Shown here piece by piece: positions 1 through 56,896 of a DNA stretch of 56,896 bases. The translations under genes were made by a program, and so were the position numbers. The first letter of the stretch is position 1. Each line of letters opens with the position of its first letter. This stretch comes from Paludibacteraceae bacterium (GTDB taxonomy: Bacteria; Bacteroidota; Bacteroidia; Bacteroidales; Paludibacteraceae), in contig JAKSLB010000020.1 of assembly GCA_024401435.1 (NCBI GenBank), forward strand, positions 1 through 56,896. The letters are read 5' to 3'. The notes under the pieces are model-generated. The model saw only the letters and a list, made by a program, of their open reading frames with translations. It did no database searches and was not told where the DNA came from.

Positions 1-128
1 TTACGGTCTATGATGCCCTTGGCAGGGTAGTACGTGCCAATGTGGAATCCACCACTTGCCTGCAAGGTTTGAAAGTTGGCGTGTATGTTGTGAACGGACA
101 GAAGTTTGTTGTAAAAAAAGAGAATTAA
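1..128 (+). CDS. C-terminal end of a secreted protein with a T9SS-type tail (partial)
   Basis: Only the last 41 codons lie in the window; the frame is open to the left edge (codons begin at base 3). The peptide reads TVYDALGRVV near its start and ends in KFVVKKEN. The pattern (V-Y-D-x-x-G-R-x-V, then G-x-Y-V-V, then a short basic end) matches the Por-secretion-system C-terminal sorting domain that directs proteins through the type IX secretion system to the outer surface. The catalytic or binding part of the protein is outside the window, so its function cannot be stated. No terminator hairpin is obvious in the 185 bases that follow. Confidence 0.6.
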   Translation, partial: TVYDALGRVVRANVESTTCLQGLKVGVYVVNGQKFVVKKEN

Positions 129-313
129 AGTTCAATAGTTTCACTGGACAAATTGGAGAATAGGATAGACATTGATAAGTTAGGTGCTGTATCATTCAAG
201 ATGGTATTGACAGTTGTCGGGTACGTATGCTTATCGTCGTCCAGATGGCGTATGTGTCATCCTTATTGATTGTCTAAAGTCGTGAACTCATAAATATGTA
301 AACGAAAAATATA

Positions 314-1447
314 ATGAATAAACTAACTATTCTATTCACCCTCCTGACGCTCAGCGCAGGGGCGTGGGCAAATGAAATTACTTACACGGCAACAAGTGCG
401 TTGACTATCAATAGTGATAACGCATTTAATTTGACGCCTCAGAGTCATGCTTTTGCTATTAGTACGGGTAAAGGTACTATTAGTTTTGATGGAGATGTCA
501 CAGAGATTAGAGAACTCGCTTTCGCAAATTGCGGCAGTTTGACGTCTATTACCATTCCTGAGACTGTGACAACGATTGGAGATGAAGCTTTCGCAAATTG
601 CGACAGTTTGATATCTATTACCATTCCTAAATCCGTAACAACGATTGGAGAGGAAGCTTTTAATGATTGCGACAAATTGACGCAGGTTATCCTTCCTAAT
701 ACCATAACAACGATTGGAAAGGAAACTTTCGCAAATTGCGACAGATTGATGTCTATTACCATTCCTAAATCCGTAACAACGATTGAAAGTATGGCATTTT
801 ATTATTGTTATTTCTTGAATTCTATCACCATTCCTAAATCCGTAACCGAGATTGGAGATGATGCATTTGCAGCATGCGGTTTAACTACCGTTAAATTTGA
901 GGGGAATGCTTGCTCAAATGCGATTATAAAAGATGCATTTAGAAAGGTTGGTACCAAAGAAGATCCAGTAACCTTGATTTTGCCAGAAGATTGGAATTAT
1001 GATGCAGCTCCAACAGATAATGCTACGGCATGGCATGGTGGCTATTTCAACTCCAATCTTTTTTCAACGGATGGTGCAACGGATAGGAAAGCCGCTATTG
1101 ATACTATTACCGCCATATTGGAAGGCTATTCCGAGAGTGCCTATTTACAGTCTTTATTGACAGAAGAGGTGGCTAAAATCAATGCAGCCACTAACCGACT
1201 TGCGGTAAACGAGAGAAAGCAAGCCGCCGCCGATAGATTGAAATTTGCTGTAACTGCTTATGTTAATGGCTTGTCTGATGGTCAAACAACAGGTGACGCT
1301 GCTGGCTACCAGCGTGCGAAGAACGAACTGCCTACCGATGCCGAAGATGCTAAAGGTGCTGCGGTAGTGATTACCAAGGGGAAAAAGAGTGTGATGCTCA
1401 TCAATCCTGAAAAGGTGGAGTTTATTAAGACATCAACAGAAGAATAA
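314..1447 (+). CDS. BspA-like leucine-rich repeat surface protein (LRR_5 type)
   Basis: 377 residues. An N-terminal signal peptide ends near residue 19 (LSAGAWA). Residues about 60-205 carry six 23-residue repeats of the BspA/LRR_5 kind, with the core F-A-N-C-x-x-L-x-S-I-T-I-P-x-x-V-T-x-I-G. The family forms extended repeat solenoids and is common on host- or particle-attached Bacteroidales, where it mediates binding. After the repeats comes a helical, Ala/Glu-rich stretch (about 250-345) and a C-terminal segment with SVMLINPEKVEFIKT. That segment recurs in the next gene (SVTFYAPERVEYIKT) and is not the usual T9SS tail, so how the protein is anchored is unclear. The downstream paralogue starts 17 bases later, probably in the same transcript. 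The binding partner cannot be read from sequence. Confidence 0.8.
   Translation: MNKLTILFTLLTLSAGAWANEITYTATSALTINSDNAFNLTPQSHAFAISTGKGTISFDGDVTEIRELAFANCGSLTSITIPETVTTIGDEAFANCDSLISITIPKSVTTIGEEAFNDCDKLTQVILPNTITTIGKETFANCDRLMSITIPKSVTTIESMAFYYCYFLNSITIPKSVTEIGDDAFAACGLTTVKFEGNACSNAIIKDAFRKVGTKEDPVTLILPEDWNYDAAPTDNATAWHGGYFNSNLFSTDGATDRKAAIDTITAILEGYSESAYLQSLLTEEVAKINAATNRLAVNERKQAAADRLKFAVTAYVNGLSDGQTTGDAAGYQRAKNELPTDAEDAKGAAVVITKGKKSVMLINPEKVEFIKTSTEE
518..931 (+). repeat. Six 69-bp tandem coding repeats (LRR units)
   Basis: Unit starts at 518, 587, 656, 725, 794 and 863 are spaced exactly 69 bases, one 23-residue LRR unit each. Several units share nearly identical blocks such as TTCGCAAATTGCGACAG and ATTACCATTCCTAAATCCGT, while the last two have drifted. 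The high identity of the central units suggests recent expansion or exchange within the array. Confidence 0.85.
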
Positions 1448-1464
1448 ATAAAAACATAATCAAT

Positions 1465-2304
1465 ATGCGTAAATTAGTTATATTTATCACGCTCCTGATG
1501 CTCAGCGCAGGACTTTGGGCAGAGAATCCACCAGAACTGCCTGCGGGAGAAATATCTTATAATGGATTGTATTTCAGATGTTTGAGTAATGAATGCGTTG
1601 AGTTAGTAAAAAACAATGATAAAGAACTAGATTCATATAGTGGTAATATTGTTGTTCCAAAAAGGTTTGAGTTCATTGATACACAACAAAAACGTTATGT
1701 CTTGAAAGTTATACAAATTGGAGCCGATGCTTTTATGGATTGTCTCAATTTGACTTCTGTCACCCTTCCAACAACGATTGAAGCTATAGGAAACAATGCA
1801 TTTGCTAACTGTGAGAATCTGAAATTCGTTACATGTTTGGGTGACACTCCTCCAACGATAGCAGACGATATCTTTTCAGAAAAAATGGGAACCATAGTTT
1901 ATGTTCCCCGTGGGACAACAGTTGCATATAAGGAGGCTTGGAGTGTGTATGCAGACCGCATTCGTCTCACAGATTTAGAGGCAGCTAAAGAGAATGCCAT
2001 CAATTCTATAGAAACCGCTCGTCAAGGTATTCAGAATACCAATATCAACAACTGGATAGATGGAGCTATTAACGACATTAATGCTGCAGGTATAGACGCA
2101 GAAAAGGTCGATGACATAAAGAATCAGATCCTTACCATGATCAATATCTTTCAAGACGGCAAAACCGAAGGTGTAGAGGAAGCACTTGGCGAGATGGGCA
2201 AAGAATGCACTGGCTGTCCAGCTGTTAAAGTTAAGAAAGGCACCACATCCGTTACCTTCTATGCCCCCGAAAGAGTGGAATATATTAAAACTCAATCAGA
2301 ATAA
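1465..2304 (+). CDS. BspA-like leucine-rich repeat protein, short paralogue
   Basis: 279 residues. The signal peptide (LLMLSAGLWA) is almost the same as that of the preceding gene. Only about two LRR_5 units are visible (residues about 80-140: IGADAFMDCLNLTSVTLP, then IGNNAFANCENL). They are followed by a strand-rich stretch with IVYVPRGTTVAYKEAW, typical of the end of BspA-like domains. Residues about 170-245 are helical. The C-terminus SVTFYAPERVEYIKT matches the ending of the upstream protein, so the two share leader and tail and differ mainly in repeat number. It is probably a surface-exposed or secreted binding protein; the ligand is unknown. The pair looks like a tandem gene duplication followed by repeat loss or gain. 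Confidence 0.75.
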   Translation: MRKLVIFITLLMLSAGLWAENPPELPAGEISYNGLYFRCLSNECVELVKNNDKELDSYSGNIVVPKRFEFIDTQQKRYVLKVIQIGADAFMDCLNLTSVTLPTTIEAIGNNAFANCENLKFVTCLGDTPPTIADDIFSEKMGTIVYVPRGTTVAYKEAWSVYADRIRLTDLEAAKENAINSIETARQGIQNTNINNWIDGAINDINAAGIDAEKVDDIKNQILTMINIFQDGKTEGVEEALGEMGKECTGCPAVKVKKGTTSVTFYAPERVEYIKTQSE

Positions 2305-2561
2305 ATTCGCTCACTATCTATGGCCAAACTGCTCAATCCGGTCAACTCATAGCTGATGGAAGAATATTGGCAGCTGGTATTGGTGGAGGATGTCATGGTA
2401 ACGGCTATAACATTACTATCAATGGCGGTAGGATTATAGCCGTTAATACTTGTCTATATGAAGATGAATTTAAATCCGGTGCCGGTATCGATGGCGGCCA
2501 AAATGGTGTAGGTGGGGACATTACTATCTTTCCACCTTGCCTTTTGTACGTATACCGATAG
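2305..2561 (+). pseudogene. Remnant of a third BspA-family / Gly-rich beta-helix surface protein
   Basis: Directly after the stop of the previous gene a frame is open without a start. It reads SLTIYGQTAQSGQLIADGRI and then an Ala-Gly-Ile-Gly-Gly-Gly and N-I-T-I-N-G-G-R series, ending in a stop at 2559-2561. The LTIYGQT...G-Gly-rich...ITINGG pattern occurs in large BspA-like proteins of Bacteroidales. It lacks a start, a signal peptide and an ordinary C-terminus. The frame ends where the repeat-rich, non-coding sequence starts, so I read it as a decayed fragment. An assembly error is the alternative. Confidence 0.55.
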
Positions 2562-2718
2562 CAATGACGCACGTATGTCATTGTGGACGTATGCTATACG
2601 TTCCTACTTATGAGATGCTGTTTTGAGAGACTGCGTTTTATGACGTTCCTACTTGTCATTCTTATTTTTTTTTGTAAAATTTAAGATATCAAATGCACTG
2701 CGTATTGAAAAAAAAGTG
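2562..2718. repeat. Intergenic stretch with short dispersed repeats (GTTCCTAC motif)
   Basis: The motif GTTCCTAC occurs at 2600-2607 and 2645-2652, each preceded by a small palindromic stretch (ACGTATGCTATACGTTCC in the first case). The same motif follows a comparable stretch at 36128-36135. Short palindromic repeats like these are scattered between genes in Bacteroidales genomes. No gene is seen here. Confidence 0.45.
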
Positions 2719-2726
2719 TAACTTTG
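2719..2726 (+). promoter_or_regulatory. Promoter -7 box for the carB leader transcript
   Basis: TAACTTTG fits the Bacteroidetes -7 consensus TAnnTTTG. No good TTTG lies 20 bases upstream, so the -33 element is weak. Transcription would start near 2733, giving a leader of about 170 bases before carB. Confidence 0.55.
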
Positions 2727-2768
2727 CACCCAATAAAAAATAATGTAAATCAAAGAACTAAAAAGAGT

Positions 2769-2837
2769 ATGTCCGTACATCAATACATAGTAATTTGTTG
2801 GGATGCTGTGAAGACATTGGTGTTTTGTTCTTGTTAG
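2769..2837 (+). CDS. Putative 22-residue leader peptide upstream of carB
   Basis: The frame starts at ATG 2769 and stops at TAG 2835-2837. It encodes MSVHQYIVICWDAVKTLV followed by F-C-S-C. It lies in the carB leader transcript, about 36 bases after the predicted transcription start, behind a purine-rich AAAAAGAG. Its last third is U-rich in the RNA (TTGGTGTTTTGTTCTTGT), and its stop codon lies 9 bases before the left arm of an intrinsic terminator. A ribosome stalled or finishing at this stop would cover the left arm. That is the geometry of the enterobacterial pyrBI leader, where UTP-dependent polymerase pausing decides whether a ribosome catches up in time. There is no family match for so short a peptide, and translation is inferred from position alone. 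Confidence 0.45.
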   Translation: MSVHQYIVICWDAVKTLVFCSC

Positions 2838-2846
2838 TTTTTCGTT

Positions 2847-2875
2847 GCGGTGGTAGTTTCCCCCGCTTTTTTTTT
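2847..2875 (+). terminator. Intrinsic terminator inside the carB leader (candidate attenuator)
   Basis: Left arm GCGGTGG (2847-2853), loop TAGTTT, right arm CCCCCGC (2860-2866; one U-C mismatch), then nine T (2867-2875). It lies 30 bases before the carB start and after the carB promoter, so it can only serve to cut off carB transcription conditionally. The stretch before it (2820-2846) is very T-rich. Confidence 0.65.
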
Positions 2876-2905
2876 GTTAAGAAGTTATTTAAAGAGATTA
2901 AATAT

Positions 2906-5900
2906 ATGAAGTCACAGAAAGTTAAAAAGGTCATTTTGCTAGGATCTGGAGCTTTAAAAATTGGACAAGCCGGAGAATTTGACTACTCTGGTTCACAGGC
3001 TCTAAAAGCAATGCGTGAGGAGGGTATCTCCACAGTTTTGATTAACCCTAATATCGCAACGATCCAAACGTCGGAAGGCGTAGCTGATAAGGTTTATTTC
3101 TTACCTATCACTCCTTATTTCGTTGAGGAAGTTATTAAGAAAGAACAACCTGATGGTATTTTGTTAGCTTTCGGTGGACAAACTGCATTGAACTGCGGTA
3201 CAGAACTCTACCTTTCTGGTACATTGGAGAAATATGGTGTACAAGTATTGGGTACTTCAGTTGATGCAATTATGATTACGGAAGACCGTGATCTTTTCGT
3301 TAAGAAATTAAATGAAATTCAGGCTAAGACTCCAGTTTCTCAGGCTGTAGAGAATATGCAAGATGCTTTGACTGTTGCTCGTAGAATCGGTTATCCGGTC
3401 ATGGTACGTTCAGCTTATGCACTAGGAGGTCTTGGATCAGGTATCTGTGCTAATGAAGAGGAGTTTGTTGAACTTTGTGATAGTGCTTTGGCTCATTCTA
3501 AACAAATTCTTGTTGAGGAATCATTGAAGGGTTGGAAGGAGATAGAGTTTGAGGTTATCCGTGATGCTAACGATCATTGCTTCACTGTTGTTCCAATGGA
3601 AAACTTCGACCCACTTGGAATCCACACTGGTGAAAGTATCGTTGTCGCTCCAATCATCTCTTTGACACAAGATCAAATCAATTTATTACAAGATATTGCA
3701 AAGAAAGTTGTTCGTCACATTGGTATTGTGGGTGAATGTAATATTCAATATGCATTCAATGCTGAGACAAACGACTATCGTATTATAGAAATCAATGCTC
3801 GTTTGAGCCGTTCTTCAGCATTAGCTTCTAAAGCTTCTGGTTATCCTTTGGCTTTTGTTGCTGCTAAGTTGGCTTTGGGCTATACCCTTGACCAAATTGG
3901 TGAGATGGGCACTCCAAACTCAGCATACGTTGCTCCTTCAGTAGATTACATGATTGTTAAGATTCCTCGTTGGGACTTGACCAAGTTCGTAGGTGTTGAT
4001 CGTGAAATCAACTCATCTATGAAATCGGTTGGAGAAATCATGTCTATCGGTAAATCATTCGAAGAGATCATGCAAAAAGGTCTTCGTATGATTGGTCAGG
4101 GTATGCATGGATTCGTTGGTAACCACGATTTGGAATTTGACGATTTGGATAAGGAGTTGTCGCATCCAACTGATATGCGTATCTTCGCCATTGCTGCCGC
4201 ATTGGAGAAAGGCTACTCAATTGAAAAAATCGTAGACCTTACGAAGATTGACAAGTGGTTTATCGGCAAGTTGAAAAATATCGTTGACTATACTAAAGTA
4301 TTAGGTCAATATAAGAAGATTGAAGATATCCCTGCTGACGTGATGAAAGAAGCTAAGAGACTAGGTTTCTCTGACTTCCAGATTGCGCGTTATACGGAGA
4401 ATCCGGAAAACAACATGGAGAAGGAATCACTTCGTGTTCGTGCATTACGTAAGAAACAAGGAGTTGTGCCTGTTGTTCGTCGTATCAACACAGTTGCTTC
4501 TGAACATCCAGAGTTGACCAATTACTTGTATATGACATACGGTGCAGATGAGCACAGCATCGATTATTCATACAGAAATGACAAGAACATTGTAGTTTTA
4601 GGTTCTGGTGCTTACAGAATCGGTTCTTCTGTTGAGTTCGACTGGTGTTCAGTAAACGCTGTACAAACAGCCCGTAAGTTGGGTTACAAGTCAATCATGA
4701 TCAATTACAACCCAGAGACGGTATCTACGGACTATGATATGTGCGACAGGCTATACTTTGATGAGTTGAGTTTTGAACGTGTATTGGATGTAATCGATTT
4801 GGAAAATCCTAAGGGTGTGATTGTTTCTGTTGGTGGTCAAATTCCAAACAACTTGGCAATGAAGTTACACCGTCAGAATGTACCTATCTTAGGAACATCA
4901 CCAGTATCAATCGACCGTGCTGAGAACAGACATAAGTTCTCTGCTATGTTGGATCAACTTGGTATTGACCAACCACGTTGGGGTGAGTTGACAAGTCCAG
5001 AAGATATCGATAACTTTATTAATGAAGTTGGATTCCCAGTATTGATTCGTCCTTCCTATGTACTTTCAGGTGCTGCCATGAATGTTTGCTACAATCGTGA
5101 GCAAATGGATACGTTCTTGAAGATGGCTGCTAAGGTATCTAAAGAGTATCCAGTAGTTGTTTCTTCTTTCTTGCAAAATGCAAAAGAGGTGGAGTTTGAT
5201 GCGGTAGCTAAGAATGGTGAGATTATCGAATATGCAATTTCAGAACACGTTGAGTTTGCAGGAGTACACTCAGGAGATGCAACTTTGGTCTTCCCAGCAC
5301 AAAAATTGTATTTGGAGACAGTTCGTCAAATTAAGAGAGTAAGTAAGAAGATTGCAAAAGAATTGAATATCAGTGGACCATTCAATATTCAATATTTGGC
5401 TAAGGAAAATGCTGTTAAGGTAATTGAGTGTAACTTGCGTTCATCACGTAGTTTCCCATTTGTATCTAAGATATTGAAGAGAAACTTCATTGAGACGGCA
5501 ACTAAGATTATGTTGGATGTTCCAGTTGAAAAACCAGATTCATCCACATTCGATATCGATTATGTGGGTGTTAAGGCATCACAATTCTCATTCGCACGTT
5601 TGCACAAGGCAGATCCAATCTTGGGTGTAGATATGTCTTCAACAGGTGAGGTAGGATGCTTGGGTGCAGATTTTGATGAGGCATTAATCAACTCATTAAC
5701 ATCAGTAGGATATCACGTTCCAGAGAAGGGTATTTTGGTATCGTCTGGAGATATTCGTGGTAAGGTAGACTTGTTGGATGCATGTAAATTGTTAGATGCT
5801 CATGGTTATAAGATCTATGCAACAGAAGGAACAAGAAACTTCTTGGTAGAGCATGGTGTAAATGCCACAGCAGTAAGCTGGCCAGATGAGAATAATCACA

Positions 5901-6127
5901 ATGTAAACATCATTTCATTGCTACAAGAACATCAAGTAGACTTGGTTATTAATATACCAAAGAATCATACGAAGAGGGAATTGACGAATGGATATAAGAT
6001 TCGTCGTTCTGCAATTGATCACAATATTCCATTGATGACCAATGCAAGATTAGCAAGTGCATTTATCAAGGCATTCTGTGAGAAAGCTAAACAGGATATC
6101 CAGATAAAGAGCTGGCAAGAATATTAA
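2906..6127 (+). CDS. carB: Carbamoyl-phosphate synthase large subunit
   Basis: CarB uses bicarbonate, ammonia from the small subunit CarA and two ATP to make carbamoyl phosphate for pyrimidine and arginine synthesis. The start at 2906 (MKSQKVKKVILLGSGALKIG) gives 1073 residues, the same as the E. coli enzyme. The frame is open further upstream to 2795, but that extension runs through the leader terminator and is not family-like. Two homologous halves are visible, each with an ATP-grasp domain: half one begins with the GALKIGQAGEFDYSG loop, half two (about residue 555 on) with VVLGSGAYRIGSSVEFDW. The C-terminal 130 residues form the MGS-like regulatory domain, where allosteric nucleotides bind. 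No carA is adjacent. Expression is probably set by the leader attenuator. Confidence 0.97.
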   Translation: MKSQKVKKVILLGSGALKIGQAGEFDYSGSQALKAMREEGISTVLINPNIATIQTSEGVADKVYFLPITPYFVEEVIKKEQPDGILLAFGGQTALNCGTELYLSGTLEKYGVQVLGTSVDAIMITEDRDLFVKKLNEIQAKTPVSQAVENMQDALTVARRIGYPVMVRSAYALGGLGSGICANEEEFVELCDSALAHSKQILVEESLKGWKEIEFEVIRDANDHCFTVVPMENFDPLGIHTGESIVVAPIISLTQDQINLLQDIAKKVVRHIGIVGECNIQYAFNAETNDYRIIEINARLSRSSALASKASGYPLAFVAAKLALGYTLDQIGEMGTPNSAYVAPSVDYMIVKIPRWDLTKFVGVDREINSSMKSVGEIMSIGKSFEEIMQKGLRMIGQGMHGFVGNHDLEFDDLDKELSHPTDMRIFAIAAALEKGYSIEKIVDLTKIDKWFIGKLKNIVDYTKVLGQYKKIEDIPADVMKEAKRLGFSDFQIARYTENPENNMEKESLRVRALRKKQGVVPVVRRINTVASEHPELTNYLYMTYGADEHSIDYSYRNDKNIVVLGSGAYRIGSSVEFDWCSVNAVQTARKLGYKSIMINYNPETVSTDYDMCDRLYFDELSFERVLDVIDLENPKGVIVSVGGQIPNNLAMKLHRQNVPILGTSPVSIDRAENRHKFSAMLDQLGIDQPRWGELTSPEDIDNFINEVGFPVLIRPSYVLSGAAMNVCYNREQMDTFLKMAAKVSKEYPVVVSSFLQNAKEVEFDAVAKNGEIIEYAISEHVEFAGVHSGDATLVFPAQKLYLETVRQIKRVSKKIAKELNISGPFNIQYLAKENAVKVIECNLRSSRSFPFVSKILKRNFIETATKIMLDVPVEKPDSSTFDIDYVGVKASQFSFARLHKADPILGVDMSSTGEVGCLGADFDEALINSLTSVGYHVPEKGILVSSGDIRGKVDLLDACKLLDAHGYKIYATEGTRNFLVEHGVNATAVSWPDENNHNVNIISLLQEHQVDLVINIPKNHTKRELTNGYKIRRSAIDHNIPLMTNARLASAFIKAFCEKAKQDIQIKSWQEY

Positions 6128-6150
6128 TCCCGTTTTGTCACATAAAAAAA

Positions 6151-6181
6151 GGTGGTATTAGAAAAAAATACCACCTTTTTT
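6151..6181 (+). terminator. Intrinsic terminator of carB
   Basis: GGTGGTATT (6151-6159) pairs with AATACCACC (6167-6175), followed by six T. The A-run on the left side makes it potentially bidirectional. Confidence 0.85.
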
Positions 6182-6278
6182 ACCTTAAAATAAAATAATC
6201 GCTTTATTTTTACGTTAATTATCTGAATTCATCGTCAATTATTGCTTTAGGAATGATGATTTATTCGGAAATTTAACT

Positions 6279-6286
6279 TATTTTTG
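6279..6286 (+). promoter_or_regulatory. Promoter -7 box before the first glycosyltransferase
   Basis: TATTTTTG fits TAnnTTTG. Transcription from about 6293 would exclude the possible upstream start at 6284 and supports the ATG at 6311. A clear -33 TTTG is not seen. Confidence 0.4.
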
Positions 6287-6310
6287 CTATTACTTTTAGA
6301 AAGCGAGAAT

Positions 6311-7021
6311 ATGGATTGTAGAGTGAGCGTATGTATGCCCACATATAATGGGGAGCGGTACATACGAAGACAGTTGGAAACTATATTGAAACAATTGGGA
6401 GATGAGGATGAAATTATTATATCAGATGATTCTTCCATCGACAATACACTTTCAATTGTAGAATCTTTTCAAGACTCAAGAATAAAAATCTTGAAAGGAA
6501 ACAAGTTTCACAATCCGGTATACAACCTCGAAAATGCATTAAAGCATGCTAAGGGTGAATATATTTTTTTAGCAGACCAAGATGATGTGTGGTTGGATGA
6601 TAAGGTGGAGGAAATGCTGCTGTTGTTGAGAGATTATGATTTAGTAGTTTCGGATTGTAAGGTAGTAGATAGTGAAGAACACGTATTACATCCTTCTTTT
6701 TTTAAATTACTTAATTCTGGAAGTGGATTTGTGAAAAATTTAATGAAAAACACTTATATAGGTTGCTGTATGACTTTTAAACGTGAAGTTTTGTCGTATG
6801 TGCTTCCATTTCCATCAAATATACCGATGCATGATGTGTGGATAGCATTGAATGTAGAGTATAGAAGGAAAAAAGTTTTATTTTTTGACAAACCATTAAT
6901 CTTATATCGCAGGCATGGCGATAACACCTCAACGTGTTCTGAACCAAGTCGGCGACCATTGAAAGACAAATTTATGGATCGATGGCATTTGATTACCGCG
7001 ATTCTTAAACATTCGAAGTGA
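6311..7021 (+). CDS. Family 2 glycosyltransferase
   Basis: 236 residues from ATG 6311 (MDCRVSVCMPTYNGERYIRR). It has the GT-A fold marks of GT2: the N-terminal nucleotide-binding strand VSVCMPTYNGE, IISDDSSIDNT with the DD pair near residue 45, and ADQDDVWLDDK near residue 95, which holds the metal-binding acidic motif. MHDVWIALN near 175 is typical of the rhamnosyltransferase-like subgroup. The enzyme would transfer a sugar from a nucleotide donor to a lipid-linked glycan on the inner face of the cytoplasmic membrane. Donor and linkage cannot be told from sequence. The stop nearly touches the next start at 7023, so the two glycosyltransferases form an operon. Confidence 0.88.
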   Translation: MDCRVSVCMPTYNGERYIRRQLETILKQLGDEDEIIISDDSSIDNTLSIVESFQDSRIKILKGNKFHNPVYNLENALKHAKGEYIFLADQDDVWLDDKVEEMLLLLRDYDLVVSDCKVVDSEEHVLHPSFFKLLNSGSGFVKNLMKNTYIGCCMTFKREVLSYVLPFPSNIPMHDVWIALNVEYRRKKVLFFDKPLILYRRHGDNTSTCSEPSRRPLKDKFMDRWHLITAILKHSK

Positions 7022-7022
7022 T

Positions 7023-7838
7023 ATGTACCAGGTAACGGCATCTATAGTTATATACAAAAATGACAGGGAGGAGTTGTTGAAGGCGATTCATTCATTCTTG
7101 AATACTGAGATGAATGTAAAGCTATTCTTGATTGATAATTCACCTACTGATGAGATAAAGACAATTATCCCACAGGATAGTCGTATTGAGTATGCTTTTC
7201 AGGGGGAAAATCTTGGTTTTGGAAAAGCTCACAACATTGTCATGGAGAAGGTGAGAAATTTGTCTACCTACCATTTAGTGCTAAATCCGGATATTTATTT
7301 TGAAACAGGCGTAATTGAAGCCTTATATGATTATATGGAAAAGAATGAAAATGTGGGTCTTATTTCTCCTGACATTTTCCTTCCGAGTGGTGAAAGAGCT
7401 TATTCTTGTCGCTTGTTGCCTAAACCAAGTACCTTGATATCTAGACGTCTATGGCCTGCTTCTTCTAAGGATATTTATACAAAAGTATCTTATGATAAAC
7501 CTTTGAGCTCGCCTTGGGTTTCAGGATGCTTTATGTTTGTACGTACTTCTCTTTTTGATAAGATTGGATTGTTCGACGAACGATATTTTATGTATTGTGA
7601 AGATTTAGACTATTCTCGTCGTGTACATTCTTCTAAAATGGATATTGTTTATTATCCTATGGTAAAAGCAATTCATGTTTTCCATAGAGATTCTGCAAAA
7701 TCATTTAAAATGCTTTTGATTCACATATCTTCTGCTTTTAAATATTTTACTAAGTGGGGGTGGTTCTGTGATAAGGAAAGAGACGAAATCAATGAAAAAT
7801 CGATACAGAATTTAGTCCTGGTTGAGGATGAAAAATAA
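7023..7838 (+). CDS. Family 2 glycosyltransferase, WbbL/rhamnosyltransferase-like
   Basis: 271 residues. The order of motifs is that of WbbL-like GT2 enzymes: ASIVIYKNDREEL at the N-terminus, LFLIDNSP near residue 40, NLGFGKAHN near residue 68, VLNPDIYFE near residue 90 (metal-binding position), WVSGCFMFVRTSLFDKIGLF near 165, and FDERYFMYCEDLDYSRRVH near 185 with the general-base region E-D-x-D. These enzymes often transfer rhamnose or another deoxyhexose in O-antigen or capsule synthesis; the donor here is inferred only. It is the last gene before a strong hairpin terminator. Confidence 0.88.
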   Translation: MYQVTASIVIYKNDREELLKAIHSFLNTEMNVKLFLIDNSPTDEIKTIIPQDSRIEYAFQGENLGFGKAHNIVMEKVRNLSTYHLVLNPDIYFETGVIEALYDYMEKNENVGLISPDIFLPSGERAYSCRLLPKPSTLISRRLWPASSKDIYTKVSYDKPLSSPWVSGCFMFVRTSLFDKIGLFDERYFMYCEDLDYSRRVHSSKMDIVYYPMVKAIHVFHRDSAKSFKMLLIHISSAFKYFTKWGWFCDKERDEINEKSIQNLVLVEDEK

Positions 7839-7840
7839 TG

Positions 7841-7870
7841 AAAGGCTATTGGTTGTCCAATAGCCTTTTT
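7841..7870. terminator. Terminator between converging glycosyltransferase genes
   Basis: AAAGGCTATTGG (7841-7852), loop TTGT, CCAATAGCCTTTTT (7857-7870). Stem of 12 pairs with T-run on the right and A-run on the left, so it can serve both the + gene ending at 7838 and the - gene ending at 7893. Confidence 0.85.
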
Positions 7871-7892
7871 TATGTCTTGAAAAATTTGTTAT

Positions 7893-8735
7893 TTACTTGT
7901 GCTTTGTGTTGTATTTGTGACGATAAGTGACCTTTAAATATAGATATTTAGGTAGGGAGGAGAACCCCAATCTCTTAATCATCTTCCACTGTTGTTGATT
8001 CTTTTTAATGACATTTTTAATCTCTTTTATACGATTCAGGAAGTAGGAGTCATTTTCATTAATTGCCCCCACGACATTCCCGACATGTTGACGATATAGC
8101 ATGGTTTGATCTTTGATGAAATTAATATGCCCGTCATTTTTTAAGATGGATAAGATTATCCATGCATCGTGCATACGGACATCGTCATTAAAAGGAAGTG
8201 AACATTCTTTTCCCTTTTTATTAATCATCATTGTACATCCAGTTGCAGCGGGATGTACGCATAATTCGTCGAACGTAGAGAGAATGATTGGATCTATTTT
8301 TGAATATTCCCAAAATGAGTTACAGATGGTCTGCAATTCTTCATCAACTACACGTAAATCTGTGAATATGGCAATAGGAGATTCGGGGTGATTCATCTCT
8401 TCTTCTTTCATCTTGGCTTTGGTTAGTTCGATTTTATTGGGTAACCATACATCATCTTGATCGCAGAAAAAGAAATAATCTGAATCACTTTCTTGTAATA
8501 ATGTTCCAAAGGAATTCACTACTCCCAAATTTTTATCAGAAGCTAATTGTTTGATTTGGGTCGGGTGAAGAGAAACATATTGGTCGATGATTTCCTTTGT
8601 CTTATCTGAAGATCCATCGTCGCGTATTAGTAAGGACCAGTCTTGGTCTGTTTGTGCTAAAATGGAGTCAAGTTGTTGTGCAAGGTATTTCTCGCCATTA
8701 TAGGTTGATAGTAAAATTGTAGTTGAATATTCCAT
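7893..8735 (-). CDS. Family 2 glycosyltransferase
   Basis: 280 residues. N-terminus YSTTILLSTYNGEKYLAQQL, then LLIRDDGSSDKTKEI near residue 37, FFCDQDDVWLPNK near residue 90, and RMHDAWIILSI near residue 190. These are the same motif set as in the first glycosyltransferase (6311-7021), so the two are likely paralogues acting on the same glycan. The C-terminal 60 residues are basic and helical, as expected for membrane association. It is last in the minus-strand unit Wzy-like, GT2, GT2; the start lies 2 bases from the stop of the preceding gene. Confidence 0.87.
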   Translation of the reverse strand: MEYSTTILLSTYNGEKYLAQQLDSILAQTDQDWSLLIRDDGSSDKTKEIIDQYVSLHPTQIKQLASDKNLGVVNSFGTLLQESDSDYFFFCDQDDVWLPNKIELTKAKMKEEEMNHPESPIAIFTDLRVVDEELQTICNSFWEYSKIDPIILSTFDELCVHPAATGCTMMINKKGKECSLPFNDDVRMHDAWIILSILKNDGHINFIKDQTMLYRQHVGNVVGAINENDSYFLNRIKEIKNVIKKNQQQWKMIKRLGFSSLPKYLYLKVTYRHKYNTKHK

Positions 8736-8737
8736 AT

Positions 8738-9586
8738 CTATTTTTCATGGTAAAAAGCAGCTCTGAATGTTGTTGTGAAGTATTTCCAACGAGCTGGAAT
8801 GAATAATTGTTTTATGCTGCGTATGATAGTTCGTAGACGAAAGAAAAAGAGAAATGAAGGTTGTGTGATTTGTGCAAATATTGCACAAGATTTCATATAG
8901 TCTTTGTATCTGTCAATGCCCATTCTTTGAAGAATAAAAATGGACAGGTGGTGGTTGATGGAGACATCGATAGTCTCTAATGAAAATCCCTTTTTATGGA
9001 ATTGATAATAGTACCAACAATCAAGATAATCGAGAGGCAACTGTTCGGTAAATCCTCCTATTTCTTCAATGGAAGAAGTGCGGATAACAGAACAGGAATT
9101 GATGGCATTGAGGTATCTATTTTTAGGAAGCTCCCCTGTGTAATCTCGTATGTCCCAAAAAGGTCCTCCGATATTCCAATATTCACTAGGAGAGATATGA
9201 ACATTGTCACTGATGATATGAGGAACAATTGCAGCGGTATTAGAATCTACCAAATCGATTTTCTTGTCCATCTCCGTGAAATATTCTTTTGGCGGCTCAC
9301 TATCTTGATCTAATAACAAGATCCAATTGTAGTCTTCTTGTTTCGCAATGTTTAATGCATAGTTGTAAGCTTTAGCTAATTTATCGTTTTGAGTAGAGTT
9401 GAAGACTGTGAATCCTAAAGATTCGTCGGGTTTTATATTGATTTCTGGCGAATTGTTGTAAATAATTACTTTGTAAGGATGAGTCAGTAAATGTATGTTC
9501 TCTTTTAGTGAGTTGTACGTTTTACTTTCCTCTAAATCTTGTTTGTAAAGGACAAGTATAATTATTATTTTATTATCAGTTGCCAT
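8738..9586 (-). CDS. Family 2 glycosyltransferase, RfbF-like rhamnosyltransferase group
   Basis: 282 residues. Marks of the group are IIIILVLYKQDLEES at the N-terminus, VIIYNNSPE near 40, WILLLDQDSEPPKEYF near 90 (metal-binding D-x-D), CSVIRTSSIEEIGGF near 165 and LDYLDCWYYYQFHKKGF near 185. The start overlaps the end of the polymerase-like gene by 11 bases, so translation is coupled. Sugar and linkage are not predictable. The family usually acts on undecaprenyl-linked O-antigen or capsule intermediates. Confidence 0.85.
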   Translation of the reverse strand: MATDNKIIIILVLYKQDLEESKTYNSLKENIHLLTHPYKVIIYNNSPEINIKPDESLGFTVFNSTQNDKLAKAYNYALNIAKQEDYNWILLLDQDSEPPKEYFTEMDKKIDLVDSNTAAIVPHIISDNVHISPSEYWNIGGPFWDIRDYTGELPKNRYLNAINSCSVIRTSSIEEIGGFTEQLPLDYLDCWYYYQFHKKGFSLETIDVSINHHLSIFILQRMGIDRYKDYMKSCAIFAQITQPSFLFFFRLRTIIRSIKQLFIPARWKYFTTTFRAAFYHEK

Positions 9587-10775
9587 GACCTTGTATTCGA
9601 TCTTTAATCACCAATAAATTATGTTTGGAGGCTAGGAATGGGAGCAATAAGAAGAAAAATAATTTCACATTGCCAAAGAATGTTGTGAAGAACAAATCTG
9701 CAGCATATTGCATGAATATGATATTAGCGGCTGCAGCATAAAGTAGAATGTGAAAATTACTTCCCTTTTGAGCCTTTTTGAAAAGCCATCCGTATGTTAT
9801 TCCCATTAAGATCGGGAAAATGATTAATCCAATGATTCCAAAGTCCTTGTAATAGGGATACATGGCTGTGTAGGTGTTGGTAGGAATAGGTTTTTCAACC
9901 CATTTTAATAGAGTGTCGATAGGTTCTATGTTGGAGAGTCCTAATTTGTAAAAGACGGCGTAACAAAATCTGAATGTGTTTTCTCCGAAATGAAGTGTTG
10001 AACATGGCTCTAATGTGTCGAATGCGCTTAGATTACTGACCATGTATATAACGAAAATGTTTTCGTTTGCTTCAGAGAACTTGATAGCTTGCCGTACAGA
10101 TTGTAAGCCTAAGAAAAATACAAGTAGGACACTTAGTCCTATGACAAGATGTTTGAGTGTGATAATTTTTTTGAAATAAAAGATGGTGCAACCAAATAGG
10201 AATAAGGTCAAGAATGTGATTTTTGACATTGTGATAGCACCAAATGCAGCGTAAATGAATACGATCAATGCTAATCTCCACCATTTCTTTCTTTCATAGC
10301 ATAGAAATTCCATTAATAGTGAGACTTGCCAAATAATGACAAAAAGACCACCAAATGGTTCGTCGAAACCGCTACCTTGTCCGATAGCTGCTAATCGAAG
10401 ATTCCATGCCCAATTGCTACTAGCGCCATTAGCAATTGCCACTTTAGCAAAAAATATTAGTTTCGGAAATGTTAATACGGAAGCTATTAAATAGATGTTG
10501 CGAATAAGTGTCCCGGGTTTGTCAAGTTTCGAGTCCCTATACGTGGCAGATTGAGCATACAAGGAGCCGAAAGAGATTCCTGTAATCCATAAAAAAGCAC
10601 ATAAAATAAAGTTGAGACTTAAATCGGGTAACTTACTTCCTAATGTGACAAATAAAATCAGTGTAAATGCCCATATTGCACCTGTCATGACTGATGGAGA
10701 AAAAATATTGTTGTTGGAACATCTCATACCAACGACAAATATAAACAGACACCATAAAATAAGTAAGTATATCAT
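9576..10775 (-). CDS. Oligosaccharide repeat-unit polymerase (Wzy-like membrane protein)
   Basis: 399 residues from ATG at 10775; a TTG three codons earlier is possible but less likely. It is highly hydrophobic, with about 10-12 predicted membrane segments from residue 2 onward, and a longer polar loop around 230-300 (NLSAFDTLEPCSTLHFGENT). The segment PIPTNTYTAMYPYYKDFGIIG near 310 is characteristic of the O-antigen polymerase family seen in Bacteroidetes. The enzyme would join lipid-linked repeat units on the periplasmic side of the inner membrane. Sequence conservation in this class is weak, so the call rests on topology, this motif and the neighbouring glycosyltransferases. A second polymerase-like gene of another family lies at 20078-21178. 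Confidence 0.75.
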   Translation of the reverse strand: MIYLLILWCLFIFVVGMRCSNNNIFSPSVMTGAIWAFTLILFVTLGSKLPDLSLNFILCAFLWITGISFGSLYAQSATYRDSKLDKPGTLIRNIYLIASVLTFPKLIFFAKVAIANGASSNWAWNLRLAAIGQGSGFDEPFGGLFVIIWQVSLLMEFLCYERKKWWRLALIVFIYAAFGAITMSKITFLTLFLFGCTIFYFKKIITLKHLVIGLSVLLVFFLGLQSVRQAIKFSEANENIFVIYMVSNLSAFDTLEPCSTLHFGENTFRFCYAVFYKLGLSNIEPIDTLLKWVEKPIPTNTYTAMYPYYKDFGIIGLIIFPILMGITYGWLFKKAQKGSNFHILLYAAAANIIFMQYAADLFFTTFFGNVKLFFFLLLPFLASKHNLLVIKDRIQGHGN

Positions 10776-10792
10776 AACGTGCAAATATTGGA

Positions 10793-10825
10793 CAAATTTA
10801 CAAAATTTAATTAAGGGGACTTCAA
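10793..10825 (-). promoter_or_regulatory. Minus-strand promoter for the Wzy-GT-GT unit
   Basis: On the minus strand TTG (10825-10823) is followed after 22 bases by TAAATTTG (10800-10793), matching the -33/-7 pattern. The start would lie near 10786, only about 10 bases before the ATG at 10775. Confidence 0.5.
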
Positions 10826-11030
10826 TAATTCTTTGAATTTTAGTTTCGTCATTTAAAAATTGATTCTCTTAAATTTGGTTGTAAGTGTTTAAGGCAAGAT
10901 TCTTTGTTTATTTTTAGAGGAGAAATTTCCTATGTTTTCAGAATCACTACGATGCAATCTGTTGAAATTTTATTTTAGTTTTTTTTGCTGGGCGTGTGGT
11001 TTTATTCGATGTGGTACAAATTCAAAAACA
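10826..11030. other. Divergent intergenic region, no gene seen
   Basis: About 325 bases separate the divergent starts at 10775 and 11111. Apart from the two promoters described separately, the stretch is AT-rich and I see no ORF, hairpin with T-run or repeat. Confidence 0.5.
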
Positions 11031-11062
11031 TTTGTTTCCTTTCTATATTTTGTTTAATTTTG
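11031..11062 (+). promoter_or_regulatory. Near-perfect Bacteroidetes promoter for the acyltransferase unit
   Basis: TTTG (11031-11034), spacer of exactly 20 bases, TAATTTTG (11055-11062). Transcription would start about 11069, 40 bases upstream of the MBOAT start codon. Confidence 0.75.
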
Positions 11063-11110
11063 TAGAAATGAAATTGGAAATCTTTCGTTTAACAACAATT
11101 GATATAAAAT

Positions 11111-12508
11111 ATGTTATTTTCGTCATTAACATTCCTTTTTGTCTTCCTTCCCGTTGTGTTATTTTTTTATTGGATAGTTCGCCCACAATTAAGGAACGCA
11201 GTATTACTATTGTCTAGTATTTTCTTTTATGCGTGGGGAGAACCAAGGTATGTTTTGGTGATGCTGGCGACTATTCTTATAAACTATTTTGGAGCGTTGG
11301 CGGTAGATAAGTATAGAACTAAAAAAATATATGCTGTTTCTGTTACGATCGTTTGCGACCTTTTGTTTTTGTTTTACTTCAAATATTTTGATTTTTTCAT
11401 ATCGAACATAAACGAAGCTTTTCATAGTAACTTCGGACTTTTGAATATTCTCATGCCGATAGGTATATCTTTTTACACATTCCAATCGATATCCTATGTC
11501 GTGGATGTGTATAGAGATGAGGTGCCTGTTCAGAAAAACTTATATAAGTTGGCATTGTACATAAGTTTGTTCCCCCAATTAGTGGCTGGTCCAATTGTGA
11601 AATATCATGATGTGGCGGAGCAAATAGAGAACCGACAAGTGGATTATGAAGCGATTGTATCGGGAATAAAACGTTTTATTGTTGGACTATCCAAAAAGGT
11701 GTTGATTGCAAACACTATGGGAGCAATTGCTGACAATATTTTTAGCAAATCAGTAGACGAACTTAGTGTTGCAGTCTCTTGGCTCGGAACTGTAACCTAC
11801 TCACTGCAAATATTTTTCGACTTTAGTGGATATTCCGATATGGCAATAGGTCTAGGGTTGATGTTTGGTTTCAAATTTAAGGAGAATTTCAATTATCCAT
11901 ATATTTCAAAGTCCATAACAGAGTTTTGGAGACGATGGCATATATCGCTTTCCACATGGTTTAAAGAGTATGTCTATATTCCATTGGGGGGGAATCGAAT
12001 CTCACAAAAAAGGACATACATTAATATAGCTATTGTCTTTTTATTGACAGGATTTTGGCATGGAGCGAATTGGACATTTATGTTGTGGGGTGTATGGCAT
12101 GGGTTGTTCAATATTATAGAAAAAGCGACTGGAATATTTAAGGATAGTGGTGTGAGATGGAAAGAAGGTGTGAAACATGTGTATGCACTGTTGGTTGTCC
12201 TTTTTGGTTGGGTTTTGTTCCGTGCAGATAACATAACGTATGCATGGGCATATATTCGCAATATGATAGGCTTCTATGATAGCTCTTCTTATCTGATGTT
12301 CAATAGTTATGTTACTATTTTTGATTTATTCATACTGGTTTTGGCAATTGTATTCTCGACACCGATAGCTTCAAACTTTTTGAACATATCATCCGAGAAC
12401 TTTTGGAAAAACAAGTTTCAGAATGTGTCATTAATCATATTGTTTGTAATTAGTGTCTCTTTTTTGGTTGCTTCTACATACAACCCATTTATTTATTTTA
12501 GATTTTAA
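11111..12508 (+). CDS. MBOAT-family O-acyltransferase (AlgI-like)
   Basis: 465 residues. A polytopic membrane protein with the MBOAT signature: YVVDVYRDEVP near residue 130, WRRWHISLSTWFKEYVYIPL near 278 and LLTGFWHGANWTFMLWGVWH near 313, which contains the invariant catalytic-site histidine. AlgI-like proteins pass acetyl groups across the inner membrane to a periplasmic partner that esterifies the glycan. That partner, an AlgJ/AlgX-like protein, is encoded 9 bases downstream, so the two almost certainly form an O-acetylation module acting on the glycan made by this locus. Acetyl as the transferred group is inferred from the family. Confidence 0.92.
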   Translation: MLFSSLTFLFVFLPVVLFFYWIVRPQLRNAVLLLSSIFFYAWGEPRYVLVMLATILINYFGALAVDKYRTKKIYAVSVTIVCDLLFLFYFKYFDFFISNINEAFHSNFGLLNILMPIGISFYTFQSISYVVDVYRDEVPVQKNLYKLALYISLFPQLVAGPIVKYHDVAEQIENRQVDYEAIVSGIKRFIVGLSKKVLIANTMGAIADNIFSKSVDELSVAVSWLGTVTYSLQIFFDFSGYSDMAIGLGLMFGFKFKENFNYPYISKSITEFWRRWHISLSTWFKEYVYIPLGGNRISQKRTYINIAIVFLLTGFWHGANWTFMLWGVWHGLFNIIEKATGIFKDSGVRWKEGVKHVYALLVVLFGWVLFRADNITYAWAYIRNMIGFYDSSSYLMFNSYVTIFDLFILVLAIVFSTPIASNFLNISSENFWKNKFQNVSLIILFVISVSFLVASTYNPFIYFRF

Positions 12509-12517
12509 TTCACGTAG

Positions 12518-14164
12518 ATGATGAACAAATCGAATATATTCAGACTGTTAACAGTTGTCATTCTTTCTTCTTTGACGACATATTTTGTCTATCATGCACA
12601 GATTTTTAGCATGTCAACGAGTCCTATTACCGTTTCCTTTACAGCAAGAGGTAATGTGGATTCTCCCTTTGCCTTGTACTATGCAGAAGAGGAAATGGAG
12701 CATTTTTCAGAAAATAAAACAGTTTTTTCTGAGAATAATTTGAAAAATGAAGATACAAAATTTGATATATTGTTACCATGTGATCATGTCTCCAGAATTA
12801 GAGTCGATTTTTTTGAAAGACCTGGTGTTCTGTTTATTTCAAACATTCATATAAAAGGAGATAGAGACGTGCTGTTTACATACGATGATATAAAAATAAC
12901 GAATGACTTATCGTATGAACGTGCAGATGATGGTATTATAATTAATTCAGACAAAATAGATCCTTATATAGAAATTTGCGATTTAAATTTGAATCGTGGT
13001 GTAAAACTCGATTGGTCAGTAGCTATTGTATGGGTATTGTCATTCATCCTTTACATGTGCATTTTGAAATATATGTCGCGTGCTTTTCATTCTGAGAATG
13101 TCTCTTTTTTGTTATGTTTCCTTCTCATGTTATTCATCCCAAGATTTTTTGTGAGTGATGAAACTGTTTCGCTTATAGAAAAACGAACTTTGGCAAAGAA
13201 ACCTGAGTTGAAGAATACGGGAGAGTTGAAAGAATATGGGAATCAATATGAAGGATGGTTTAATGATCATATCTTTCAGCGAGAAAAATTGCAAAACATT
13301 CATGACGAGATTTTGAATGTGTTTAATTACAAACAGGGAAAGCTATATAATGATGCGTTTGTAGGAGAGGATCAATGGATGTTCCTACGAAAAGATAGTG
13401 GATTCGAAAATTATGCTAATGTAGTGACTTTTACAAATGAGGAGTTGAAGTCTATATCTCAATATTTGCAAAGGATAGATTCGTGGTGTACTCAAAAAGG
13501 AAAGAAATTTTATTTTGTCATACCATCAGATAAAGATAAAGTTTATGGAGAATACTATAACTACGTAAAAAAAGTAAATCCAGATTCGTTAAGTAGAGCA
13601 CAACAACTGATAAAATATTTAAAAAATAATACAAATTTGAAATGTATTTCGTTGCAGGATCGCATGATAAAGGAAAAGAAGAATGGCTTGTTATATTATA
13701 AACAAGACACTCACTGGTGTGAACTGGGCGCATATTATGGTTCCGATGAACTGTTGAATTTTATAGACCCTGACAAGACAATTAATCGATGCTCAGTTGT
13801 TGCGATGGATTCAATGCTTTGGAAAAATGGAGATATGCGTGGAATGTGTCCTGGCTACAAAGAGAGAGACTATAATTATTACAAAATCCCTGTGATGAAC
13901 GTGGAAAAAAGTGAATGCCTTGAAGAATTTACCCATTATGTATGTCCATCACGACAGGGAACTGTTACTGTTTTCGGGGATTCCTTTGGCTTTATGTTTG
14001 TTAAATATTTATCATATTCGTTTGGTGATGTCAAACTAATCTCTATTGGAAGAAGAGATGATAGATATTACGACATAACAAAGGAGGATATAGATGCAAT
14101 AGATTCGGATTACGTTGTTTTTGAAATCATAGAGCGTTTTATTCCATTCCTAGTTAATCATTAA
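12518..14164 (+). CDS. AlgJ/AlgX-like periplasmic O-acetyltransferase, enlarged
   Basis: 548 residues, longer than the usual 350-480. TM segment at about 9-29, then a beta-rich domain (30-165) with no family I recognise, two TM segments at about 167-187 and 196-213, and a C-terminal SGNH-like catalytic domain. Family marks are EKRTLAKKPELKNTGEL (221-237), YEGWFNDHIFQREKL, QDTHW with D397 and H399, and the GDSF block with S489. These form the permuted Asp-His-Ser triad of AlgJ/AlgX. The protein would accept acetyl from the MBOAT partner and esterify periplasmic glycan. Because residue 214 onward must face the periplasm, the three TM segments fit a cytoplasmic N-terminus and periplasmic middle domain. 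The acceptor sugar is unknown. Confidence 0.85.
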   Translation: MMNKSNIFRLLTVVILSSLTTYFVYHAQIFSMSTSPITVSFTARGNVDSPFALYYAEEEMEHFSENKTVFSENNLKNEDTKFDILLPCDHVSRIRVDFFERPGVLFISNIHIKGDRDVLFTYDDIKITNDLSYERADDGIIINSDKIDPYIEICDLNLNRGVKLDWSVAIVWVLSFILYMCILKYMSRAFHSENVSFLLCFLLMLFIPRFFVSDETVSLIEKRTLAKKPELKNTGELKEYGNQYEGWFNDHIFQREKLQNIHDEILNVFNYKQGKLYNDAFVGEDQWMFLRKDSGFENYANVVTFTNEELKSISQYLQRIDSWCTQKGKKFYFVIPSDKDKVYGEYYNYVKKVNPDSLSRAQQLIKYLKNNTNLKCISLQDRMIKEKKNGLLYYKQDTHWCELGAYYGSDELLNFIDPDKTINRCSVVAMDSMLWKNGDMRGMCPGYKERDYNYYKIPVMNVEKSECLEEFTHYVCPSRQGTVTVFGDSFGFMFVKYLSYSFGDVKLISIGRRDDRYYDITKEDIDAIDSDYVVFEIIERFIPFLVNH

Positions 14165-14556
14165 GAAATTAATTGTTGTTATTAGAGATATTTTTTCTAT
14201 ATACATGTACTTTAATGATTTTGATGATATGCCGAACTTTAAAAATTAGTTCATCAAAACTCGTGAGAAAAGCCATTATTTGACTTTTCCTCTTTTGTTG
14301 ACAGAATACTTGTTACTCAGTTTGTGCTCACTCAGTAGTGATTTCGGACCATTTTGCACCTATTGTTCAACAAGCAAATGGTTTCCATTATATAAACCTC
14401 TATTTAATATCAGTACAATATCTTCTAATGAAATAGAGATACCATTATAGTTTTGAAAAACTTATTAAAGAAATAAACTTGGGAAAAAGTAAATGAGTTG
14501 ATAGATAAATTCTATCTTTGTAATTTATTACGAGATTGGTTGGTTTTAAAGTATTC
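14165..14556 (+). other. 392-base intergenic region with a candidate promoter
   Basis: No convincing ORF or RNA gene is seen. Near the end, TATCTTTG (14513-14520) fits the -7 consensus, without a good -33 box at the right distance. It would drive the lipoprotein/GWAVD/LtaS-like unit from about 14527, supporting the ATG at 14557 rather than the upstream 14536. Confidence 0.45.
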
Positions 14557-15492
14557 ATGAAAAAAATTATTTATTTATTCATAGCATTGTTTGGTTCTAT
14601 TCTTTATTTTTCATCCTGTGAAAAAGATGATGTATTAGAGGATGGAAATATAGATTATGTTCATGATACGATTGTGAAATTTGATACGGTTCATGTGATA
14701 AATTTACAACATGAATATGATACAATTTATGTGCACGACACTTCGTATATACGAGAAATTGTTTCTTATAGAGATACGATTTTCCATATAGATACAATAT
14801 GTGTGAAAGATACCATTTATTATGAGATTACGCCACCTAATAATTTTGTGTATCCCTCTTCGAAAATATGGTATCACGGTGCAAATAACCCGACTTTAGC
14901 AGCAGAGAAAAGCCAGAAGTTTGAAGGATTAGAGTTCGACATCAATTATTCAAGTAGTACAGGAAACCTGTATGTGTGTCATAATATTGAAGATACGATT
15001 AAGGGTATCACAATGGAACAATTGTTTGAGGCGTTGCCAGATCCAGCATCCAATTGGTATTGGATAGATTTTAAAAATTTGTCTGCCATTTGGGCGGATG
15101 AGGCAATAGAGAAAATAGATTCTATTGTTCAAAAATATGGTGTTAAAGATCATGTCTGGATTGAGTATTTTAATACTTTAGATGTCCAGACAATTAAGAA
15201 CCATGGTTTCCAGACGATTCTGACCGTCGAAAATTTATATGGACAAAGCTATGGTGAGTATATGTGGTATTATTATTTGTTAGGAAAAATAACCGAAGTG
15301 CAACCATCTGCAATAGGATGTGATTATACGATGGCAGAATTGTTAAGTCGTTATTTCCCAAATAGAGAAATCTTTTTATGGCATTCGACCGTTTATTATA
15401 CAGATGAATATGCAGAAAAAACGAGACAACTATGTCGAATACCAAGTGTTAAGGTGGTTTTGGTGGATTATGATGAACCTATAACATATTAG
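14557..15492 (+). CDS. Lipoprotein with a GDPD/PLC-like (Menorin/FAM151-resembling) domain
   Basis: 311 residues from ATG 14557. A lipobox ending at Cys21 (YFSSC) marks it as a lipoprotein. Residues about 33-95 form a linker of repeated Asp-Thr-Ile/Val units (HDTIVKFDTVHV, YDTIYVHDTSY, RDTIFHIDTI). The C-terminal domain has WYHGANNP, then LEFDINY with the E-x-D pair, then YVCHNIED and WYWIDFKNL. This order of His, Glu-x-Asp, His and Asp/Glu-x-Lys is that of the glycerophosphodiester phosphodiesterase/PLC-like barrel and is closest to what I know of the Menorin/FAM151 (DUF2181) type. It may act on a phosphodiester in the envelope. Substrate is unknown. It starts a three-gene unit with a GWAVD-domain protein and an LtaS-like enzyme. 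Confidence 0.6.
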   Translation: MKKIIYLFIALFGSILYFSSCEKDDVLEDGNIDYVHDTIVKFDTVHVINLQHEYDTIYVHDTSYIREIVSYRDTIFHIDTICVKDTIYYEITPPNNFVYPSSKIWYHGANNPTLAAEKSQKFEGLEFDINYSSSTGNLYVCHNIEDTIKGITMEQLFEALPDPASNWYWIDFKNLSAIWADEAIEKIDSIVQKYGVKDHVWIEYFNTLDVQTIKNHGFQTILTVENLYGQSYGEYMWYYYLLGKITEVQPSAIGCDYTMAELLSRYFPNREIFLWHSTVYYTDEYAEKTRQLCRIPSVKVVLVDYDEPITY

Positions 15493-15496
15493 CTTT

Positions 15497-16471
15497 ATGA
15501 ATATAAAAAGTTTTACGAAAGAGCGTCCGTTTATTATTGCTGTAATCGCAATTGTTTTTTTTACTGTCTTTCTTTTGTTTTTATTCAGACCTTCAAAAAA
15601 GACATCCTCTTTGTTTATAAATGGGGATAATGTTGAGACGTCACTTCTTGATTATGAAGTTCGTAAAATTCAAAATTGGGAATGGAATAAGGGTGTGGTT
15701 GTTGAGTCTACCGATGCGGGTAAAGTTATGGGAAATACAATTCTAATATCTTCGTCAGATACTATAGTGATGTATGGTTGGGCTGTTGATATTGACAGGA
15801 GATGTCCTGCTAGTGGTATTTATATGGAAGTTAATGGGAAATTTGTTAAGGGTTTCTATGGACTTCCAAGACCTGACATTCAAGCTAAAGTAGGTGTTAA
15901 GGATTCTTCTACAATTGGTTTCTTTATGTACTTTGATAGAAGTTTGTTGGAAAATGAACAAGGAAGTGCATCTGAGGTTAAATTTCATTTGATAGACAAA
16001 GAAAAAAAGATGGTTATTTCATCTGTTCCGTTCCAGTTGATGTATCAATCGGATATTTCAAATAGACCAGAGAGAAAGATTGAGTCGAGTGAGTGGTTGA
16101 AAGGTTTTGTCTTAGAAAATTTTGGAGAAGGTGTGATTTATCAGGATAAGAGACAAATTGAATCTGTTACAGCTGAAGAGTTTATTAGCATTGTTGGCTG
16201 GGCTGTAGATATAGATCATAAGTTACCTCTGAAATCGTTGTATATTTCTATGAATGAGAAAGTATATAAAGTGGCGTATGGAACACATCGTTCTGATGTG
16301 AAAGAGGCAGTAGGTGTTGATCAGTCGGATAATGTGGGATTTTGTTTGTCATTGCCAAGATACCTTTTTGAAAATGGTGATGGAACTTTATGTGACCATA
16401 TAGAGTTTTATATGGAAGATCAAGAGGGTAATTTGTGTGAACCGATTCGATATGATTTGGTGAAAAATTGA
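15497..16471 (+). CDS. Membrane-anchored protein with two tandem GWAVD domains
   Basis: 324 residues. One TM segment at about 11-30 with the remainder predicted outside the cytoplasm. Two homologous units of about 130 residues follow: unit one (about 58-185) has MYGWAVDIDRRCPASGIYME, FYGLPRPDIQAKVGV and TIGFFMYF. Unit two (about 197-324) has IVGWAVDIDHKLPLKSLYIS, AYGTHRSDVKEAVGV and NVGFCLSL. The pattern G-W-A-x-D ... Y-G-x-x-R-x-D-V ... G-V ... G-F is a recurrent domain of unknown function that I associate with large glycan-synthesis and membrane proteins. No catalytic motif is evident. It lies 4 bases after the lipoprotein gene and 21 bases before the LtaS-like gene, so it probably assists that enzyme pair or presents a substrate. 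Confidence 0.6.
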   Translation: MNIKSFTKERPFIIAVIAIVFFTVFLLFLFRPSKKTSSLFINGDNVETSLLDYEVRKIQNWEWNKGVVVESTDAGKVMGNTILISSSDTIVMYGWAVDIDRRCPASGIYMEVNGKFVKGFYGLPRPDIQAKVGVKDSSTIGFFMYFDRSLLENEQGSASEVKFHLIDKEKKMVISSVPFQLMYQSDISNRPERKIESSEWLKGFVLENFGEGVIYQDKRQIESVTAEEFISIVGWAVDIDHKLPLKSLYISMNEKVYKVAYGTHRSDVKEAVGVDQSDNVGFCLSLPRYLFENGDGTLCDHIEFYMEDQEGNLCEPIRYDLVKN

Positions 16472-16492
16472 TGTATAAAGAATATTAGATAA

Positions 16493-18229
16493 ATGGAACG
16501 AAAAAGCTATGTTGAAAAGCTAAAAGATAAAGGACAGATCATTCTATTCTTAGTCTTTGTATTAGGCGTATTTCATAATTGTAAGTTCTTTGGAAATGTG
16601 ATATGGCCTCAAATGGAAACAGAGTTTATGGCACATCATATGCCTAAACTTGTTGCTGCTATTGCTTTGGGCGCTCCGATTTTTTTGTTTAAACGTTTTT
16701 CTGTTTGGTATGCATTGATTCTCTCTCTCTTTATTGACGTATGGATTATTGCCAATTTTATCTATTTTAGATGCAATGGGGTTCTCCTTAATTCTATAGC
16801 AATTAGTATGGTGGGTAACATGGAAGGCTTTTGGAACAGCGTTTTTTTGTTTATGACTCCTAAAGTTGATGTGATACCATTTTTGGTGACGATACTGACT
16901 ATTGTTCCCCTCTTTTTTATTACAGGTAATAAGTTCATGCCAAGAACTTTTATTTGTGTTATATTATGTTTGTATCCTTTGGCTTTGTGGTCTCATCATA
17001 GTGATGTGGAAAAACGAGGATATTGGGATTCCTCTATTAAGTATGAACCAGATAATTTGTATAAAGTTTTTTCATTGACAGAATGTGAGTCTTTTGAAGG
17101 AAGAAACGATATGTTTAATTTGTTTGATGTGGATCCGAGTTACAATTCTGTTATTCATTTGTTAATAGATGATTTGCGTTTGTTGCGTTGCGTGAAGGAA
17201 TCGTGTGAAAATATTAATATGCCTCCTGAAGATGAACAGAGATTGTTGAATGTGGGTATTACAAGAGGATTGAAAGAAGGAACTAAGTATAATACCAAGT
17301 TGGTAGTGCTTTTAATGGAGAGTATGGAATGTTGGGCGTTGTCACCTGAATCTATGCCTAATTTGTGGAACTTCATACAAACACACAATCATTTCCGTGC
17401 GGCTCGTGTGAAATCGCAAATTAGACAGGGAGCTTCTTCTGATGGACAGATGATTCTCAATACCGGTTTGCTTCCTTTGAAGCAAGGTGCAGCATGCTAT
17501 CTCTTCCCTAATAGTACATATCCTTCATTATGTAAATTGACAGATAATAAATCCATTTGTATTGTGCCTCATAGTTTGACAGTTTGGAATCAATTGGGGA
17601 TGAGTCGTGCATATGCCTATACAGACAATTATTGTATGGGTGGTGACGACAAGGATTTGTTTGCCAAACTAAATCAATTGATAGAGGAAGATGAGTATCA
17701 GGTGATTCAGTTGATTACATTATCTACACATGCCAATTTTGAAAGCGTATCAGGCTTGTCGGATTTGCAGTTGCCAGCAGATATGCCTGTCTATTCGCAG
17801 AATTTTTTGAAGAGCTTTAATTATGTTGACAAGTATTTAGGTACTTTCCTTGCGAAAATTGATTCGTCTGAAGCCTTTAAAAATGTTACATTTATTATTA
17901 CGGGTGATCATACCATTTTCCCACATGATAAGAGAATGGAGATGAAACAATATTCGTTAAGTCACAATGACGTATATAATCCGGAAAGTTATGTGAATGC
18001 CATTATTTATTCGCCAAATTTAGATAGAACAATCGTTGTGGAGGATGAAGCATATCAGATGGATCTATATCCTACTATTACAGCTGTATTAGGTGCTGGA
18101 TTTGCTAATTATAAGGGTGTTGGCGTGAATTTGCTTGATTCCGTGGCTCGTACCAATAGAATTTTGAGTCATGACGAGGCTTTGGGTCTTTCTGATAAAA
18201 TAATTAGAAGTGATTTCTTTAAACAATAG
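16493..18229 (+). CDS. LtaS/sulfatase-fold phosphoglycerol- or phosphoethanolamine-type transferase
   Basis: 578 residues. About five TM segments in residues 15-168, then an extracytoplasmic alkaline-phosphatase-superfamily domain. Metal and active-site positions match the LtaS/OpgB/EptA group: E276 in VVLLMESMECW, the GASSDGQ loop with S315 where S. aureus LtaS has its nucleophilic Thr, H413 in LSTHANFE, and D472-H473 in TGDHTIFPHDK. Family members move phosphoglycerol or phosphoethanolamine from phospholipid head groups onto glycans or lipid A. Here the glycan locus suggests a phosphate decoration or teichoic-acid-like polymer (inference). A sulfatase function is unlikely because the C/S-x-P-x-R signature is absent. 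It ends the acylation/decoration strand of the locus, converging on the ligase-like gene. Confidence 0.8.
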   Translation: MERKSYVEKLKDKGQIILFLVFVLGVFHNCKFFGNVIWPQMETEFMAHHMPKLVAAIALGAPIFLFKRFSVWYALILSLFIDVWIIANFIYFRCNGVLLNSIAISMVGNMEGFWNSVFLFMTPKVDVIPFLVTILTIVPLFFITGNKFMPRTFICVILCLYPLALWSHHSDVEKRGYWDSSIKYEPDNLYKVFSLTECESFEGRNDMFNLFDVDPSYNSVIHLLIDDLRLLRCVKESCENINMPPEDEQRLLNVGITRGLKEGTKYNTKLVVLLMESMECWALSPESMPNLWNFIQTHNHFRAARVKSQIRQGASSDGQMILNTGLLPLKQGAACYLFPNSTYPSLCKLTDNKSICIVPHSLTVWNQLGMSRAYAYTDNYCMGGDDKDLFAKLNQLIEEDEYQVIQLITLSTHANFESVSGLSDLQLPADMPVYSQNFLKSFNYVDKYLGTFLAKIDSSEAFKNVTFIITGDHTIFPHDKRMEMKQYSLSHNDVYNPESYVNAIIYSPNLDRTIVVEDEAYQMDLYPTITAVLGAGFANYKGVGVNLLDSVARTNRILSHDEALGLSDKIIRSDFFKQ

Positions 18230-18311
18230 AAGTATTTCTATTTGTATGTAGTTCTATGATTGGATTTGTAGTGAATCTATTCTATCATCTTTCGTTACCA
18301 CATAGGTTGCT

Positions 18312-20081
18312 TTAATTCGCCTGTGTAGGTGCATTTTCTGTGATAATCATTTGAGGATTTCTTAGATATACAGCTCCTGTTTTTTCTTTGTATACGTCAG
18401 GTTGATGAATTTGAAGACAGAGTATAGATTGTATTCCTTCTGTAAGTTTGACTTGAAGTTTTTGCCATTCACCTTTTTTACTTGAATCATAGATGCACAG
18501 TTCAGTGCATTGACCATTGTTTCGTTCTACGGAAATGCAGAATGACTTCCCATTGAAGTCTTCTGACAGATATGCTTCAACCTCGAACACTCCTGATTGA
18601 TCGGCTGTGAGATTGGCTGCTGCAAATTGTTTGTATCCATGAATTTCGTTATTTAATACGAAAGCGTATGGACCAGATGGATCAAAGTGGAAAACTTTAC
18701 TTCCTTGAAAATCATCTTTAAAGAGAGTGTTGTTGATTTGATACGTTCCTTCTTGATTGTAGGAAGAGATATAAGAGTATAGAAAGAGGCTAATAATTGT
18801 ACAAACGATAATGGATATGGGGTAATAAAATATTTTTTTGTTTTCTAAATGGAATGGTAGTTCATTTTTTCTTGCTATGGATAGTAGTAGAAGTGTCATA
18901 CTAAATGAAGCACATCCATTGTAGCGGTCGAGGAAGGATTCGAATAAGAATGAAAGAGTCCATACAATGCAAATTGGAATAGACAAAAATTTGCGTTCAT
19001 CTTTGGATGTGCAGATGATGAAGGAAGTTAGCAGTGCTAAGAAAATGAGCAATCCGATAATTCCATATTCGAGTTGAAATCCTATGTATTGATTATGTGT
19101 ATTGTATTCGTAAAAAGAGCCATCAGAGAAATCAGCCTGATTAAATTGTTGATTGAGTGGCTCTTCATAATTATTGACTCCGTATCCAATAAATGGATGT
19201 TCTTGAATAAGAACTTTGGCTGATTTCCAAATATTCATTCTTGGGTCTTTATGAACTTCGTTGTTTTCTGTTGTAATGTTTTTTAATGTTTGAATCGTTC
19301 TGTTCTCTGGGAAGAAAATGGTAGCGAGGGTAGCCAAAACAAAAATGGATAAACCTGTATAGATGGCTTTCTTCTTTGATTTGAAAAAAGTTAGTATGAC
19401 ATAGTATGCTATTAGAAAACATAATGCGATGGTTTCTCCTCTTGAATTGTTGACTATAATAAATAGTATAGCGGGTATTATATAGATTATAGTAGTGAAT
19501 ACAAGAAATTTATCTTTCCCTTTACTCCAAAGAAATATTAATCCAATAAGTCCAAGAATGATATTTAAATTAGAATAGGAGCGATGTAGAAAATCAAGGA
19601 AAACGTCTGAACAATAGAAGAGGAAGTTGACATATAGACGAATTTCTGTCATTTCTATATAAACTATAAATATGTGTAGAAATGAGAGGAGAACGAAAAA
19701 GAGATTACCATAGATAAAGAAGTAAAGAAGTGTTTTTAGGTTGATTTTTTTACATCCGATAAGAATGGCTATAGGTACTAGTAAAATGCTTAGTCGTTGC
19801 TCGAAGATACGTTTGAAAACAAGTGAACTGTCTGATGCATAGGTAATCGTTAATAGTCCTATTATGGATAATGATAATAGTAATGCAGCAGGTATTTTCT
19901 CTTTCGTCCATGTCAATGCTATTTTTTTTTCTGAGATAAGTGTAAACAGATTGTTTACAATCCAACAACTTCCCCAGATGACAAAAAAGATGGAAGACAA
20001 CTTTTGATAGAAACAGCAAAAGAAGGCAAAAAGGTATAGCGAATATTCCTCTAAAATGTCAAATAGTCGTTTTAATGTCAT
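18312..20081 (-). CDS. O-antigen ligase-like membrane protein (Wzy_C/WaaL type) with extra C-terminal domain
   Basis: 589 residues. About 11 TM segments, with the IVNNSRGETIALCF motif near residue 210 and the large periplasmic loop HPFIGYGVNNYEE ... YNTHNQYIGFQLEYG near 295-345, both hallmarks of the O-antigen ligase/Wzy_C family. The family transfers finished polysaccharide to lipid A-core or polymerises repeat units. After the last TM segment (about 425-445) there are some 140 further residues, beta-rich by eye (KVFHFDPSGPYAFVLNN, GVFEVEAYLSEDF, LQIHQPDV). This is much longer than usual for WaaL and resembles a carbohydrate-binding jelly roll, which I infer only from pattern. The start overlaps the EpsG-like gene by 4 bases. 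Confidence 0.75.
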   Translation of the reverse strand: MTLKRLFDILEEYSLYLFAFFCCFYQKLSSIFFVIWGSCWIVNNLFTLISEKKIALTWTKEKIPAALLLSLSIIGLLTITYASDSSLVFKRIFEQRLSILLVPIAILIGCKKINLKTLLYFFIYGNLFFVLLSFLHIFIVYIEMTEIRLYVNFLFYCSDVFLDFLHRSYSNLNIILGLIGLIFLWSKGKDKFLVFTTIIYIIPAILFIIVNNSRGETIALCFLIAYYVILTFFKSKKKAIYTGLSIFVLATLATIFFPENRTIQTLKNITTENNEVHKDPRMNIWKSAKVLIQEHPFIGYGVNNYEEPLNQQFNQADFSDGSFYEYNTHNQYIGFQLEYGIIGLLIFLALLTSFIICTSKDERKFLSIPICIVWTLSFLFESFLDRYNGCASFSMTLLLLSIARKNELPFHLENKKIFYYPISIIVCTIISLFLYSYISSYNQEGTYQINNTLFKDDFQGSKVFHFDPSGPYAFVLNNEIHGYKQFAAANLTADQSGVFEVEAYLSEDFNGKSFCISVERNNGQCTELCIYDSSKKGEWQKLQVKLTEGIQSILCLQIHQPDVYKEKTGAVYLRNPQMIITENAPTQAN

Positions 20082-21178
20082 AGATTGAAAAGTTTGTATT
20101 CTTCTATGATGTTAGAATAGAATACGTTGATATAAAATATGCCGAATCCAATGAGTAAAACTATCAATTCGGCTATGATTTTGGGTTTCATCACCTTTGA
20201 AATAAGTGGAATTAGAATTACTAAACTACAATTAAAAAGTTCGCTAATTCTAACAGCAAATCCTGGAATTTGTCCGAAGAACACGTAACAACAAGAGGAT
20301 AAGCAACACATATTCAAAAGAATATTCAGATGCTTGTTGTCCTTTTCCATCTCTTTTTGATAATAAAAACAGATGATGATGACCAGGTTCTGTAGAATAA
20401 AGAGAACGTTAAAGTAGTTGAGTTCCACATTTTCTCTGTCTTGAAGCTCGATGTAAGCTTTTAGTTTATACTGATAGAACTCGGAAGGAATGATATTAAT
20501 GATTTGCAGAATATCAAAATTAAAGAGATGCACTATAATGCATATAGCAAAAATGCCACCCCAAACTTTGGCATCTGTTCGGAATTCTCTGAATATGAGT
20601 AGTAGAAATGCCATTAATGCTGATGTGTGGAAGAAGGTGGCTATTAAGATTAGTATACTGAACTTGAGATATTTTCGTTCTTGCAAATCTTTTAAACTGA
20701 TTAATATGATTCCAATGGCTATTCCCGCTCGTATTTGTGTCATTTCATGTATGAAAAAGAGATTGGAGTAGTAGATAAACAGAGCTAAAAATTCTTGATC
20801 TGTCAATCGTTTGATACCATACATGTTGACGCTAATTCCAATTATTGCATAAAGGAAAAAGATGATGAATAGATTATGCTCTAAAGGTTTCCCATTTGTT
20901 TTTAGTAGGGTACATAAAGCAGAATAACTAAATTCTGTTTTTAATTGGCTGTTGTAGTCAGATATAGAATTTTTTAGAACATCGATTGTGGGGGCTTTTT
21001 TATAATACGATTTGTAAACGCAATAATCCTGACTGATTTCTCCGTCTTTTAATCCGACAAATAAAATCAATCCGATACCTGCTAAACAATATAATATTTT
21101 CCTACTTCGTTCTGTTACCTTGGGTGCAAGTAGGTAAAGAATGACAAGTACAATTGCTATGATAGAATATATGATCAT
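20078..21178 (-). CDS. EpsG-family polysaccharide polymerase-like protein
   Basis: 366 residues, about 10 TM segments. N-terminal VGLKDGEISQDYCVYKSYYK resembles the conserved G-x-R/K-D...D-Y-x-x-Y block of the EpsG family, and HEMTQIRAGIAIGIILIS near residue 145 matches the R-x-x-(I/L)-A-x-x-I/L block. EpsG proteins are thought to polymerise exopolysaccharide repeat units. Together with the Wzy-like gene at 9576-10775 this gives two polymerase candidates in one locus, so the locus may make two glycans, or one of the two may have another role. It lies between the GT4 gene (4-base gap) and the ligase-like gene (4-base overlap). Confidence 0.72.
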   Translation of the reverse strand: MIIYSIIAIVLVILYLLAPKVTERSRKILYCLAGIGLILFVGLKDGEISQDYCVYKSYYKKAPTIDVLKNSISDYNSQLKTEFSYSALCTLLKTNGKPLEHNLFIIFFLYAIIGISVNMYGIKRLTDQEFLALFIYYSNLFFIHEMTQIRAGIAIGIILISLKDLQERKYLKFSILILIATFFHTSALMAFLLLIFREFRTDAKVWGGIFAICIIVHLFNFDILQIINIIPSEFYQYKLKAYIELQDRENVELNYFNVLFILQNLVIIICFYYQKEMEKDNKHLNILLNMCCLSSCCYVFFGQIPGFAVRISELFNCSLVILIPLISKVMKPKIIAELIVLLIGFGIFYINVFYSNIIEEYKLFNL

Positions 21179-21182
21179 TTCG

Positions 21183-22232
21183 TTATCGCTCTATTGCTTC
21201 AATTAATTGATTGTAGGAGGTTTCCAACGTGTATTTCTCTGTTTCCGCTAATCCTCCTTTTATGATTGTATTACGAATTGTGTCATTGTTGATGAGCTCG
21301 ACAAGACGTTGTGCCAACATGTTTGCATCTTCAGCAGGTACAAGCAAAGCTGTTTCGCCTTCTCTTGCATATTCTTTATGTCCGGCAATGTCAGTACACA
21401 ACAATGCACATCCACATTTCATGGCTTCTGTGCAGGGTAAATCCCATCCGTCGTTCACGCTTGGTGACATGTAAATTTGTACAGAATTATAGAGACCGCA
21501 TAAATCTTTTGGTTCTTTGTGATAATGAATCCATTCTGGTAGGTCTTGTGGAGGATTGAAGGTTCCAAACATTTCGACTTGCAAAGTTGGCACTTCTTTT
21601 CGTGCTAATTTTAACGCATCTAATCCATAGGTGGAACCTTTACAGCTAAGTTCAGAATATAACATAGCTACGGATGTTGGAATCCTTTTGTCAATGGGTG
21701 TCTTCAGTTGGAAAATTCCATTGATAGAGTTCTTGACGATAGGCGGACGTTCTCCAGTTACTTTTTCTACAATATCTGCCAAGAAACTTGATATGGCAAT
21801 GTTCTGAGTTCCTGTCTTATATGAGTTGTGTATATCATCTGTGTCACCAAACCATATTTCATACCCTTGGATGAGGTTGACTCTTTTCCCTTTTGAATCT
21901 CCTAATTTGGCAAATTCAAGAACTTCAGCCCATTGAGTTAGCATATTAATATCCGCTGTTCGAATGTATTGACTTTCGATGTGTGGTATGTTGATGGTTT
22001 TTACTTTATCGGAAATCTTAAACCATTTGGGTTTACTATCGCTATAAAAAAGTTGAGTGCGAATCATTCTCAACCAATGGGGAATATTGTATTTCAGTTT
22101 TTCTATGGTGGCTACATGATATAATACAACATCATGACCATGTTCTGCAAAGCAGTTGGCATATTCATACATTACTTTGTATCCACCAGTCGGTTTCCCT
22201 GGTATGTTGGGAATGATAAAGTTTACTTTCAT
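21183..22232 (-). CDS. Family 4 glycosyltransferase (GT-B fold)
   Basis: 349 residues. The N-terminal Rossmann domain starts with [19 protein letters not shown] (glycine-rich acceptor side loop). The C-terminal domain has SPSVNDGWDLPCTEAMKCGC near residue 265, the E-x(7)-E type motif of GT4 enzymes that binds the nucleotide-sugar donor, then AGHKEYAREGETALLVPAED. It would add a sugar to the lipid-linked precursor in the cytoplasm. Donor not predictable. The start overlaps the flippase gene by 4 bases. Confidence 0.87.
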   Translation of the reverse strand: MKVNFIIPNIPGKPTGGYKVMYEYANCFAEHGHDVVLYHVATIEKLKYNIPHWLRMIRTQLFYSDSKPKWFKISDKVKTINIPHIESQYIRTADINMLTQWAEVLEFAKLGDSKGKRVNLIQGYEIWFGDTDDIHNSYKTGTQNIAISSFLADIVEKVTGERPPIVKNSINGIFQLKTPIDKRIPTSVAMLYSELSCKGSTYGLDALKLARKEVPTLQVEMFGTFNPPQDLPEWIHYHKEPKDLCGLYNSVQIYMSPSVNDGWDLPCTEAMKCGCALLCTDIAGHKEYAREGETALLVPAEDANMLAQRLVELINNDTIRNTIIKGGLAETEKYTLETSYNQLIEAIER

Positions 22233-23488
22233 AATTGTTTACTTTTTATATAAACGATGCTTCCTGAAATTAGTATCTCAATTGCTTGAGAAATAATCCA
22301 AGAGATGGCTGCACCATACATTCCATATAATGGGATTAAATATAAATTAAGCATTATACAGATAACTCCGACGATAAGTCCGACGTATGGTGCATATTTT
22401 TGAAACCCTAATCCATAAAGTCCTTGTACAGTACATAAACTAGCTGTGATAACCAGGAATGGTAAACAAGAGAAAAGTTTTAGAAGTGGAATGGCTGGCA
22501 AAAATTCTTTTCCTAATAGAATTTTCACCATTAATGGACTAAATAAATAGGAGAGCAAACTGATTACGATAGATGCTACAATGATATATTTGGCCATTTG
22601 TTTCAAGTAATGAATACCATCCTTTTTAGACTCTGCAAATTTTCTACTGATAGATGGGAAAATAGCAATGTGAATAGGCATACTTGTTACCATTAACACG
22701 CACATGATGATTTTATGTGCACCAGAATAGTAACCTAACACTGCATTGGTGATATTGTCGAAATTACCTAATATGGTTAAATTGGCAATGGTATAGAACG
22801 TGGTAAAGAATGAATTCAGGAAAATAGGAAATGATAATTCTGTTTGCTCAATAATGGAGTTTTTGGAAACCTTACTATGCTGAAGATCGTATTTTCGAAT
22901 GACGTGGATAAAAGCATACAATCCAAATACTGCGTATGAAATGGATGGCATGATTGCAAAGATAAGATAATCGTCGGGTGAAGAGATGAAGAAAACGGAT
23001 AATCCCGTTCCGAATAGCTTAATAAGAAAATTAATGATTGCCATACTTTTCATCTCCTCGATTCCTTGAAAGAACCAGACGGGGAAGAATGTGAAACCGA
23101 TATTCACCATAAATAGGCATAGGTAGAGAGGCATGTCTTCTTGAATCTTTCCGTAAAATAGAGATATGATTAGAAATACTAAGAACATAAGAATTAGAAG
23201 CATAATCTTTGTGACGATGACACTCCAGAATATCTCTTTTACCTTTTCGTGGTTTTCTTTATGAATGGCGATTTGTCGTGTGGCAGAATAGTCAAATCCG
23301 AAGGTGATGACAATAGTAAAATATTGAATGATGTTTTGCGCAAAGCTTACTTTGCCGATCATCTCTACGCCTAAACTTCTTGCTATAAAAGGAATGACAA
23401 TGATTGGAATCAAATAGTTGGCTATTTGAAGAAGACTAAGAGAAGCTATGTTCCCTGCTATTTTATTATTTGGTTTGATTCTCATCAT
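22229..23488 (-). CDS. Wzx-type oligosaccharide flippase
   Basis: 419 residues, about 12 TM segments, of the polysaccharide-specific transport (MOP/PST) superfamily. Marks: the N-terminal [41 protein letters not shown] near residue 45, and the middle [17 protein letters not shown]. It would move undecaprenyl-linked repeat units to the periplasmic leaflet, where the polymerase and ligase candidates act. Overlaps by 4 bases with both neighbours, indicating translational coupling. Confidence 0.88.
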
Positions 23489-24291
23489 TTTCCTCCTTCG
23501 GTTAGTGTTTCATAAGCAAGTGTTATCTCCTTGAATTTTTCTGTTGCTTGTTTTATTTCTTCTTCGGAAGCACCAATTTGTTTGTCGGGATGATATTGCT
23601 GTGCTAGTTTTCTATAAGCCTTTTTGATCTCTTCCTTAGAAGCGTTGTTGGGTAATCCTAGTGCTTTATAAGCCCAACTTTTACCGTTTGTTCCTTGCGT
23701 GGACGATTGATTATCTGTAGAATCATTCTCGCTTTGTCTCTGTTTGTATTTGCTTCTATTATCTTGATCCTTTTGCCATTTGTAACCATAGGTGTAATAG
23801 TTCTTCATGCGTGTAAAATCTTGAGAACGAATGCCTGTGAATTTTGCATATTTTTGCACAAGTTTTGCCTCTTCGTTACAAATCATACCATCAGCAACAG
23901 CTATTTGAAATAGCGTGGATAGGAAAGATAATCGTTCGTCATATGTCCATCTTTGATTGAGTCTAAGACAACATAATCGAATGTCTTGTGCAACGTTCAT
24001 ATCAATATCTCCCAAGTAATCGCGTAACATGAGAAGAGCTATTCTTGCTTTCGTTTCACCTAATGCCTTTAATAAAAATTTTTTGACAGCAGATAATTCG
24101 TTTTTGGTCGCTTTCCCATCTGCCATCATCATACAAGCGATGATGTATACAATGGAGGTTGTAAAATAGTCTATGTGGTTTGTTTCTTGGTTTGTTTCTT
24201 GCGCATTGTTATTTTGAGAAATTCCCTTTTTAAGGAATGTCATGAAGAAGCTAATAATAGCTACATAGAACAAAATTTCCAATAATAACAT
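23485..24291 (-). CDS. TerB-DnaJ domain protein (DjlA-like co-chaperone)
   Basis: 268 residues. One N-terminal membrane segment (about 2-20). Residues about 45-160 look like a TerB-type helical domain ([20 protein letters not shown], then [18 protein letters not shown]), a repeated D-G-x-x-x-x-E pattern. A polar linker follows (160-205), and residues 205-268 form a J domain: [20 protein letters not shown] and QYHPDK with the HPD tripeptide needed to stimulate DnaK. DjlA in E. coli has the same order (TM, TerB-like, J) and affects capsule regulation. Its position between the outer-membrane beta-barrel gene and the flippase gene is therefore suggestive, although a causal link is inference. Confidence 0.85.
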
Positions 24292-24301
24292 GATTCAAAT
24301 T

Positions 24302-26068
24302 CTAAAAGCTTACAGAAACTCCTCCCATAACATTAAATCGATGACAAGAATAACCATACCACCTTTCATACTCTTGACTGATTACATTGTCGAAATTGAC
24401 AAAGAAATTTAACCAATTGAAAAGTGCGAAGTCTGCACCAACAGTAAGATTGTGACAGTTCGGTAATTTGACTTTGTCTTCTTTTACTAAAGCATACTTT
24501 CCTGCCTCCAAATGATACCCTAGACGTACTCTTAAAAAGTCGGTTGGTAAATAGGTTCCTTCAACATCCATTTTCCATTTTGGTTTGTGCCATGGCTCGT
24601 CGATGTTTGCTAAAGCCCATTTGTTGAATTCACCGTTGAATAAGATGTTGAGACGATTTTGCCAGTTGTAATTTAATTTTAGTCCAGCATTAAACAAACC
24701 AGCTTTTTCGTCGTATACAACATCAAATGTGTTGGTGATTCGTTTCGTGAGTGTGTCGTAACGGTTGACGAAGAAATATGGATTTTCAATTAATTTATAT
24801 CCTGCATGAAGATCCATATCCACTCTCTTGGCAATTTTAAAGGTGAGTCCTACATATGCATCAATAGGCATATAAGTGTCTTCGACTCGTGTGTCTGTGG
24901 ATATGTATGGATTTTCTTTCGTAATCTTCTGATAGTTGTTGATGGTGTAATCTCCTGTTACACCTGCATATACATAAAGAAGATCCTTTACAAGCTTTAC
25001 TTTTCCATATACATCAGGGGTGACAGCACCTTTCTTACCTTGATTGATACTGAATGCACCTTTGACACCTACATTGATTTCTCCAATATCTACATGAAAA
25101 TAGTAACGAGGCATTAATTTAATGACTGTGTAGTTGTTAAGTGTTTCACTATTTTCAAAATTATAGATTCCATTGCTTTCTGGAAGTCCCATAACAATAT
25201 TGTGCATGTCAAAAGTGAGATGTAAAGAAGAGTTGTCAAATTGATAAGCACCCTTTAAAATGGTGTGAATGGTATGCTCTTTTAACTCGTCTTTGGTCTT
25301 AAACAGTTGATAGTTTGTTTGAAAATCATATTTCCACTTAGGGTGAATGTCCAAACTTCTCAATCTTACATTAGCACCCAATCTGAAGAATGATTGCTTT
25401 AACGAGTCATTGTCTGTTTCTTTTATACCGTTGTTGGCCAAGTCAAGCATATAAGAGTCAAAACCATAACGTTTGAAAAGTGTGTAGTCGGCATTCGCAA
25501 ACCCACTCAATTCGTTTTTGTGGAACCTGTGACTATAAGATAATTGACCTTTTGTGTCATTGAAAGTTGCTTTGCTGGCTAACTCATCAGGTAACTCTTC
25601 GTACAATTTTGGCGTGAGTTTTACCTTTCCAAAAGTGGAATTGTGATTAGCTTCGAATTGTAAAATATCCTTTTGCTTGTCAATGATTGGTACGTACAAA
25701 TCTCCGAGGAAAGATGCGTAATTGCCAAATCCTAGTTTTGCATATCTTTTAAGCGCTGATTTTTCTTTTTCTGGTTCAACAGAAGCAAAATCCAATGTTG
25801 GTAATTCACTAGGCTTGAGTGGATATGGAGTCGTCCATACAGATATTTCAGAGTTTTTCTTCTCTGTCTTAATATCTTTTAATTCTGGCGTTGTACTGAT
25901 TTTCCCAGCTTCTTTGATAACAGGATTATACTCTTTGACAACCTCGATGTTTTTAAGTATTGTTGTATCTTCTTTACTTGTATTGGATGCTGCTTCTTGT
26001 GCAAAAGCTGAGAATGTCGCTCCAATTATGTTTAAAGTAATGAATAATCGTTTCATATGGTGTGTCAT
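24302..26068 (-). CDS. Outer-membrane beta-barrel protein, TonB-receptor-like without plug
   Basis: 588 residues; the ATG at 26068 overlaps the upstream TGA (ATGA), and a second ATG four codons on begins the signal peptide (MKRLFITLNIIGATFSAFAQ). A conserved block follows the signal (ILKNIEVVKEYNPVIKEAGK), then alternating amphipathic strands to an aromatic end (NVMGGVSVSF), as in 16-strand or larger barrels. Such proteins are paired with large TPR proteins throughout Bacteroidetes, as here. Their exact job is not established to my knowledge, and no catalytic motif is visible. Being in one transcript with flippase, polymerase and ligase genes, it may help export or anchor the glycan (inference). 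Confidence 0.7.
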   Translation of the reverse strand: MTHHMKRLFITLNIIGATFSAFAQEAASNTSKEDTTILKNIEVVKEYNPVIKEAGKISTTPELKDIKTEKKNSEISVWTTPYPLKPSELPTLDFASVEPEKEKSALKRYAKLGFGNYASFLGDLYVPIIDKQKDILQFEANHNSTFGKVKLTPKLYEELPDELASKATFNDTKGQLSYSHRFHKNELSGFANADYTLFKRYGFDSYMLDLANNGIKETDNDSLKQSFFRLGANVRLRSLDIHPKWKYDFQTNYQLFKTKDELKEHTIHTILKGAYQFDNSSLHLTFDMHNIVMGLPESNGIYNFENSETLNNYTVIKLMPRYYFHVDIGEINVGVKGAFSINQGKKGAVTPDVYGKVKLVKDLLYVYAGVTGDYTINNYQKITKENPYISTDTRVEDTYMPIDAYVGLTFKIAKRVDMDLHAGYKLIENPYFFVNRYDTLTKRITNTFDVVYDEKAGLFNAGLKLNYNWQNRLNILFNGEFNKWALANIDEPWHKPKWKMDVEGTYLPTDFLRVRLGYHLEAGKYALVKEDKVKLPNCHNLTVGADFALFNWLNFFVNFDNVISQEYERWYGYSCHRFNVMGGVSVSF

Positions 26069-29000
26069 TTATTTTCGTTAACAATTTTTTCTGCTTCTCT
26101 TGCCTCGATTTGCTCCAAACGGATTTTGATTTCCGTGGAAATGTCATCTTTCCCTTTATAGTTTTCTCGAACACTCATAAGGTATTGTTTGGCTTCAAAA
26201 TCTCTATTTTGTTTGACATAAATGTCAGACAAAAGAATGAAACTCTTTGCTAACCAATATTGATGAGGGGTATTTTTATCGATAAAGTCAAATATCTCTT
26301 TTTCTGCATTGGTTAAATCGTTTCGACTGAAATTGTATTCGGCAATTCGATATTTTGATTCGGCTCCGTATTCATCCATACAGTTATTTGATAATTCCAA
26401 GTAATCATTGTAAGCTTTTGCCGAATCTCCACTGATTTCGTATGCTTTGGCTCTTGTGAAAAGAGCTTCACGTCGTATGTTAGCATCTAAAATATAGTCG
26501 CCTTTAATGATGTTTGATGCTGCAATGATTGTCTCGTCTGTTTTTCCTAATAGATTGTTGCAACGAAGAATACCTATTTTTGCAGCTTGTTTGTTTTCTG
26601 CGTTTTGTGCAATGCTATCAAGTGTGGACATTGTAGCAATGGCAGTGGTATAATTCTGTGCGTCAAATTGAATCTCTGATAGCTTGGTAAGAGCCTCTTC
26701 TCGTTTGGAAGAACCAATTTGATTGGCAATGATTTGATATTCGGGTTCTGCTTTCTCTTTATTGCCTAATTTATAATAACTATTGGCAGTGTTAAAGTGT
26801 GCATCATAGACGAAACAACTATTAGGATACTTGTTGATGTAGTTGCCGAAACTGGCGATGGCACGTTCGTATTCTCCTTTTTCAAATAGACGTTCTGCTG
26901 CTAAATAGGTGAGCGAATCTTGCTCTGACTTGTCAAATTTAGCAAGACCATTAAGAGATTCTACATAATCAGCAAATCCTTGAATGTCATCTTTCTCAAA
27001 ATATAAATTTTTCAGGCTTTCTAATGCTGTTTTGGCTTCTGCACTAGAAGGGAAGTTGTTGATGATTTCTTTGTATGTCGAAGAGGCTTTTCCGAAATCA
27101 TTCAACTCGTCATAAAGCATACCCGTCTGTAAACGTCCTTTACGACTTAGTGGACTGTGAGGATACTCTTTGTTTAATTTGTCATACGTGGCAATCGCTT
27201 TCTGACTTTCGCCTAACATTACGTATGAACGACCAATTTCGTATTCAGCATCTGCAATGTATTCGGATTGTGGGAATGTTTTGATAAGTTTGTTTAATGT
27301 GGAAATCTTACCATTGTAATTTTTTTGTAGACCTTGAATGAATCCTTCTTGGAAACATGCATAATCTGCTCCAGGACCGCGTAGTGCGTAAACTGTCGCA
27401 TAGTTCTTTTGGGCGTTGTCAAAATCACGGAAATTGAAGTAACAGTCACCAATACGATTGGTGGCATCAGCAATTAGTGTTTTGTTCTTTTCTTCCATAT
27501 TAACATATTTCCGAAACCAAGTTAGTGCATTACTATAATCTTTTTGCGTGAAATATGTATAACCCATATTGTAGTGAGCTAAATTAAATTCATCACAACT
27601 TCTGGCCCCTACAGAATTCACAAATTGTGCAAAATCTGCAGATGCTTTGTCGTATTCCTTCATTTTGTAGTAAGCTTCACCTCTCCAGAAAATAGAGGAA
27701 GCTGCGAGTTGACTATTGTATTTGCCGTCTTGCAAAGATTCGTCAAAGGCTTTGATGGCTTCTTCATATTCTCCAATATTGTAGTTTTGAACACCTAGAC
27801 TATAGGTGATTCGTTGACGAGCTTCGTAAATAGGTAGTGTCTTGTTTTCTATCTTTTGAATCGATTTTAAAGCTTCAGAATAGTTTTTGGTGGTTAGATA
27901 CAAATTCACCATGTAGTTATATACTCTGTCTTTGTATCGAGAATCTTGAAAGTTGGAAAGGAATGTTTCAAAGGCAGTGATAGATTCGTTGAATGGAGAG
28001 TATGATTGTTGATAGACAATCAGTGCATAATTATATTGCGCCTCCTCTTTTACATTTTGTTCGTAATCCATTCTTCCTGCCGATTCGAAGCAAAGTCTGG
28101 CATTGTTGTAATTCTCATCTTTTACATAACAAGCACCTAAGTAAAGATAAGCATTCTGACTCATCGCATCTTCTATAGATGTGACAGATTGAAAGCAATT
28201 AATGGCATTGACAAAATCACCCATTTGATAGTAAGATATACCTAACATGTACATATTACTGCGGATGACTTGGTTGCTTTCACTTTGATAGAGCGACAAA
28301 TATTTTATTGTGTTTTTGTAGTCTTTCTTTTCATAATAACATTCGCCTAAGATTCTGTGAACCTCTTGGTTGTTGACGTTTTCTGGATCGTTTTTTAATA
28401 ATTCTTCACCGGAACTTAAAACAGCATCATAGTCTCTCTTGGCGTAATAGATTTGAAATAGATAATAAGGAATCACTTTTTCATACCCTTTTTGATTTTG
28501 AAGCGAGAGGAATACAGGGTAGGCTGCTTCATAATCTTTTCTTACATAATCAACGTATGCATTGTAGTATTGGCTTGATTGATTGTATTTGGTTGAGTCT
28601 TGCAAAAGTTTTGTGAAATTTTCTTTCGCTTTGTCATATGAACCATTTTCTAAGTACGAATAACCTCTTCGGAATAGTAGATCGTTTTGCTCATCTTTGT
28701 TTAAACGAGTGATGTCACAATTTTCAAACTCCTGAATGGCATTAATAAAATCTTTTTCGTTATATAAAATTGTCCCCTTTAGTAAATGAGCTCTGTTGGC
28801 CAAAATAGAATTGGGATTGTGTGACAAATAAGTGGAAAGTTTCTTTTCTGCATTTCGTTCACCCATTTCGTAGGCACAACAGGCAATATAATATTCTGTT
28901 TCGCCATAATAGGGACTTCGATTTTCTTCTTTTGTTTCTAAATATTTGTTAAATATGTGATATGCAGCACCATATTGTTGCATATCGAAGAATTCTTTAC

Positions 29001-29103
29001 CCTCAAAAAATAATTTGTCTGGGTGCGTGTAATTAATTGTTTTCTGTCCGTAACAAATTGAAACGCAAAGTGTTACAATAAAAGAAATAAGTGCTTTCCT
29101 CAT
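26065..29103 (-). CDS. Large periplasmic TPR-repeat protein
   Basis: 1012 residues with a signal peptide (FIVTLCVSICYGQ). The whole remainder is TPR and Sel1-like helical hairpins, from about residue 30 to 1000. Clear units include KAKENFTKLLQDSTKY, YYQMGDFVNAINCFQS and YNIGEYEEAIKAFDESLQDG. Some units resemble the BamD/YbgF type (GDCYFNFRDFDNAQKNYATV; FPQSEYIADAEYEIGRSY). It probably acts as a periplasmic scaffold for the beta-barrel protein encoded next in the operon. First gene of a seven-gene minus-strand run. Confidence 0.8.
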   Translation of the reverse strand: MRKALISFIVTLCVSICYGQKTINYTHPDKLFFEGKEFFDMQQYGAAYHIFNKYLETKEENRSPYYGETEYYIACCAYEMGERNAEKKLSTYLSHNPNSILANRAHLLKGTILYNEKDFINAIQEFENCDITRLNKDEQNDLLFRRGYSYLENGSYDKAKENFTKLLQDSTKYNQSSQYYNAYVDYVRKDYEAAYPVFLSLQNQKGYEKVIPYYLFQIYYAKRDYDAVLSSGEELLKNDPENVNNQEVHRILGECYYEKKDYKNTIKYLSLYQSESNQVIRSNMYMLGISYYQMGDFVNAINCFQSVTSIEDAMSQNAYLYLGACYVKDENYNNARLCFESAGRMDYEQNVKEEAQYNYALIVYQQSYSPFNESITAFETFLSNFQDSRYKDRVYNYMVNLYLTTKNYSEALKSIQKIENKTLPIYEARQRITYSLGVQNYNIGEYEEAIKAFDESLQDGKYNSQLAASSIFWRGEAYYKMKEYDKASADFAQFVNSVGARSCDEFNLAHYNMGYTYFTQKDYSNALTWFRKYVNMEEKNKTLIADATNRIGDCYFNFRDFDNAQKNYATVYALRGPGADYACFQEGFIQGLQKNYNGKISTLNKLIKTFPQSEYIADAEYEIGRSYVMLGESQKAIATYDKLNKEYPHSPLSRKGRLQTGMLYDELNDFGKASSTYKEIINNFPSSAEAKTALESLKNLYFEKDDIQGFADYVESLNGLAKFDKSEQDSLTYLAAERLFEKGEYERAIASFGNYINKYPNSCFVYDAHFNTANSYYKLGNKEKAEPEYQIIANQIGSSKREEALTKLSEIQFDAQNYTTAIATMSTLDSIAQNAENKQAAKIGILRCNNLLGKTDETIIAASNIIKGDYILDANIRREALFTRAKAYEISGDSAKAYNDYLELSNNCMDEYGAESKYRIAEYNFSRNDLTNAEKEIFDFIDKNTPHQYWLAKSFILLSDIYVKQNRDFEAKQYLMSVRENYKGKDDISTEIKIRLEQIEAREAEKIVNENK

Positions 29104-29128
29104 TTGTATTCCTTAAATTAGATTTATG

Positions 29129-29136
29129 CAAAGATA
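29129..29136 (-). promoter_or_regulatory. Promoter -7 box of the seven-gene minus-strand operon
   Basis: On the minus strand TATCTTTG fits TAnnTTTG, 25 bases before the TPR gene start. No good -33 element at the usual spacing. It lies back-to-back with the ftsY promoter. Confidence 0.5.
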
Positions 29137-29187
29137 CGAAACAAAGTAAGATTCTAAGAAAGTGAGTGCTGAAAAATTAAAAATCAT

Positions 29188-29195
29188 TATCTTTG
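29188..29195 (+). promoter_or_regulatory. Promoter -7 box of ftsY
   Basis: TATCTTTG, 20 bases before the ftsY ATG at 29216. It lies inside the longer open frame beginning at 29162, which argues against that upstream start. Confidence 0.5.
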
Positions 29196-29215
29196 TAGCT
29201 GAAAAAAATATGCAT

Positions 29216-30166
29216 ATGGGTCTATTTAGTATTTTTTCTAAAGAAAAGAAAGAGACTTTGGACAAGGGTCTCGAAAAGACGAAAGAGAGTTTTCTTTCGA
29301 AAATAGCTCGTGCCGTTGTTGGTAAAACAAAGGTTGACGATGAAGTGTTAGATAATTTGGAAGAGGTATTGATTACTTCTGATGTGGGAGTTGATACCAC
29401 TTTGAAAATTATTGAAAGAATAGAAAAGCGTGTTGCAGAAGATAAATATGTAAATACGGATGAGTTGAATGTGATTCTTAAGGATGAAATCGCTGCTTTG
29501 TTGGAGGAAAATAATACTGTAGATGGCTCTGATTTTGAGGTACCTGCATCTTCTAGTCCGTATGTCATTATGGTGGTGGGCGTGAATGGCGTTGGAAAAA
29601 CGACAACGATCGGAAAATTGGCCTATCAATTTACAAAAGCAGGCAAAAAAGTTTACTTGGGTGCCGCTGATACTTTCCGTGCTGCTGCTGTGGAACAATT
29701 GGATATCTGGGGAGAACGTGTGGGGTGTCCTGTTATAAAACAAAAAATGGGTGCTGACCCTGCTTCCGTGGCTTTCGATACATTATCATCTGCCAAAGCA
29801 AATAATGCGGATGTTGTGATTATTGATACTGCTGGTCGCTTGCATAATAAAATCAACTTGATGAATGAGTTGACGAAAATTAAACAGGTAATGCAAAAGA
29901 TCATTCCGAATGCTCCTCATGAGGTTCTTTTGGTCTTGGATGGCTCTACCGGACAAAACGCTTTCGAACAGGCTAAACAATTTACAAAGGCAACAGAGGT
30001 AACCTCTTTGGCAATCACTAAATTGGATGGTACTGCTAAGGGTGGCGTTGTGATTGGTATTTCTGATCAATTTAAAATACCTGTCAAATACATCGGTGTT
30101 GGTGAAGGTATAGACCATTTACAGGTGTTCAATAAAAAAGAGTTTGTAGATTCTCTATTTAAATAA
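29216..30166 (+). CDS. ftsY: Signal recognition particle receptor FtsY
   Basis: FtsY docks SRP-bound ribosomes at the inner membrane and hydrolyses GTP together with Ffh. From ATG 29216 (MGLFSIFSKEKKETLDKGLE) it has 316 residues, short at the N-terminus as in other Bacteroidetes, without the acidic A domain of E. coli. NG domain motifs: P-loop GVNGVGKTTTIGKLA (about 122-136), DTFRAAAVEQL, DTAGRLHNK and TKLDGTAKGG (NKxD equivalent). It is followed after 3 bases by rimO, so the two are co-transcribed. Confidence 0.96.
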   Translation: MGLFSIFSKEKKETLDKGLEKTKESFLSKIARAVVGKTKVDDEVLDNLEEVLITSDVGVDTTLKIIERIEKRVAEDKYVNTDELNVILKDEIAALLEENNTVDGSDFEVPASSSPYVIMVVGVNGVGKTTTIGKLAYQFTKAGKKVYLGAADTFRAAAVEQLDIWGERVGCPVIKQKMGADPASVAFDTLSSAKANNADVVIIDTAGRLHNKINLMNELTKIKQVMQKIIPNAPHEVLLVLDGSTGQNAFEQAKQFTKATEVTSLAITKLDGTAKGGVVIGISDQFKIPVKYIGVGEGIDHLQVFNKKEFVDSLFK

Positions 30167-30169
30167 AAT

Positions 30170-31474
30170 ATGTCGGTTCAATCTTGTATTGATGTTATCA
30201 ATATGGGGTGCTCGAAGAATCTTGTGGATTCTGAACTGCTTGCCCGTCAATTGGAATTAGCTGGATATAAAGTCTCTTTTGATCCGGATAAACCCAAGGC
30301 TAAAATTGTGGTGATTAATACGTGTGGCTTTATTGGCGACGCTAAAGAGGAGTCTATTGAAGAGATTCTTAAATTCGTTGAGGCTAAGAAGAAAAAGAAG
30401 ATAGACAAGATCTTTGTGATGGGATGCTTGGCAGAACGGTATAAGAAGGATTTAGAACAAGAAATCCCCGAGGTAGATAAGTATTATGGAAAATTTGCTT
30501 GGAAGGAGATAATTGCTGACTTAGGTCATCAATACGAAAAATCCTGTTCTGTTCAACATAAACTTTCCACGCCATCTCATTATGCGTATGTGAAAATTTC
30601 TGAGGGTTGTAATCGTCGTTGTGCATATTGCGCAATTCCGATTATCACGGGTAAACACATATCTCGTCCGATGGAGGAAATCGTTTCTGAAGTGGAGTGG
30701 TTAGTGTCTCAAGGTGTTAAGGAGATTCAGGTTATTGCCCAGGATCTATCTTATTATGGGAAAGACCTTTATGGCGAATATTCCATTGCTAAATTGGTGG
30801 AAAAAATATCGGATGTGAAAGGAGTTGAATGGATTCGCCTTCATTATGCTTATCCGACAGATTTTCCATACGATTTGTTACGTGTGATGCGTGAACGCGA
30901 TAATGTATGTAAATACTTGGATTTAGCTTTCCAGCATATTGATGACAAGGTGTTGAAGGATATGCGTCGTCATATCACAAGTGAGGAGACCTATCGATTG
31001 ATTCAACGTATTCGTGAAGAGGTGCCTGGTATTCATTTGCGTACTACTTTAATGGTGGGATTCCCCGGTGAAACAGAAACTCAGTTTGAAAATTTGCTTG
31101 CTTTCGTTCAAAAGACTCGTTTTGAACGAATGGGTGCTTTTCAATATTGTGAAGAGGAAGGTACACCTGCTGCGAAGTTGAAAGATGATGTTTCTCCTGA
31201 AGATAAGGCGAACAGACAGGAACGCTTGATGAATTTACAGGAAGGTATAGCTGAAGAACTGAATCATTCAAAAATCGGACAAACTTATAAGGTGATTATC
31301 GATCGAAAGGAAGGTGACTATTACTATGGCCGTACAGAATTTGATTCACCAGAAGTCGATCCTGAGGTGCTAATTCCTATCGAAAATGCAGAATTAAAGA
31401 TTGGAAATTTTTATTTTGTGAAAATAATTGATTACGAATATTTCGATTTGATTGGGGAAATTATAAGTGAATAA
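30170..31474 (+). CDS. rimO: Ribosomal protein S12 methylthiotransferase RimO
   Basis: 434 residues. RimO is a radical-SAM enzyme that adds a methylthio group to an Asp of ribosomal protein S12. The N-terminal UPF0004 domain has C14, C52 and C86 for one Fe-S cluster (NMGCSKNLVDSE, INTCGFIGDAKEES, VMGCLAER). The radical-SAM cluster motif CNRRCAYCAIP supplies C147, C151 and C154. The last 65 residues form a TRAM domain. NMGCSKNLVDSE and GDAKEESIEEIL distinguish RimO from the tRNA enzyme MiaB. It lies 3 bases after ftsY. Confidence 0.96.
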   Translation: MSVQSCIDVINMGCSKNLVDSELLARQLELAGYKVSFDPDKPKAKIVVINTCGFIGDAKEESIEEILKFVEAKKKKKIDKIFVMGCLAERYKKDLEQEIPEVDKYYGKFAWKEIIADLGHQYEKSCSVQHKLSTPSHYAYVKISEGCNRRCAYCAIPIITGKHISRPMEEIVSEVEWLVSQGVKEIQVIAQDLSYYGKDLYGEYSIAKLVEKISDVKGVEWIRLHYAYPTDFPYDLLRVMRERDNVCKYLDLAFQHIDDKVLKDMRRHITSEETYRLIQRIREEVPGIHLRTTLMVGFPGETETQFENLLAFVQKTRFERMGAFQYCEEEGTPAAKLKDDVSPEDKANRQERLMNLQEGIAEELNHSKIGQTYKVIIDRKEGDYYYGRTEFDSPEVDPEVLIPIENAELKIGNFYFVKIIDYEYFDLIGEIISE

Positions 31475-31487
31475 TGAAAAAATGAGG

Positions 31488-31556
31488 TCTCAATTATTCT
31501 CTTTGTCACGAATGATGACGTTTTGGGTGAACAAGACAAGATTGAGATTTGTTTTT
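31488..31556 (+). terminator. Weak hairpin after rimO
   Basis: TCTCAAT (31488-31494) can pair with ATTGAGA (31541-31547), with an inner stem CTTTGTC/GACAAG and a T-rich tail TTTGTTTTT. The long loop makes this a tentative terminator. Confidence 0.35.
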
Positions 31557-31587
31557 GGATAACGTACGTGATTAAATTATTATAAAT

Positions 31588-32622
31588 ATGAAAAAAAGTA
31601 AAAAAATATTGTTGCTGGCATGTTTAATCCCTTTCGTTTTTTCATGTAAGAAAGAGTACATCACTAATGAATATGTGACGAACGAAAATATTTATCAAAA
31701 CCAATATTATCTTTTGAATGAAATGGAGGAGATTACAGAAGACATTCGACCTCCTTATTTGAAGAAGGGTGATACCATTGCTATCTTTGCATCATCCAAT
31801 TCTGTCACAAAAGACCAATTAAAAAATGGAATAGATAAGTTGAAATCATGGGGACTTGCAGTAAAAGAGGCTGATAATTTATACAAGGCTGATGGTCGTT
31901 ATGCGGGAACTCAATCGGAAAGAATTGAAGGACTTCAAAAGTTATTGGATAATCCTAATGTGAAAGCTATCATTGCTGCTCGGGGTGGATATGGTGCTAC
32001 GCAAGTGGGTTCTTATCTTGATTGGACAAAATTCGAACAAAATCCTAAATGGTTGATTGGTTTTAGTGATATTACTTATTTCCATGCCATTTTAAACAAT
32101 AAAGGTGTGGAGTCCATTCATGGTGCTATGGCATACAATTTGACAAATAGTAACAGCGTTGAGTCATTGAGAAAGGCTTTGTTTGGAGAATTGACTTCTT
32201 ATATGGTCAATACGAATGTTAATTGTATTGAAGGAAAGGCCGAAGGTCGGTTGGTCGGAGGTAATTTATCTTTGATTTATAGTTTGGGAGGAACTTTGTA
32301 CGATTTGAATGTTCGAGATGCTATTTTGTTGATTGAAGATACAGGAGAAAATAATTACGAAATAGATAGGATGATGAACAACCTTAAGCAGAGTGCTAAG
32401 TTGGATTGCGTGAAGGGTGTCATTGTAGGAGAATTTACTAGTATGAATCAGGGAAATGATAAATCGATTGCTGAGATTATGAAAGAGCAATTGGAACCAT
32501 TGGGTATTCCTGTCTTATATGGTATGAATATCGGTCATGACTCTGAAAATTTAGCTGTTTATTTAGGTCGCCAAGTTTCTCTTGAAGTAGGAGAGAAGAG
32601 TGCTACTGTAACATTTAAATGA
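31588..32622 (+). CDS. S66-family LD-carboxypeptidase lipoprotein
   Basis: 344 residues. The lipobox FVFSC with Cys20 indicates a lipoprotein, unusual because classical LdcA is cytoplasmic. Family blocks: GDTIAIFASSN (61-71), AIIAARGGYGA (128-137), LIGFSDITYFHAIL with the nucleophile Ser160 in G-F-S-D, EDTGENNYEIDRMM with the catalytic Glu, and MNIGHDSENLAVYLG with the catalytic His. S66 enzymes cleave the D-Ala from the L,D bond of murein tetrapeptides during recycling. A periplasmic lipid-anchored form would act on the sacculus or on imported peptides. Starts 113 bases after rimO; radA follows after 10 bases. Confidence 0.88.
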   Translation: MKKSKKILLLACLIPFVFSCKKEYITNEYVTNENIYQNQYYLLNEMEEITEDIRPPYLKKGDTIAIFASSNSVTKDQLKNGIDKLKSWGLAVKEADNLYKADGRYAGTQSERIEGLQKLLDNPNVKAIIAARGGYGATQVGSYLDWTKFEQNPKWLIGFSDITYFHAILNNKGVESIHGAMAYNLTNSNSVESLRKALFGELTSYMVNTNVNCIEGKAEGRLVGGNLSLIYSLGGTLYDLNVRDAILLIEDTGENNYEIDRMMNNLKQSAKLDCVKGVIVGEFTSMNQGNDKSIAEIMKEQLEPLGIPVLYGMNIGHDSENLAVYLGRQVSLEVGEKSATVTFK

Positions 32623-32632
32623 TGCTTCCGTA

Positions 32633-33994
32633 ATGAAAACAAAATCGGTTTATGTTTGTCAAAATTGTGGGGCAGAAGCATCTAAATGGGTAGGTAAATG
32701 TCCTGCCTGTGGTGAATGGAACACCTATGTGGAGGAAATTATAAGAAAAGAAAAAAATGTACCTTCTACCGTAGGATTTATCTCTTCTGAAAAAGCTAAA
32801 CCTCTTCGAATACAAGAAGTGGAAACAACGGAAGAGGTGCGAAATGACACAGGTAGTGGCGAATTTAATAGAGTTTTGGGAGGCGGTATCGTCCCTGGCT
32901 CTTTGACTTTAATAGGAGGAGAGCCGGGAATCGGCAAATCAACTTTGGTTTTGCAAATTGTTTTAAATATAAAAGGGAAACGAACCTTATATGTTTCTGG
33001 AGAGGAGAGTACCAAACAACTTAAATTAAGAGCCGATCGATTAGCCATTCAAAATAATCCCGATTGTTTTATTGTGAGTGAAACATCTTTGGAACAGATT
33101 TTCGTTCACATACAAAACGTTAAGCCTGATTTAGTGATCATAGATTCTATCCAAACTATTTCCACAGAAATGGCAGAGTCATCACCAGGAAGTGTGACGC
33201 AGGTTCGAGAATGTTCGGCTTCGTTACTGAAATTTGCAAAAGAGAGTAACATACCAGTTCTTTTGATAGGTCATATCAACAAAGAAGGAAATATTGCTGG
33301 CCCGAAGGTCTTAGAACACATTGTAGATACGGTACTTCAGTTTGAGGGTGACCAACATTATATGTATCGTATTTTACGTTCTATCAAAAATCGTTTTGGT
33401 AGTACGGAAGAGTTAGGTATTTATGAAATGCAGCAATCAGGATTGCGTGAGGTTAGTAATCCTTCTGAACTCCTTTTGTCAAATAATCACGAGGGATTGA
33501 GTGGAACAGCAATTGGTGCTGCCATTGAGGGCGTTAGACCTTTCCTTATTGAAGCACAAGCCTTGGTAAGTACAGCCGCATATGGTACTCCGCAACGATC
33601 AGCCACAGGATTTGATATTCGTCGCTTGAATATGTTGCTTGCCGTTTTGGAAAAACGTGTAGGATTCAAATTGTCACAAAAGGATGTCTATTTAAATATC
33701 GCAGGAGGTATAAAAATTAATGATCCTGCTATCGATTTGGCAATAATTAGTGCTATTCTTTCTTCCAATATGGATATCGCTATTGACGAACAGACATGTT
33801 TAGCTGGTGAAGTTGGACTTTCTGGCGAAATACGTCCTATCAATCGTATCGAACAAAGAATATCTGAAGCAGAAAAATTAGGATTTAAACGAATAATTAT
33901 TCCTGAATATAAAAATATTTCCATAAAAAATCGTTCTATAGAAGTACTCTTTGCTCGAAAAGTGGAAGAAGCATTCAAACACTTATTTGGTTGA
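32633..33994 (+). CDS. radA: DNA repair protein RadA
   Basis: 453 residues. RadA is a RecA-related branch-migration ATPase in recombinational repair. The N-terminal zinc finger uses C9, C12, C23 and C26 (VCQNCG ... KCPACGEW). The P-loop GEPGIGKST lies at 96-104, followed by the Walker B region LVIIDSIQT. The family-specific KNRFG motif is present (SIKNRFGSTEELG, about 246), and the C-terminal Lon-protease-like domain has DLAIISAILSS and LAGEVGLSGEIRPI. The genes on either side are co-directional. Confidence 0.96.
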   Translation: MKTKSVYVCQNCGAEASKWVGKCPACGEWNTYVEEIIRKEKNVPSTVGFISSEKAKPLRIQEVETTEEVRNDTGSGEFNRVLGGGIVPGSLTLIGGEPGIGKSTLVLQIVLNIKGKRTLYVSGEESTKQLKLRADRLAIQNNPDCFIVSETSLEQIFVHIQNVKPDLVIIDSIQTISTEMAESSPGSVTQVRECSASLLKFAKESNIPVLLIGHINKEGNIAGPKVLEHIVDTVLQFEGDQHYMYRILRSIKNRFGSTEELGIYEMQQSGLREVSNPSELLLSNNHEGLSGTAIGAAIEGVRPFLIEAQALVSTAAYGTPQRSATGFDIRRLNMLLAVLEKRVGFKLSQKDVYLNIAGGIKINDPAIDLAIISAILSSNMDIAIDEQTCLAGEVGLSGEIRPINRIEQRISEAEKLGFKRIIIPEYKNISIKNRSIEVLFARKVEEAFKHLFG

Positions 33995-34010
33995 CGCCTA
34001 TTTAACGTCA
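33990..34010 (+). terminator. Small hairpin overlapping the radA stop
   Basis: TTGACG and CGTCAA form a 6-bp stem with a 9-base loop; a T-rich stretch follows after about 9 bases. Weak terminator candidate only. Confidence 0.3.
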
Positions 34011-34087
34011 ATCTGTGTGTTTTTAATTGTTGCTTTGTGGAGGGAGAAAGAACATTTGTTTTTGAGTGAAATAAAGACGTGTGTGGA

Positions 34088-36100
34088 ATGAAAAAAATCG
34101 TCAAAATATTTCTTGTTGCGATTGGGTTCTTGACTTGGAATCCATTGTGTGGATATTCTCAAATTAATACCGATCGTGTTTTGGCAATAGGACGGAATGC
34201 TTTATACTTTGAGGACTATGTATTGTCTATGCAATATTTCAATCAGGTCATTCGTGTAAAACCCTATTTGCCAGAACCTTATTTCTATCGAGCTGTAGCA
34301 AAAATCAGTTTGGAAGATTTCAAAGGTGCAGAGGAGGATTGCTCTGCTGCGTTGGAACGTAATCCATTTTTAGTTGAGGCTTATCGTTGTAGAGGTATTG
34401 CAAGAGTCTATCTGAAAAAATACGATGAGGCAACGGCTGATTTTGACAAGGGATTGGATCTTGCACCTGACAACAAGATGTTGCTAATTTGTAAGGGTTA
34501 TGTTTCTGTTCAAAAAGAGGATTATAAACAAGCTGTGAAGGATTTTACGGTGGCAATAGAAAAGAATTCACGTTACAAGGAGGCTTATTTAAATCGAGGA
34601 TATGCCTATATGTCTGATGAAGATACGATATCGGCATTGAAAGACTTTGAAAAATTATTGGAGATTGACCCTTTTAGTGCAGACGGACATGCAGCCAGAG
34701 GGTATGTCTATTATACACAAGAAAAGTATGATCAGTCGATTGTGGATTTTGATGAAGCCATTCGTCTGGAACCCTATCGAACAGGATATTATATTAATAG
34801 AAGTTTGGTGCGATATCAGTTGAAAAACCTTCGTGGCGCAATGGATGATTATGATCATGTGATACGTTTGGATCCTTATAATTCCATGGCTTATTACAAT
34901 AGAGGAATTCTACGGACGGAAATTGGAGATAAGAATAGAGCCGTCGAGGATTTTGATAGAGTGATAGAGATAGAACCTGACAATGATTTTGCGATTTATA
35001 ACAGAGCCCTTTTACAAAGTGAATTGGGTGCATTGAACAAATCCATCAAGGATTTCACGACGATTATAGAGAAACATCCTGATTTCTTCCCTGCTTATTA
35101 TGGCCGAGGAGAAGCTAAGATGAAAAAGTTCGATAAAATAGGAGCGGAAAAAGATTATAACACTGCTATGTTGTTGCGACAACGTAAGTTGACGAAAAAG
35201 GATTTCGAAAAAGATTCTCTATCTACTCGAAAACAATCAGATAAGAACTTGCAGAACCATAACAAGTTGGTGGTGGCTGATCGAGAAGAGGAGACGAAAC
35301 GATTGACTTATAAGAGTGAGTCAAGAGGTAAAGTGCAGAATGTGAATTTCAATATTGACCCAGAAAATAATATAGTGCTTACTTTCCATCCAGCGAAAAA
35401 ATCAGATGTGCAACGCTCCACCTATTTTGATCGTTCTGTTGAGAAAATAAATCAGTCGGGTGTGATGGGCAAGAAATTATATTTGACAAATGCTGAAATG
35501 CCTTTTGATAATCAGTTGGAAAATACTTTTAAGGAGATTGAAAAGTTGACGAAATACATTGAGGAAAAACCTTCTGCTGAATTCTATTTTCAACGTGCAT
35601 TATTATTTGAGAATATATCAGATTATGATAGTGCGATAGAGGATTTGGGGAAGGCAGTTGACATGTCTTCTTCGAATGATGTGTGGATCTATCGTTTTTC
35701 TCGAGGCAATTGTTGGATGAAGAAAATTGAATATGAAGCATCGTTGGATGATGATGTGGAGGAGAATGAACGAAAAAATGGTGCTGAATATTATGGTATG
35801 AAGATGATTTGTGATTTGATGCTCAAAGATTTCGAGGAGACGAATAACATTAATCCACAGTTTCCTTTTTCGTGGTTTAATCGAGGAAATGTTTTTTCTA
35901 TGCAAAAAGACTATCGGAATGCTATTGCAAATTATACAAAAGCCATCGATTTAGAGAAAAATTTTGCTGAAGCCTATTTCAATCGAGGATTGTGTTATGT
36001 CTTAATTGGTGAAAATGAGAAAGGTATCTTGGATTTGAGTAAGGCGGGGGAATTAGGTATCTATGTGGCATATAATGTAATTAAGAGATTCCGTGAATAG
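34088..36100 (+). CDS. Secreted TPR-repeat protein
   Basis: 670 residues from ATG 34088 (a GTG three codons earlier is less likely). The signal peptide ends near GYSQ, residue 26. Residues about 30-350 hold roughly ten TPR units, very regular, e.g. RCRGIARVYLKKYDEATADF and YYNRGILRTEIGDKNRAVEDF, with P in the last helix (LEIDPFSA, LDPYNSMA). A charged linker follows (about 355-470, Lys/Arg/Glu-rich), then three more TPRs to the end (WFNRGNVFSMQKDYRNAIANY, YFNRGLCYVLIGENEKGI). TPR arrays bind peptides or proteins; the partner is not evident. No operon partner is obvious beyond the co-directional genes. Confidence 0.8.
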   Translation: MKKIVKIFLVAIGFLTWNPLCGYSQINTDRVLAIGRNALYFEDYVLSMQYFNQVIRVKPYLPEPYFYRAVAKISLEDFKGAEEDCSAALERNPFLVEAYRCRGIARVYLKKYDEATADFDKGLDLAPDNKMLLICKGYVSVQKEDYKQAVKDFTVAIEKNSRYKEAYLNRGYAYMSDEDTISALKDFEKLLEIDPFSADGHAARGYVYYTQEKYDQSIVDFDEAIRLEPYRTGYYINRSLVRYQLKNLRGAMDDYDHVIRLDPYNSMAYYNRGILRTEIGDKNRAVEDFDRVIEIEPDNDFAIYNRALLQSELGALNKSIKDFTTIIEKHPDFFPAYYGRGEAKMKKFDKIGAEKDYNTAMLLRQRKLTKKDFEKDSLSTRKQSDKNLQNHNKLVVADREEETKRLTYKSESRGKVQNVNFNIDPENNIVLTFHPAKKSDVQRSTYFDRSVEKINQSGVMGKKLYLTNAEMPFDNQLENTFKEIEKLTKYIEEKPSAEFYFQRALLFENISDYDSAIEDLGKAVDMSSSNDVWIYRFSRGNCWMKKIEYEASLDDDVEENERKNGAEYYGMKMICDLMLKDFEETNNINPQFPFSWFNRGNVFSMQKDYRNAIANYTKAIDLEKNFAEAYFNRGLCYVLIGENEKGILDLSKAGELGIYVAYNVIKRFRE

Positions 36101-36208
36101 ACCATTTCCCGTGGGAAGATGCAATGCGTTCCTACCATGCTCATGCGAAAGTCTGACTATTATTTGATTTGAATTTGAATCGAATCGTTACAGATAGAAA
36201 AAAAATTA
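36101..36208. repeat. Intergenic stretch with a GTTCCTAC-type repeat
   Basis: CATTTCCCGTGGGAAGATG (36108-36126) is a small palindrome, followed by the dispersed motif GTTCCTAC at 36128-36135, also seen at 2600 and 2645. No gene is seen. Confidence 0.4.
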
Positions 36209-36216
36209 TATTTTTG
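36209..36216 (+). promoter_or_regulatory. Promoter -7 box of the DUF3078 gene
   Basis: TATTTTTG fits TAnnTTTG, 36 bases before the start codon; no -33 TTTG at the right distance. Confidence 0.4.
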
Positions 36217-36252
36217 TAAATTGATATTTGTTGCTTGATGAACAGGGAATAA

Positions 36253-37506
36253 ATGAAAATGAAAGATAAGTTTATATGTTCATTGTGGTTGTTTTTCTTT
36301 GTATTCTTGTGTCCTACTATATGGGCTCAGGGAAAGGATTCTTTATCTGTAAACAATGAAAAAGACGTACTATTTTTCCCTATTATTTTTGATTCTATTA
36401 AGGTGTCTGATTTTTTCCCAATCATAGAACCACAAGAAATCACTTATAAAAAGAAACAAACATCTCCATTTACAACAACAAAGTTTCAAGAGCAATGTCA
36501 GTTGATGATTCTGAAAGAGAAGATACGTCGCAAAGTGGTGAATCGTATTGCTGTGGAGAAACCTGAATTGATAGATTGTTATAACTTAAACCCCTATGAT
36601 TCTAATTTAGATAAGGTTCAGGTGGAAGAACGCCGATTTATGATTAGTGGGTTGGAACCTACGAAAGCGGAAATTAAGGTGGGTAAGATAAAGGAAGTCA
36701 ATTCTCAGAAAGATAACGGACCATGGTCGTTTGATGGTAATCTTGCTTTGCAATTTTCCCAATATTATGTTACCAAAAACTGGTATAAAGGAGGTACGCC
36801 TAATGCCACGTTCCTTTCTATTTTGGATTACAATATTGATTATCGGAAAGGAAAGTTTATGTGGGAGAATGATTTCGATTTAAAAATCGGATTTTACAAT
36901 ACGGAAGAGGATACGATTCGTGCGTTTCGTGTAAACAATGATGTTTTTGATATTTCCACGTTGGCTGCTTATCAGACATGGTTTTCAAAAAAAGTATATT
37001 ATAGTGCGGCAGTGGATTTTAAGACATCCATGTTTACCGGATATAAGAAGACAAATTCAAACGAGATTGTTTCAGCTTTCTTATCACCTACGCGAATGTA
37101 CTTTAGTTTGGGTATGGAGTGCCGTTACAATAACAAAACGAGTATACGTATTGCACCTGCTGCTTATAAATTACTTTTTGTTGTGGATGATAGGATTGAC
37201 CCGTTGCATGTGGGATTGGATAGCACGGAGACCTATGTGGGATATCCTGGTTGTTTAGCACAGGCAAAAATAGATTGGCGATTTTCTAAAGAGATTAATT
37301 TAACATCTAAAATAGATTTCTTTGCATCTTATACCAGTAAGAATATTGAGTTTGACTGGGAAGTCGTTGGAAAATTCATTATCAATCGATATTTAAGTAC
37401 ACGTTTGTCTTTGATTATGCGTTATGATAACACTCCCAAAGACGAAGAGGCTCGAATTCAAGTGCAAGAACAGTTGTCTTTCGGATTTAATTATGTGTTC
37501 CGGTAA
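36253..37506 (+). CDS. DUF3078 outer-membrane protein
   Basis: 417 residues with a signal peptide ending near TIWAQ (residue 26). From about residue 155 to the end is the DUF3078 domain: GPWSFDGNLALQFSQYYVTK, WYKGGTPNATFLSILDYNID, then repeated amphipathic strands ending in LSFGFNYVFR, an aromatic end typical of outer-membrane beta-barrels. The family is common in Bacteroidetes and its function is not known. The stretch from about 50 to 150 is basic and helical (EKIRRKVVNRIAVEKPE) and may sit in the periplasm. Its own promoter suggests independent transcription. Confidence 0.8.
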   Translation: MKMKDKFICSLWLFFFVFLCPTIWAQGKDSLSVNNEKDVLFFPIIFDSIKVSDFFPIIEPQEITYKKKQTSPFTTTKFQEQCQLMILKEKIRRKVVNRIAVEKPELIDCYNLNPYDSNLDKVQVEERRFMISGLEPTKAEIKVGKIKEVNSQKDNGPWSFDGNLALQFSQYYVTKNWYKGGTPNATFLSILDYNIDYRKGKFMWENDFDLKIGFYNTEEDTIRAFRVNNDVFDISTLAAYQTWFSKKVYYSAAVDFKTSMFTGYKKTNSNEIVSAFLSPTRMYFSLGMECRYNNKTSIRIAPAAYKLLFVVDDRIDPLHVGLDSTETYVGYPGCLAQAKIDWRFSKEINLTSKIDFFASYTSKNIEFDWEVVGKFIINRYLSTRLSLIMRYDNTPKDEEARIQVQEQLSFGFNYVFR

Positions 37507-37571
37507 CTCCATTCCTATGATCTTCTATCTGTGATTTCTAATCTGAACATCTTAAAAAATAACAATTTTTT

Positions 37572-37603
37572 TTTGTTAATCTAAAATAAAACACCTAATT
37601 TTG
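37572..37603 (+). promoter_or_regulatory. Near-perfect promoter of the rpsF-rpsR-rplI operon
   Basis: TTTG (37572-37575), exactly 20 bases, then TAATTTTG (37596-37603). Transcription would start near 37610. Confidence 0.75.
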
Positions 37604-37607
37604 CAGT

Positions 37608-37623
37608 CCATTCGTATGAATGG
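37608..37623 (+). promoter_or_regulatory. Hairpin at the 5' end of the rpsF mRNA
   Basis: CCATTC (37608-37613), loop GTAT, GAATGG (37618-37623), at or just after the predicted transcription start. The same operon carries an S6:S18-binding leader in many bacteria. Whether this hairpin serves that role is open; the CCG loop feature of that motif is not seen. Confidence 0.35.
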
Positions 37624-37652
37624 GTAAAATTAATTAATAAATAACTATTTTT

Positions 37653-38000
37653 ATGTTAAATCAGTACGAAACCGTTTTCATTTTGACTCCCGTTTTATCT
37701 GATAATCAGATGAAGGAAGCGGTTGAAAAATTCAAAACAATCCTTGCAGATAACGGTGCAAAAATCGTTAACGAGGAATGTTGGGGTCTTCGCAAGTTGG
37801 CATATCCTATTGAAGGAAAGTCAACAGGCTTCTATTGCCTATTGGAGTTTGAAGCAGAACCTACTATTGTTAATGCGTTAGAAACTCAGTATCGTCGTGA
37901 CGAAAAAGTTATTCGTTATTTGACAACTAAGTTAGATAAGTTCGCAGTAGAATATTCTGCAAAGAGAAAAAGTTTAAAATCTAAAGAAAAGGAGGCTTAA
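37653..38000 (+). CDS. rpsF: 30S ribosomal protein S6
   Basis: 115 residues. The N-terminus [20 protein letters not shown] is the typical S6 start (Y-E-x-V/x-I), with [20 protein letters not shown] in the middle and [15 protein letters not shown] toward the end. S6 binds 16S rRNA as a heterodimer with S18, encoded next, 2 bases downstream. First gene of rpsF-rpsR-rplI. Confidence 0.97.
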
Positions 38001-38002
38001 TT

Positions 38003-38275
38003 ATGGCAGCTCAAAATTCATCAGAAATTAGATATTTAACTCCTCCATCAGTAGAAGTTAAGAAGAAAAAATATTGTCGTTTCAAGAAGAGTGGTATCAA
38101 ATACATCGATTATAAAGATCCTGAGTTCTTGAAGAAATTTTTGAATGAGCAAGGTAAGATTTTACCTCGTCGTTTGACTGGAACTTCTTTGAAATATCAA
38201 AGAAAGGTAGCTCAAGCTGTTAAGAGAGCTCGTCACTTGGCATTGCTTCCATTCGTAACCGATTTAATGAAATAA
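38003..38275 (+). CDS. rpsR: 30S ribosomal protein S18
   Basis: 90 residues. [20 protein letters not shown] and the core [20 protein letters not shown] are S18 hallmarks, then [13 protein letters not shown]18 pairs with S6 on the platform of the small subunit. An AGGAGG-like stretch is seen only before the next gene (GGAGG at 38281), not here. Confidence 0.97.
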
Positions 38276-38293
38276 TTAAAGGAGGAATAGACA

Positions 38294-38737
38294 ATGGAAA
38301 TTATATTATTGCAAGACGTTCAAAATTTGGGATATAAAGACGATGTCGTTAAGGTAAAGAACGGTTACGGACGTAACTACCTTATCCCTCAAGGAAAAGC
38401 AATTTTAGCTACTCCTTCTGCAAAGAAAGTATTGGAAGAGAATTTGAAACAACGCGCTCACAAGTTGGCTAAGATCAAGGCTGATGCTGAAGCTTTAGCT
38501 GCTAAGTTGAATGGTGTTTCTTTGACTATTCCTGCTAAAACTAGTGCTACAGGTACTATCTTCGGTTCTGTTAATAGCATTCAACTTGCTGACGCTTTGG
38601 CTAAGAAGGGATTTGAAATCGACAGAAAGATTATCACTATCAATGATAATGTTAAGGAGTTAGGTAACTATAAAGCTACTATCAAACTTCACAAAGAGGT
38701 TTCTGCAGAAATCAATTTTGAAGTTGTTTCTGAGTAA
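38294..38737 (+). CDS. rplI: 50S ribosomal protein L9
   Basis: 147 residues. N-terminal [20 protein letters not shown] and [17 protein letters not shown] are the L9 signature, followed by the connecting helix and the C-terminal rRNA-binding domain ([17 protein letters not shown]). It starts 18 bases after rpsR behind GGAGGAATAG, a rare clear Shine-Dalgarno-like sequence for this phylum. Confidence 0.97.
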
Positions 38738-38763
38738 TTCTTACTCTAACTATCATATAAAAA

Positions 38764-38791
38764 GGGACGAATTTAATTCGTCCCTTTTTTT
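38764..38791 (+). terminator. Intrinsic terminator of the ribosomal protein operon
   Basis: GGGACGAAT (38764-38772), loop TTA, ATTCGTCCC (38776-38784), then seven T. Confidence 0.9.
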
Positions 38792-38941
38792 ATGTGGAAA
38801 TGCTTATTTGTACAGAATTGTTACACGCATGCAACTTCAGAGGTATTGCACATTATATTTTACATTCTATGTTATGTGCAACCCCTACGAGGATGTGTGT
38901 AGCAAATCCATTGTTCTGCCGATATAGAACCTCCTACGGGA

Positions 38942-38967
38942 TAGAGACGCAAAATATTGCGTCTCTA
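38942..38967. repeat. Perfect palindromic intergenic repeat
   Basis: TAGAGACGCAA (38942-38952), loop AATA, TTGCGTCTCTA (38957-38967). A stem of 11 bp with no T-run, of the GTAGAGACGCAA...TTGCGTCTCTAC type found scattered in Bacteroidales genomes. Confidence 0.6.
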
Positions 38968-39054
38968 CTCTCATTGTTTGATTGGGGGGCTTATTTTACT
39001 CTATCTCCCAAGACCTTGGCGAATTATTGGTATTATACATTCGATCAAATAATG

Positions 39055-39107
39055 CACTATTTTGCCACAAGTGGAGTGAAAAGTACGTTTGTGGCAAGAT
39101 AGGGATA
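39055..39107 (+). repeat. 53-base repeat R, copy 1
   Basis: Matches 41863-41915 at 46 of 53 positions without gaps (CACTATTTTGCCACAAGTGG versus CACTATTCTGCCACAAGTGG at the start). Copy 1 precedes the first ATPase gene; copy 2 follows the remnant of a second ATPase copy. Confidence 0.75.
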
Positions 39108-39124
39108 GAAAAATAATAATGACA

Positions 39125-39150
39125 CAACTTTAGTCTATAACTGAAACCTT
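39125..39150 (+). promoter_or_regulatory. Upstream operator-like element of the first ATPase gene
   Basis: This 26-base stretch (CAACTTTAGTCTATAACTG and six further bases) matches the palindrome at 39165-39190 at 19 of 26 positions, with centres 40 bases apart (about four helical turns). Its palindromic symmetry is weaker. Confidence 0.45.
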
Positions 39151-39164
39151 GTCTTCTTTATACA

Positions 39165-39190
39165 AAAGTTTGGTTTATAAACGAAACTTT
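39165..39190 (+). promoter_or_regulatory. 26-bp palindrome over the first ATPase promoter (putative operator)
   Basis: AAAGTTTGGTTTA (39165-39177) and TAAACGAAACTTT (39178-39190) are reverse complements except for one position. The palindrome covers the -33 box and reaches to two bases before the -7 box, so a bound protein would block polymerase. Confidence 0.6.
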
Positions 39191-39200
39191 TATATTTTTG
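39169..39200 (+). promoter_or_regulatory. Promoter of the first ATPase gene
   Basis: TTTG (39169-39172), exactly 20 bases, TATTTTTG (39193-39200). Start predicted near 39207, giving a leader of about 10 bases. Confidence 0.7.
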
Positions 39201-39216
39201 TAGCAAAGTTTAAACT

Positions 39217-40416
39217 ATGAAAGTAATTCGCAGAAATAAATATGTCGCACAGGTTGACAATGCAATAGGTAAAAATAATGCTGTTGTATTGGCAGGCCAT
39301 CGCAGGGCAGGTAAGAGTTCCATATTATTGCAACTCTCAACTCAATATGCACAATCGGGGAATGTGATTTACATTGATATGGAGAATCCCGATTTCTCGC
39401 ACATCAGAAACGCATCGGATCTAAATGCGTATATCAAAGAAAAAATAGATGATGCGACTCACAATTATCTGATGATTGATGAGGTGCAAGAGATTGACGA
39501 GTTTGAAAAAACATTGCGTTATTGGGCCAAACAGGATGACGTAGATATAATAGTCACGGGCAGCAACGCATTTTTGCTTTCATGCGAAATTGCCACACTT
39601 TTTGCAGGAAGGCACACTACCATTAAAGTTTATGGACTATCTTACCAAGAGTTCCTTCAATTCTACCAACTACAAGATTGCGACGAGTCGCTTATTTCGT
39701 ACATGAAATGGGGCGGATTGCCGTTTCTCTATCAAATTCCGTTGGATGACACACGTTCGCGTACCGACTATATGGGCGATATATACAATACAATTTTCGT
39801 CAAAGATATAGTAACTCGGCACAAAATACGAAACATAAATCTTCTCAACAATTTGGCTGGTTTTGTAGCAGAAAATTGCGGCAAACTCCTCTCTCCCAAT
39901 AGTATTGCAAAGTATTTAAAGAATGGAGAGTCTGCCGTCACGTCAGGTACAATCGCAGAGTATGTGGGTTATCTCTGTGACACTTATCTCATTGACAAAG
40001 TAGAACGATATGACATAAAAGGCAAACGTATTTTTGAGCAGCAGGAAAAATACTATTTTGAAGACCTTGGCATTCGAAACTATTTATGTCGCGGAAAAAA
40101 CAACAATGATATAGAGAAGCTGATGGAGAACTTGGTCTATCTGCGTTTGAGGCAGTTGGGGTATGATGTATATGTAGGTCAACTGAATGGCAAGGAGATA
40201 GATTTTGTTGCGAAGAAAGGCGATGATATTCGCTATTTCCAAGTGACCAAAACTATTTCGTCCGACGAAACATACGAGCGAGAGTATGGTAATCTAAAAC
40301 TGATTCGCGACAATTATCCTAAATATGTAATTACGATGGATCCTACCTCCCAGCTAATAAGCGATGAAGGCATTAAAACCATTTTACTGCGACAATTTTT
40401 AATGCAGGAGATATAG
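39217..40416 (+). CDS. AAA-type ATPase with DUF4143-like C-terminal domain
   Basis: 399 residues. Walker A GHRRAGKSS (27-35), Walker B YLMIDEVQE (84-92) and sensor-1-like DIIVTGSNAFLLS (about 110-122). GLSYQEFLQFYQL and the middle MKWGGLPFLYQ (about 165-175) are typical of the archaeal-ATPase/DUF4143 family. A winged-helix-like segment (about 215-260, GKLLSPNSIAKYLKNGES) is present, and the C-terminus (KEIDFVAKKGDDIRYFQV) resembles a PD-(D/E)xK nuclease-like fold: E-I-D-F-V and Q-V. Members are numerous in Bacteroidetes and Archaea, and their role is not settled. The HTH-like part and the operator in its promoter suggest autoregulation. Not related closely to the neighbouring ATPase beyond the family. 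Confidence 0.85.
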   Translation: MKVIRRNKYVAQVDNAIGKNNAVVLAGHRRAGKSSILLQLSTQYAQSGNVIYIDMENPDFSHIRNASDLNAYIKEKIDDATHNYLMIDEVQEIDEFEKTLRYWAKQDDVDIIVTGSNAFLLSCEIATLFAGRHTTIKVYGLSYQEFLQFYQLQDCDESLISYMKWGGLPFLYQIPLDDTRSRTDYMGDIYNTIFVKDIVTRHKIRNINLLNNLAGFVAENCGKLLSPNSIAKYLKNGESAVTSGTIAEYVGYLCDTYLIDKVERYDIKGKRIFEQQEKYYFEDLGIRNYLCRGKNNNDIEKLMENLVYLRLRQLGYDVYVGQLNGKEIDFVAKKGDDIRYFQVTKTISSDETYEREYGNLKLIRDNYPKYVITMDPTSQLISDEGIKTILLRQFLMQEI

Positions 40417-40455
40417 GATGTTTACCCTATAGAATAATGATTTTTGCTATGTATA

Positions 40456-40487
40456 TTTGTTGAAACTTTAGATTTTACATATCTTTG
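40456..40487 (+). promoter_or_regulatory. Promoter of the second ATPase gene
   Basis: TTTG (40456-40459), exactly 20 bases, TATCTTTG (40480-40487). Start near 40494, 35 bases before the ATG. Confidence 0.7.
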
Positions 40488-40523
40488 ACTTTAGATTTTA
40501 TATAGTTGAAACTTTAGATTTTA
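40465..40523 (+). repeat. Three direct repeats with 23-base period over the second ATPase promoter
   Basis: ACTTTAGATTTTA occurs at 40465-40477, 40488-40500 and 40511-40523, exactly 23 bases apart (about two helical turns); the outer copies extend to TTGAAACTTTAGATTTTACA. The first lies in the promoter spacer, the second just after the -7 box, the third before the start codon. This is the arrangement of a repressor-binding array. Confidence 0.65.
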
Positions 40524-40528
40524 CAGAT

Positions 40529-41683
40529 ATGAGAGTTGATAGAACTGCAAAAGAGGCATTGTTAAGGTTGGCTGTTCAATTTCCCATCGTTGGGATAACT
40601 GGTCCTAGACAAAGCGGAAAAACCACTTTGACAAGAATGACTTTCCCAGAAAAAAGATATATCTCTTTTGATGATCAGAGTATTCGCAATCTCGCTAAAG
40701 CCAATCCCCAAGATTTTCTACTGGCCTTTCCTGATGGGGCGATTATAGATGAGGCGCAAAAAGTCCCTGAAATTTTTGATGCGGTAAAGTATTATGTGGA
40801 TAATGCTCATTATACTCCGGGGAAATTTATTTTAACTGGATCCAGTCAATTCAAGTTGAAGAAAAACATGACAGACTCCTTGGCGGGAAGGGTCGCATTT
40901 CTCAAACTGCTCCCATTTTCTATCAGTGAGATATTGTCATGTAATTCTCCCATCCCATCTGTTTATCATGTGATTCATAAAGGAGGATATCCTCCTTTGT
41001 ATGACGCCGATAAGCATTTCATTCCCGAGGATTGGTTCGAGAACTATATTGACTCCTATATTGACTTGGATGTCAGAGAAAACATCAATGCTGCTAACAT
41101 TTCCACATTCAAGAAGTTTGTCCAGGTTTGTGCCACTTACAGCGGTCAGATGCTTTCCATGGATAGCATATCAAAAAATATAGGTGTTTCGGCTCCAACG
41201 GTAAAGCAGTGGCTTTCTATTCTTGAATCGTCCTATATCATTCATTTCTTGGAACCAGATTTCAATAATTTGGGTAAGTCACTGGTCAAAACTCCGAAGA
41301 TGTACTTTGTAGATGCAGGACTTCTGTGTCATTTGCTTAGAATCGAAACAGCGGAAGATTTAATCCTCAGTCCTTACAAAGGAGCAGTGGTTGAGACATT
41401 TGCCGTTTCACAAATGCTAAAAAACAGACTGAACCAGGCCAAGAAAGCCAATCTTACCTATTTCCGTGATCTTCGGGGATTTGAAGTCGATGCAGTGGCA
41501 GACTGGAACCATTCTTTTGCCATTGAAATCAAAAGTTCCAGTGGCGCGGAGAAAAAGCTTTCTGCTAACTTGCGAGAGTACATTAAGCTCCGAGGCGATG
41601 ATTGCCAAGGTCTTTTGTACTATTTGGGTGACCTCACCTGCACTATTGATGGGGTGAAGTATGTGGGGTGGAAGGAGTGGTAA
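40529..41683 (+). CDS. AAA-type ATPase with DUF4143 domain, second gene
   Basis: 384 residues. Walker A GPRQSGKTT (25-33), Walker B GAIIDEAQKVP (70-80) with D74/E75, KFILTGSSQFKLKK (sensor 1), SLAGRVAFLKLLPFSISEIL, a typical DUF4143-ATPase block. An HTH-like segment lies at about 205-235 (SISKNIGVSAPTVKQWLSIL). The nuclease-like C-terminus has YFRDLRGFEVDAVADWNHSFAIEIKSS, with the E-V-D and E-I-K residues of a PD-(D/E)xK core. It lacks recognisable sequence identity to the first ATPase beyond the shared fold and motifs. Inserted between the first ATPase and the leftover 3' end of another copy of it. Confidence 0.87.
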   Translation: MRVDRTAKEALLRLAVQFPIVGITGPRQSGKTTLTRMTFPEKRYISFDDQSIRNLAKANPQDFLLAFPDGAIIDEAQKVPEIFDAVKYYVDNAHYTPGKFILTGSSQFKLKKNMTDSLAGRVAFLKLLPFSISEILSCNSPIPSVYHVIHKGGYPPLYDADKHFIPEDWFENYIDSYIDLDVRENINAANISTFKKFVQVCATYSGQMLSMDSISKNIGVSAPTVKQWLSILESSYIIHFLEPDFNNLGKSLVKTPKMYFVDAGLLCHLLRIETAEDLILSPYKGAVVETFAVSQMLKNRLNQAKKANLTYFRDLRGFEVDAVADWNHSFAIEIKSSSGAEKKLSANLREYIKLRGDDCQGLLYYLGDLTCTIDGVKYVGWKEW

Positions 41684-41698
41684 CTGAAACTTTTGTTT

Positions 41699-41821
41699 CT
41701 GAAACTGATTCGCGACAATTATCCTAAATATGTAATTACAATGGATCCTAGCTCCCAGCTAATAAGCGATGACGACATTAAAACCATTCTACTGCGACAA
41801 TTCCTTTTGCAAGAGTCATAG
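41699..41821 (+). pseudogene. 3' remnant of a second copy of the first ATPase gene
   Basis: These 41 codons, in frame to a stop, correspond to codons 359-399 plus stop of the gene at 39217-40416 (40294-40416). Both share LKLIRDNYPKYVITMDP, and the DNA is roughly 85% identical by eye. There is no start and no upstream domain. The similarity begins within about 16 bases of the second ATPase's stop, so the second ATPase has replaced the 5' part of this copy. Confidence 0.85.
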
Positions 41822-41862
41822 GCAATGCCCTTTTCTATTAGAGATTTGGAGAAAACACACCC

Positions 41863-41915
41863 CACTATTCTGCCACAAGTGGGGTGGAAAGTGCGTTCGT
41901 GGAAAGATAGTGATA
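41863..41915 (+). repeat. 53-base repeat R, copy 2
   Basis: Gap-free match to 39055-39107 (46/53). It lies 41 bases after the remnant's stop. If R is the normal 3' flank of the ATPase gene, copy 1 upstream of the intact ATPase would be the flank of yet another, lost copy. Confidence 0.75.
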
Positions 41916-42124
41916 TCGTCCCCATTTGTCTGAAAAATAATATTTTAGAGATCAGCCACATCGACATAAAAGATACTACCAAATGTGCAACATCATAGGA
42001 GAAGAGGAGAGGCAGTGCCTAAGTGATAGAAAAGGCCTTTGCCTTCTTAACAGACTAGATATTGTCGCTTTTAAATTAAAAGCGAACAAATTTAAATGAA
42101 ATAAATGAAAGAGGATGCATCAAT

Positions 42125-42184
42125 AATTGAACTGAACCCCGAAAGTTTTTTTGTCCAACTTTCGGGGTTCAGTTCAATTTTTTT
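42125..42184. terminator. Long perfect inverted repeat with T-run
   Basis: The arms 42125-42147 and 42157-42179 are perfect 23-base reverse complements (AATTGAACTGAACCCCGAAA at the left end), with a 9-base loop and a T-run to 42184. It works as a terminator by structure, but it is longer than needed. GAACCCCGAAAG-type sequences are also seen at the ends of Bacteroidales insertion elements, so a solo remnant is possible. Confidence 0.6.
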
Positions 42185-42275
42185 GATACACCCTCTTTTT
42201 TTCTATATCATAAATTTAATGGTGTTTGTTATGGGGTTTTAGACGATAAGCAATGCAACATAGTAATATAATTTG

Positions 42276-42283
42276 TAAGTTTG
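42276..42283 (+). promoter_or_regulatory. Promoter -7 box of the DUF4846 gene
   Basis: TAAGTTTG fits TAnnTTTG. Transcription would begin near 42290, after the first codon of the longest open frame (42281), so the start at 42317 is preferred. Confidence 0.45.
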
Positions 42284-42316
42284 CGTTTATATAAAAAATT
42301 ATGGAAATGGGAAAAG

Positions 42317-43180
42317 ATGGATATGAATAAAACAGGATTAAAATATTGTTTTTATATGATAATAGGATTGCTGTTCACGACATTGAATGGTACCTATGCA
42401 CAAAGACCTACAAAAGGATATTCGATTAATGCTTCTGGTAACACTTTGTTGACGCGTTATGTGAATTTGGATCCAAATTATTATCGTGAAAATGTCGAGA
42501 GTGGTAGCTATGCTGAATGGTTACTTAACAGGGAACTTTATGAGGTAGGGTATAATACACATCTCTATTCAGGTGAAGAGAAATGGAATAAGTGTCAGGT
42601 TGGTGTATTGAAATATGACTTGATTGGACAGGATTTGCAACAATGTGCGGATGCTGTTATTCGTCTTCGTTCTGAATTCTTGTATGAAAAGAAAATGTAT
42701 GATAAGATCCATTATAATTTCACTTCTGGATTCCGTTGCGATTACAAAAAATGGGCTACGGGAAATCGTGTTCATTTTAATGATAAGAAAGTTGCATTCT
42801 GGCAAAAAGATGCGGGAACCAACTATGATTATGCTACATTTAAAAAGTATTTGAAACTTGTCTTTACGTATGCAGGAACTAAATCTCTTTCTAAAGAAAT
42901 GAAAAGTATACCTGTTGAAGATGTACAGCCTGGTGATGTTATAATGCATGGAGGAAATCCTGGTCATGTAGTAACAGTAATGGATGTGCTGAAATCGAAA
43001 GATGGAAAGAAAATTAAAATAATGCTTTCGCAAAGTTACATGCCTGCTCAGGAGATTGAAATATTGATGGATGCGGCGGGTTCTCCATGGATTACAATTG
43101 ATTTGTCTGATGATGATAAGCCAATCATAACTCCGGAATATACATTTTCGAAAAATGAGTTTATGAGATGGAATGATTAA
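42317..43180 (+). CDS. DUF4846 secreted protein
   Basis: 287 residues from ATG 42317; ATG 42323 is an alternative. Signal peptide ends near NGTYAQ. The body has YAEWLLNRELYEVGYNTHLY, the block LQQCADAVIRLRSEFLYEKK, then NFTSGFRCDYKKWATGNRV and the C-terminal EDVQPGDVIMHGGNPGHVVT. These are the DUF4846 marks. PGDV...H-G-G-x-P-G-H-V-V resembles NlpC/P60- and amidase-type domains, and the family is probably envelope-associated, but its activity is not known. The M15 peptidase gene begins 12 bases downstream, so a shared cell-wall role is plausible. Confidence 0.75.
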   Translation: MDMNKTGLKYCFYMIIGLLFTTLNGTYAQRPTKGYSINASGNTLLTRYVNLDPNYYRENVESGSYAEWLLNRELYEVGYNTHLYSGEEKWNKCQVGVLKYDLIGQDLQQCADAVIRLRSEFLYEKKMYDKIHYNFTSGFRCDYKKWATGNRVHFNDKKVAFWQKDAGTNYDYATFKKYLKLVFTYAGTKSLSKEMKSIPVEDVQPGDVIMHGGNPGHVVTVMDVLKSKDGKKIKIMLSQSYMPAQEIEILMDAAGSPWITIDLSDDDKPIITPEYTFSKNEFMRWND

Positions 43181-43192
43181 GAATGTGATAGA

Positions 43193-44020
43193 ATGTTGAG
43201 TAGGTTTCATTTGATATTGTTTCTACTGGTATTTGTAAGTGGAGTTTCCAGTTCTCAGAATAACAATGTATTGGTACGAACAAATCATCGATTGAGTGAT
43301 ACTATAAAGAAGTCGGATGATACGATTCCATTGAAGATTAAATGCTTGATGAGTGCTTATCCTGATTTTATCAAAGGATATGAAGACGATTCACTTGTGT
43401 GGTTGGATGGAAGTAAGATGCAATTTGACGATGGATTAACAAAGGATTTTGAAAAGCAGTTGAATGAGGCAGATGTGGAGGACATGTTTTTGACTCCGTA
43501 TGATACAACGATGTGGAGTCCTTCTTATTTAAAAGATCCGGGACGTGCCCGAAATGAATCGTTTTTTAGAAAAATGTACGGTAATACGTCGGCAGAGGTC
43601 CAATCCCATTTAGTTCATGTGAATTGGTTCGGACAGAAAATCTTGTTTACTTCGTTGAATGGTGCTGCTGATAGTTTGCGTGCTGTAATTGCTGAATTGT
43701 CGATGTTGCCACAATCGTATAAAAAGTATTTTGAACAATCCTCATCTTTCTATTGGAGAAAGGTGCGTGGTGCCAATCGGTTGAGTGCTCATAGTTATGG
43801 TATTGCTATTGATATCTGTGCAAAATATTCGGATTATTGGTTATGGGCCAATCCTGGTAAAAAAGAAAAAGATGAAATTGTGTATAAAAATCGTGTTCCA
43901 CGAGAAATTATAACTATCTTTGAACGTCATGGATTTATTTCGGGTGCTCGTTGGTATCATTTCGATACCATGCATTTTGAATTTCGTCCTGAAATTCGAT
44001 GGTTACAAATAGATTCATGA
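43193..44020 (+). CDS. M15-family peptidase (D-Ala-D-Ala carboxypeptidase / endopeptidase type)
   Basis: 275 residues with a signal peptide (LFLLVFVSGVSSSQ). Zinc-ligand blocks of M15 enzymes are present: SAHSYGIAIDIC (H-x6-D; about 200-211) and WYHFDTMHFEFRPE near the C-terminus (H-x-x-F-x-x-M-H-F-E, catalytic Glu plus the third zinc His). This is the VanY/L-Ala-D-Glu peptidase type of fold, cutting murein stem peptides or related substrates. It follows the DUF4846 gene in one unit. Confidence 0.85.
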   Translation: MLSRFHLILFLLVFVSGVSSSQNNNVLVRTNHRLSDTIKKSDDTIPLKIKCLMSAYPDFIKGYEDDSLVWLDGSKMQFDDGLTKDFEKQLNEADVEDMFLTPYDTTMWSPSYLKDPGRARNESFFRKMYGNTSAEVQSHLVHVNWFGQKILFTSLNGAADSLRAVIAELSMLPQSYKKYFEQSSSFYWRKVRGANRLSAHSYGIAIDICAKYSDYWLWANPGKKEKDEIVYKNRVPREIITIFERHGFISGARWYHFDTMHFEFRPEIRWLQIDS

Positions 44021-44083
44021 AAATATAATAGAGTTTATTGTAATTTAAACTTAAACACTGGGGAAGTATCCCTTTATGATGAT

Positions 44084-44302
44084 ATGCAGAAAATTGATTT
44101 TGAATTAAGAGAAGGAGAGGAGTTTATACAACTTATCCAATTATTGAAGGCGACGAATATTGCATTTAATGGTGCCGAAGCTCAAGGTATGGTTTCGGAC
44201 GGTTTTGTGTTGAGAAATGGAGAGGTGGAACTTCGAAAAAGAGCAAAAATTGTCGCAGGAGACGTCATTAAAGTGGCAGGATATGAAATTACAGTTAAAT
44301 AG
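44084..44302 (+). CDS. S4-domain RNA-binding protein (YbcJ-like)
   Basis: 72 residues, essentially a single S4 fold: FIQLIQLLKATNIAFNGAEA, then GFVLRNGEVELRKRAKI and VIKVAGYEITVK. Small free-standing S4 proteins of this type are widespread and bind structured RNA, possibly in ribosome assembly; no specific role is established here. Its 3' end overlaps the next gene by 20 bases. Confidence 0.85.
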   Translation: MQKIDFELREGEEFIQLIQLLKATNIAFNGAEAQGMVSDGFVLRNGEVELRKRAKIVAGDVIKVAGYEITVK

Positions 44303-44738
44303 TAGAAAATGGATTGTGGGTGCTCTGATGCCCCTTTTAATGCTATCTTGTAGGAATGATGAAAATGAAATTCCAGAATGTGAAGTGTATGTGAAAACTT
44401 CATACAGTGAATATCAAACATTATTGATGACAAATAGTGCTGTGGTGTATGAAAAAGATGCCTTGTATCCTGCGAATTTCAGATTGGGATATGGGGGTAT
44501 TTTAATCTTTCGTGATTTAGAACGACAGATTCGATGTTGTGATTTGTCATGCCCGTATGAAAATTTACGTAGTGTGACACTGAATGTGAAAATGCCTTAT
44601 GCAACTTGTCCTGAATGTGGCTCTGAATTTGATTTGACCTATGGTGCTTGTAATCCTATAAAAGGTCCGGCATCTTGTGGATTAAAACTCTATACAAAAA
44701 TTCGAGATACGGGAAGTTATATTTTGGTGACGAATTAA
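44283..44738 (+). CDS. Rieske-like lipoprotein without the usual His ligands
   Basis: 151 residues from ATG 44283, inside the end of the S4 gene; the longer open frame from 44217 lacks a signal at its start. The lipobox LMLSC gives Cys23. The domain has CCDLSCPYE (C85, C86, C90) and CPECGSEFDLTYGACNPIKG (C109, C112, C123), in the order and spacing of a Rieske [2Fe-2S] domain (C-x-H ... C-x-x-H-x-S-x-F-D). The two His positions are occupied by other residues (C112 in the second motif). It may therefore bind another metal or keep only the fold. The function is unknown; it is probably attached to a membrane in the periplasm. Confidence 0.6.
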   Translation: MKLQLNSRKWIVGALMPLLMLSCRNDENEIPECEVYVKTSYSEYQTLLMTNSAVVYEKDALYPANFRLGYGGILIFRDLERQIRCCDLSCPYENLRSVTLNVKMPYATCPECGSEFDLTYGACNPIKGPASCGLKLYTKIRDTGSYILVTN

Positions 44739-44749
44739 ATTGAGGAATC

Positions 44750-44789
44750 AAAAAAGAATCCGCAACGCCATATTTACTGGCATTGCGGA
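44750..44789 (-). terminator. Terminator of the HerA-like gene (minus strand)
   Basis: TCCGCAACGCCA (44759-44770), loop TATTTAC, TGGCATTGCGGA (44778-44789), with one G-U pair. On the minus strand the hairpin is followed by TTCTTTTTT. Confidence 0.75.
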
Positions 44790-44833
44790 CTATATATTGG
44801 TACGACTTTTCACGTTTGACGGACACCAATAAT

Positions 44834-46333
44834 TTATTTTAGCTTCTTTATCACTTCATTCACCAGTTTGTTACCTAAGTTTCTAGCAATAGAAGTAAGT
44901 GCTTTACCATACCAAGTATTGCTGCTGGATTTGCGAGATGTGGCTTTGGATCGTGCTTCTCTTTCTTCCTCTTTTCTTCTTTTCTCAGCTTCTTTTTCAG
45001 CTTGAGCCTTGGCTTTTTGTTCTTCTGCTTCTTTTTGTTTCCTTTCAGATTCTTTGATTAGTATTTCATAAGCAGATTCACGTTGGATGGTTTCTCCGTA
45101 TTTCTTTTCTAATCCGGATTCTTTCATTGCTTGTTTACGCTCTTCTGCAGTGATAGGACCAATTTGACCTTGAGGACAAAGCATTTTGGCACGTTCAACG
45201 ATTGATGGTGCACCTTTTTCATCCAAGAATGAGATGAGAGCTTCTCCAGTCTCTAATTCCAAAAGAGCCTTTTCAGTATCGAATTTTTCGTTCGTACGGA
45301 AAGATTGAGCTACTGCTTTTATTGCTTTTTGATCTTTTGGAGTGAATGCACGAAGTGCGTGTTGTATCTTGTTTCCTAGTTGACCAAGTATGTCTTCTGG
45401 AATATCCATTGGGTTTTGCGTGATGAAATATACACCGACACCCTTTGAACGAATCAAACGAACAACTTTCTCTATTTGTTCCATTAATGCTTTGGAAGCA
45501 TCGTCAAACAATAAATGGGCTTCGTCGAAGAAGAAGATGAACTTGGGTTTGTCCATGTCTCCTACTTCAGGTAATTGATTGTAGATGCTTGTTAACAACC
45601 ACATAAGGAATGCTGAATAGAGTTTCGGATTGTTATATAACTTATCAGCAGCTAAAATGTTGATCATTCCTTTTTTGATACCATTGATTTTTTCTACGCT
45701 GAAAAAGTCGTTGATGTCAAATTCTGGTAAACCAAAGAACTGGTCTCCACCTTGTTCTTCTAAGGCTAATAGATTTCTTTGTATAGAACCTACAGAGACA
45801 GAGGAGATATTGCCATATTCTGTTTGAAATTCTTTCGCATTTTGACCAATGTAGTTGAGTGCAGCACGCAAGTCTTTCAAGTCGTCTAATGGCATTTTTC
45901 TATCCTCACAAATTCGGAATACGGCATTTAAGACTCCTTCTTGCGTATCTGTCAATGACATGATACGGGAGAATAACATAACACCGAAATCTTTGATGGT
46001 GACGCGCATTGGATGACCTTGTTCACCATAAACGTCAAAGAATTGAGTAGGATAGGGTTGAAAATCAAATTTCACGCCGAATTCATCCTGACGTTTTGCA
46101 ATGAATTTTGTTAATTCACCTGCTTTGTATACACCAGATAAGTCACCTTTCATGTCGGCCATAAAACATGGAACGCCAAGGTCACTGAATGATTCTGCTA
46201 ATACTTGCAAAGAGACGGTTTTGCCAGTTCCCGTCGCACCAGCAATTAATCCGTGTCGATTCGCCATCTTTGGCTCTATAATGAGCGGATGATCGGAATG
46301 AGCTACGTATAACTTTTCTTCGTTGTTAATCAT
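44834..46333 (-). CDS. HerA-like ATPase, DUF853 family
   Basis: 499 residues. Walker A GATGTGKTV (32-40), FMADMKGDLSGV (57-68), Walker B KFIFFFDEAHLLF (about 258-270), and RSKGVGVYFITQNPMDIPED (about 293-312). The family (E. coli YjgR) belongs to the HerA/FtsK superfamily of hexameric ATPases. The substrate is not established for this branch. Residues about 415-465 are a strongly charged coiled coil rich in Glu/Lys/Arg. TMEM43-like gene precedes it by 6 bases, so the two are co-transcribed. Confidence 0.88.
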   Translation of the reverse strand: MINNEEKLYVAHSDHPLIIEPKMANRHGLIAGATGTGKTVSLQVLAESFSDLGVPCFMADMKGDLSGVYKAGELTKFIAKRQDEFGVKFDFQPYPTQFFDVYGEQGHPMRVTIKDFGVMLFSRIMSLTDTQEGVLNAVFRICEDRKMPLDDLKDLRAALNYIGQNAKEFQTEYGNISSVSVGSIQRNLLALEEQGGDQFFGLPEFDINDFFSVEKINGIKKGMINILAADKLYNNPKLYSAFLMWLLTSIYNQLPEVGDMDKPKFIFFFDEAHLLFDDASKALMEQIEKVVRLIRSKGVGVYFITQNPMDIPEDILGQLGNKIQHALRAFTPKDQKAIKAVAQSFRTNEKFDTEKALLELETGEALISFLDEKGAPSIVERAKMLCPQGQIGPITAEERKQAMKESGLEKKYGETIQRESAYEILIKESERKQKEAEEQKAKAQAEKEAEKRRKEEEREARSKATSRKSSSNTWYGKALTSIARNLGNKLVNEVIKKLK

Positions 46334-46339
46334 GTTTAT

Positions 46340-47581
46340 TTATTCTATTGTTGTGATTGATTCTGAATTTGCTTGTTTTTTTGCTTTGGAACGTTTAATC
46401 AAGAAATAGATTAAACCACCTGCAGCTAATAGCAATGCAATTGCTAAGAGAGGACGATAGAAGATCCAAGCTATGGCAATGACAAGTAATGACCATATAA
46501 GTCCAATAAGAATACAAACTACATTCACACCAAGATTCAAGATGTTGGAAAGAAATGGAATTACTTTAAGTAGGATGACAAGGATGTTAAATATGCCTTT
46601 TAACCCTAATATAACTAATAATACACCAAGTAAACGGGAAAGCCATGCTATAGTTTTGTTTGCCTCTTGTTCTCCTTGAAATGTTTGGTCTAATGATTGT
46701 GTTCCCATTGCCAAGGCTGAGACTGAATATCCGTTGTCGCTGTGATATTCTTCAAAAGTATTGTTGATGACTTTCGCCCAAATGGTAACATTGGCGGGCA
46801 TTACTTTATGGAAGGTAATACGGACGTCACCGATAGCAGGAGTCGCAGCATTTGCACCAAGATAAATTTCATTTGCGTTGACATGTACGTATTCTCCATT
46901 GGATTGATATGGTGTTTCTAATAAACTGGTTTTGCCTTGTAATACGCTTTTAACAGAACTGTTCAAGAGTTGAATCTTTTCTTTCGAAAGATTTACATTA
47001 AAAACTTGTTCTCCACTGATTTGTCGTGAAAGAAAGGTGGGTAAAGTATAGGCACCGAATGTTACGTTCCCTGCAAGAAATGTTTCACTTTCAATGTTTG
47101 AAACTGTGAAGTTTTTGTTTTTGTATTCGGGATCTTTGAATTCTGCCGAATTTTGAGGAGAGGAAACCCATTTTTTCTCGTATGTGTAAGTGGTTACGGT
47201 TTCTTCTGAGCCTCCAAATTTATCTTTCTTTTTTGATTCTGCATTTTGTACCCATTGATAATATTCAACTGTACGAATTAATTTAATGGCATTTGCACCA
47301 ATATTAAATTGATGGTCTATAAGTGAGTCTTTTGTCGTTGCAAATCCAGATGTATGAATCATTTTTCCATTTAGTGTGTTGTCAATAGTTGCGATATTGC
47401 TGACGATGGTAGTTTCTTTGTATGCGTCTTTGTTCGCATTTGAAGTTCTTACTGTTCTACCTTCATTCCACCATAGAATACCTGTTCCTATAATGAACAT
47501 GATAATTCCTGTAATGATTCCTTTTAACGATCCTTTTAATCTTGTACCATACCCGGTAACGGTTGTTTCTTGATAAGCCAT
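46340..47581 (-). CDS. TMEM43-family membrane protein
   Basis: 413 residues. One TM segment near the N-terminus (about 20-38, GIITGIIMFIIGTGILWWNE), a large domain of about 270 residues outside or in the periplasm (GRTVRTSNANKDAYKET ... RTVEYYQWVQNAESKKKDK), and about four TM segments in 310-395. The order and the start sequence match bacterial TMEM43 homologues, whose biochemical role is not known. It lies just upstream of the HerA-like gene. Confidence 0.8.
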   Translation of the reverse strand: MAYQETTVTGYGTRLKGSLKGIITGIIMFIIGTGILWWNEGRTVRTSNANKDAYKETTIVSNIATIDNTLNGKMIHTSGFATTKDSLIDHQFNIGANAIKLIRTVEYYQWVQNAESKKKDKFGGSEETVTTYTYEKKWVSSPQNSAEFKDPEYKNKNFTVSNIESETFLAGNVTFGAYTLPTFLSRQISGEQVFNVNLSKEKIQLLNSSVKSVLQGKTSLLETPYQSNGEYVHVNANEIYLGANAATPAIGDVRITFHKVMPANVTIWAKVINNTFEEYHSDNGYSVSALAMGTQSLDQTFQGEQEANKTIAWLSRLLGVLLVILGLKGIFNILVILLKVIPFLSNILNLGVNVVCILIGLIWSLLVIAIAWIFYRPLLAIALLLAAGGLIYFLIKRSKAKKQANSESITTIE

Positions 47582-47607
47582 TTTTATTTGAGTTTTACAA
47601 TTTTTTT

Positions 47608-47615
47608 CAAAGATA
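47608..47615 (-). promoter_or_regulatory. Promoter -7 box of the TMEM43-HerA unit
   Basis: TATCTTTG on the minus strand, 26 bases before the start at 47581; no -33 element at the right spacing. Confidence 0.4.
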
Positions 47616-47648
47616 AAGAGAATTTTTCAACTTGTTGTCTTGTTGACT

Positions 47649-50090
47649 TTATTTTGTTACGATAATCTTTTCCCGTTTTGTACCATCATTTAGAATAAAA
47701 CATCCTTTGGGGAGATCGATTGTCTCTTCTTCTCGTTTAAATCCTTTTTGATTGAATATAATTTTACCAGATAAATCGGATATGAGAATTTGACTCTCTT
47801 GTGTTAAGTTTGTGCATAAGAGACCACCGTCTATTTTATAGATACATATTCCATTCCCATTTTTTGATTGAGTTTTGTAGGTTGAGTCGCATGTGGATAT
47901 GGTGACATGCTCTATAAGTGAATTGTTTGGAATCATTAGTGAAATAGAATCTCCTTCTGCGTATTCTGTTAGAACAATGTCTCTGATTTGTTTTTCTATT
48001 TTCCAACCTTTTATATCGGATGCACCGCCTTTCCCTTTGCTATGGATGACTATCGGTCTGCCTTTATAGTAATATCCATCGAATGAGGTATGTAACATCT
48101 CTGTGTTGTTGACTGTTAGTGTAAAAGGTAAATCTTTTTCGTATGGATTATTGATTGTTAAATGATATATATCACCTAAATGAAAGAAGTTTTTCATCGA
48201 ATTAGAGTTGAGCCAATTCCTTTTTGACGGATAATTTTTAATTAAGTCTATCTCTTGATACCAATCTGTATAGTCATTGGTGGTGTAATCACTGTATCGC
48301 TCGTCTGTAAAAGGAATTTCATATTCGATTTTTTGTGCTAAACTATCTATATGGGGTATAATGTGGCGTGGATTTAAAAAGTCTCCCATATACACGGAAA
48401 AACGTTCGATTAGTAAGTCTTGAAATGGTTTCATGCTGACTAACACTCTCATGAGTTTCGTTGGAAAATCCCATGAATCGAAATCTTCAGATTCTGGTGA
48501 GAGTGTGAGAAATTGCTCGAAGTAGTTACTTGTATAGGTGATAATCTTTCCATCTTTATATGTTCTAAAATCGGATGACATGTCAAGGTCCTTGAGAATC
48601 CATCTCCATTTTGATCCTTCTTTGTGCTCTTTCCACATCACAATATTGTTATCGGGATAGTCTGAATTACCGAAATACGTTTCTATGATAAAGTAATTGA
48701 TGAATTCATCTATGTCGATTAATTCTGTCAACTCTTCAAAGGTTACATCCTCTTTGTACATGGTTTCATACAGATGTATGGCTGCTGTGGCTGATCCAGA
48801 GTTGACTGTCGTCCAATTCTCTATAACATCAATTCTTTCTTTTGTTTCTGGATGATTGGAGTTGATATAATCGATGTTGGTACGTTCTCGTAGATTCATC
48901 AAACCATAATATTCCCCATTGATGTATGTGATGACGGGTTGGTAAGCTTGATATTCTATATTCTCTATTGTATGTCCGGCGTAACTTTGTGCAGCTGCGT
49001 CACGAAGATGTGCAAGAAGAAAATCATTACCTGAATTTCTTAGTAAAAAGGAATGTACTTTTTTTATGTTAGGTTTCTCTTCCCAAAAGGAAATGGGAAA
49101 ATCATCTCCTGATAATCGCTTTTTACTATATATGGCAAGAGATTTTTGTGGTAATCTTCTAGAGGTGGCTCCTGCGATTCTCATCTCTCCTGGTTGATCT
49201 AATAGGACTTCTCCCTTTTCATTGAAATAATTAATATGAATAAATCTGTGCCAGTCGTATTTATAGTTCTCTTTGTACTGATTATAGGTTCCTTCAACAT
49301 AAATTCCTTTTTTTTCATCAAAGAGATAAAGAGAATCAGAGATGATAGAGATGACAGGCAGTGTGATTTCATGATCTGGAAACAAATATGAATAACTGGT
49401 AATATCAGAAGGAATTGAACCTTCAGAAAATGTTTTTAATCGAATAATTTTTACTAATGAGTCTGCGAATATACTATCATTGATTGTTGGAATGCTACCA
49501 TTCGTTGTGTAATAAGTTGTTGATTTGTAATTATTTTTGTTTTTTAAATGAACAATAAATGGTTGTGTGTAAAATCCAGAGGGTGAAGATAGCTCTGGAG
49601 AGAATAAAAACGAGGAACTAATGGATGAATTATGCTTTCCTGGAGTGTCTTTTGTCATCCAACCAACTTCTCCGTTATCGTCTCTACCATAGGAAACACC
49701 TTTTTGTTGCATGGCAGGTATTAAAATAGAATCTGAAAGAATCCCTTTGGGTGAAAATAATCGAATAGTAGATTCTTTTTCAAAATCGACTTTAAAACTG
49801 ATATGTAGTTTGTAATATTGCTCATCACCATAAAGAAGTATGTATGAATGAGGTGGAATTGTTGTGTCGGTTCCGAATGTGTATATTCCGTTATCACTTT
49901 CTATGACATGATGATAAAGAGAGATAGAATCTTCTGTTGGGTTAAAAAGTTCAATCCAAGAAGAGGGGAAATCATTATAGTCATCGATTAGTGATATATT
50001 GGATTGCATAACTTCGTTGATGCGAAGTTGTGCATTAAGTAGAGTGGGTAATAATGCGAAAAATAATGTGTATAGAATATATTTGCGCAT
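47649..50090 (-). CDS. CotH-kinase-like secreted protein with lamin-tail domain
   Basis: 813 residues. Signal peptide MRKYILYTLFFALLPTLLNA. Residues about 22-150 look like a lamin-tail domain (LRINEVMQSNISLIDDYNDF, SSWIELFNPTEDSISLYHHV). Residues about 175-240 resemble a chitobiase/hexosaminidase C-terminal-type beta domain (YKSTTYYTTNGSIPTINDS). The CotH kinase-like core follows (about 240-600): GEMRIAGATSRRLPQKSLAI, HSFLLRNSGNDFLLAHLRDA, YYGLMNLRERT and KWRWILKDLDMSSDF, with the Asp pair. CotH proteins phosphorylate spore-coat proteins in Bacillus and occur on cellulosomes, so a role in modifying surface proteins is possible. The C-terminal 75 residues match a T9SS tail (ISDLSGKIIFNQKGF). 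Confidence 0.85.
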   Translation of the reverse strand: MRKYILYTLFFALLPTLLNAQLRINEVMQSNISLIDDYNDFPSSWIELFNPTEDSISLYHHVIESDNGIYTFGTDTTIPPHSYILLYGDEQYYKLHISFKVDFEKESTIRLFSPKGILSDSILIPAMQQKGVSYGRDDNGEVGWMTKDTPGKHNSSISSSFLFSPELSSPSGFYTQPFIVHLKNKNNYKSTTYYTTNGSIPTINDSIFADSLVKIIRLKTFSEGSIPSDITSYSYLFPDHEITLPVISIISDSLYLFDEKKGIYVEGTYNQYKENYKYDWHRFIHINYFNEKGEVLLDQPGEMRIAGATSRRLPQKSLAIYSKKRLSGDDFPISFWEEKPNIKKVHSFLLRNSGNDFLLAHLRDAAAQSYAGHTIENIEYQAYQPVITYINGEYYGLMNLRERTNIDYINSNHPETKERIDVIENWTTVNSGSATAAIHLYETMYKEDVTFEELTELIDIDEFINYFIIETYFGNSDYPDNNIVMWKEHKEGSKWRWILKDLDMSSDFRTYKDGKIITYTSNYFEQFLTLSPESEDFDSWDFPTKLMRVLVSMKPFQDLLIERFSVYMGDFLNPRHIIPHIDSLAQKIEYEIPFTDERYSDYTTNDYTDWYQEIDLIKNYPSKRNWLNSNSMKNFFHLGDIYHLTINNPYEKDLPFTLTVNNTEMLHTSFDGYYYKGRPIVIHSKGKGGASDIKGWKIEKQIRDIVLTEYAEGDSISLMIPNNSLIEHVTISTCDSTYKTQSKNGNGICIYKIDGGLLCTNLTQESQILISDLSGKIIFNQKGFKREEETIDLPKGCFILNDGTKREKIIVTK

Positions 50091-50119
50091 AAATTATAGA
50101 TCTCTAATAGTTCATGCGA

Positions 50120-50127
50120 CAAAGTTA
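50120..50127 (-). promoter_or_regulatory. Promoter -7 box of the CotH-like gene
   Basis: TAACTTTG on the minus strand, 29 bases before the start at 50090. The -33 position is poor. Confidence 0.45.
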
Positions 50128-50201
50128 AAAAAATCTTCTAAATATCGTTGTTTTGTCAGATTCAATTCTAATGATGGATTCAACGTTGGTATCAATGTTA
50201 C

Positions 50202-50234
50202 TGTACCCGAAAGACACTTTGTCTTTCGGGTACA
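50202..50234. terminator. Perfect 15-bp hairpin downstream of the twin-GH11 gene
   Basis: TGTACCCGAAAGACA (50202-50216), loop CTT, TGTCTTTCGGGTACA (50220-50234). No T-run on either side, so it may be a processing or 3'-end stabilising structure rather than a classic intrinsic terminator. Confidence 0.5.
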
Positions 50235-50296
50235 TATTCACTTATATTTACATGAAATATATCAGTTTGATTTGAATGCTTCGGGTGCCTTTGCCG

Positions 50297-52057
50297 TTAT
50301 TTTACCATCAATTTCTGAATAGAAGTATTTCCGGATACTGTGACGATCTTCACCATGTAAGTACCGGCAGGCAATTTGAACGTTACCGTCGCACCAACAG
50401 TTTGGCTGTTGAGACTACGACCGAACACATCGAGTATCTCAATGGAAGAGATTTCCTCGGGACTTTTCACCGTGAAGAAGTTTTCCGCAAGGTTCGGCGC
50501 CAAGATGATATCATCGGAAGAAATAAAGTCCTTCACTAATGTCGGTGATTCCATGTTTTTTTCCAGACCCTCCCACGACATCGTGGCCTTGGAATAATCT
50601 ATCGAACCCGTTCCGCCCATAACCTCACATGAAATCATACAACTATAGACACGACCAAGCGTTATATACATATTCAGTTCCTCCCACTTTCGAAAATGCT
50701 CGGAAATAGAGATATGACCACTCGTACGGAAAGATGATCTTACAGCATAGATCATATCAATCTCGTCGACCTGTCCTAAGTCTCCCATGATTCGATAGCC
50801 TTTGTAAAGCGTATAGATGGAGCCATCCATTTCATAGGATCCGACTTCCTGACAATTCGGGTAATAGAAATTAGAATCGAATTTGTCATCCACAATGTAA
50901 AACTCCACACTAGGATACTGCATAAATCCATGAACACCAATATAGGAAAGAGTTATACCATTACTCGTTTTGGTATATTCATAATCAGCCGTAATCTCTC
51001 CTAGATCGGAAAATTCCCGCGTGGCATATTCGTCCAAATAACCTATTTCAGCCAAGAAGTCATTTGTTTTAAGCCATCCTGCCTTAAATGCGCAGTCATC
51101 TTCGCCACCAGGAATAATCATTCCTTCCGTCATATCTGTCATATAGGAATCGTGATAGAAAGAATAACTATATCCATTACCGATATTCCCTTGCGAAGTT
51201 TGCGTTACAACTTTGTCGTCAGGCTTGATTTCCAATGAATCAAAAGGTGAGAAAGTGAAGTCCGGCAAAGTATCCGTACTCTCAACGACCTCAATATTAG
51301 CATAGGTGAAATCGACGGAACCTTTCCCTCCACCAGCTTCAACAGCCAATAAAATGTGACTCAAGACATTAGGATCATTAATAAGCCCCAATGTTTTACA
51401 TTTCCTAAGGTGCTCGGAAACATTAACCGATCCACATTGACGATATGATTGGCGGGCAGATATTATATTAAAATAACACCCCTGTATACATTCTATAGGC
51501 TTTTGCATCCAAACTTTATAAGTATCGCCGTCAACAACGTATTCTCCCTTCTCTATGAATGACGGACTGACACGATATGGCTCATCTACTATCTTGTCCT
51601 CCACGATACACAATTCAGATTGACCATTATACAACCCAAGCAGCACGTCAACACTAGCATATGTACCGCCATCGTCACCTTCTTTTTGGAAGGCGTAGTT
51701 AACTATATAGTCAACATTCTCACTAACGCCATCCACATCATCAAGTGAAATTCCCACGTCAGCGAGGACATCTTTCTGTGGGTTGTCCCATGACAATTTG
51801 AAACATGCGTCCTGCGGATAGATCGTTAGTTCTCCACCATTTTCGTTCCATAACCCATATCGGTAACCGTTTTCTTTGATGCCACTGATAGTCGTGTCGG
51901 CAATAATTGTTCCTCCACTCAATTGGTTTGTTTGCTCACATGGATTCACTGCGAACGCATTAGAACCCGATATGAAGAGTAAACTTAAAGCTATAAGAGA
52001 AACTTTTTTGTGAATTTTTAAGCAATTCCTATGTGTTAGATTCTTAAATATAAACAT
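50297..52057 (-). CDS. Secreted protein with two tandem GH11-like domains
   Basis: 586 residues; signal peptide ends near GSNAFA (residue 36). Two GH11 (beta-jelly-roll xylanase) domains follow: domain 1 about 45-258, domain 2 about 285-498, then a T9SS tail (about 515-586, LAENFFTVKSPEEISSIEIL, PAGTYMVKI). The two GH11 glutamates can be placed: E148 in GQSELCIVE and E240 in LLAVEAGGGKG (domain 1), E385 in PSVEFYIVD and E478 in SCEVMGGTG (domain 2). The surroundings are degenerate. The GH11 Y-G-W before the nucleophile is YNGQ in domain 1 and HGF in domain 2, and the E-Y/W-Y of the nucleophile strand is ELC in domain 1. It may be a weak or non-catalytic xylan binder. Located 85 bases downstream of the GH11-CBM6-GH8 gene, probably in one transcript. 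Confidence 0.8.
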   Translation of the reverse strand: MFIFKNLTHRNCLKIHKKVSLIALSLLFISGSNAFAVNPCEQTNQLSGGTIIADTTISGIKENGYRYGLWNENGGELTIYPQDACFKLSWDNPQKDVLADVGISLDDVDGVSENVDYIVNYAFQKEGDDGGTYASVDVLLGLYNGQSELCIVEDKIVDEPYRVSPSFIEKGEYVVDGDTYKVWMQKPIECIQGCYFNIISARQSYRQCGSVNVSEHLRKCKTLGLINDPNVLSHILLAVEAGGGKGSVDFTYANIEVVESTDTLPDFTFSPFDSLEIKPDDKVVTQTSQGNIGNGYSYSFYHDSYMTDMTEGMIIPGGEDDCAFKAGWLKTNDFLAEIGYLDEYATREFSDLGEITADYEYTKTSNGITLSYIGVHGFMQYPSVEFYIVDDKFDSNFYYPNCQEVGSYEMDGSIYTLYKGYRIMGDLGQVDEIDMIYAVRSSFRTSGHISISEHFRKWEELNMYITLGRVYSCMISCEVMGGTGSIDYSKATMSWEGLEKNMESPTLVKDFISSDDIILAPNLAENFFTVKSPEEISSIEILDVFGRSLNSQTVGATVTFKLPAGTYMVKIVTVSGNTSIQKLMVK

Positions 52058-52142
52058 GGCAAAATGATTTTTTTAAATATTATTGATTGATATGAATGTC
52101 GATAAAATATCAGATTTTACTATACATTAAAATTAAAAAAGT

Positions 52143-55046
52143 TTACTTAACAATCAATTTCTGAATTGAAACGTTATCGTTATCAGTTATGAGCTTCACC
52201 ATGTAAGTGCCGGCTGGCAAGTTGATTTCAACCAACTCTCCATTGTTTTGGTTGTAAACGTTTTGTCCGACCATGTTGAAAATCTCTATTCTCTTGATAG
52301 CTGCAGCACTCTTCACTTCAAAGTAGTTCTCTGCAGGATTAGGAGTTATGATGATTGCGTTGTCGCTCTCGTTCTCCACTACCAAAGTTGATGAAGGTTT
52401 TATAGTTACACTATAGAGTTGGCAATCCTCAAATGAGTTGATCGTTGTCTCTGTGGTATAGCTAACACCTAGGTATTCGTTGCCTTCAAAGGTCTTTGTC
52501 TTGATAGAAGGGGTTTCTTTCCAGATCTTGAAGCTACCACACAAGTGAAGCATAGCCAAGTAGTGAACCAATCCATCATAGTAACGATATTGTCCTGTCA
52601 TTAAGCTTGCGTCCCAAGCCTTCTTTAAGTTTTTCTTAACGATGTCGTCATATTTGCTGTTGTTCATCAAACAATAGCAAGCCACAGCGTTGGCACCGGT
52701 TTCGCCTAAGGTATAGCTTTCTGATGCTCCAGAACCGTCCCAGTTGAAACGTGCGTGTTGGTAGTTGTCTTTCTCGAAGAAATCAATGATTCTTCTAGCC
52801 ATTTCCTCTTGGCGTGTAGCATCCTTACCGAACAAGTAGTAGTCCATACCGAAGTTCATTGCACAACGCATTGCATCATACATGTACTTTTCCGCATTGT
52901 TGTTGAAATTAACGCCATGTGGTGTTCCATCGAAGTTGTTGTAGTCAGAGAACAAACCTGAGTTGCTGTTTGATGATTTGTACAAGTGGTCACGGGTAGC
53001 TTTAGCAGCCTCTTCCCATTTGCTGTTATTCGTTTCAGACCAACGAGCGAACAAATCTACGAATGCAGGCAAACTATATGATGGGTCTGAGAAACTGTTG
53101 TTTCCGTTTGAAGGTTGGAATGTTACAATCTTAGATTGTTCATTAAACAATGATTGTCCATTACCTTTCCAGCAGCTCTTCAAGATGGCTTGAGCATCTC
53201 TCATATATTCGCTATTGTTCCAACGATGAGCAGCGAATAACAATGATGTCATGAAGTACATTTCACCATCAGGTGCACAACCTTGGTCTTTTACACCGCC
53301 ATCTGTACCAACTTGCCATGAGAAATAACCATCGCCACCATTATTTGGATTATGCCACATGTGGCTCTTTGCGAATTGCCACAACTTTTTGAAGTGTTCA
53401 GGGTGATTTGTTTGAACAGAAATCATCATACCATATGACATACCCTCAGAACGAACATCATTGTTACCAGTGTCAAGGATATATGCTTCACCGTTACCTC
53501 TATCAGTGTAAACTTTGTTGCTGTTGTTTTCGAAGTAGTGTGACCACATTTGATCCAATTTCTTTTGAATGTCGCTTTCGGTTTTTCCTAAAAGAGTGAT
53601 GAATGGACTCGTGTAGTTACCTGTGTAGTAAGCACCAGTATAGTTAGTCGCATCACAATCAGGACCAAAGTAAGATCCGTTCTCGTCGAAGAATGTACCA
53701 CCTGTGGTAATAGTACTTTGACCTTCTTCTCCTTGATCACCTTCACTTTGATCATCTTCAGGTTGTTCACCTTCATTTAAAAATTCGATATAATCCAAGT
53801 TGCAATACATAGTACCATATTTAACTTTCAAAGTGTGTTCGCCAGCAGAGAGTGATACGCCTTTCTTAGAAATGAGTTTATATGTGTCCCAATCGTTTCC
53901 GCCATTTCCTGCACCAGACAAAGTGCACAATGACTTACCGTCCAATTCAAGGTTGAATTCGATATCTGTTGAACCATTAGATGCGTTAGCGTAGATATCA
54001 TAATTGCCAGATTTCTCAACTTTGATAGTATACTTTAACCATTCGCCAGTAGTGGTGTGACCAATTGCGTAGCCAGTTCCACCCTTCTCGATATCTACAC
54101 CGTCTTGACGGTATTGACTTGTTTCATTTTGATTGTCGCTATCCTTATATCCGAAACCATTACCACCTTTGTCGTAATCTTCAGCTTCTATTTTTCCAGG
54201 AATAGAGAAAATACTTTTATATGGACCTTCTGGTTCTGTTGGTTCTTTTACTGTTGATTGTCCATCATTTCCATCACCAGCATCATCGTTAATCATAACT
54301 TTAGCATGAGAAAAGTCGACATAACCACTTCCTCCACCTGCTTCTGCTAAAATTTGAGCTTCCATCAAATTGCCTAGATTAAGACCTAATTTAGACCATT
54401 GCCTAAAATGTTCAGAAATGTGAATCGTTCCACATTGACGTTGAGTTTGACGGATGCTAAAGATTTGAGTAAATGTGCTATTTCCCCACTTTGAAGCACC
54501 TGTACGTTGTCCTGACCATACTTTATAAACTTCACCATCTACTGTAATTTCTCCAATTTCTTTACCAATATAAGATCCGCCAGGAACACCTCTGTTATGC
54601 AGCCAATCGTCAACAATATACCATTCTATTTGAGGGCTATCCATCCATCCGTATATTCCAATATAAGAATAGGAATTGCCATCATCTCCACTTTTGGTAT
54701 ATGCGTATTCTGCAACTAAGTTACCTCCTAAATTATTCCATTTTGGATTATTAAAGGTTTTTCCAACTCGACCAAGGAAATCTCCTGCATTATTCCATGA
54801 CGCTTTAAAGCATGCATCTTTATTGTACAGCATTAGTTCTCCTCCATTACCATCTCTCCAAATTTCGTACTGATAACCATTCCCGGTATTACCTTTTTCG
54901 TTTTTGTTCGAAATGGTTCTACCGCCACTTAATTTCGTTGTTTGACTGCACGGGTCTTGTGCATACGTATTGACATTCAATACTAATAAAGCCCCAATTG
55001 TTATAACATCAAAAATATGATGTATTACAGTTTTCATTGTATTCAT
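52143..55046 (-). CDS. Multidomain xylanase GH11-CBM6-GH8 with T9SS tail
   Basis: 967 residues. Signal peptide to about residue 29. GH11 domain, about 35-250, with intact IYGWMDSPQIEWYIVDDW (nucleophile E141) and QILAEAGGGSG (acid/base E235), a beta-1,4-xylanase. CBM6, about 283-424 (SIPGKIEAEDYDKGGNG, TGEWLKYTIKVE, MYCNLDYIEFL), binds xylan. An acidic linker is at 427-446. GH8 domain, about 450-870: SEGMSYGMM with acid E534, CAPDGEMYF with D593, and MYDAMRCAMN with the candidate base Asp. In Bacteroidetes, GH8 enzymes of this kind are xylanases or reducing-end xylose-releasing exo-oligoxylanases. The T9SS tail is at about 895-967 (PAENYFEVKSAAAI, LPAGTYMVKLI). The combination lets one secreted protein cut xylan inside and process the products. 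M4 is an alternative start. Confidence 0.92.
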   Translation of the reverse strand: MNTMKTVIHHIFDVITIGALLVLNVNTYAQDPCSQTTKLSGGRTISNKNEKGNTGNGYQYEIWRDGNGGELMLYNKDACFKASWNNAGDFLGRVGKTFNNPKWNNLGGNLVAEYAYTKSGDDGNSYSYIGIYGWMDSPQIEWYIVDDWLHNRGVPGGSYIGKEIGEITVDGEVYKVWSGQRTGASKWGNSTFTQIFSIRQTQRQCGTIHISEHFRQWSKLGLNLGNLMEAQILAEAGGGSGYVDFSHAKVMINDDAGDGNDGQSTVKEPTEPEGPYKSIFSIPGKIEAEDYDKGGNGFGYKDSDNQNETSQYRQDGVDIEKGGTGYAIGHTTTGEWLKYTIKVEKSGNYDIYANASNGSTDIEFNLELDGKSLCTLSGAGNGGNDWDTYKLISKKGVSLSAGEHTLKVKYGTMYCNLDYIEFLNEGEQPEDDQSEGDQGEEGQSTITTGGTFFDENGSYFGPDCDATNYTGAYYTGNYTSPFITLLGKTESDIQKKLDQMWSHYFENNSNKVYTDRGNGEAYILDTGNNDVRSEGMSYGMMISVQTNHPEHFKKLWQFAKSHMWHNPNNGGDGYFSWQVGTDGGVKDQGCAPDGEMYFMTSLLFAAHRWNNSEYMRDAQAILKSCWKGNGQSLFNEQSKIVTFQPSNGNNSFSDPSYSLPAFVDLFARWSETNNSKWEEAAKATRDHLYKSSNSNSGLFSDYNNFDGTPHGVNFNNNAEKYMYDAMRCAMNFGMDYYLFGKDATRQEEMARRIIDFFEKDNYQHARFNWDGSGASESYTLGETGANAVACYCLMNNSKYDDIVKKNLKKAWDASLMTGQYRYYDGLVHYLAMLHLCGSFKIWKETPSIKTKTFEGNEYLGVSYTTETTINSFEDCQLYSVTIKPSSTLVVENESDNAIIITPNPAENYFEVKSAAAIKRIEIFNMVGQNVYNQNNGELVEINLPAGTYMVKLITDNDNVSIQKLIVK
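52513..53672 (-). repeat. Direct repeat copy 1: GH8 coding sequence, identical to 55737-56896
   Basis: Every row I compared matches base for base with an offset of 3224, from 52513 (base 52512 differs) to the end of the window at 56896. The true length is longer because copy 2 runs off the edge. The identical stretch begins inside the GH8-to-tail junction (FKIWKETP) and covers nearly all of GH8. Confidence 0.9.
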
Positions 55047-55363
55047 TTTACTATGATTTAAGTTGATACATGTAATAATTTTCTCAAAAACACAAATTTA
55101 CACACTCGTCTCATCTATACTTCATCGATACAAATGTAACAATATAAAATTAACTTGTATAAGAAAAAATAGTCAGTTTTATGAAAAACTCTGTCATTTT
55201 ATGTGAACGCTTCTTTCTGTCTTTTTTTGTGTAAATGCTTTCTTTTCAAGAATTTATATCTTAAATGAATAACTTAAATACAGAATTGAAGAGAATATAT
55301 TCTTTACTATAAATGAAAAAAGCACGCCATATATGACGTGCTTTTTTTATTTATCTAAAAAGT
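55047..55363. other. Intergenic region between the two GH8-containing genes
   Basis: 317 bases, AT-rich. Two minus-strand -7 candidates, TAAATTTG (55100-55093) and TACATTTG (55138-55131), could start the GH11-CBM6-GH8 gene; neither has a -33 box at the usual 20 bases. The last part holds the terminator of the upstream gene. Confidence 0.45.
55316..55348 (-). terminator. Terminator of the right-edge GH8 gene
   Basis: AAAAAAGCACG (55316-55326) and CGTGCTTTTTTT (55337-55348) form a stem with T-runs in both orientations; the inner CATATATG can extend it. On the minus strand it follows the stop at 55364 by 16 bases. Confidence 0.8.
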
Positions 55364-56896
55364 TTATTTTATCAATAACTTTTCAACGTATACATTTCCT
55401 TCTGCAGTATATACTTTTACAAAGTATGTTCCTTTTGATAAAGAAACTTGTACATTAGAATTTGCACTTTCTGAAACAATTTGACCTGCAAAGTTTGTAA
55501 TGATAATAGACTCTACTTGTTCTTTTGTCATAATGGTAAAGTCATTTTCTGCAGGATTAGGGTAAATAGAGATTCCTTCTCTATTGTTAACATCTTTAGT
55601 GGCACTTTCATTGCCTGCTTTGATAGTAACTTTATACAATTGACAATCTTCGAAAGAATCGATAGTAGTGTCTTCTGTGTATTTAACGCCAAGATATTCA
55701 CCACCTTCAACAGTCTTCTCCTTTATGTTTTTTGGAGTTTCTTTCCAGATCTTGAAGCTACCACACAAGTGAAGCATAGCCAAGTAGTGAACCAATCCAT
55801 CATAGTAACGATATTGTCCTGTCATTAAGCTTGCGTCCCAAGCCTTCTTTAAGTTTTTCTTAACGATGTCGTCATATTTGCTGTTGTTCATCAAACAATA
55901 GCAAGCCACAGCGTTGGCACCGGTTTCGCCTAAGGTATAGCTTTCTGATGCTCCAGAACCGTCCCAGTTGAAACGTGCGTGTTGGTAGTTGTCTTTCTCG
56001 AAGAAATCAATGATTCTTCTAGCCATTTCCTCTTGGCGTGTAGCATCCTTACCGAACAAGTAGTAGTCCATACCGAAGTTCATTGCACAACGCATTGCAT
56101 CATACATGTACTTTTCCGCATTGTTGTTGAAATTAACGCCATGTGGTGTTCCATCGAAGTTGTTGTAGTCAGAGAACAAACCTGAGTTGCTGTTTGATGA
56201 TTTGTACAAGTGGTCACGGGTAGCTTTAGCAGCCTCTTCCCATTTGCTGTTATTCGTTTCAGACCAACGAGCGAACAAATCTACGAATGCAGGCAAACTA
56301 TATGATGGGTCTGAGAAACTGTTGTTTCCGTTTGAAGGTTGGAATGTTACAATCTTAGATTGTTCATTAAACAATGATTGTCCATTACCTTTCCAGCAGC
56401 TCTTCAAGATGGCTTGAGCATCTCTCATATATTCGCTATTGTTCCAACGATGAGCAGCGAATAACAATGATGTCATGAAGTACATTTCACCATCAGGTGC
56501 ACAACCTTGGTCTTTTACACCGCCATCTGTACCAACTTGCCATGAGAAATAACCATCGCCACCATTATTTGGATTATGCCACATGTGGCTCTTTGCGAAT
56601 TGCCACAACTTTTTGAAGTGTTCAGGGTGATTTGTTTGAACAGAAATCATCATACCATATGACATACCCTCAGAACGAACATCATTGTTACCAGTGTCAA
56701 GGATATATGCTTCACCGTTACCTCTATCAGTGTAAACTTTGTTGCTGTTGTTTTCGAAGTAGTGTGACCACATTTGATCCAATTTCTTTTGAATGTCGCT
56801 TTCGGTTTTTCCTAAAAGAGTGATGAATGGACTCGTGTAGTTACCTGTGTAGTAAGCACCAGTATAGTTAGTCGCATCACAATCAGGACCAAAGTA
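55364..56896 (-). CDS. GH8-family xylan-active enzyme with T9SS tail (5' end outside window)
   Basis: The frame is open to the right edge; 510 codons are visible. The visible start (YFGPDCDATNYTGAYY) is already inside the GH8 domain. The catalytic blocks SEGMSYGMM, CAPDGEMYF and MYDAMRCAMN are the same as in the neighbouring GH11-CBM6-GH8 protein, because the DNA is identical through KIWKETP. After that the sequences diverge (IKEKTVEGGEYLGVKYTED here), and the T9SS tail is different (ISIYPNPAENDFTIMTKEQV, LSKGTYFVKVYTAEG). What precedes GH8 in this protein is unknown; it may be another multidomain enzyme. A hairpin terminator follows. Confidence 0.92.
   Translation of the reverse strand, partial: YFGPDCDATNYTGAYYTGNYTSPFITLLGKTESDIQKKLDQMWSHYFENNSNKVYTDRGNGEAYILDTGNNDVRSEGMSYGMMISVQTNHPEHFKKLWQFAKSHMWHNPNNGGDGYFSWQVGTDGGVKDQGCAPDGEMYFMTSLLFAAHRWNNSEYMRDAQAILKSCWKGNGQSLFNEQSKIVTFQPSNGNNSFSDPSYSLPAFVDLFARWSETNNSKWEEAAKATRDHLYKSSNSNSGLFSDYNNFDGTPHGVNFNNNAEKYMYDAMRCAMNFGMDYYLFGKDATRQEEMARRIIDFFEKDNYQHARFNWDGSGASESYTLGETGANAVACYCLMNNSKYDDIVKKNLKKAWDASLMTGQYRYYDGLVHYLAMLHLCGSFKIWKETPKNIKEKTVEGGEYLGVKYTEDTTIDSFEDCQLYKVTIKAGNESATKDVNNREGISIYPNPAENDFTIMTKEQVESIIITNFAGQIVSESANSNVQVSLSKGTYFVKVYTAEGNVYVEKLLIK
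55737..56896 (-). repeat. Direct repeat copy 2: GH8 coding sequence (continues past the edge)
   Basis: Identical to 52513-53672 over all 1160 bases visible, including third codon positions, so the copies are very recent or are kept alike by gene conversion. Confidence 0.9.

Follow-up and report, generated by a model that had tools for sequence, protein, structure and literature searches.

Described attenuators of pyrimidine genes and the carB leader

The pyrE attenuator of Escherichia coli lies behind rph, with a stop codon a few nucleotides before the terminator. In the pyrBI leader of the same organism, tight coupling over the leader prevents formation of the terminator (PMC5021804, PMC4824070). 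In an E. coli system, a terminator a few base pairs behind a stop codon was almost completely repressed, and termination was maximal beyond 27 nt from the stop codon (PMC4824070); pyrL has been used in the same sense (PMC5021804). Among carbamoyl-phosphate synthase genes, carAB of Pseudomonas aeruginosa is regulated by pyrimidines, possibly through an attenuator with a leader peptide (PMC4997734), and the carA motif, which occurs mostly in Polynucleobacter, of the beta-proteobacteria, has been proposed to be a riboswitch acting on translation (PMC8632094). Long 5' UTRs with short ORFs resembling leader peptides are described for Bacteroides thetaiotaomicron in a report whose available text does not name carB (PMC7366714), and the available main text of a survey of 5' terminators contains neither carB nor "Bacteroid" (PMC2965389). 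Our literature search, most subscription papers lying outside its scope, found no paper on a device such as the one described here, and its novelty is thus unproven.

The window, i.e., the whole stretch of DNA analysed, comprises 56,896 nucleotides from a Paludibacteraceae bacterium, and all the parts of the carB leader lie on its forward strand. A -7 promoter box of the Bacteroidota TAnnTTTG type, TAACTTTG, is found at 2719-2726, 128 nt upstream of the terminator stem, and the transcript would be expected to start at about 2731-2736. TAnnTTTG is the -7 box consensus of Bacteroidota. The same consensus is given for a flavobacterium (PMC9723704). The box is followed by a leader ORF of 22 codons, MSVHQYIVICWDAVKTLVFCSC, at 2769-2837 (ATG at 2769, TAG at 2835-2837), and by a U-rich tract at 2817-2846, in which 20 of 30 positions are T and which is the proposed UTP-sensitive pause region. 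Nine nucleotides behind the TAG begins an intrinsic terminator, the candidate attenuator (2847-2875), made up of the arms GCGGTGG (2847-2853) and CCCCCGC (2860-2866), the loop TAGTTT and a run of nine T (2867-2875). The proposed target of regulation is carB itself (2906-6127), the carA-unlinked paralog, coding for a carbamoyl-phosphate synthase large subunit of 1073 amino acids that matches the profile TIGR01369 along its whole length with 1420 bits (cut-off 1027). A preliminary description of this DNA had placed the box, the ORF, the T-rich tract, the terminator and the carB ATG, and all of these positions were confirmed base for base. Matches to sigma-70 type promoters also occur in the window (5 versus 4.7 expected) and were disregarded as being of the wrong promoter type.

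Our best reading is that this is a known kind of attenuator, the pyrBI/pyrE kind, with carB as its gene and Bacteroidales as its host. We put the probability that the region works as a UTP-sensing, ribosome-coupled transcription attenuator of this kind at roughly two in three. In such a device, RNA polymerase would start near 2731 and make a short leader before entering the U-rich stretch, within which the 22-codon ORF ends. When UTP is plentiful, the polymerase would pass through, the ribosome would lag behind and the hairpin at 2847-2866 would form, upon which transcription would stop in the U run ahead of carB. At low UTP, the polymerase would slow in the U-rich stretch and the ribosome would catch up; at the stop codon, its footprint would prevent the hairpin while the polymerase moves on, and carB would be transcribed. 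We infer the transcript start, the translation of the ORF, the pausing and the UTP response from the sequence, and UTP is taken as the signal because of the identity of the gene, the U tract and the preference for NNU codons described below.

Like E. coli pyrBI, the carB region has a leader ORF, a U-rich tract and a terminator with a gene of UMP synthesis behind them. The U tract of pyrL begins 28 nt before the stem; that of the window occupies the last 30 nt ahead of its stem. The E. coli attenuator and the putative carB device differ in host (here Bacteroidota) and gene (here carB). In addition, pyrL has 44 codons and ends 47 nt past the start of the stem, whereas the window ORF has half as many and ends before the stem, and pyrL has a hairpin before its U tract, whereas a pause hairpin in the carB leaders is weak. 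The carB leader and pyrE are alike in that a stop codon falls a few nucleotides before the terminator, but what is translated is a full gene in the case of pyrE and a dedicated mini-ORF in the case of carB. P. aeruginosa carAB shares with the locus a carbamoyl-phosphate synthase gene and a leader peptide, but it is part of a carABgreA operon and is under arginine control too; the carA motif is likewise a cis element before a car gene, but it is an extended imperfect hairpin near the ribosome site.

Conservation of the arrangement upstream of carB

The solo (carA-unlinked) type of carB was present in 15 of the 16 genus genomes searched (in two fragments in G011; G005 is without it), and all 15 genus copies have a terminator, which ends 39-49 nt before carB. 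Upstream regions of solo carB were drawn from the genus, from 48 further places in the family and from 80 named loci, five of which (L031-L034 and L048) duplicated genus contigs and were removed; the 13 loci of a carA-linked paralog (L016-L028) were left out. In the resulting set of 138 regions, a terminator lies 20-110 nt upstream of carB in 95 and is absent by this criterion in 43. Some genomes are represented by two regions, one from a named contig and one from the genome search (e.g., L035/L172); such duplicates are merged by clustering among the leaders and left unmerged among the 43. Ten terminator-bearing regions were excluded by hand, namely five with another arrangement (L043, L047, L085, L094 and L217) and five family genomes in which a tRNA-Gln gene (anticodon ctg) lies directly before the terminator of solo carB (L189, L190, L192, L193 and L195). 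This left 85 leaders, which group into 49 sequence clusters at about 72% identity. In L014 and L015, the terminator nearest carB was chosen by hand. Among the named carriers of a terminator are Bacteroides, Parabacteroides and Phocaeicola species as well as Paludibacteraceae MAGs. Such an attenuator is best read as conserved but patchy in Bacteroidales, because 43 regions are without a terminator; the seven named loci with Muribaculaceae, Paramuribaculum or Duncaniella in their titles all belong to these.

A search of the region 75-175 nt upstream of the stem found a TAnn(n)TTTG box in 37 of the 49 clusters versus 7.9 expected, and in these clusters the box is 94-162 nt away from the stem. The promoter block AAAAAAAGTGTAACTTTGCACCCAAT is invariant in all five aligned leaders (that of the window and L003-L006 of the genus). 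The named loci hold 75 carB genes, of which 40 are preceded by a terminator and 24 by promoter box and terminator together (counted before the exclusion by hand, with L085, set aside later, among the 24). The corresponding counts for control gene starts at the same loci are 18/162 and 4/162, and the latter should truly be 1/159 because three of the four are carB under another start. The carB and control samples are not exactly matched, since control starts were required to have at least 150 nt upstream and the carB sample was drawn without this requirement. Judged by these counts, the arrangement in front of carB is not a product of chance. The leader had no match when compared with plasmids.

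The leader ORF

In 31 of the 49 clusters, an ATG-initiated ORF of 20 codons or more stops no further than 12 nt from the stem, the expectation from dinucleotide shuffles being 4.4; the remaining 18 have no such ORF. When the stops were binned by position relative to the stem (-60 to -37, -36 to -13, -12 to +12, +13 to +36 and +37 to +60), the observed numbers were 0, 1, 31, 9 and 4, with 1.6, 2.9, 4.4, 3.1 and 5.7 expected. These statistics and those on codons and T content rest on a fixed stop-to-stem interval, and single frames may be wrong: the automatic choice picked other frames in some leaders (e.g., L035-L039), and the L077 frame in the codon analysis differs from that common to the other Bacteroides leaders. 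Of the 15 leaders in the genus, 11 contain an ATG ORF whose stop lies a little upstream of the stem (partly read by eye). The ORF of L006 ends 48 nt beyond the start of the stem, past the terminator, and L009 has no ORF of at least 10 codons ending between -30 and +60 of the stem. By eye, the leader ORF of L013 and of L029 requires a GTG start.

Ungapped clade alignments contain 33, 33 and 58 variable columns at codon positions 1, 2 and 3, respectively (p 0.006). Aligned with the window's leader, L003-L005 show no indel in the ORF and L006 shows a single one, of 3 nt; other indels are present in the 5' UTR and the spacer between stop and stem. The leader peptides vary freely from clade to clade. 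The leader ORF is supported as real by this comparison, and it would presumably be translated.

The U-rich tract

Across the 49 clusters, T increases from a fraction of 0.24 at a distance of 100 nt before the stem to 0.56 in the last 10 nt, while the C fraction stays at 0.08-0.22 along the leaders (0.12 and 0.08 in the two 10-nt bins nearest the stem). Because C stays low as T rises, the enrichment is one of U and not of pyrimidines in general. In 44/49 clusters, the highest T content of any 15-nt segment is above the shuffle mean. Ordinary 3' terminators at the same loci (n=76) have a T fraction of 0.22-0.32 over the 60 nt before the stem and an A fraction of 0.51 in the last 10 nt.

The bias extends to the choice of codons. 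In the last nine codons of 33 leader ORFs, U makes up 0.45, 0.52 and 0.56 at codon positions 1, 2 and 3, and NNU to NNC codons stand at 167:26 compared with 87:45 in the first nine (p 1.7e-5), the U share in carB genes being 55% for comparison. L045 reaches its U content via Val codons, with four GTT in a row. These data support a tract ahead of the stem that is U-rich, neither C-rich nor residue-specific.

Two other readings in which a ribosome controls the terminator have to be weighed here. In the first, the leader would be a general sensor of coupling: translation of the ORF would occlude the terminator, and the variable would be ribosome supply, translation speed or another nucleotide. 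The pinning of the ORF stop to the terminator in the 31 clusters fits this, as do the pyrB leaders, which show a weaker link between ORF and terminator without U enrichment. However, translation alone leaves the U tract and the NNU preference unexplained, and the target is a gene of pyrimidine synthesis; we regard this reading as unlikely. In the second, the leader peptide would sense an amino acid (e.g., Phe, via UUU codons) through stalling and an antiterminator hairpin. Phe is found among the last nine codons of 29 of the 33 leaders, and clues of leader-peptide attenuation before amino-acid operons are reported for a flavobacterium (PMC9723704). Against it, no residue was found to be common to the last nine codons of all 33 leaders (L045, L058, L064 and L110 lack Phe there), and NNU is preferred to NNC despite encoding the same residue. 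Moreover, the left arm of the terminator pairs with upstream RNA at chance level (mean z 0.10; p <=0.05 in 3/49 clusters), so that an amino-acid sensor appears quite improbable.

Terminator stem and other RNA structures

The window terminator folds at -9.2 kcal/mol (z -3.1 versus shuffles). Its stem has one internal T.C mismatch, which is probably why a simple pattern scan for terminators did not list the hairpin; folding was used in its place. In the 41 GCG-anchored clusters, the outer three pairs (GCG) are invariant, while pairs 4-10 vary among several standard pair types, with some positions unpaired. The stems of the other 8 of the 49 clusters are different.

The invariant outer pairs in 41/49 clusters could mark a binding site, as expected if an RNA-binding regulator or a riboswitch (PyrR, or an unknown aptamer or protein) acted on the terminator, and 15 of 16 genomes contain sub-threshold matches to the PyrR model (the best with 31 bits, cut-off 138). 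None of the 16 genomes has a PyrR above the cut-off, compared with 6 of 14 control genomes. In the window, no Rfam family reached its gathering score, and a permissive scan gave only L20_leader (E 0.63, 17.4 bits versus a gathering score of 58.7). The leaders, furthermore, are diverse enough to split into the 49 clusters at about 72% identity. We consider a dedicated regulator or riboswitch to be very improbable. That the hairpin has no regulatory role, being the terminator of an upstream transcript or a chance fold, is scarcely credible: 43/138 regions do without a terminator and the one behind tRNA-Gln in five genomes may simply end the tRNA transcript, but a promoter box lies upstream of the stem at the distances given above in the window and in 37/49 clusters, and only 1/159 control genes have box and terminator together.

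A mid-leader hairpin at which the polymerase could pause was found at p <=0.05 in 11/49 clusters and in 7/49 for a control stretch, with p 0.42 in the window itself. In one clade of eight sequences, one of its six pairs is changed on both sides in one sequence and five are invariant, and 69 of 500 shuffles scored as high. A conserved pause hairpin before the U tract is at best weakly suggested by these data.

The pyrBI-like device that the preliminary description had proposed is supported by the promoter, the ORF pinned to the terminator, the U-rich tract and the varying stem pairs, and it is also consistent with the lack of an antiterminator, of a PyrR above cut-off and of an Rfam match at gathering score. 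Comparison among relatives, suggested there as a check, yielded both the conserved short ORF and a stem varying among standard pair types, and the remark that PyrR or a riboswitch is not visible held up in the searches. The likeness to pyrBI extends to most of its sequence predictions, with the weak pause hairpin as the exception, and the leader ORF stood up with the qualification that its stop usually falls just before or inside the left arm, which is closer to pyrE.

If the UTP-sensing reading is true, this type of attenuation extends beyond the proteobacteria in which it is known, and gut Bacteroidales tune their carbamoyl phosphate supply without a dedicated regulatory protein. Ribosome-polymerase coupling in Bacteroidota would also become directly testable, because the device depends on a ribosome able to draw level with the polymerase; leaders of this type occur in named Bacteroides species.

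Two kinds of CarB

The genus holds two kinds of CarB. The solo kind is 89-98% identical to that of the window, and the second kind, at 13 loci (L016-L028), is 64% identical to it. The second carB sits behind a carA-like frame in 9/9 loci examined; in L016 this frame matches carA, and the gene preceding it matches the C-terminal part of CTP synthase. Within 220 nt before the second carB, a promoter box was found at 0/13 loci and a hairpin only in L027, where it lies inside carA. The attenuator-like device, as far as these upstream regions tell, belongs to the carA-unlinked CarB paralog. The genome of the window has solo carB only and no carA above cut-off, the absence of carA not being established because the assembly is 93% complete. 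In G084 (C67) and G145 (C105), a solo-type carB lies directly behind a carB of the other kind (65% identical), which suggests a tandem duplication.

Glutamine is a substrate of carbamoyl-phosphate synthase. The position of tRNA-Gln next to the carB terminator in the five family genomes mentioned above may be a coincidence. A tRNA-Gly gene (anticodon ccc) lies a short distance upstream of carB in L060, L069 and L201.

pyrB, pyrE and a possible pyrimidine regulon

A terminator of the form CCAAY...RTTGG precedes pyrB in 28 of the 42 pyrB loci read (genus and family; L111-L125 and L226-L245). ORFs of at least 18 codons with a stop no more than 14 nt from the stem were found in 6 of 16 clusters of pyrB leaders versus 1.7 expected; in the genus, the pyrB leaders have ORFs of 6-11 codons or ORFs that stop 27-30 nt before the stem. 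Composition profiles of 26 pyrB leaders show enrichment in A instead of U ahead of the stem. Since pyrB has a leader and terminator without a U-rich tract, pausing at U may not be the only signal, and pyrB is the chief ground for this doubt. A promoter-leader-terminator arrangement before pyrE was seen by eye in 0/14 genus regions. UMP synthesis in Bacteroidales may form a small attenuation regulon, with separate leader ORF-terminator devices before the carA-unlinked carB and before pyrB, that of carB reading UTP through its selected U tract and coupling; we see this as an evenly balanced proposition. If true, it would place nucleotide sensing of the pyrBI type and functional coupling in Bacteroidota.

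The pyrB gene of the window's own genome (L120, G000:C131:13862-14740) has a terminator of the CCAAY...RTTGG form in front of it. In the window, two BspA-type leucine-rich repeat proteins (PF13306) with signal-like N-termini are encoded upstream of the carB promoter (314-1447 and 1465-2304), and two family 2 glycosyltransferase genes (PF00535) lie downstream of carB at 6284-7838.
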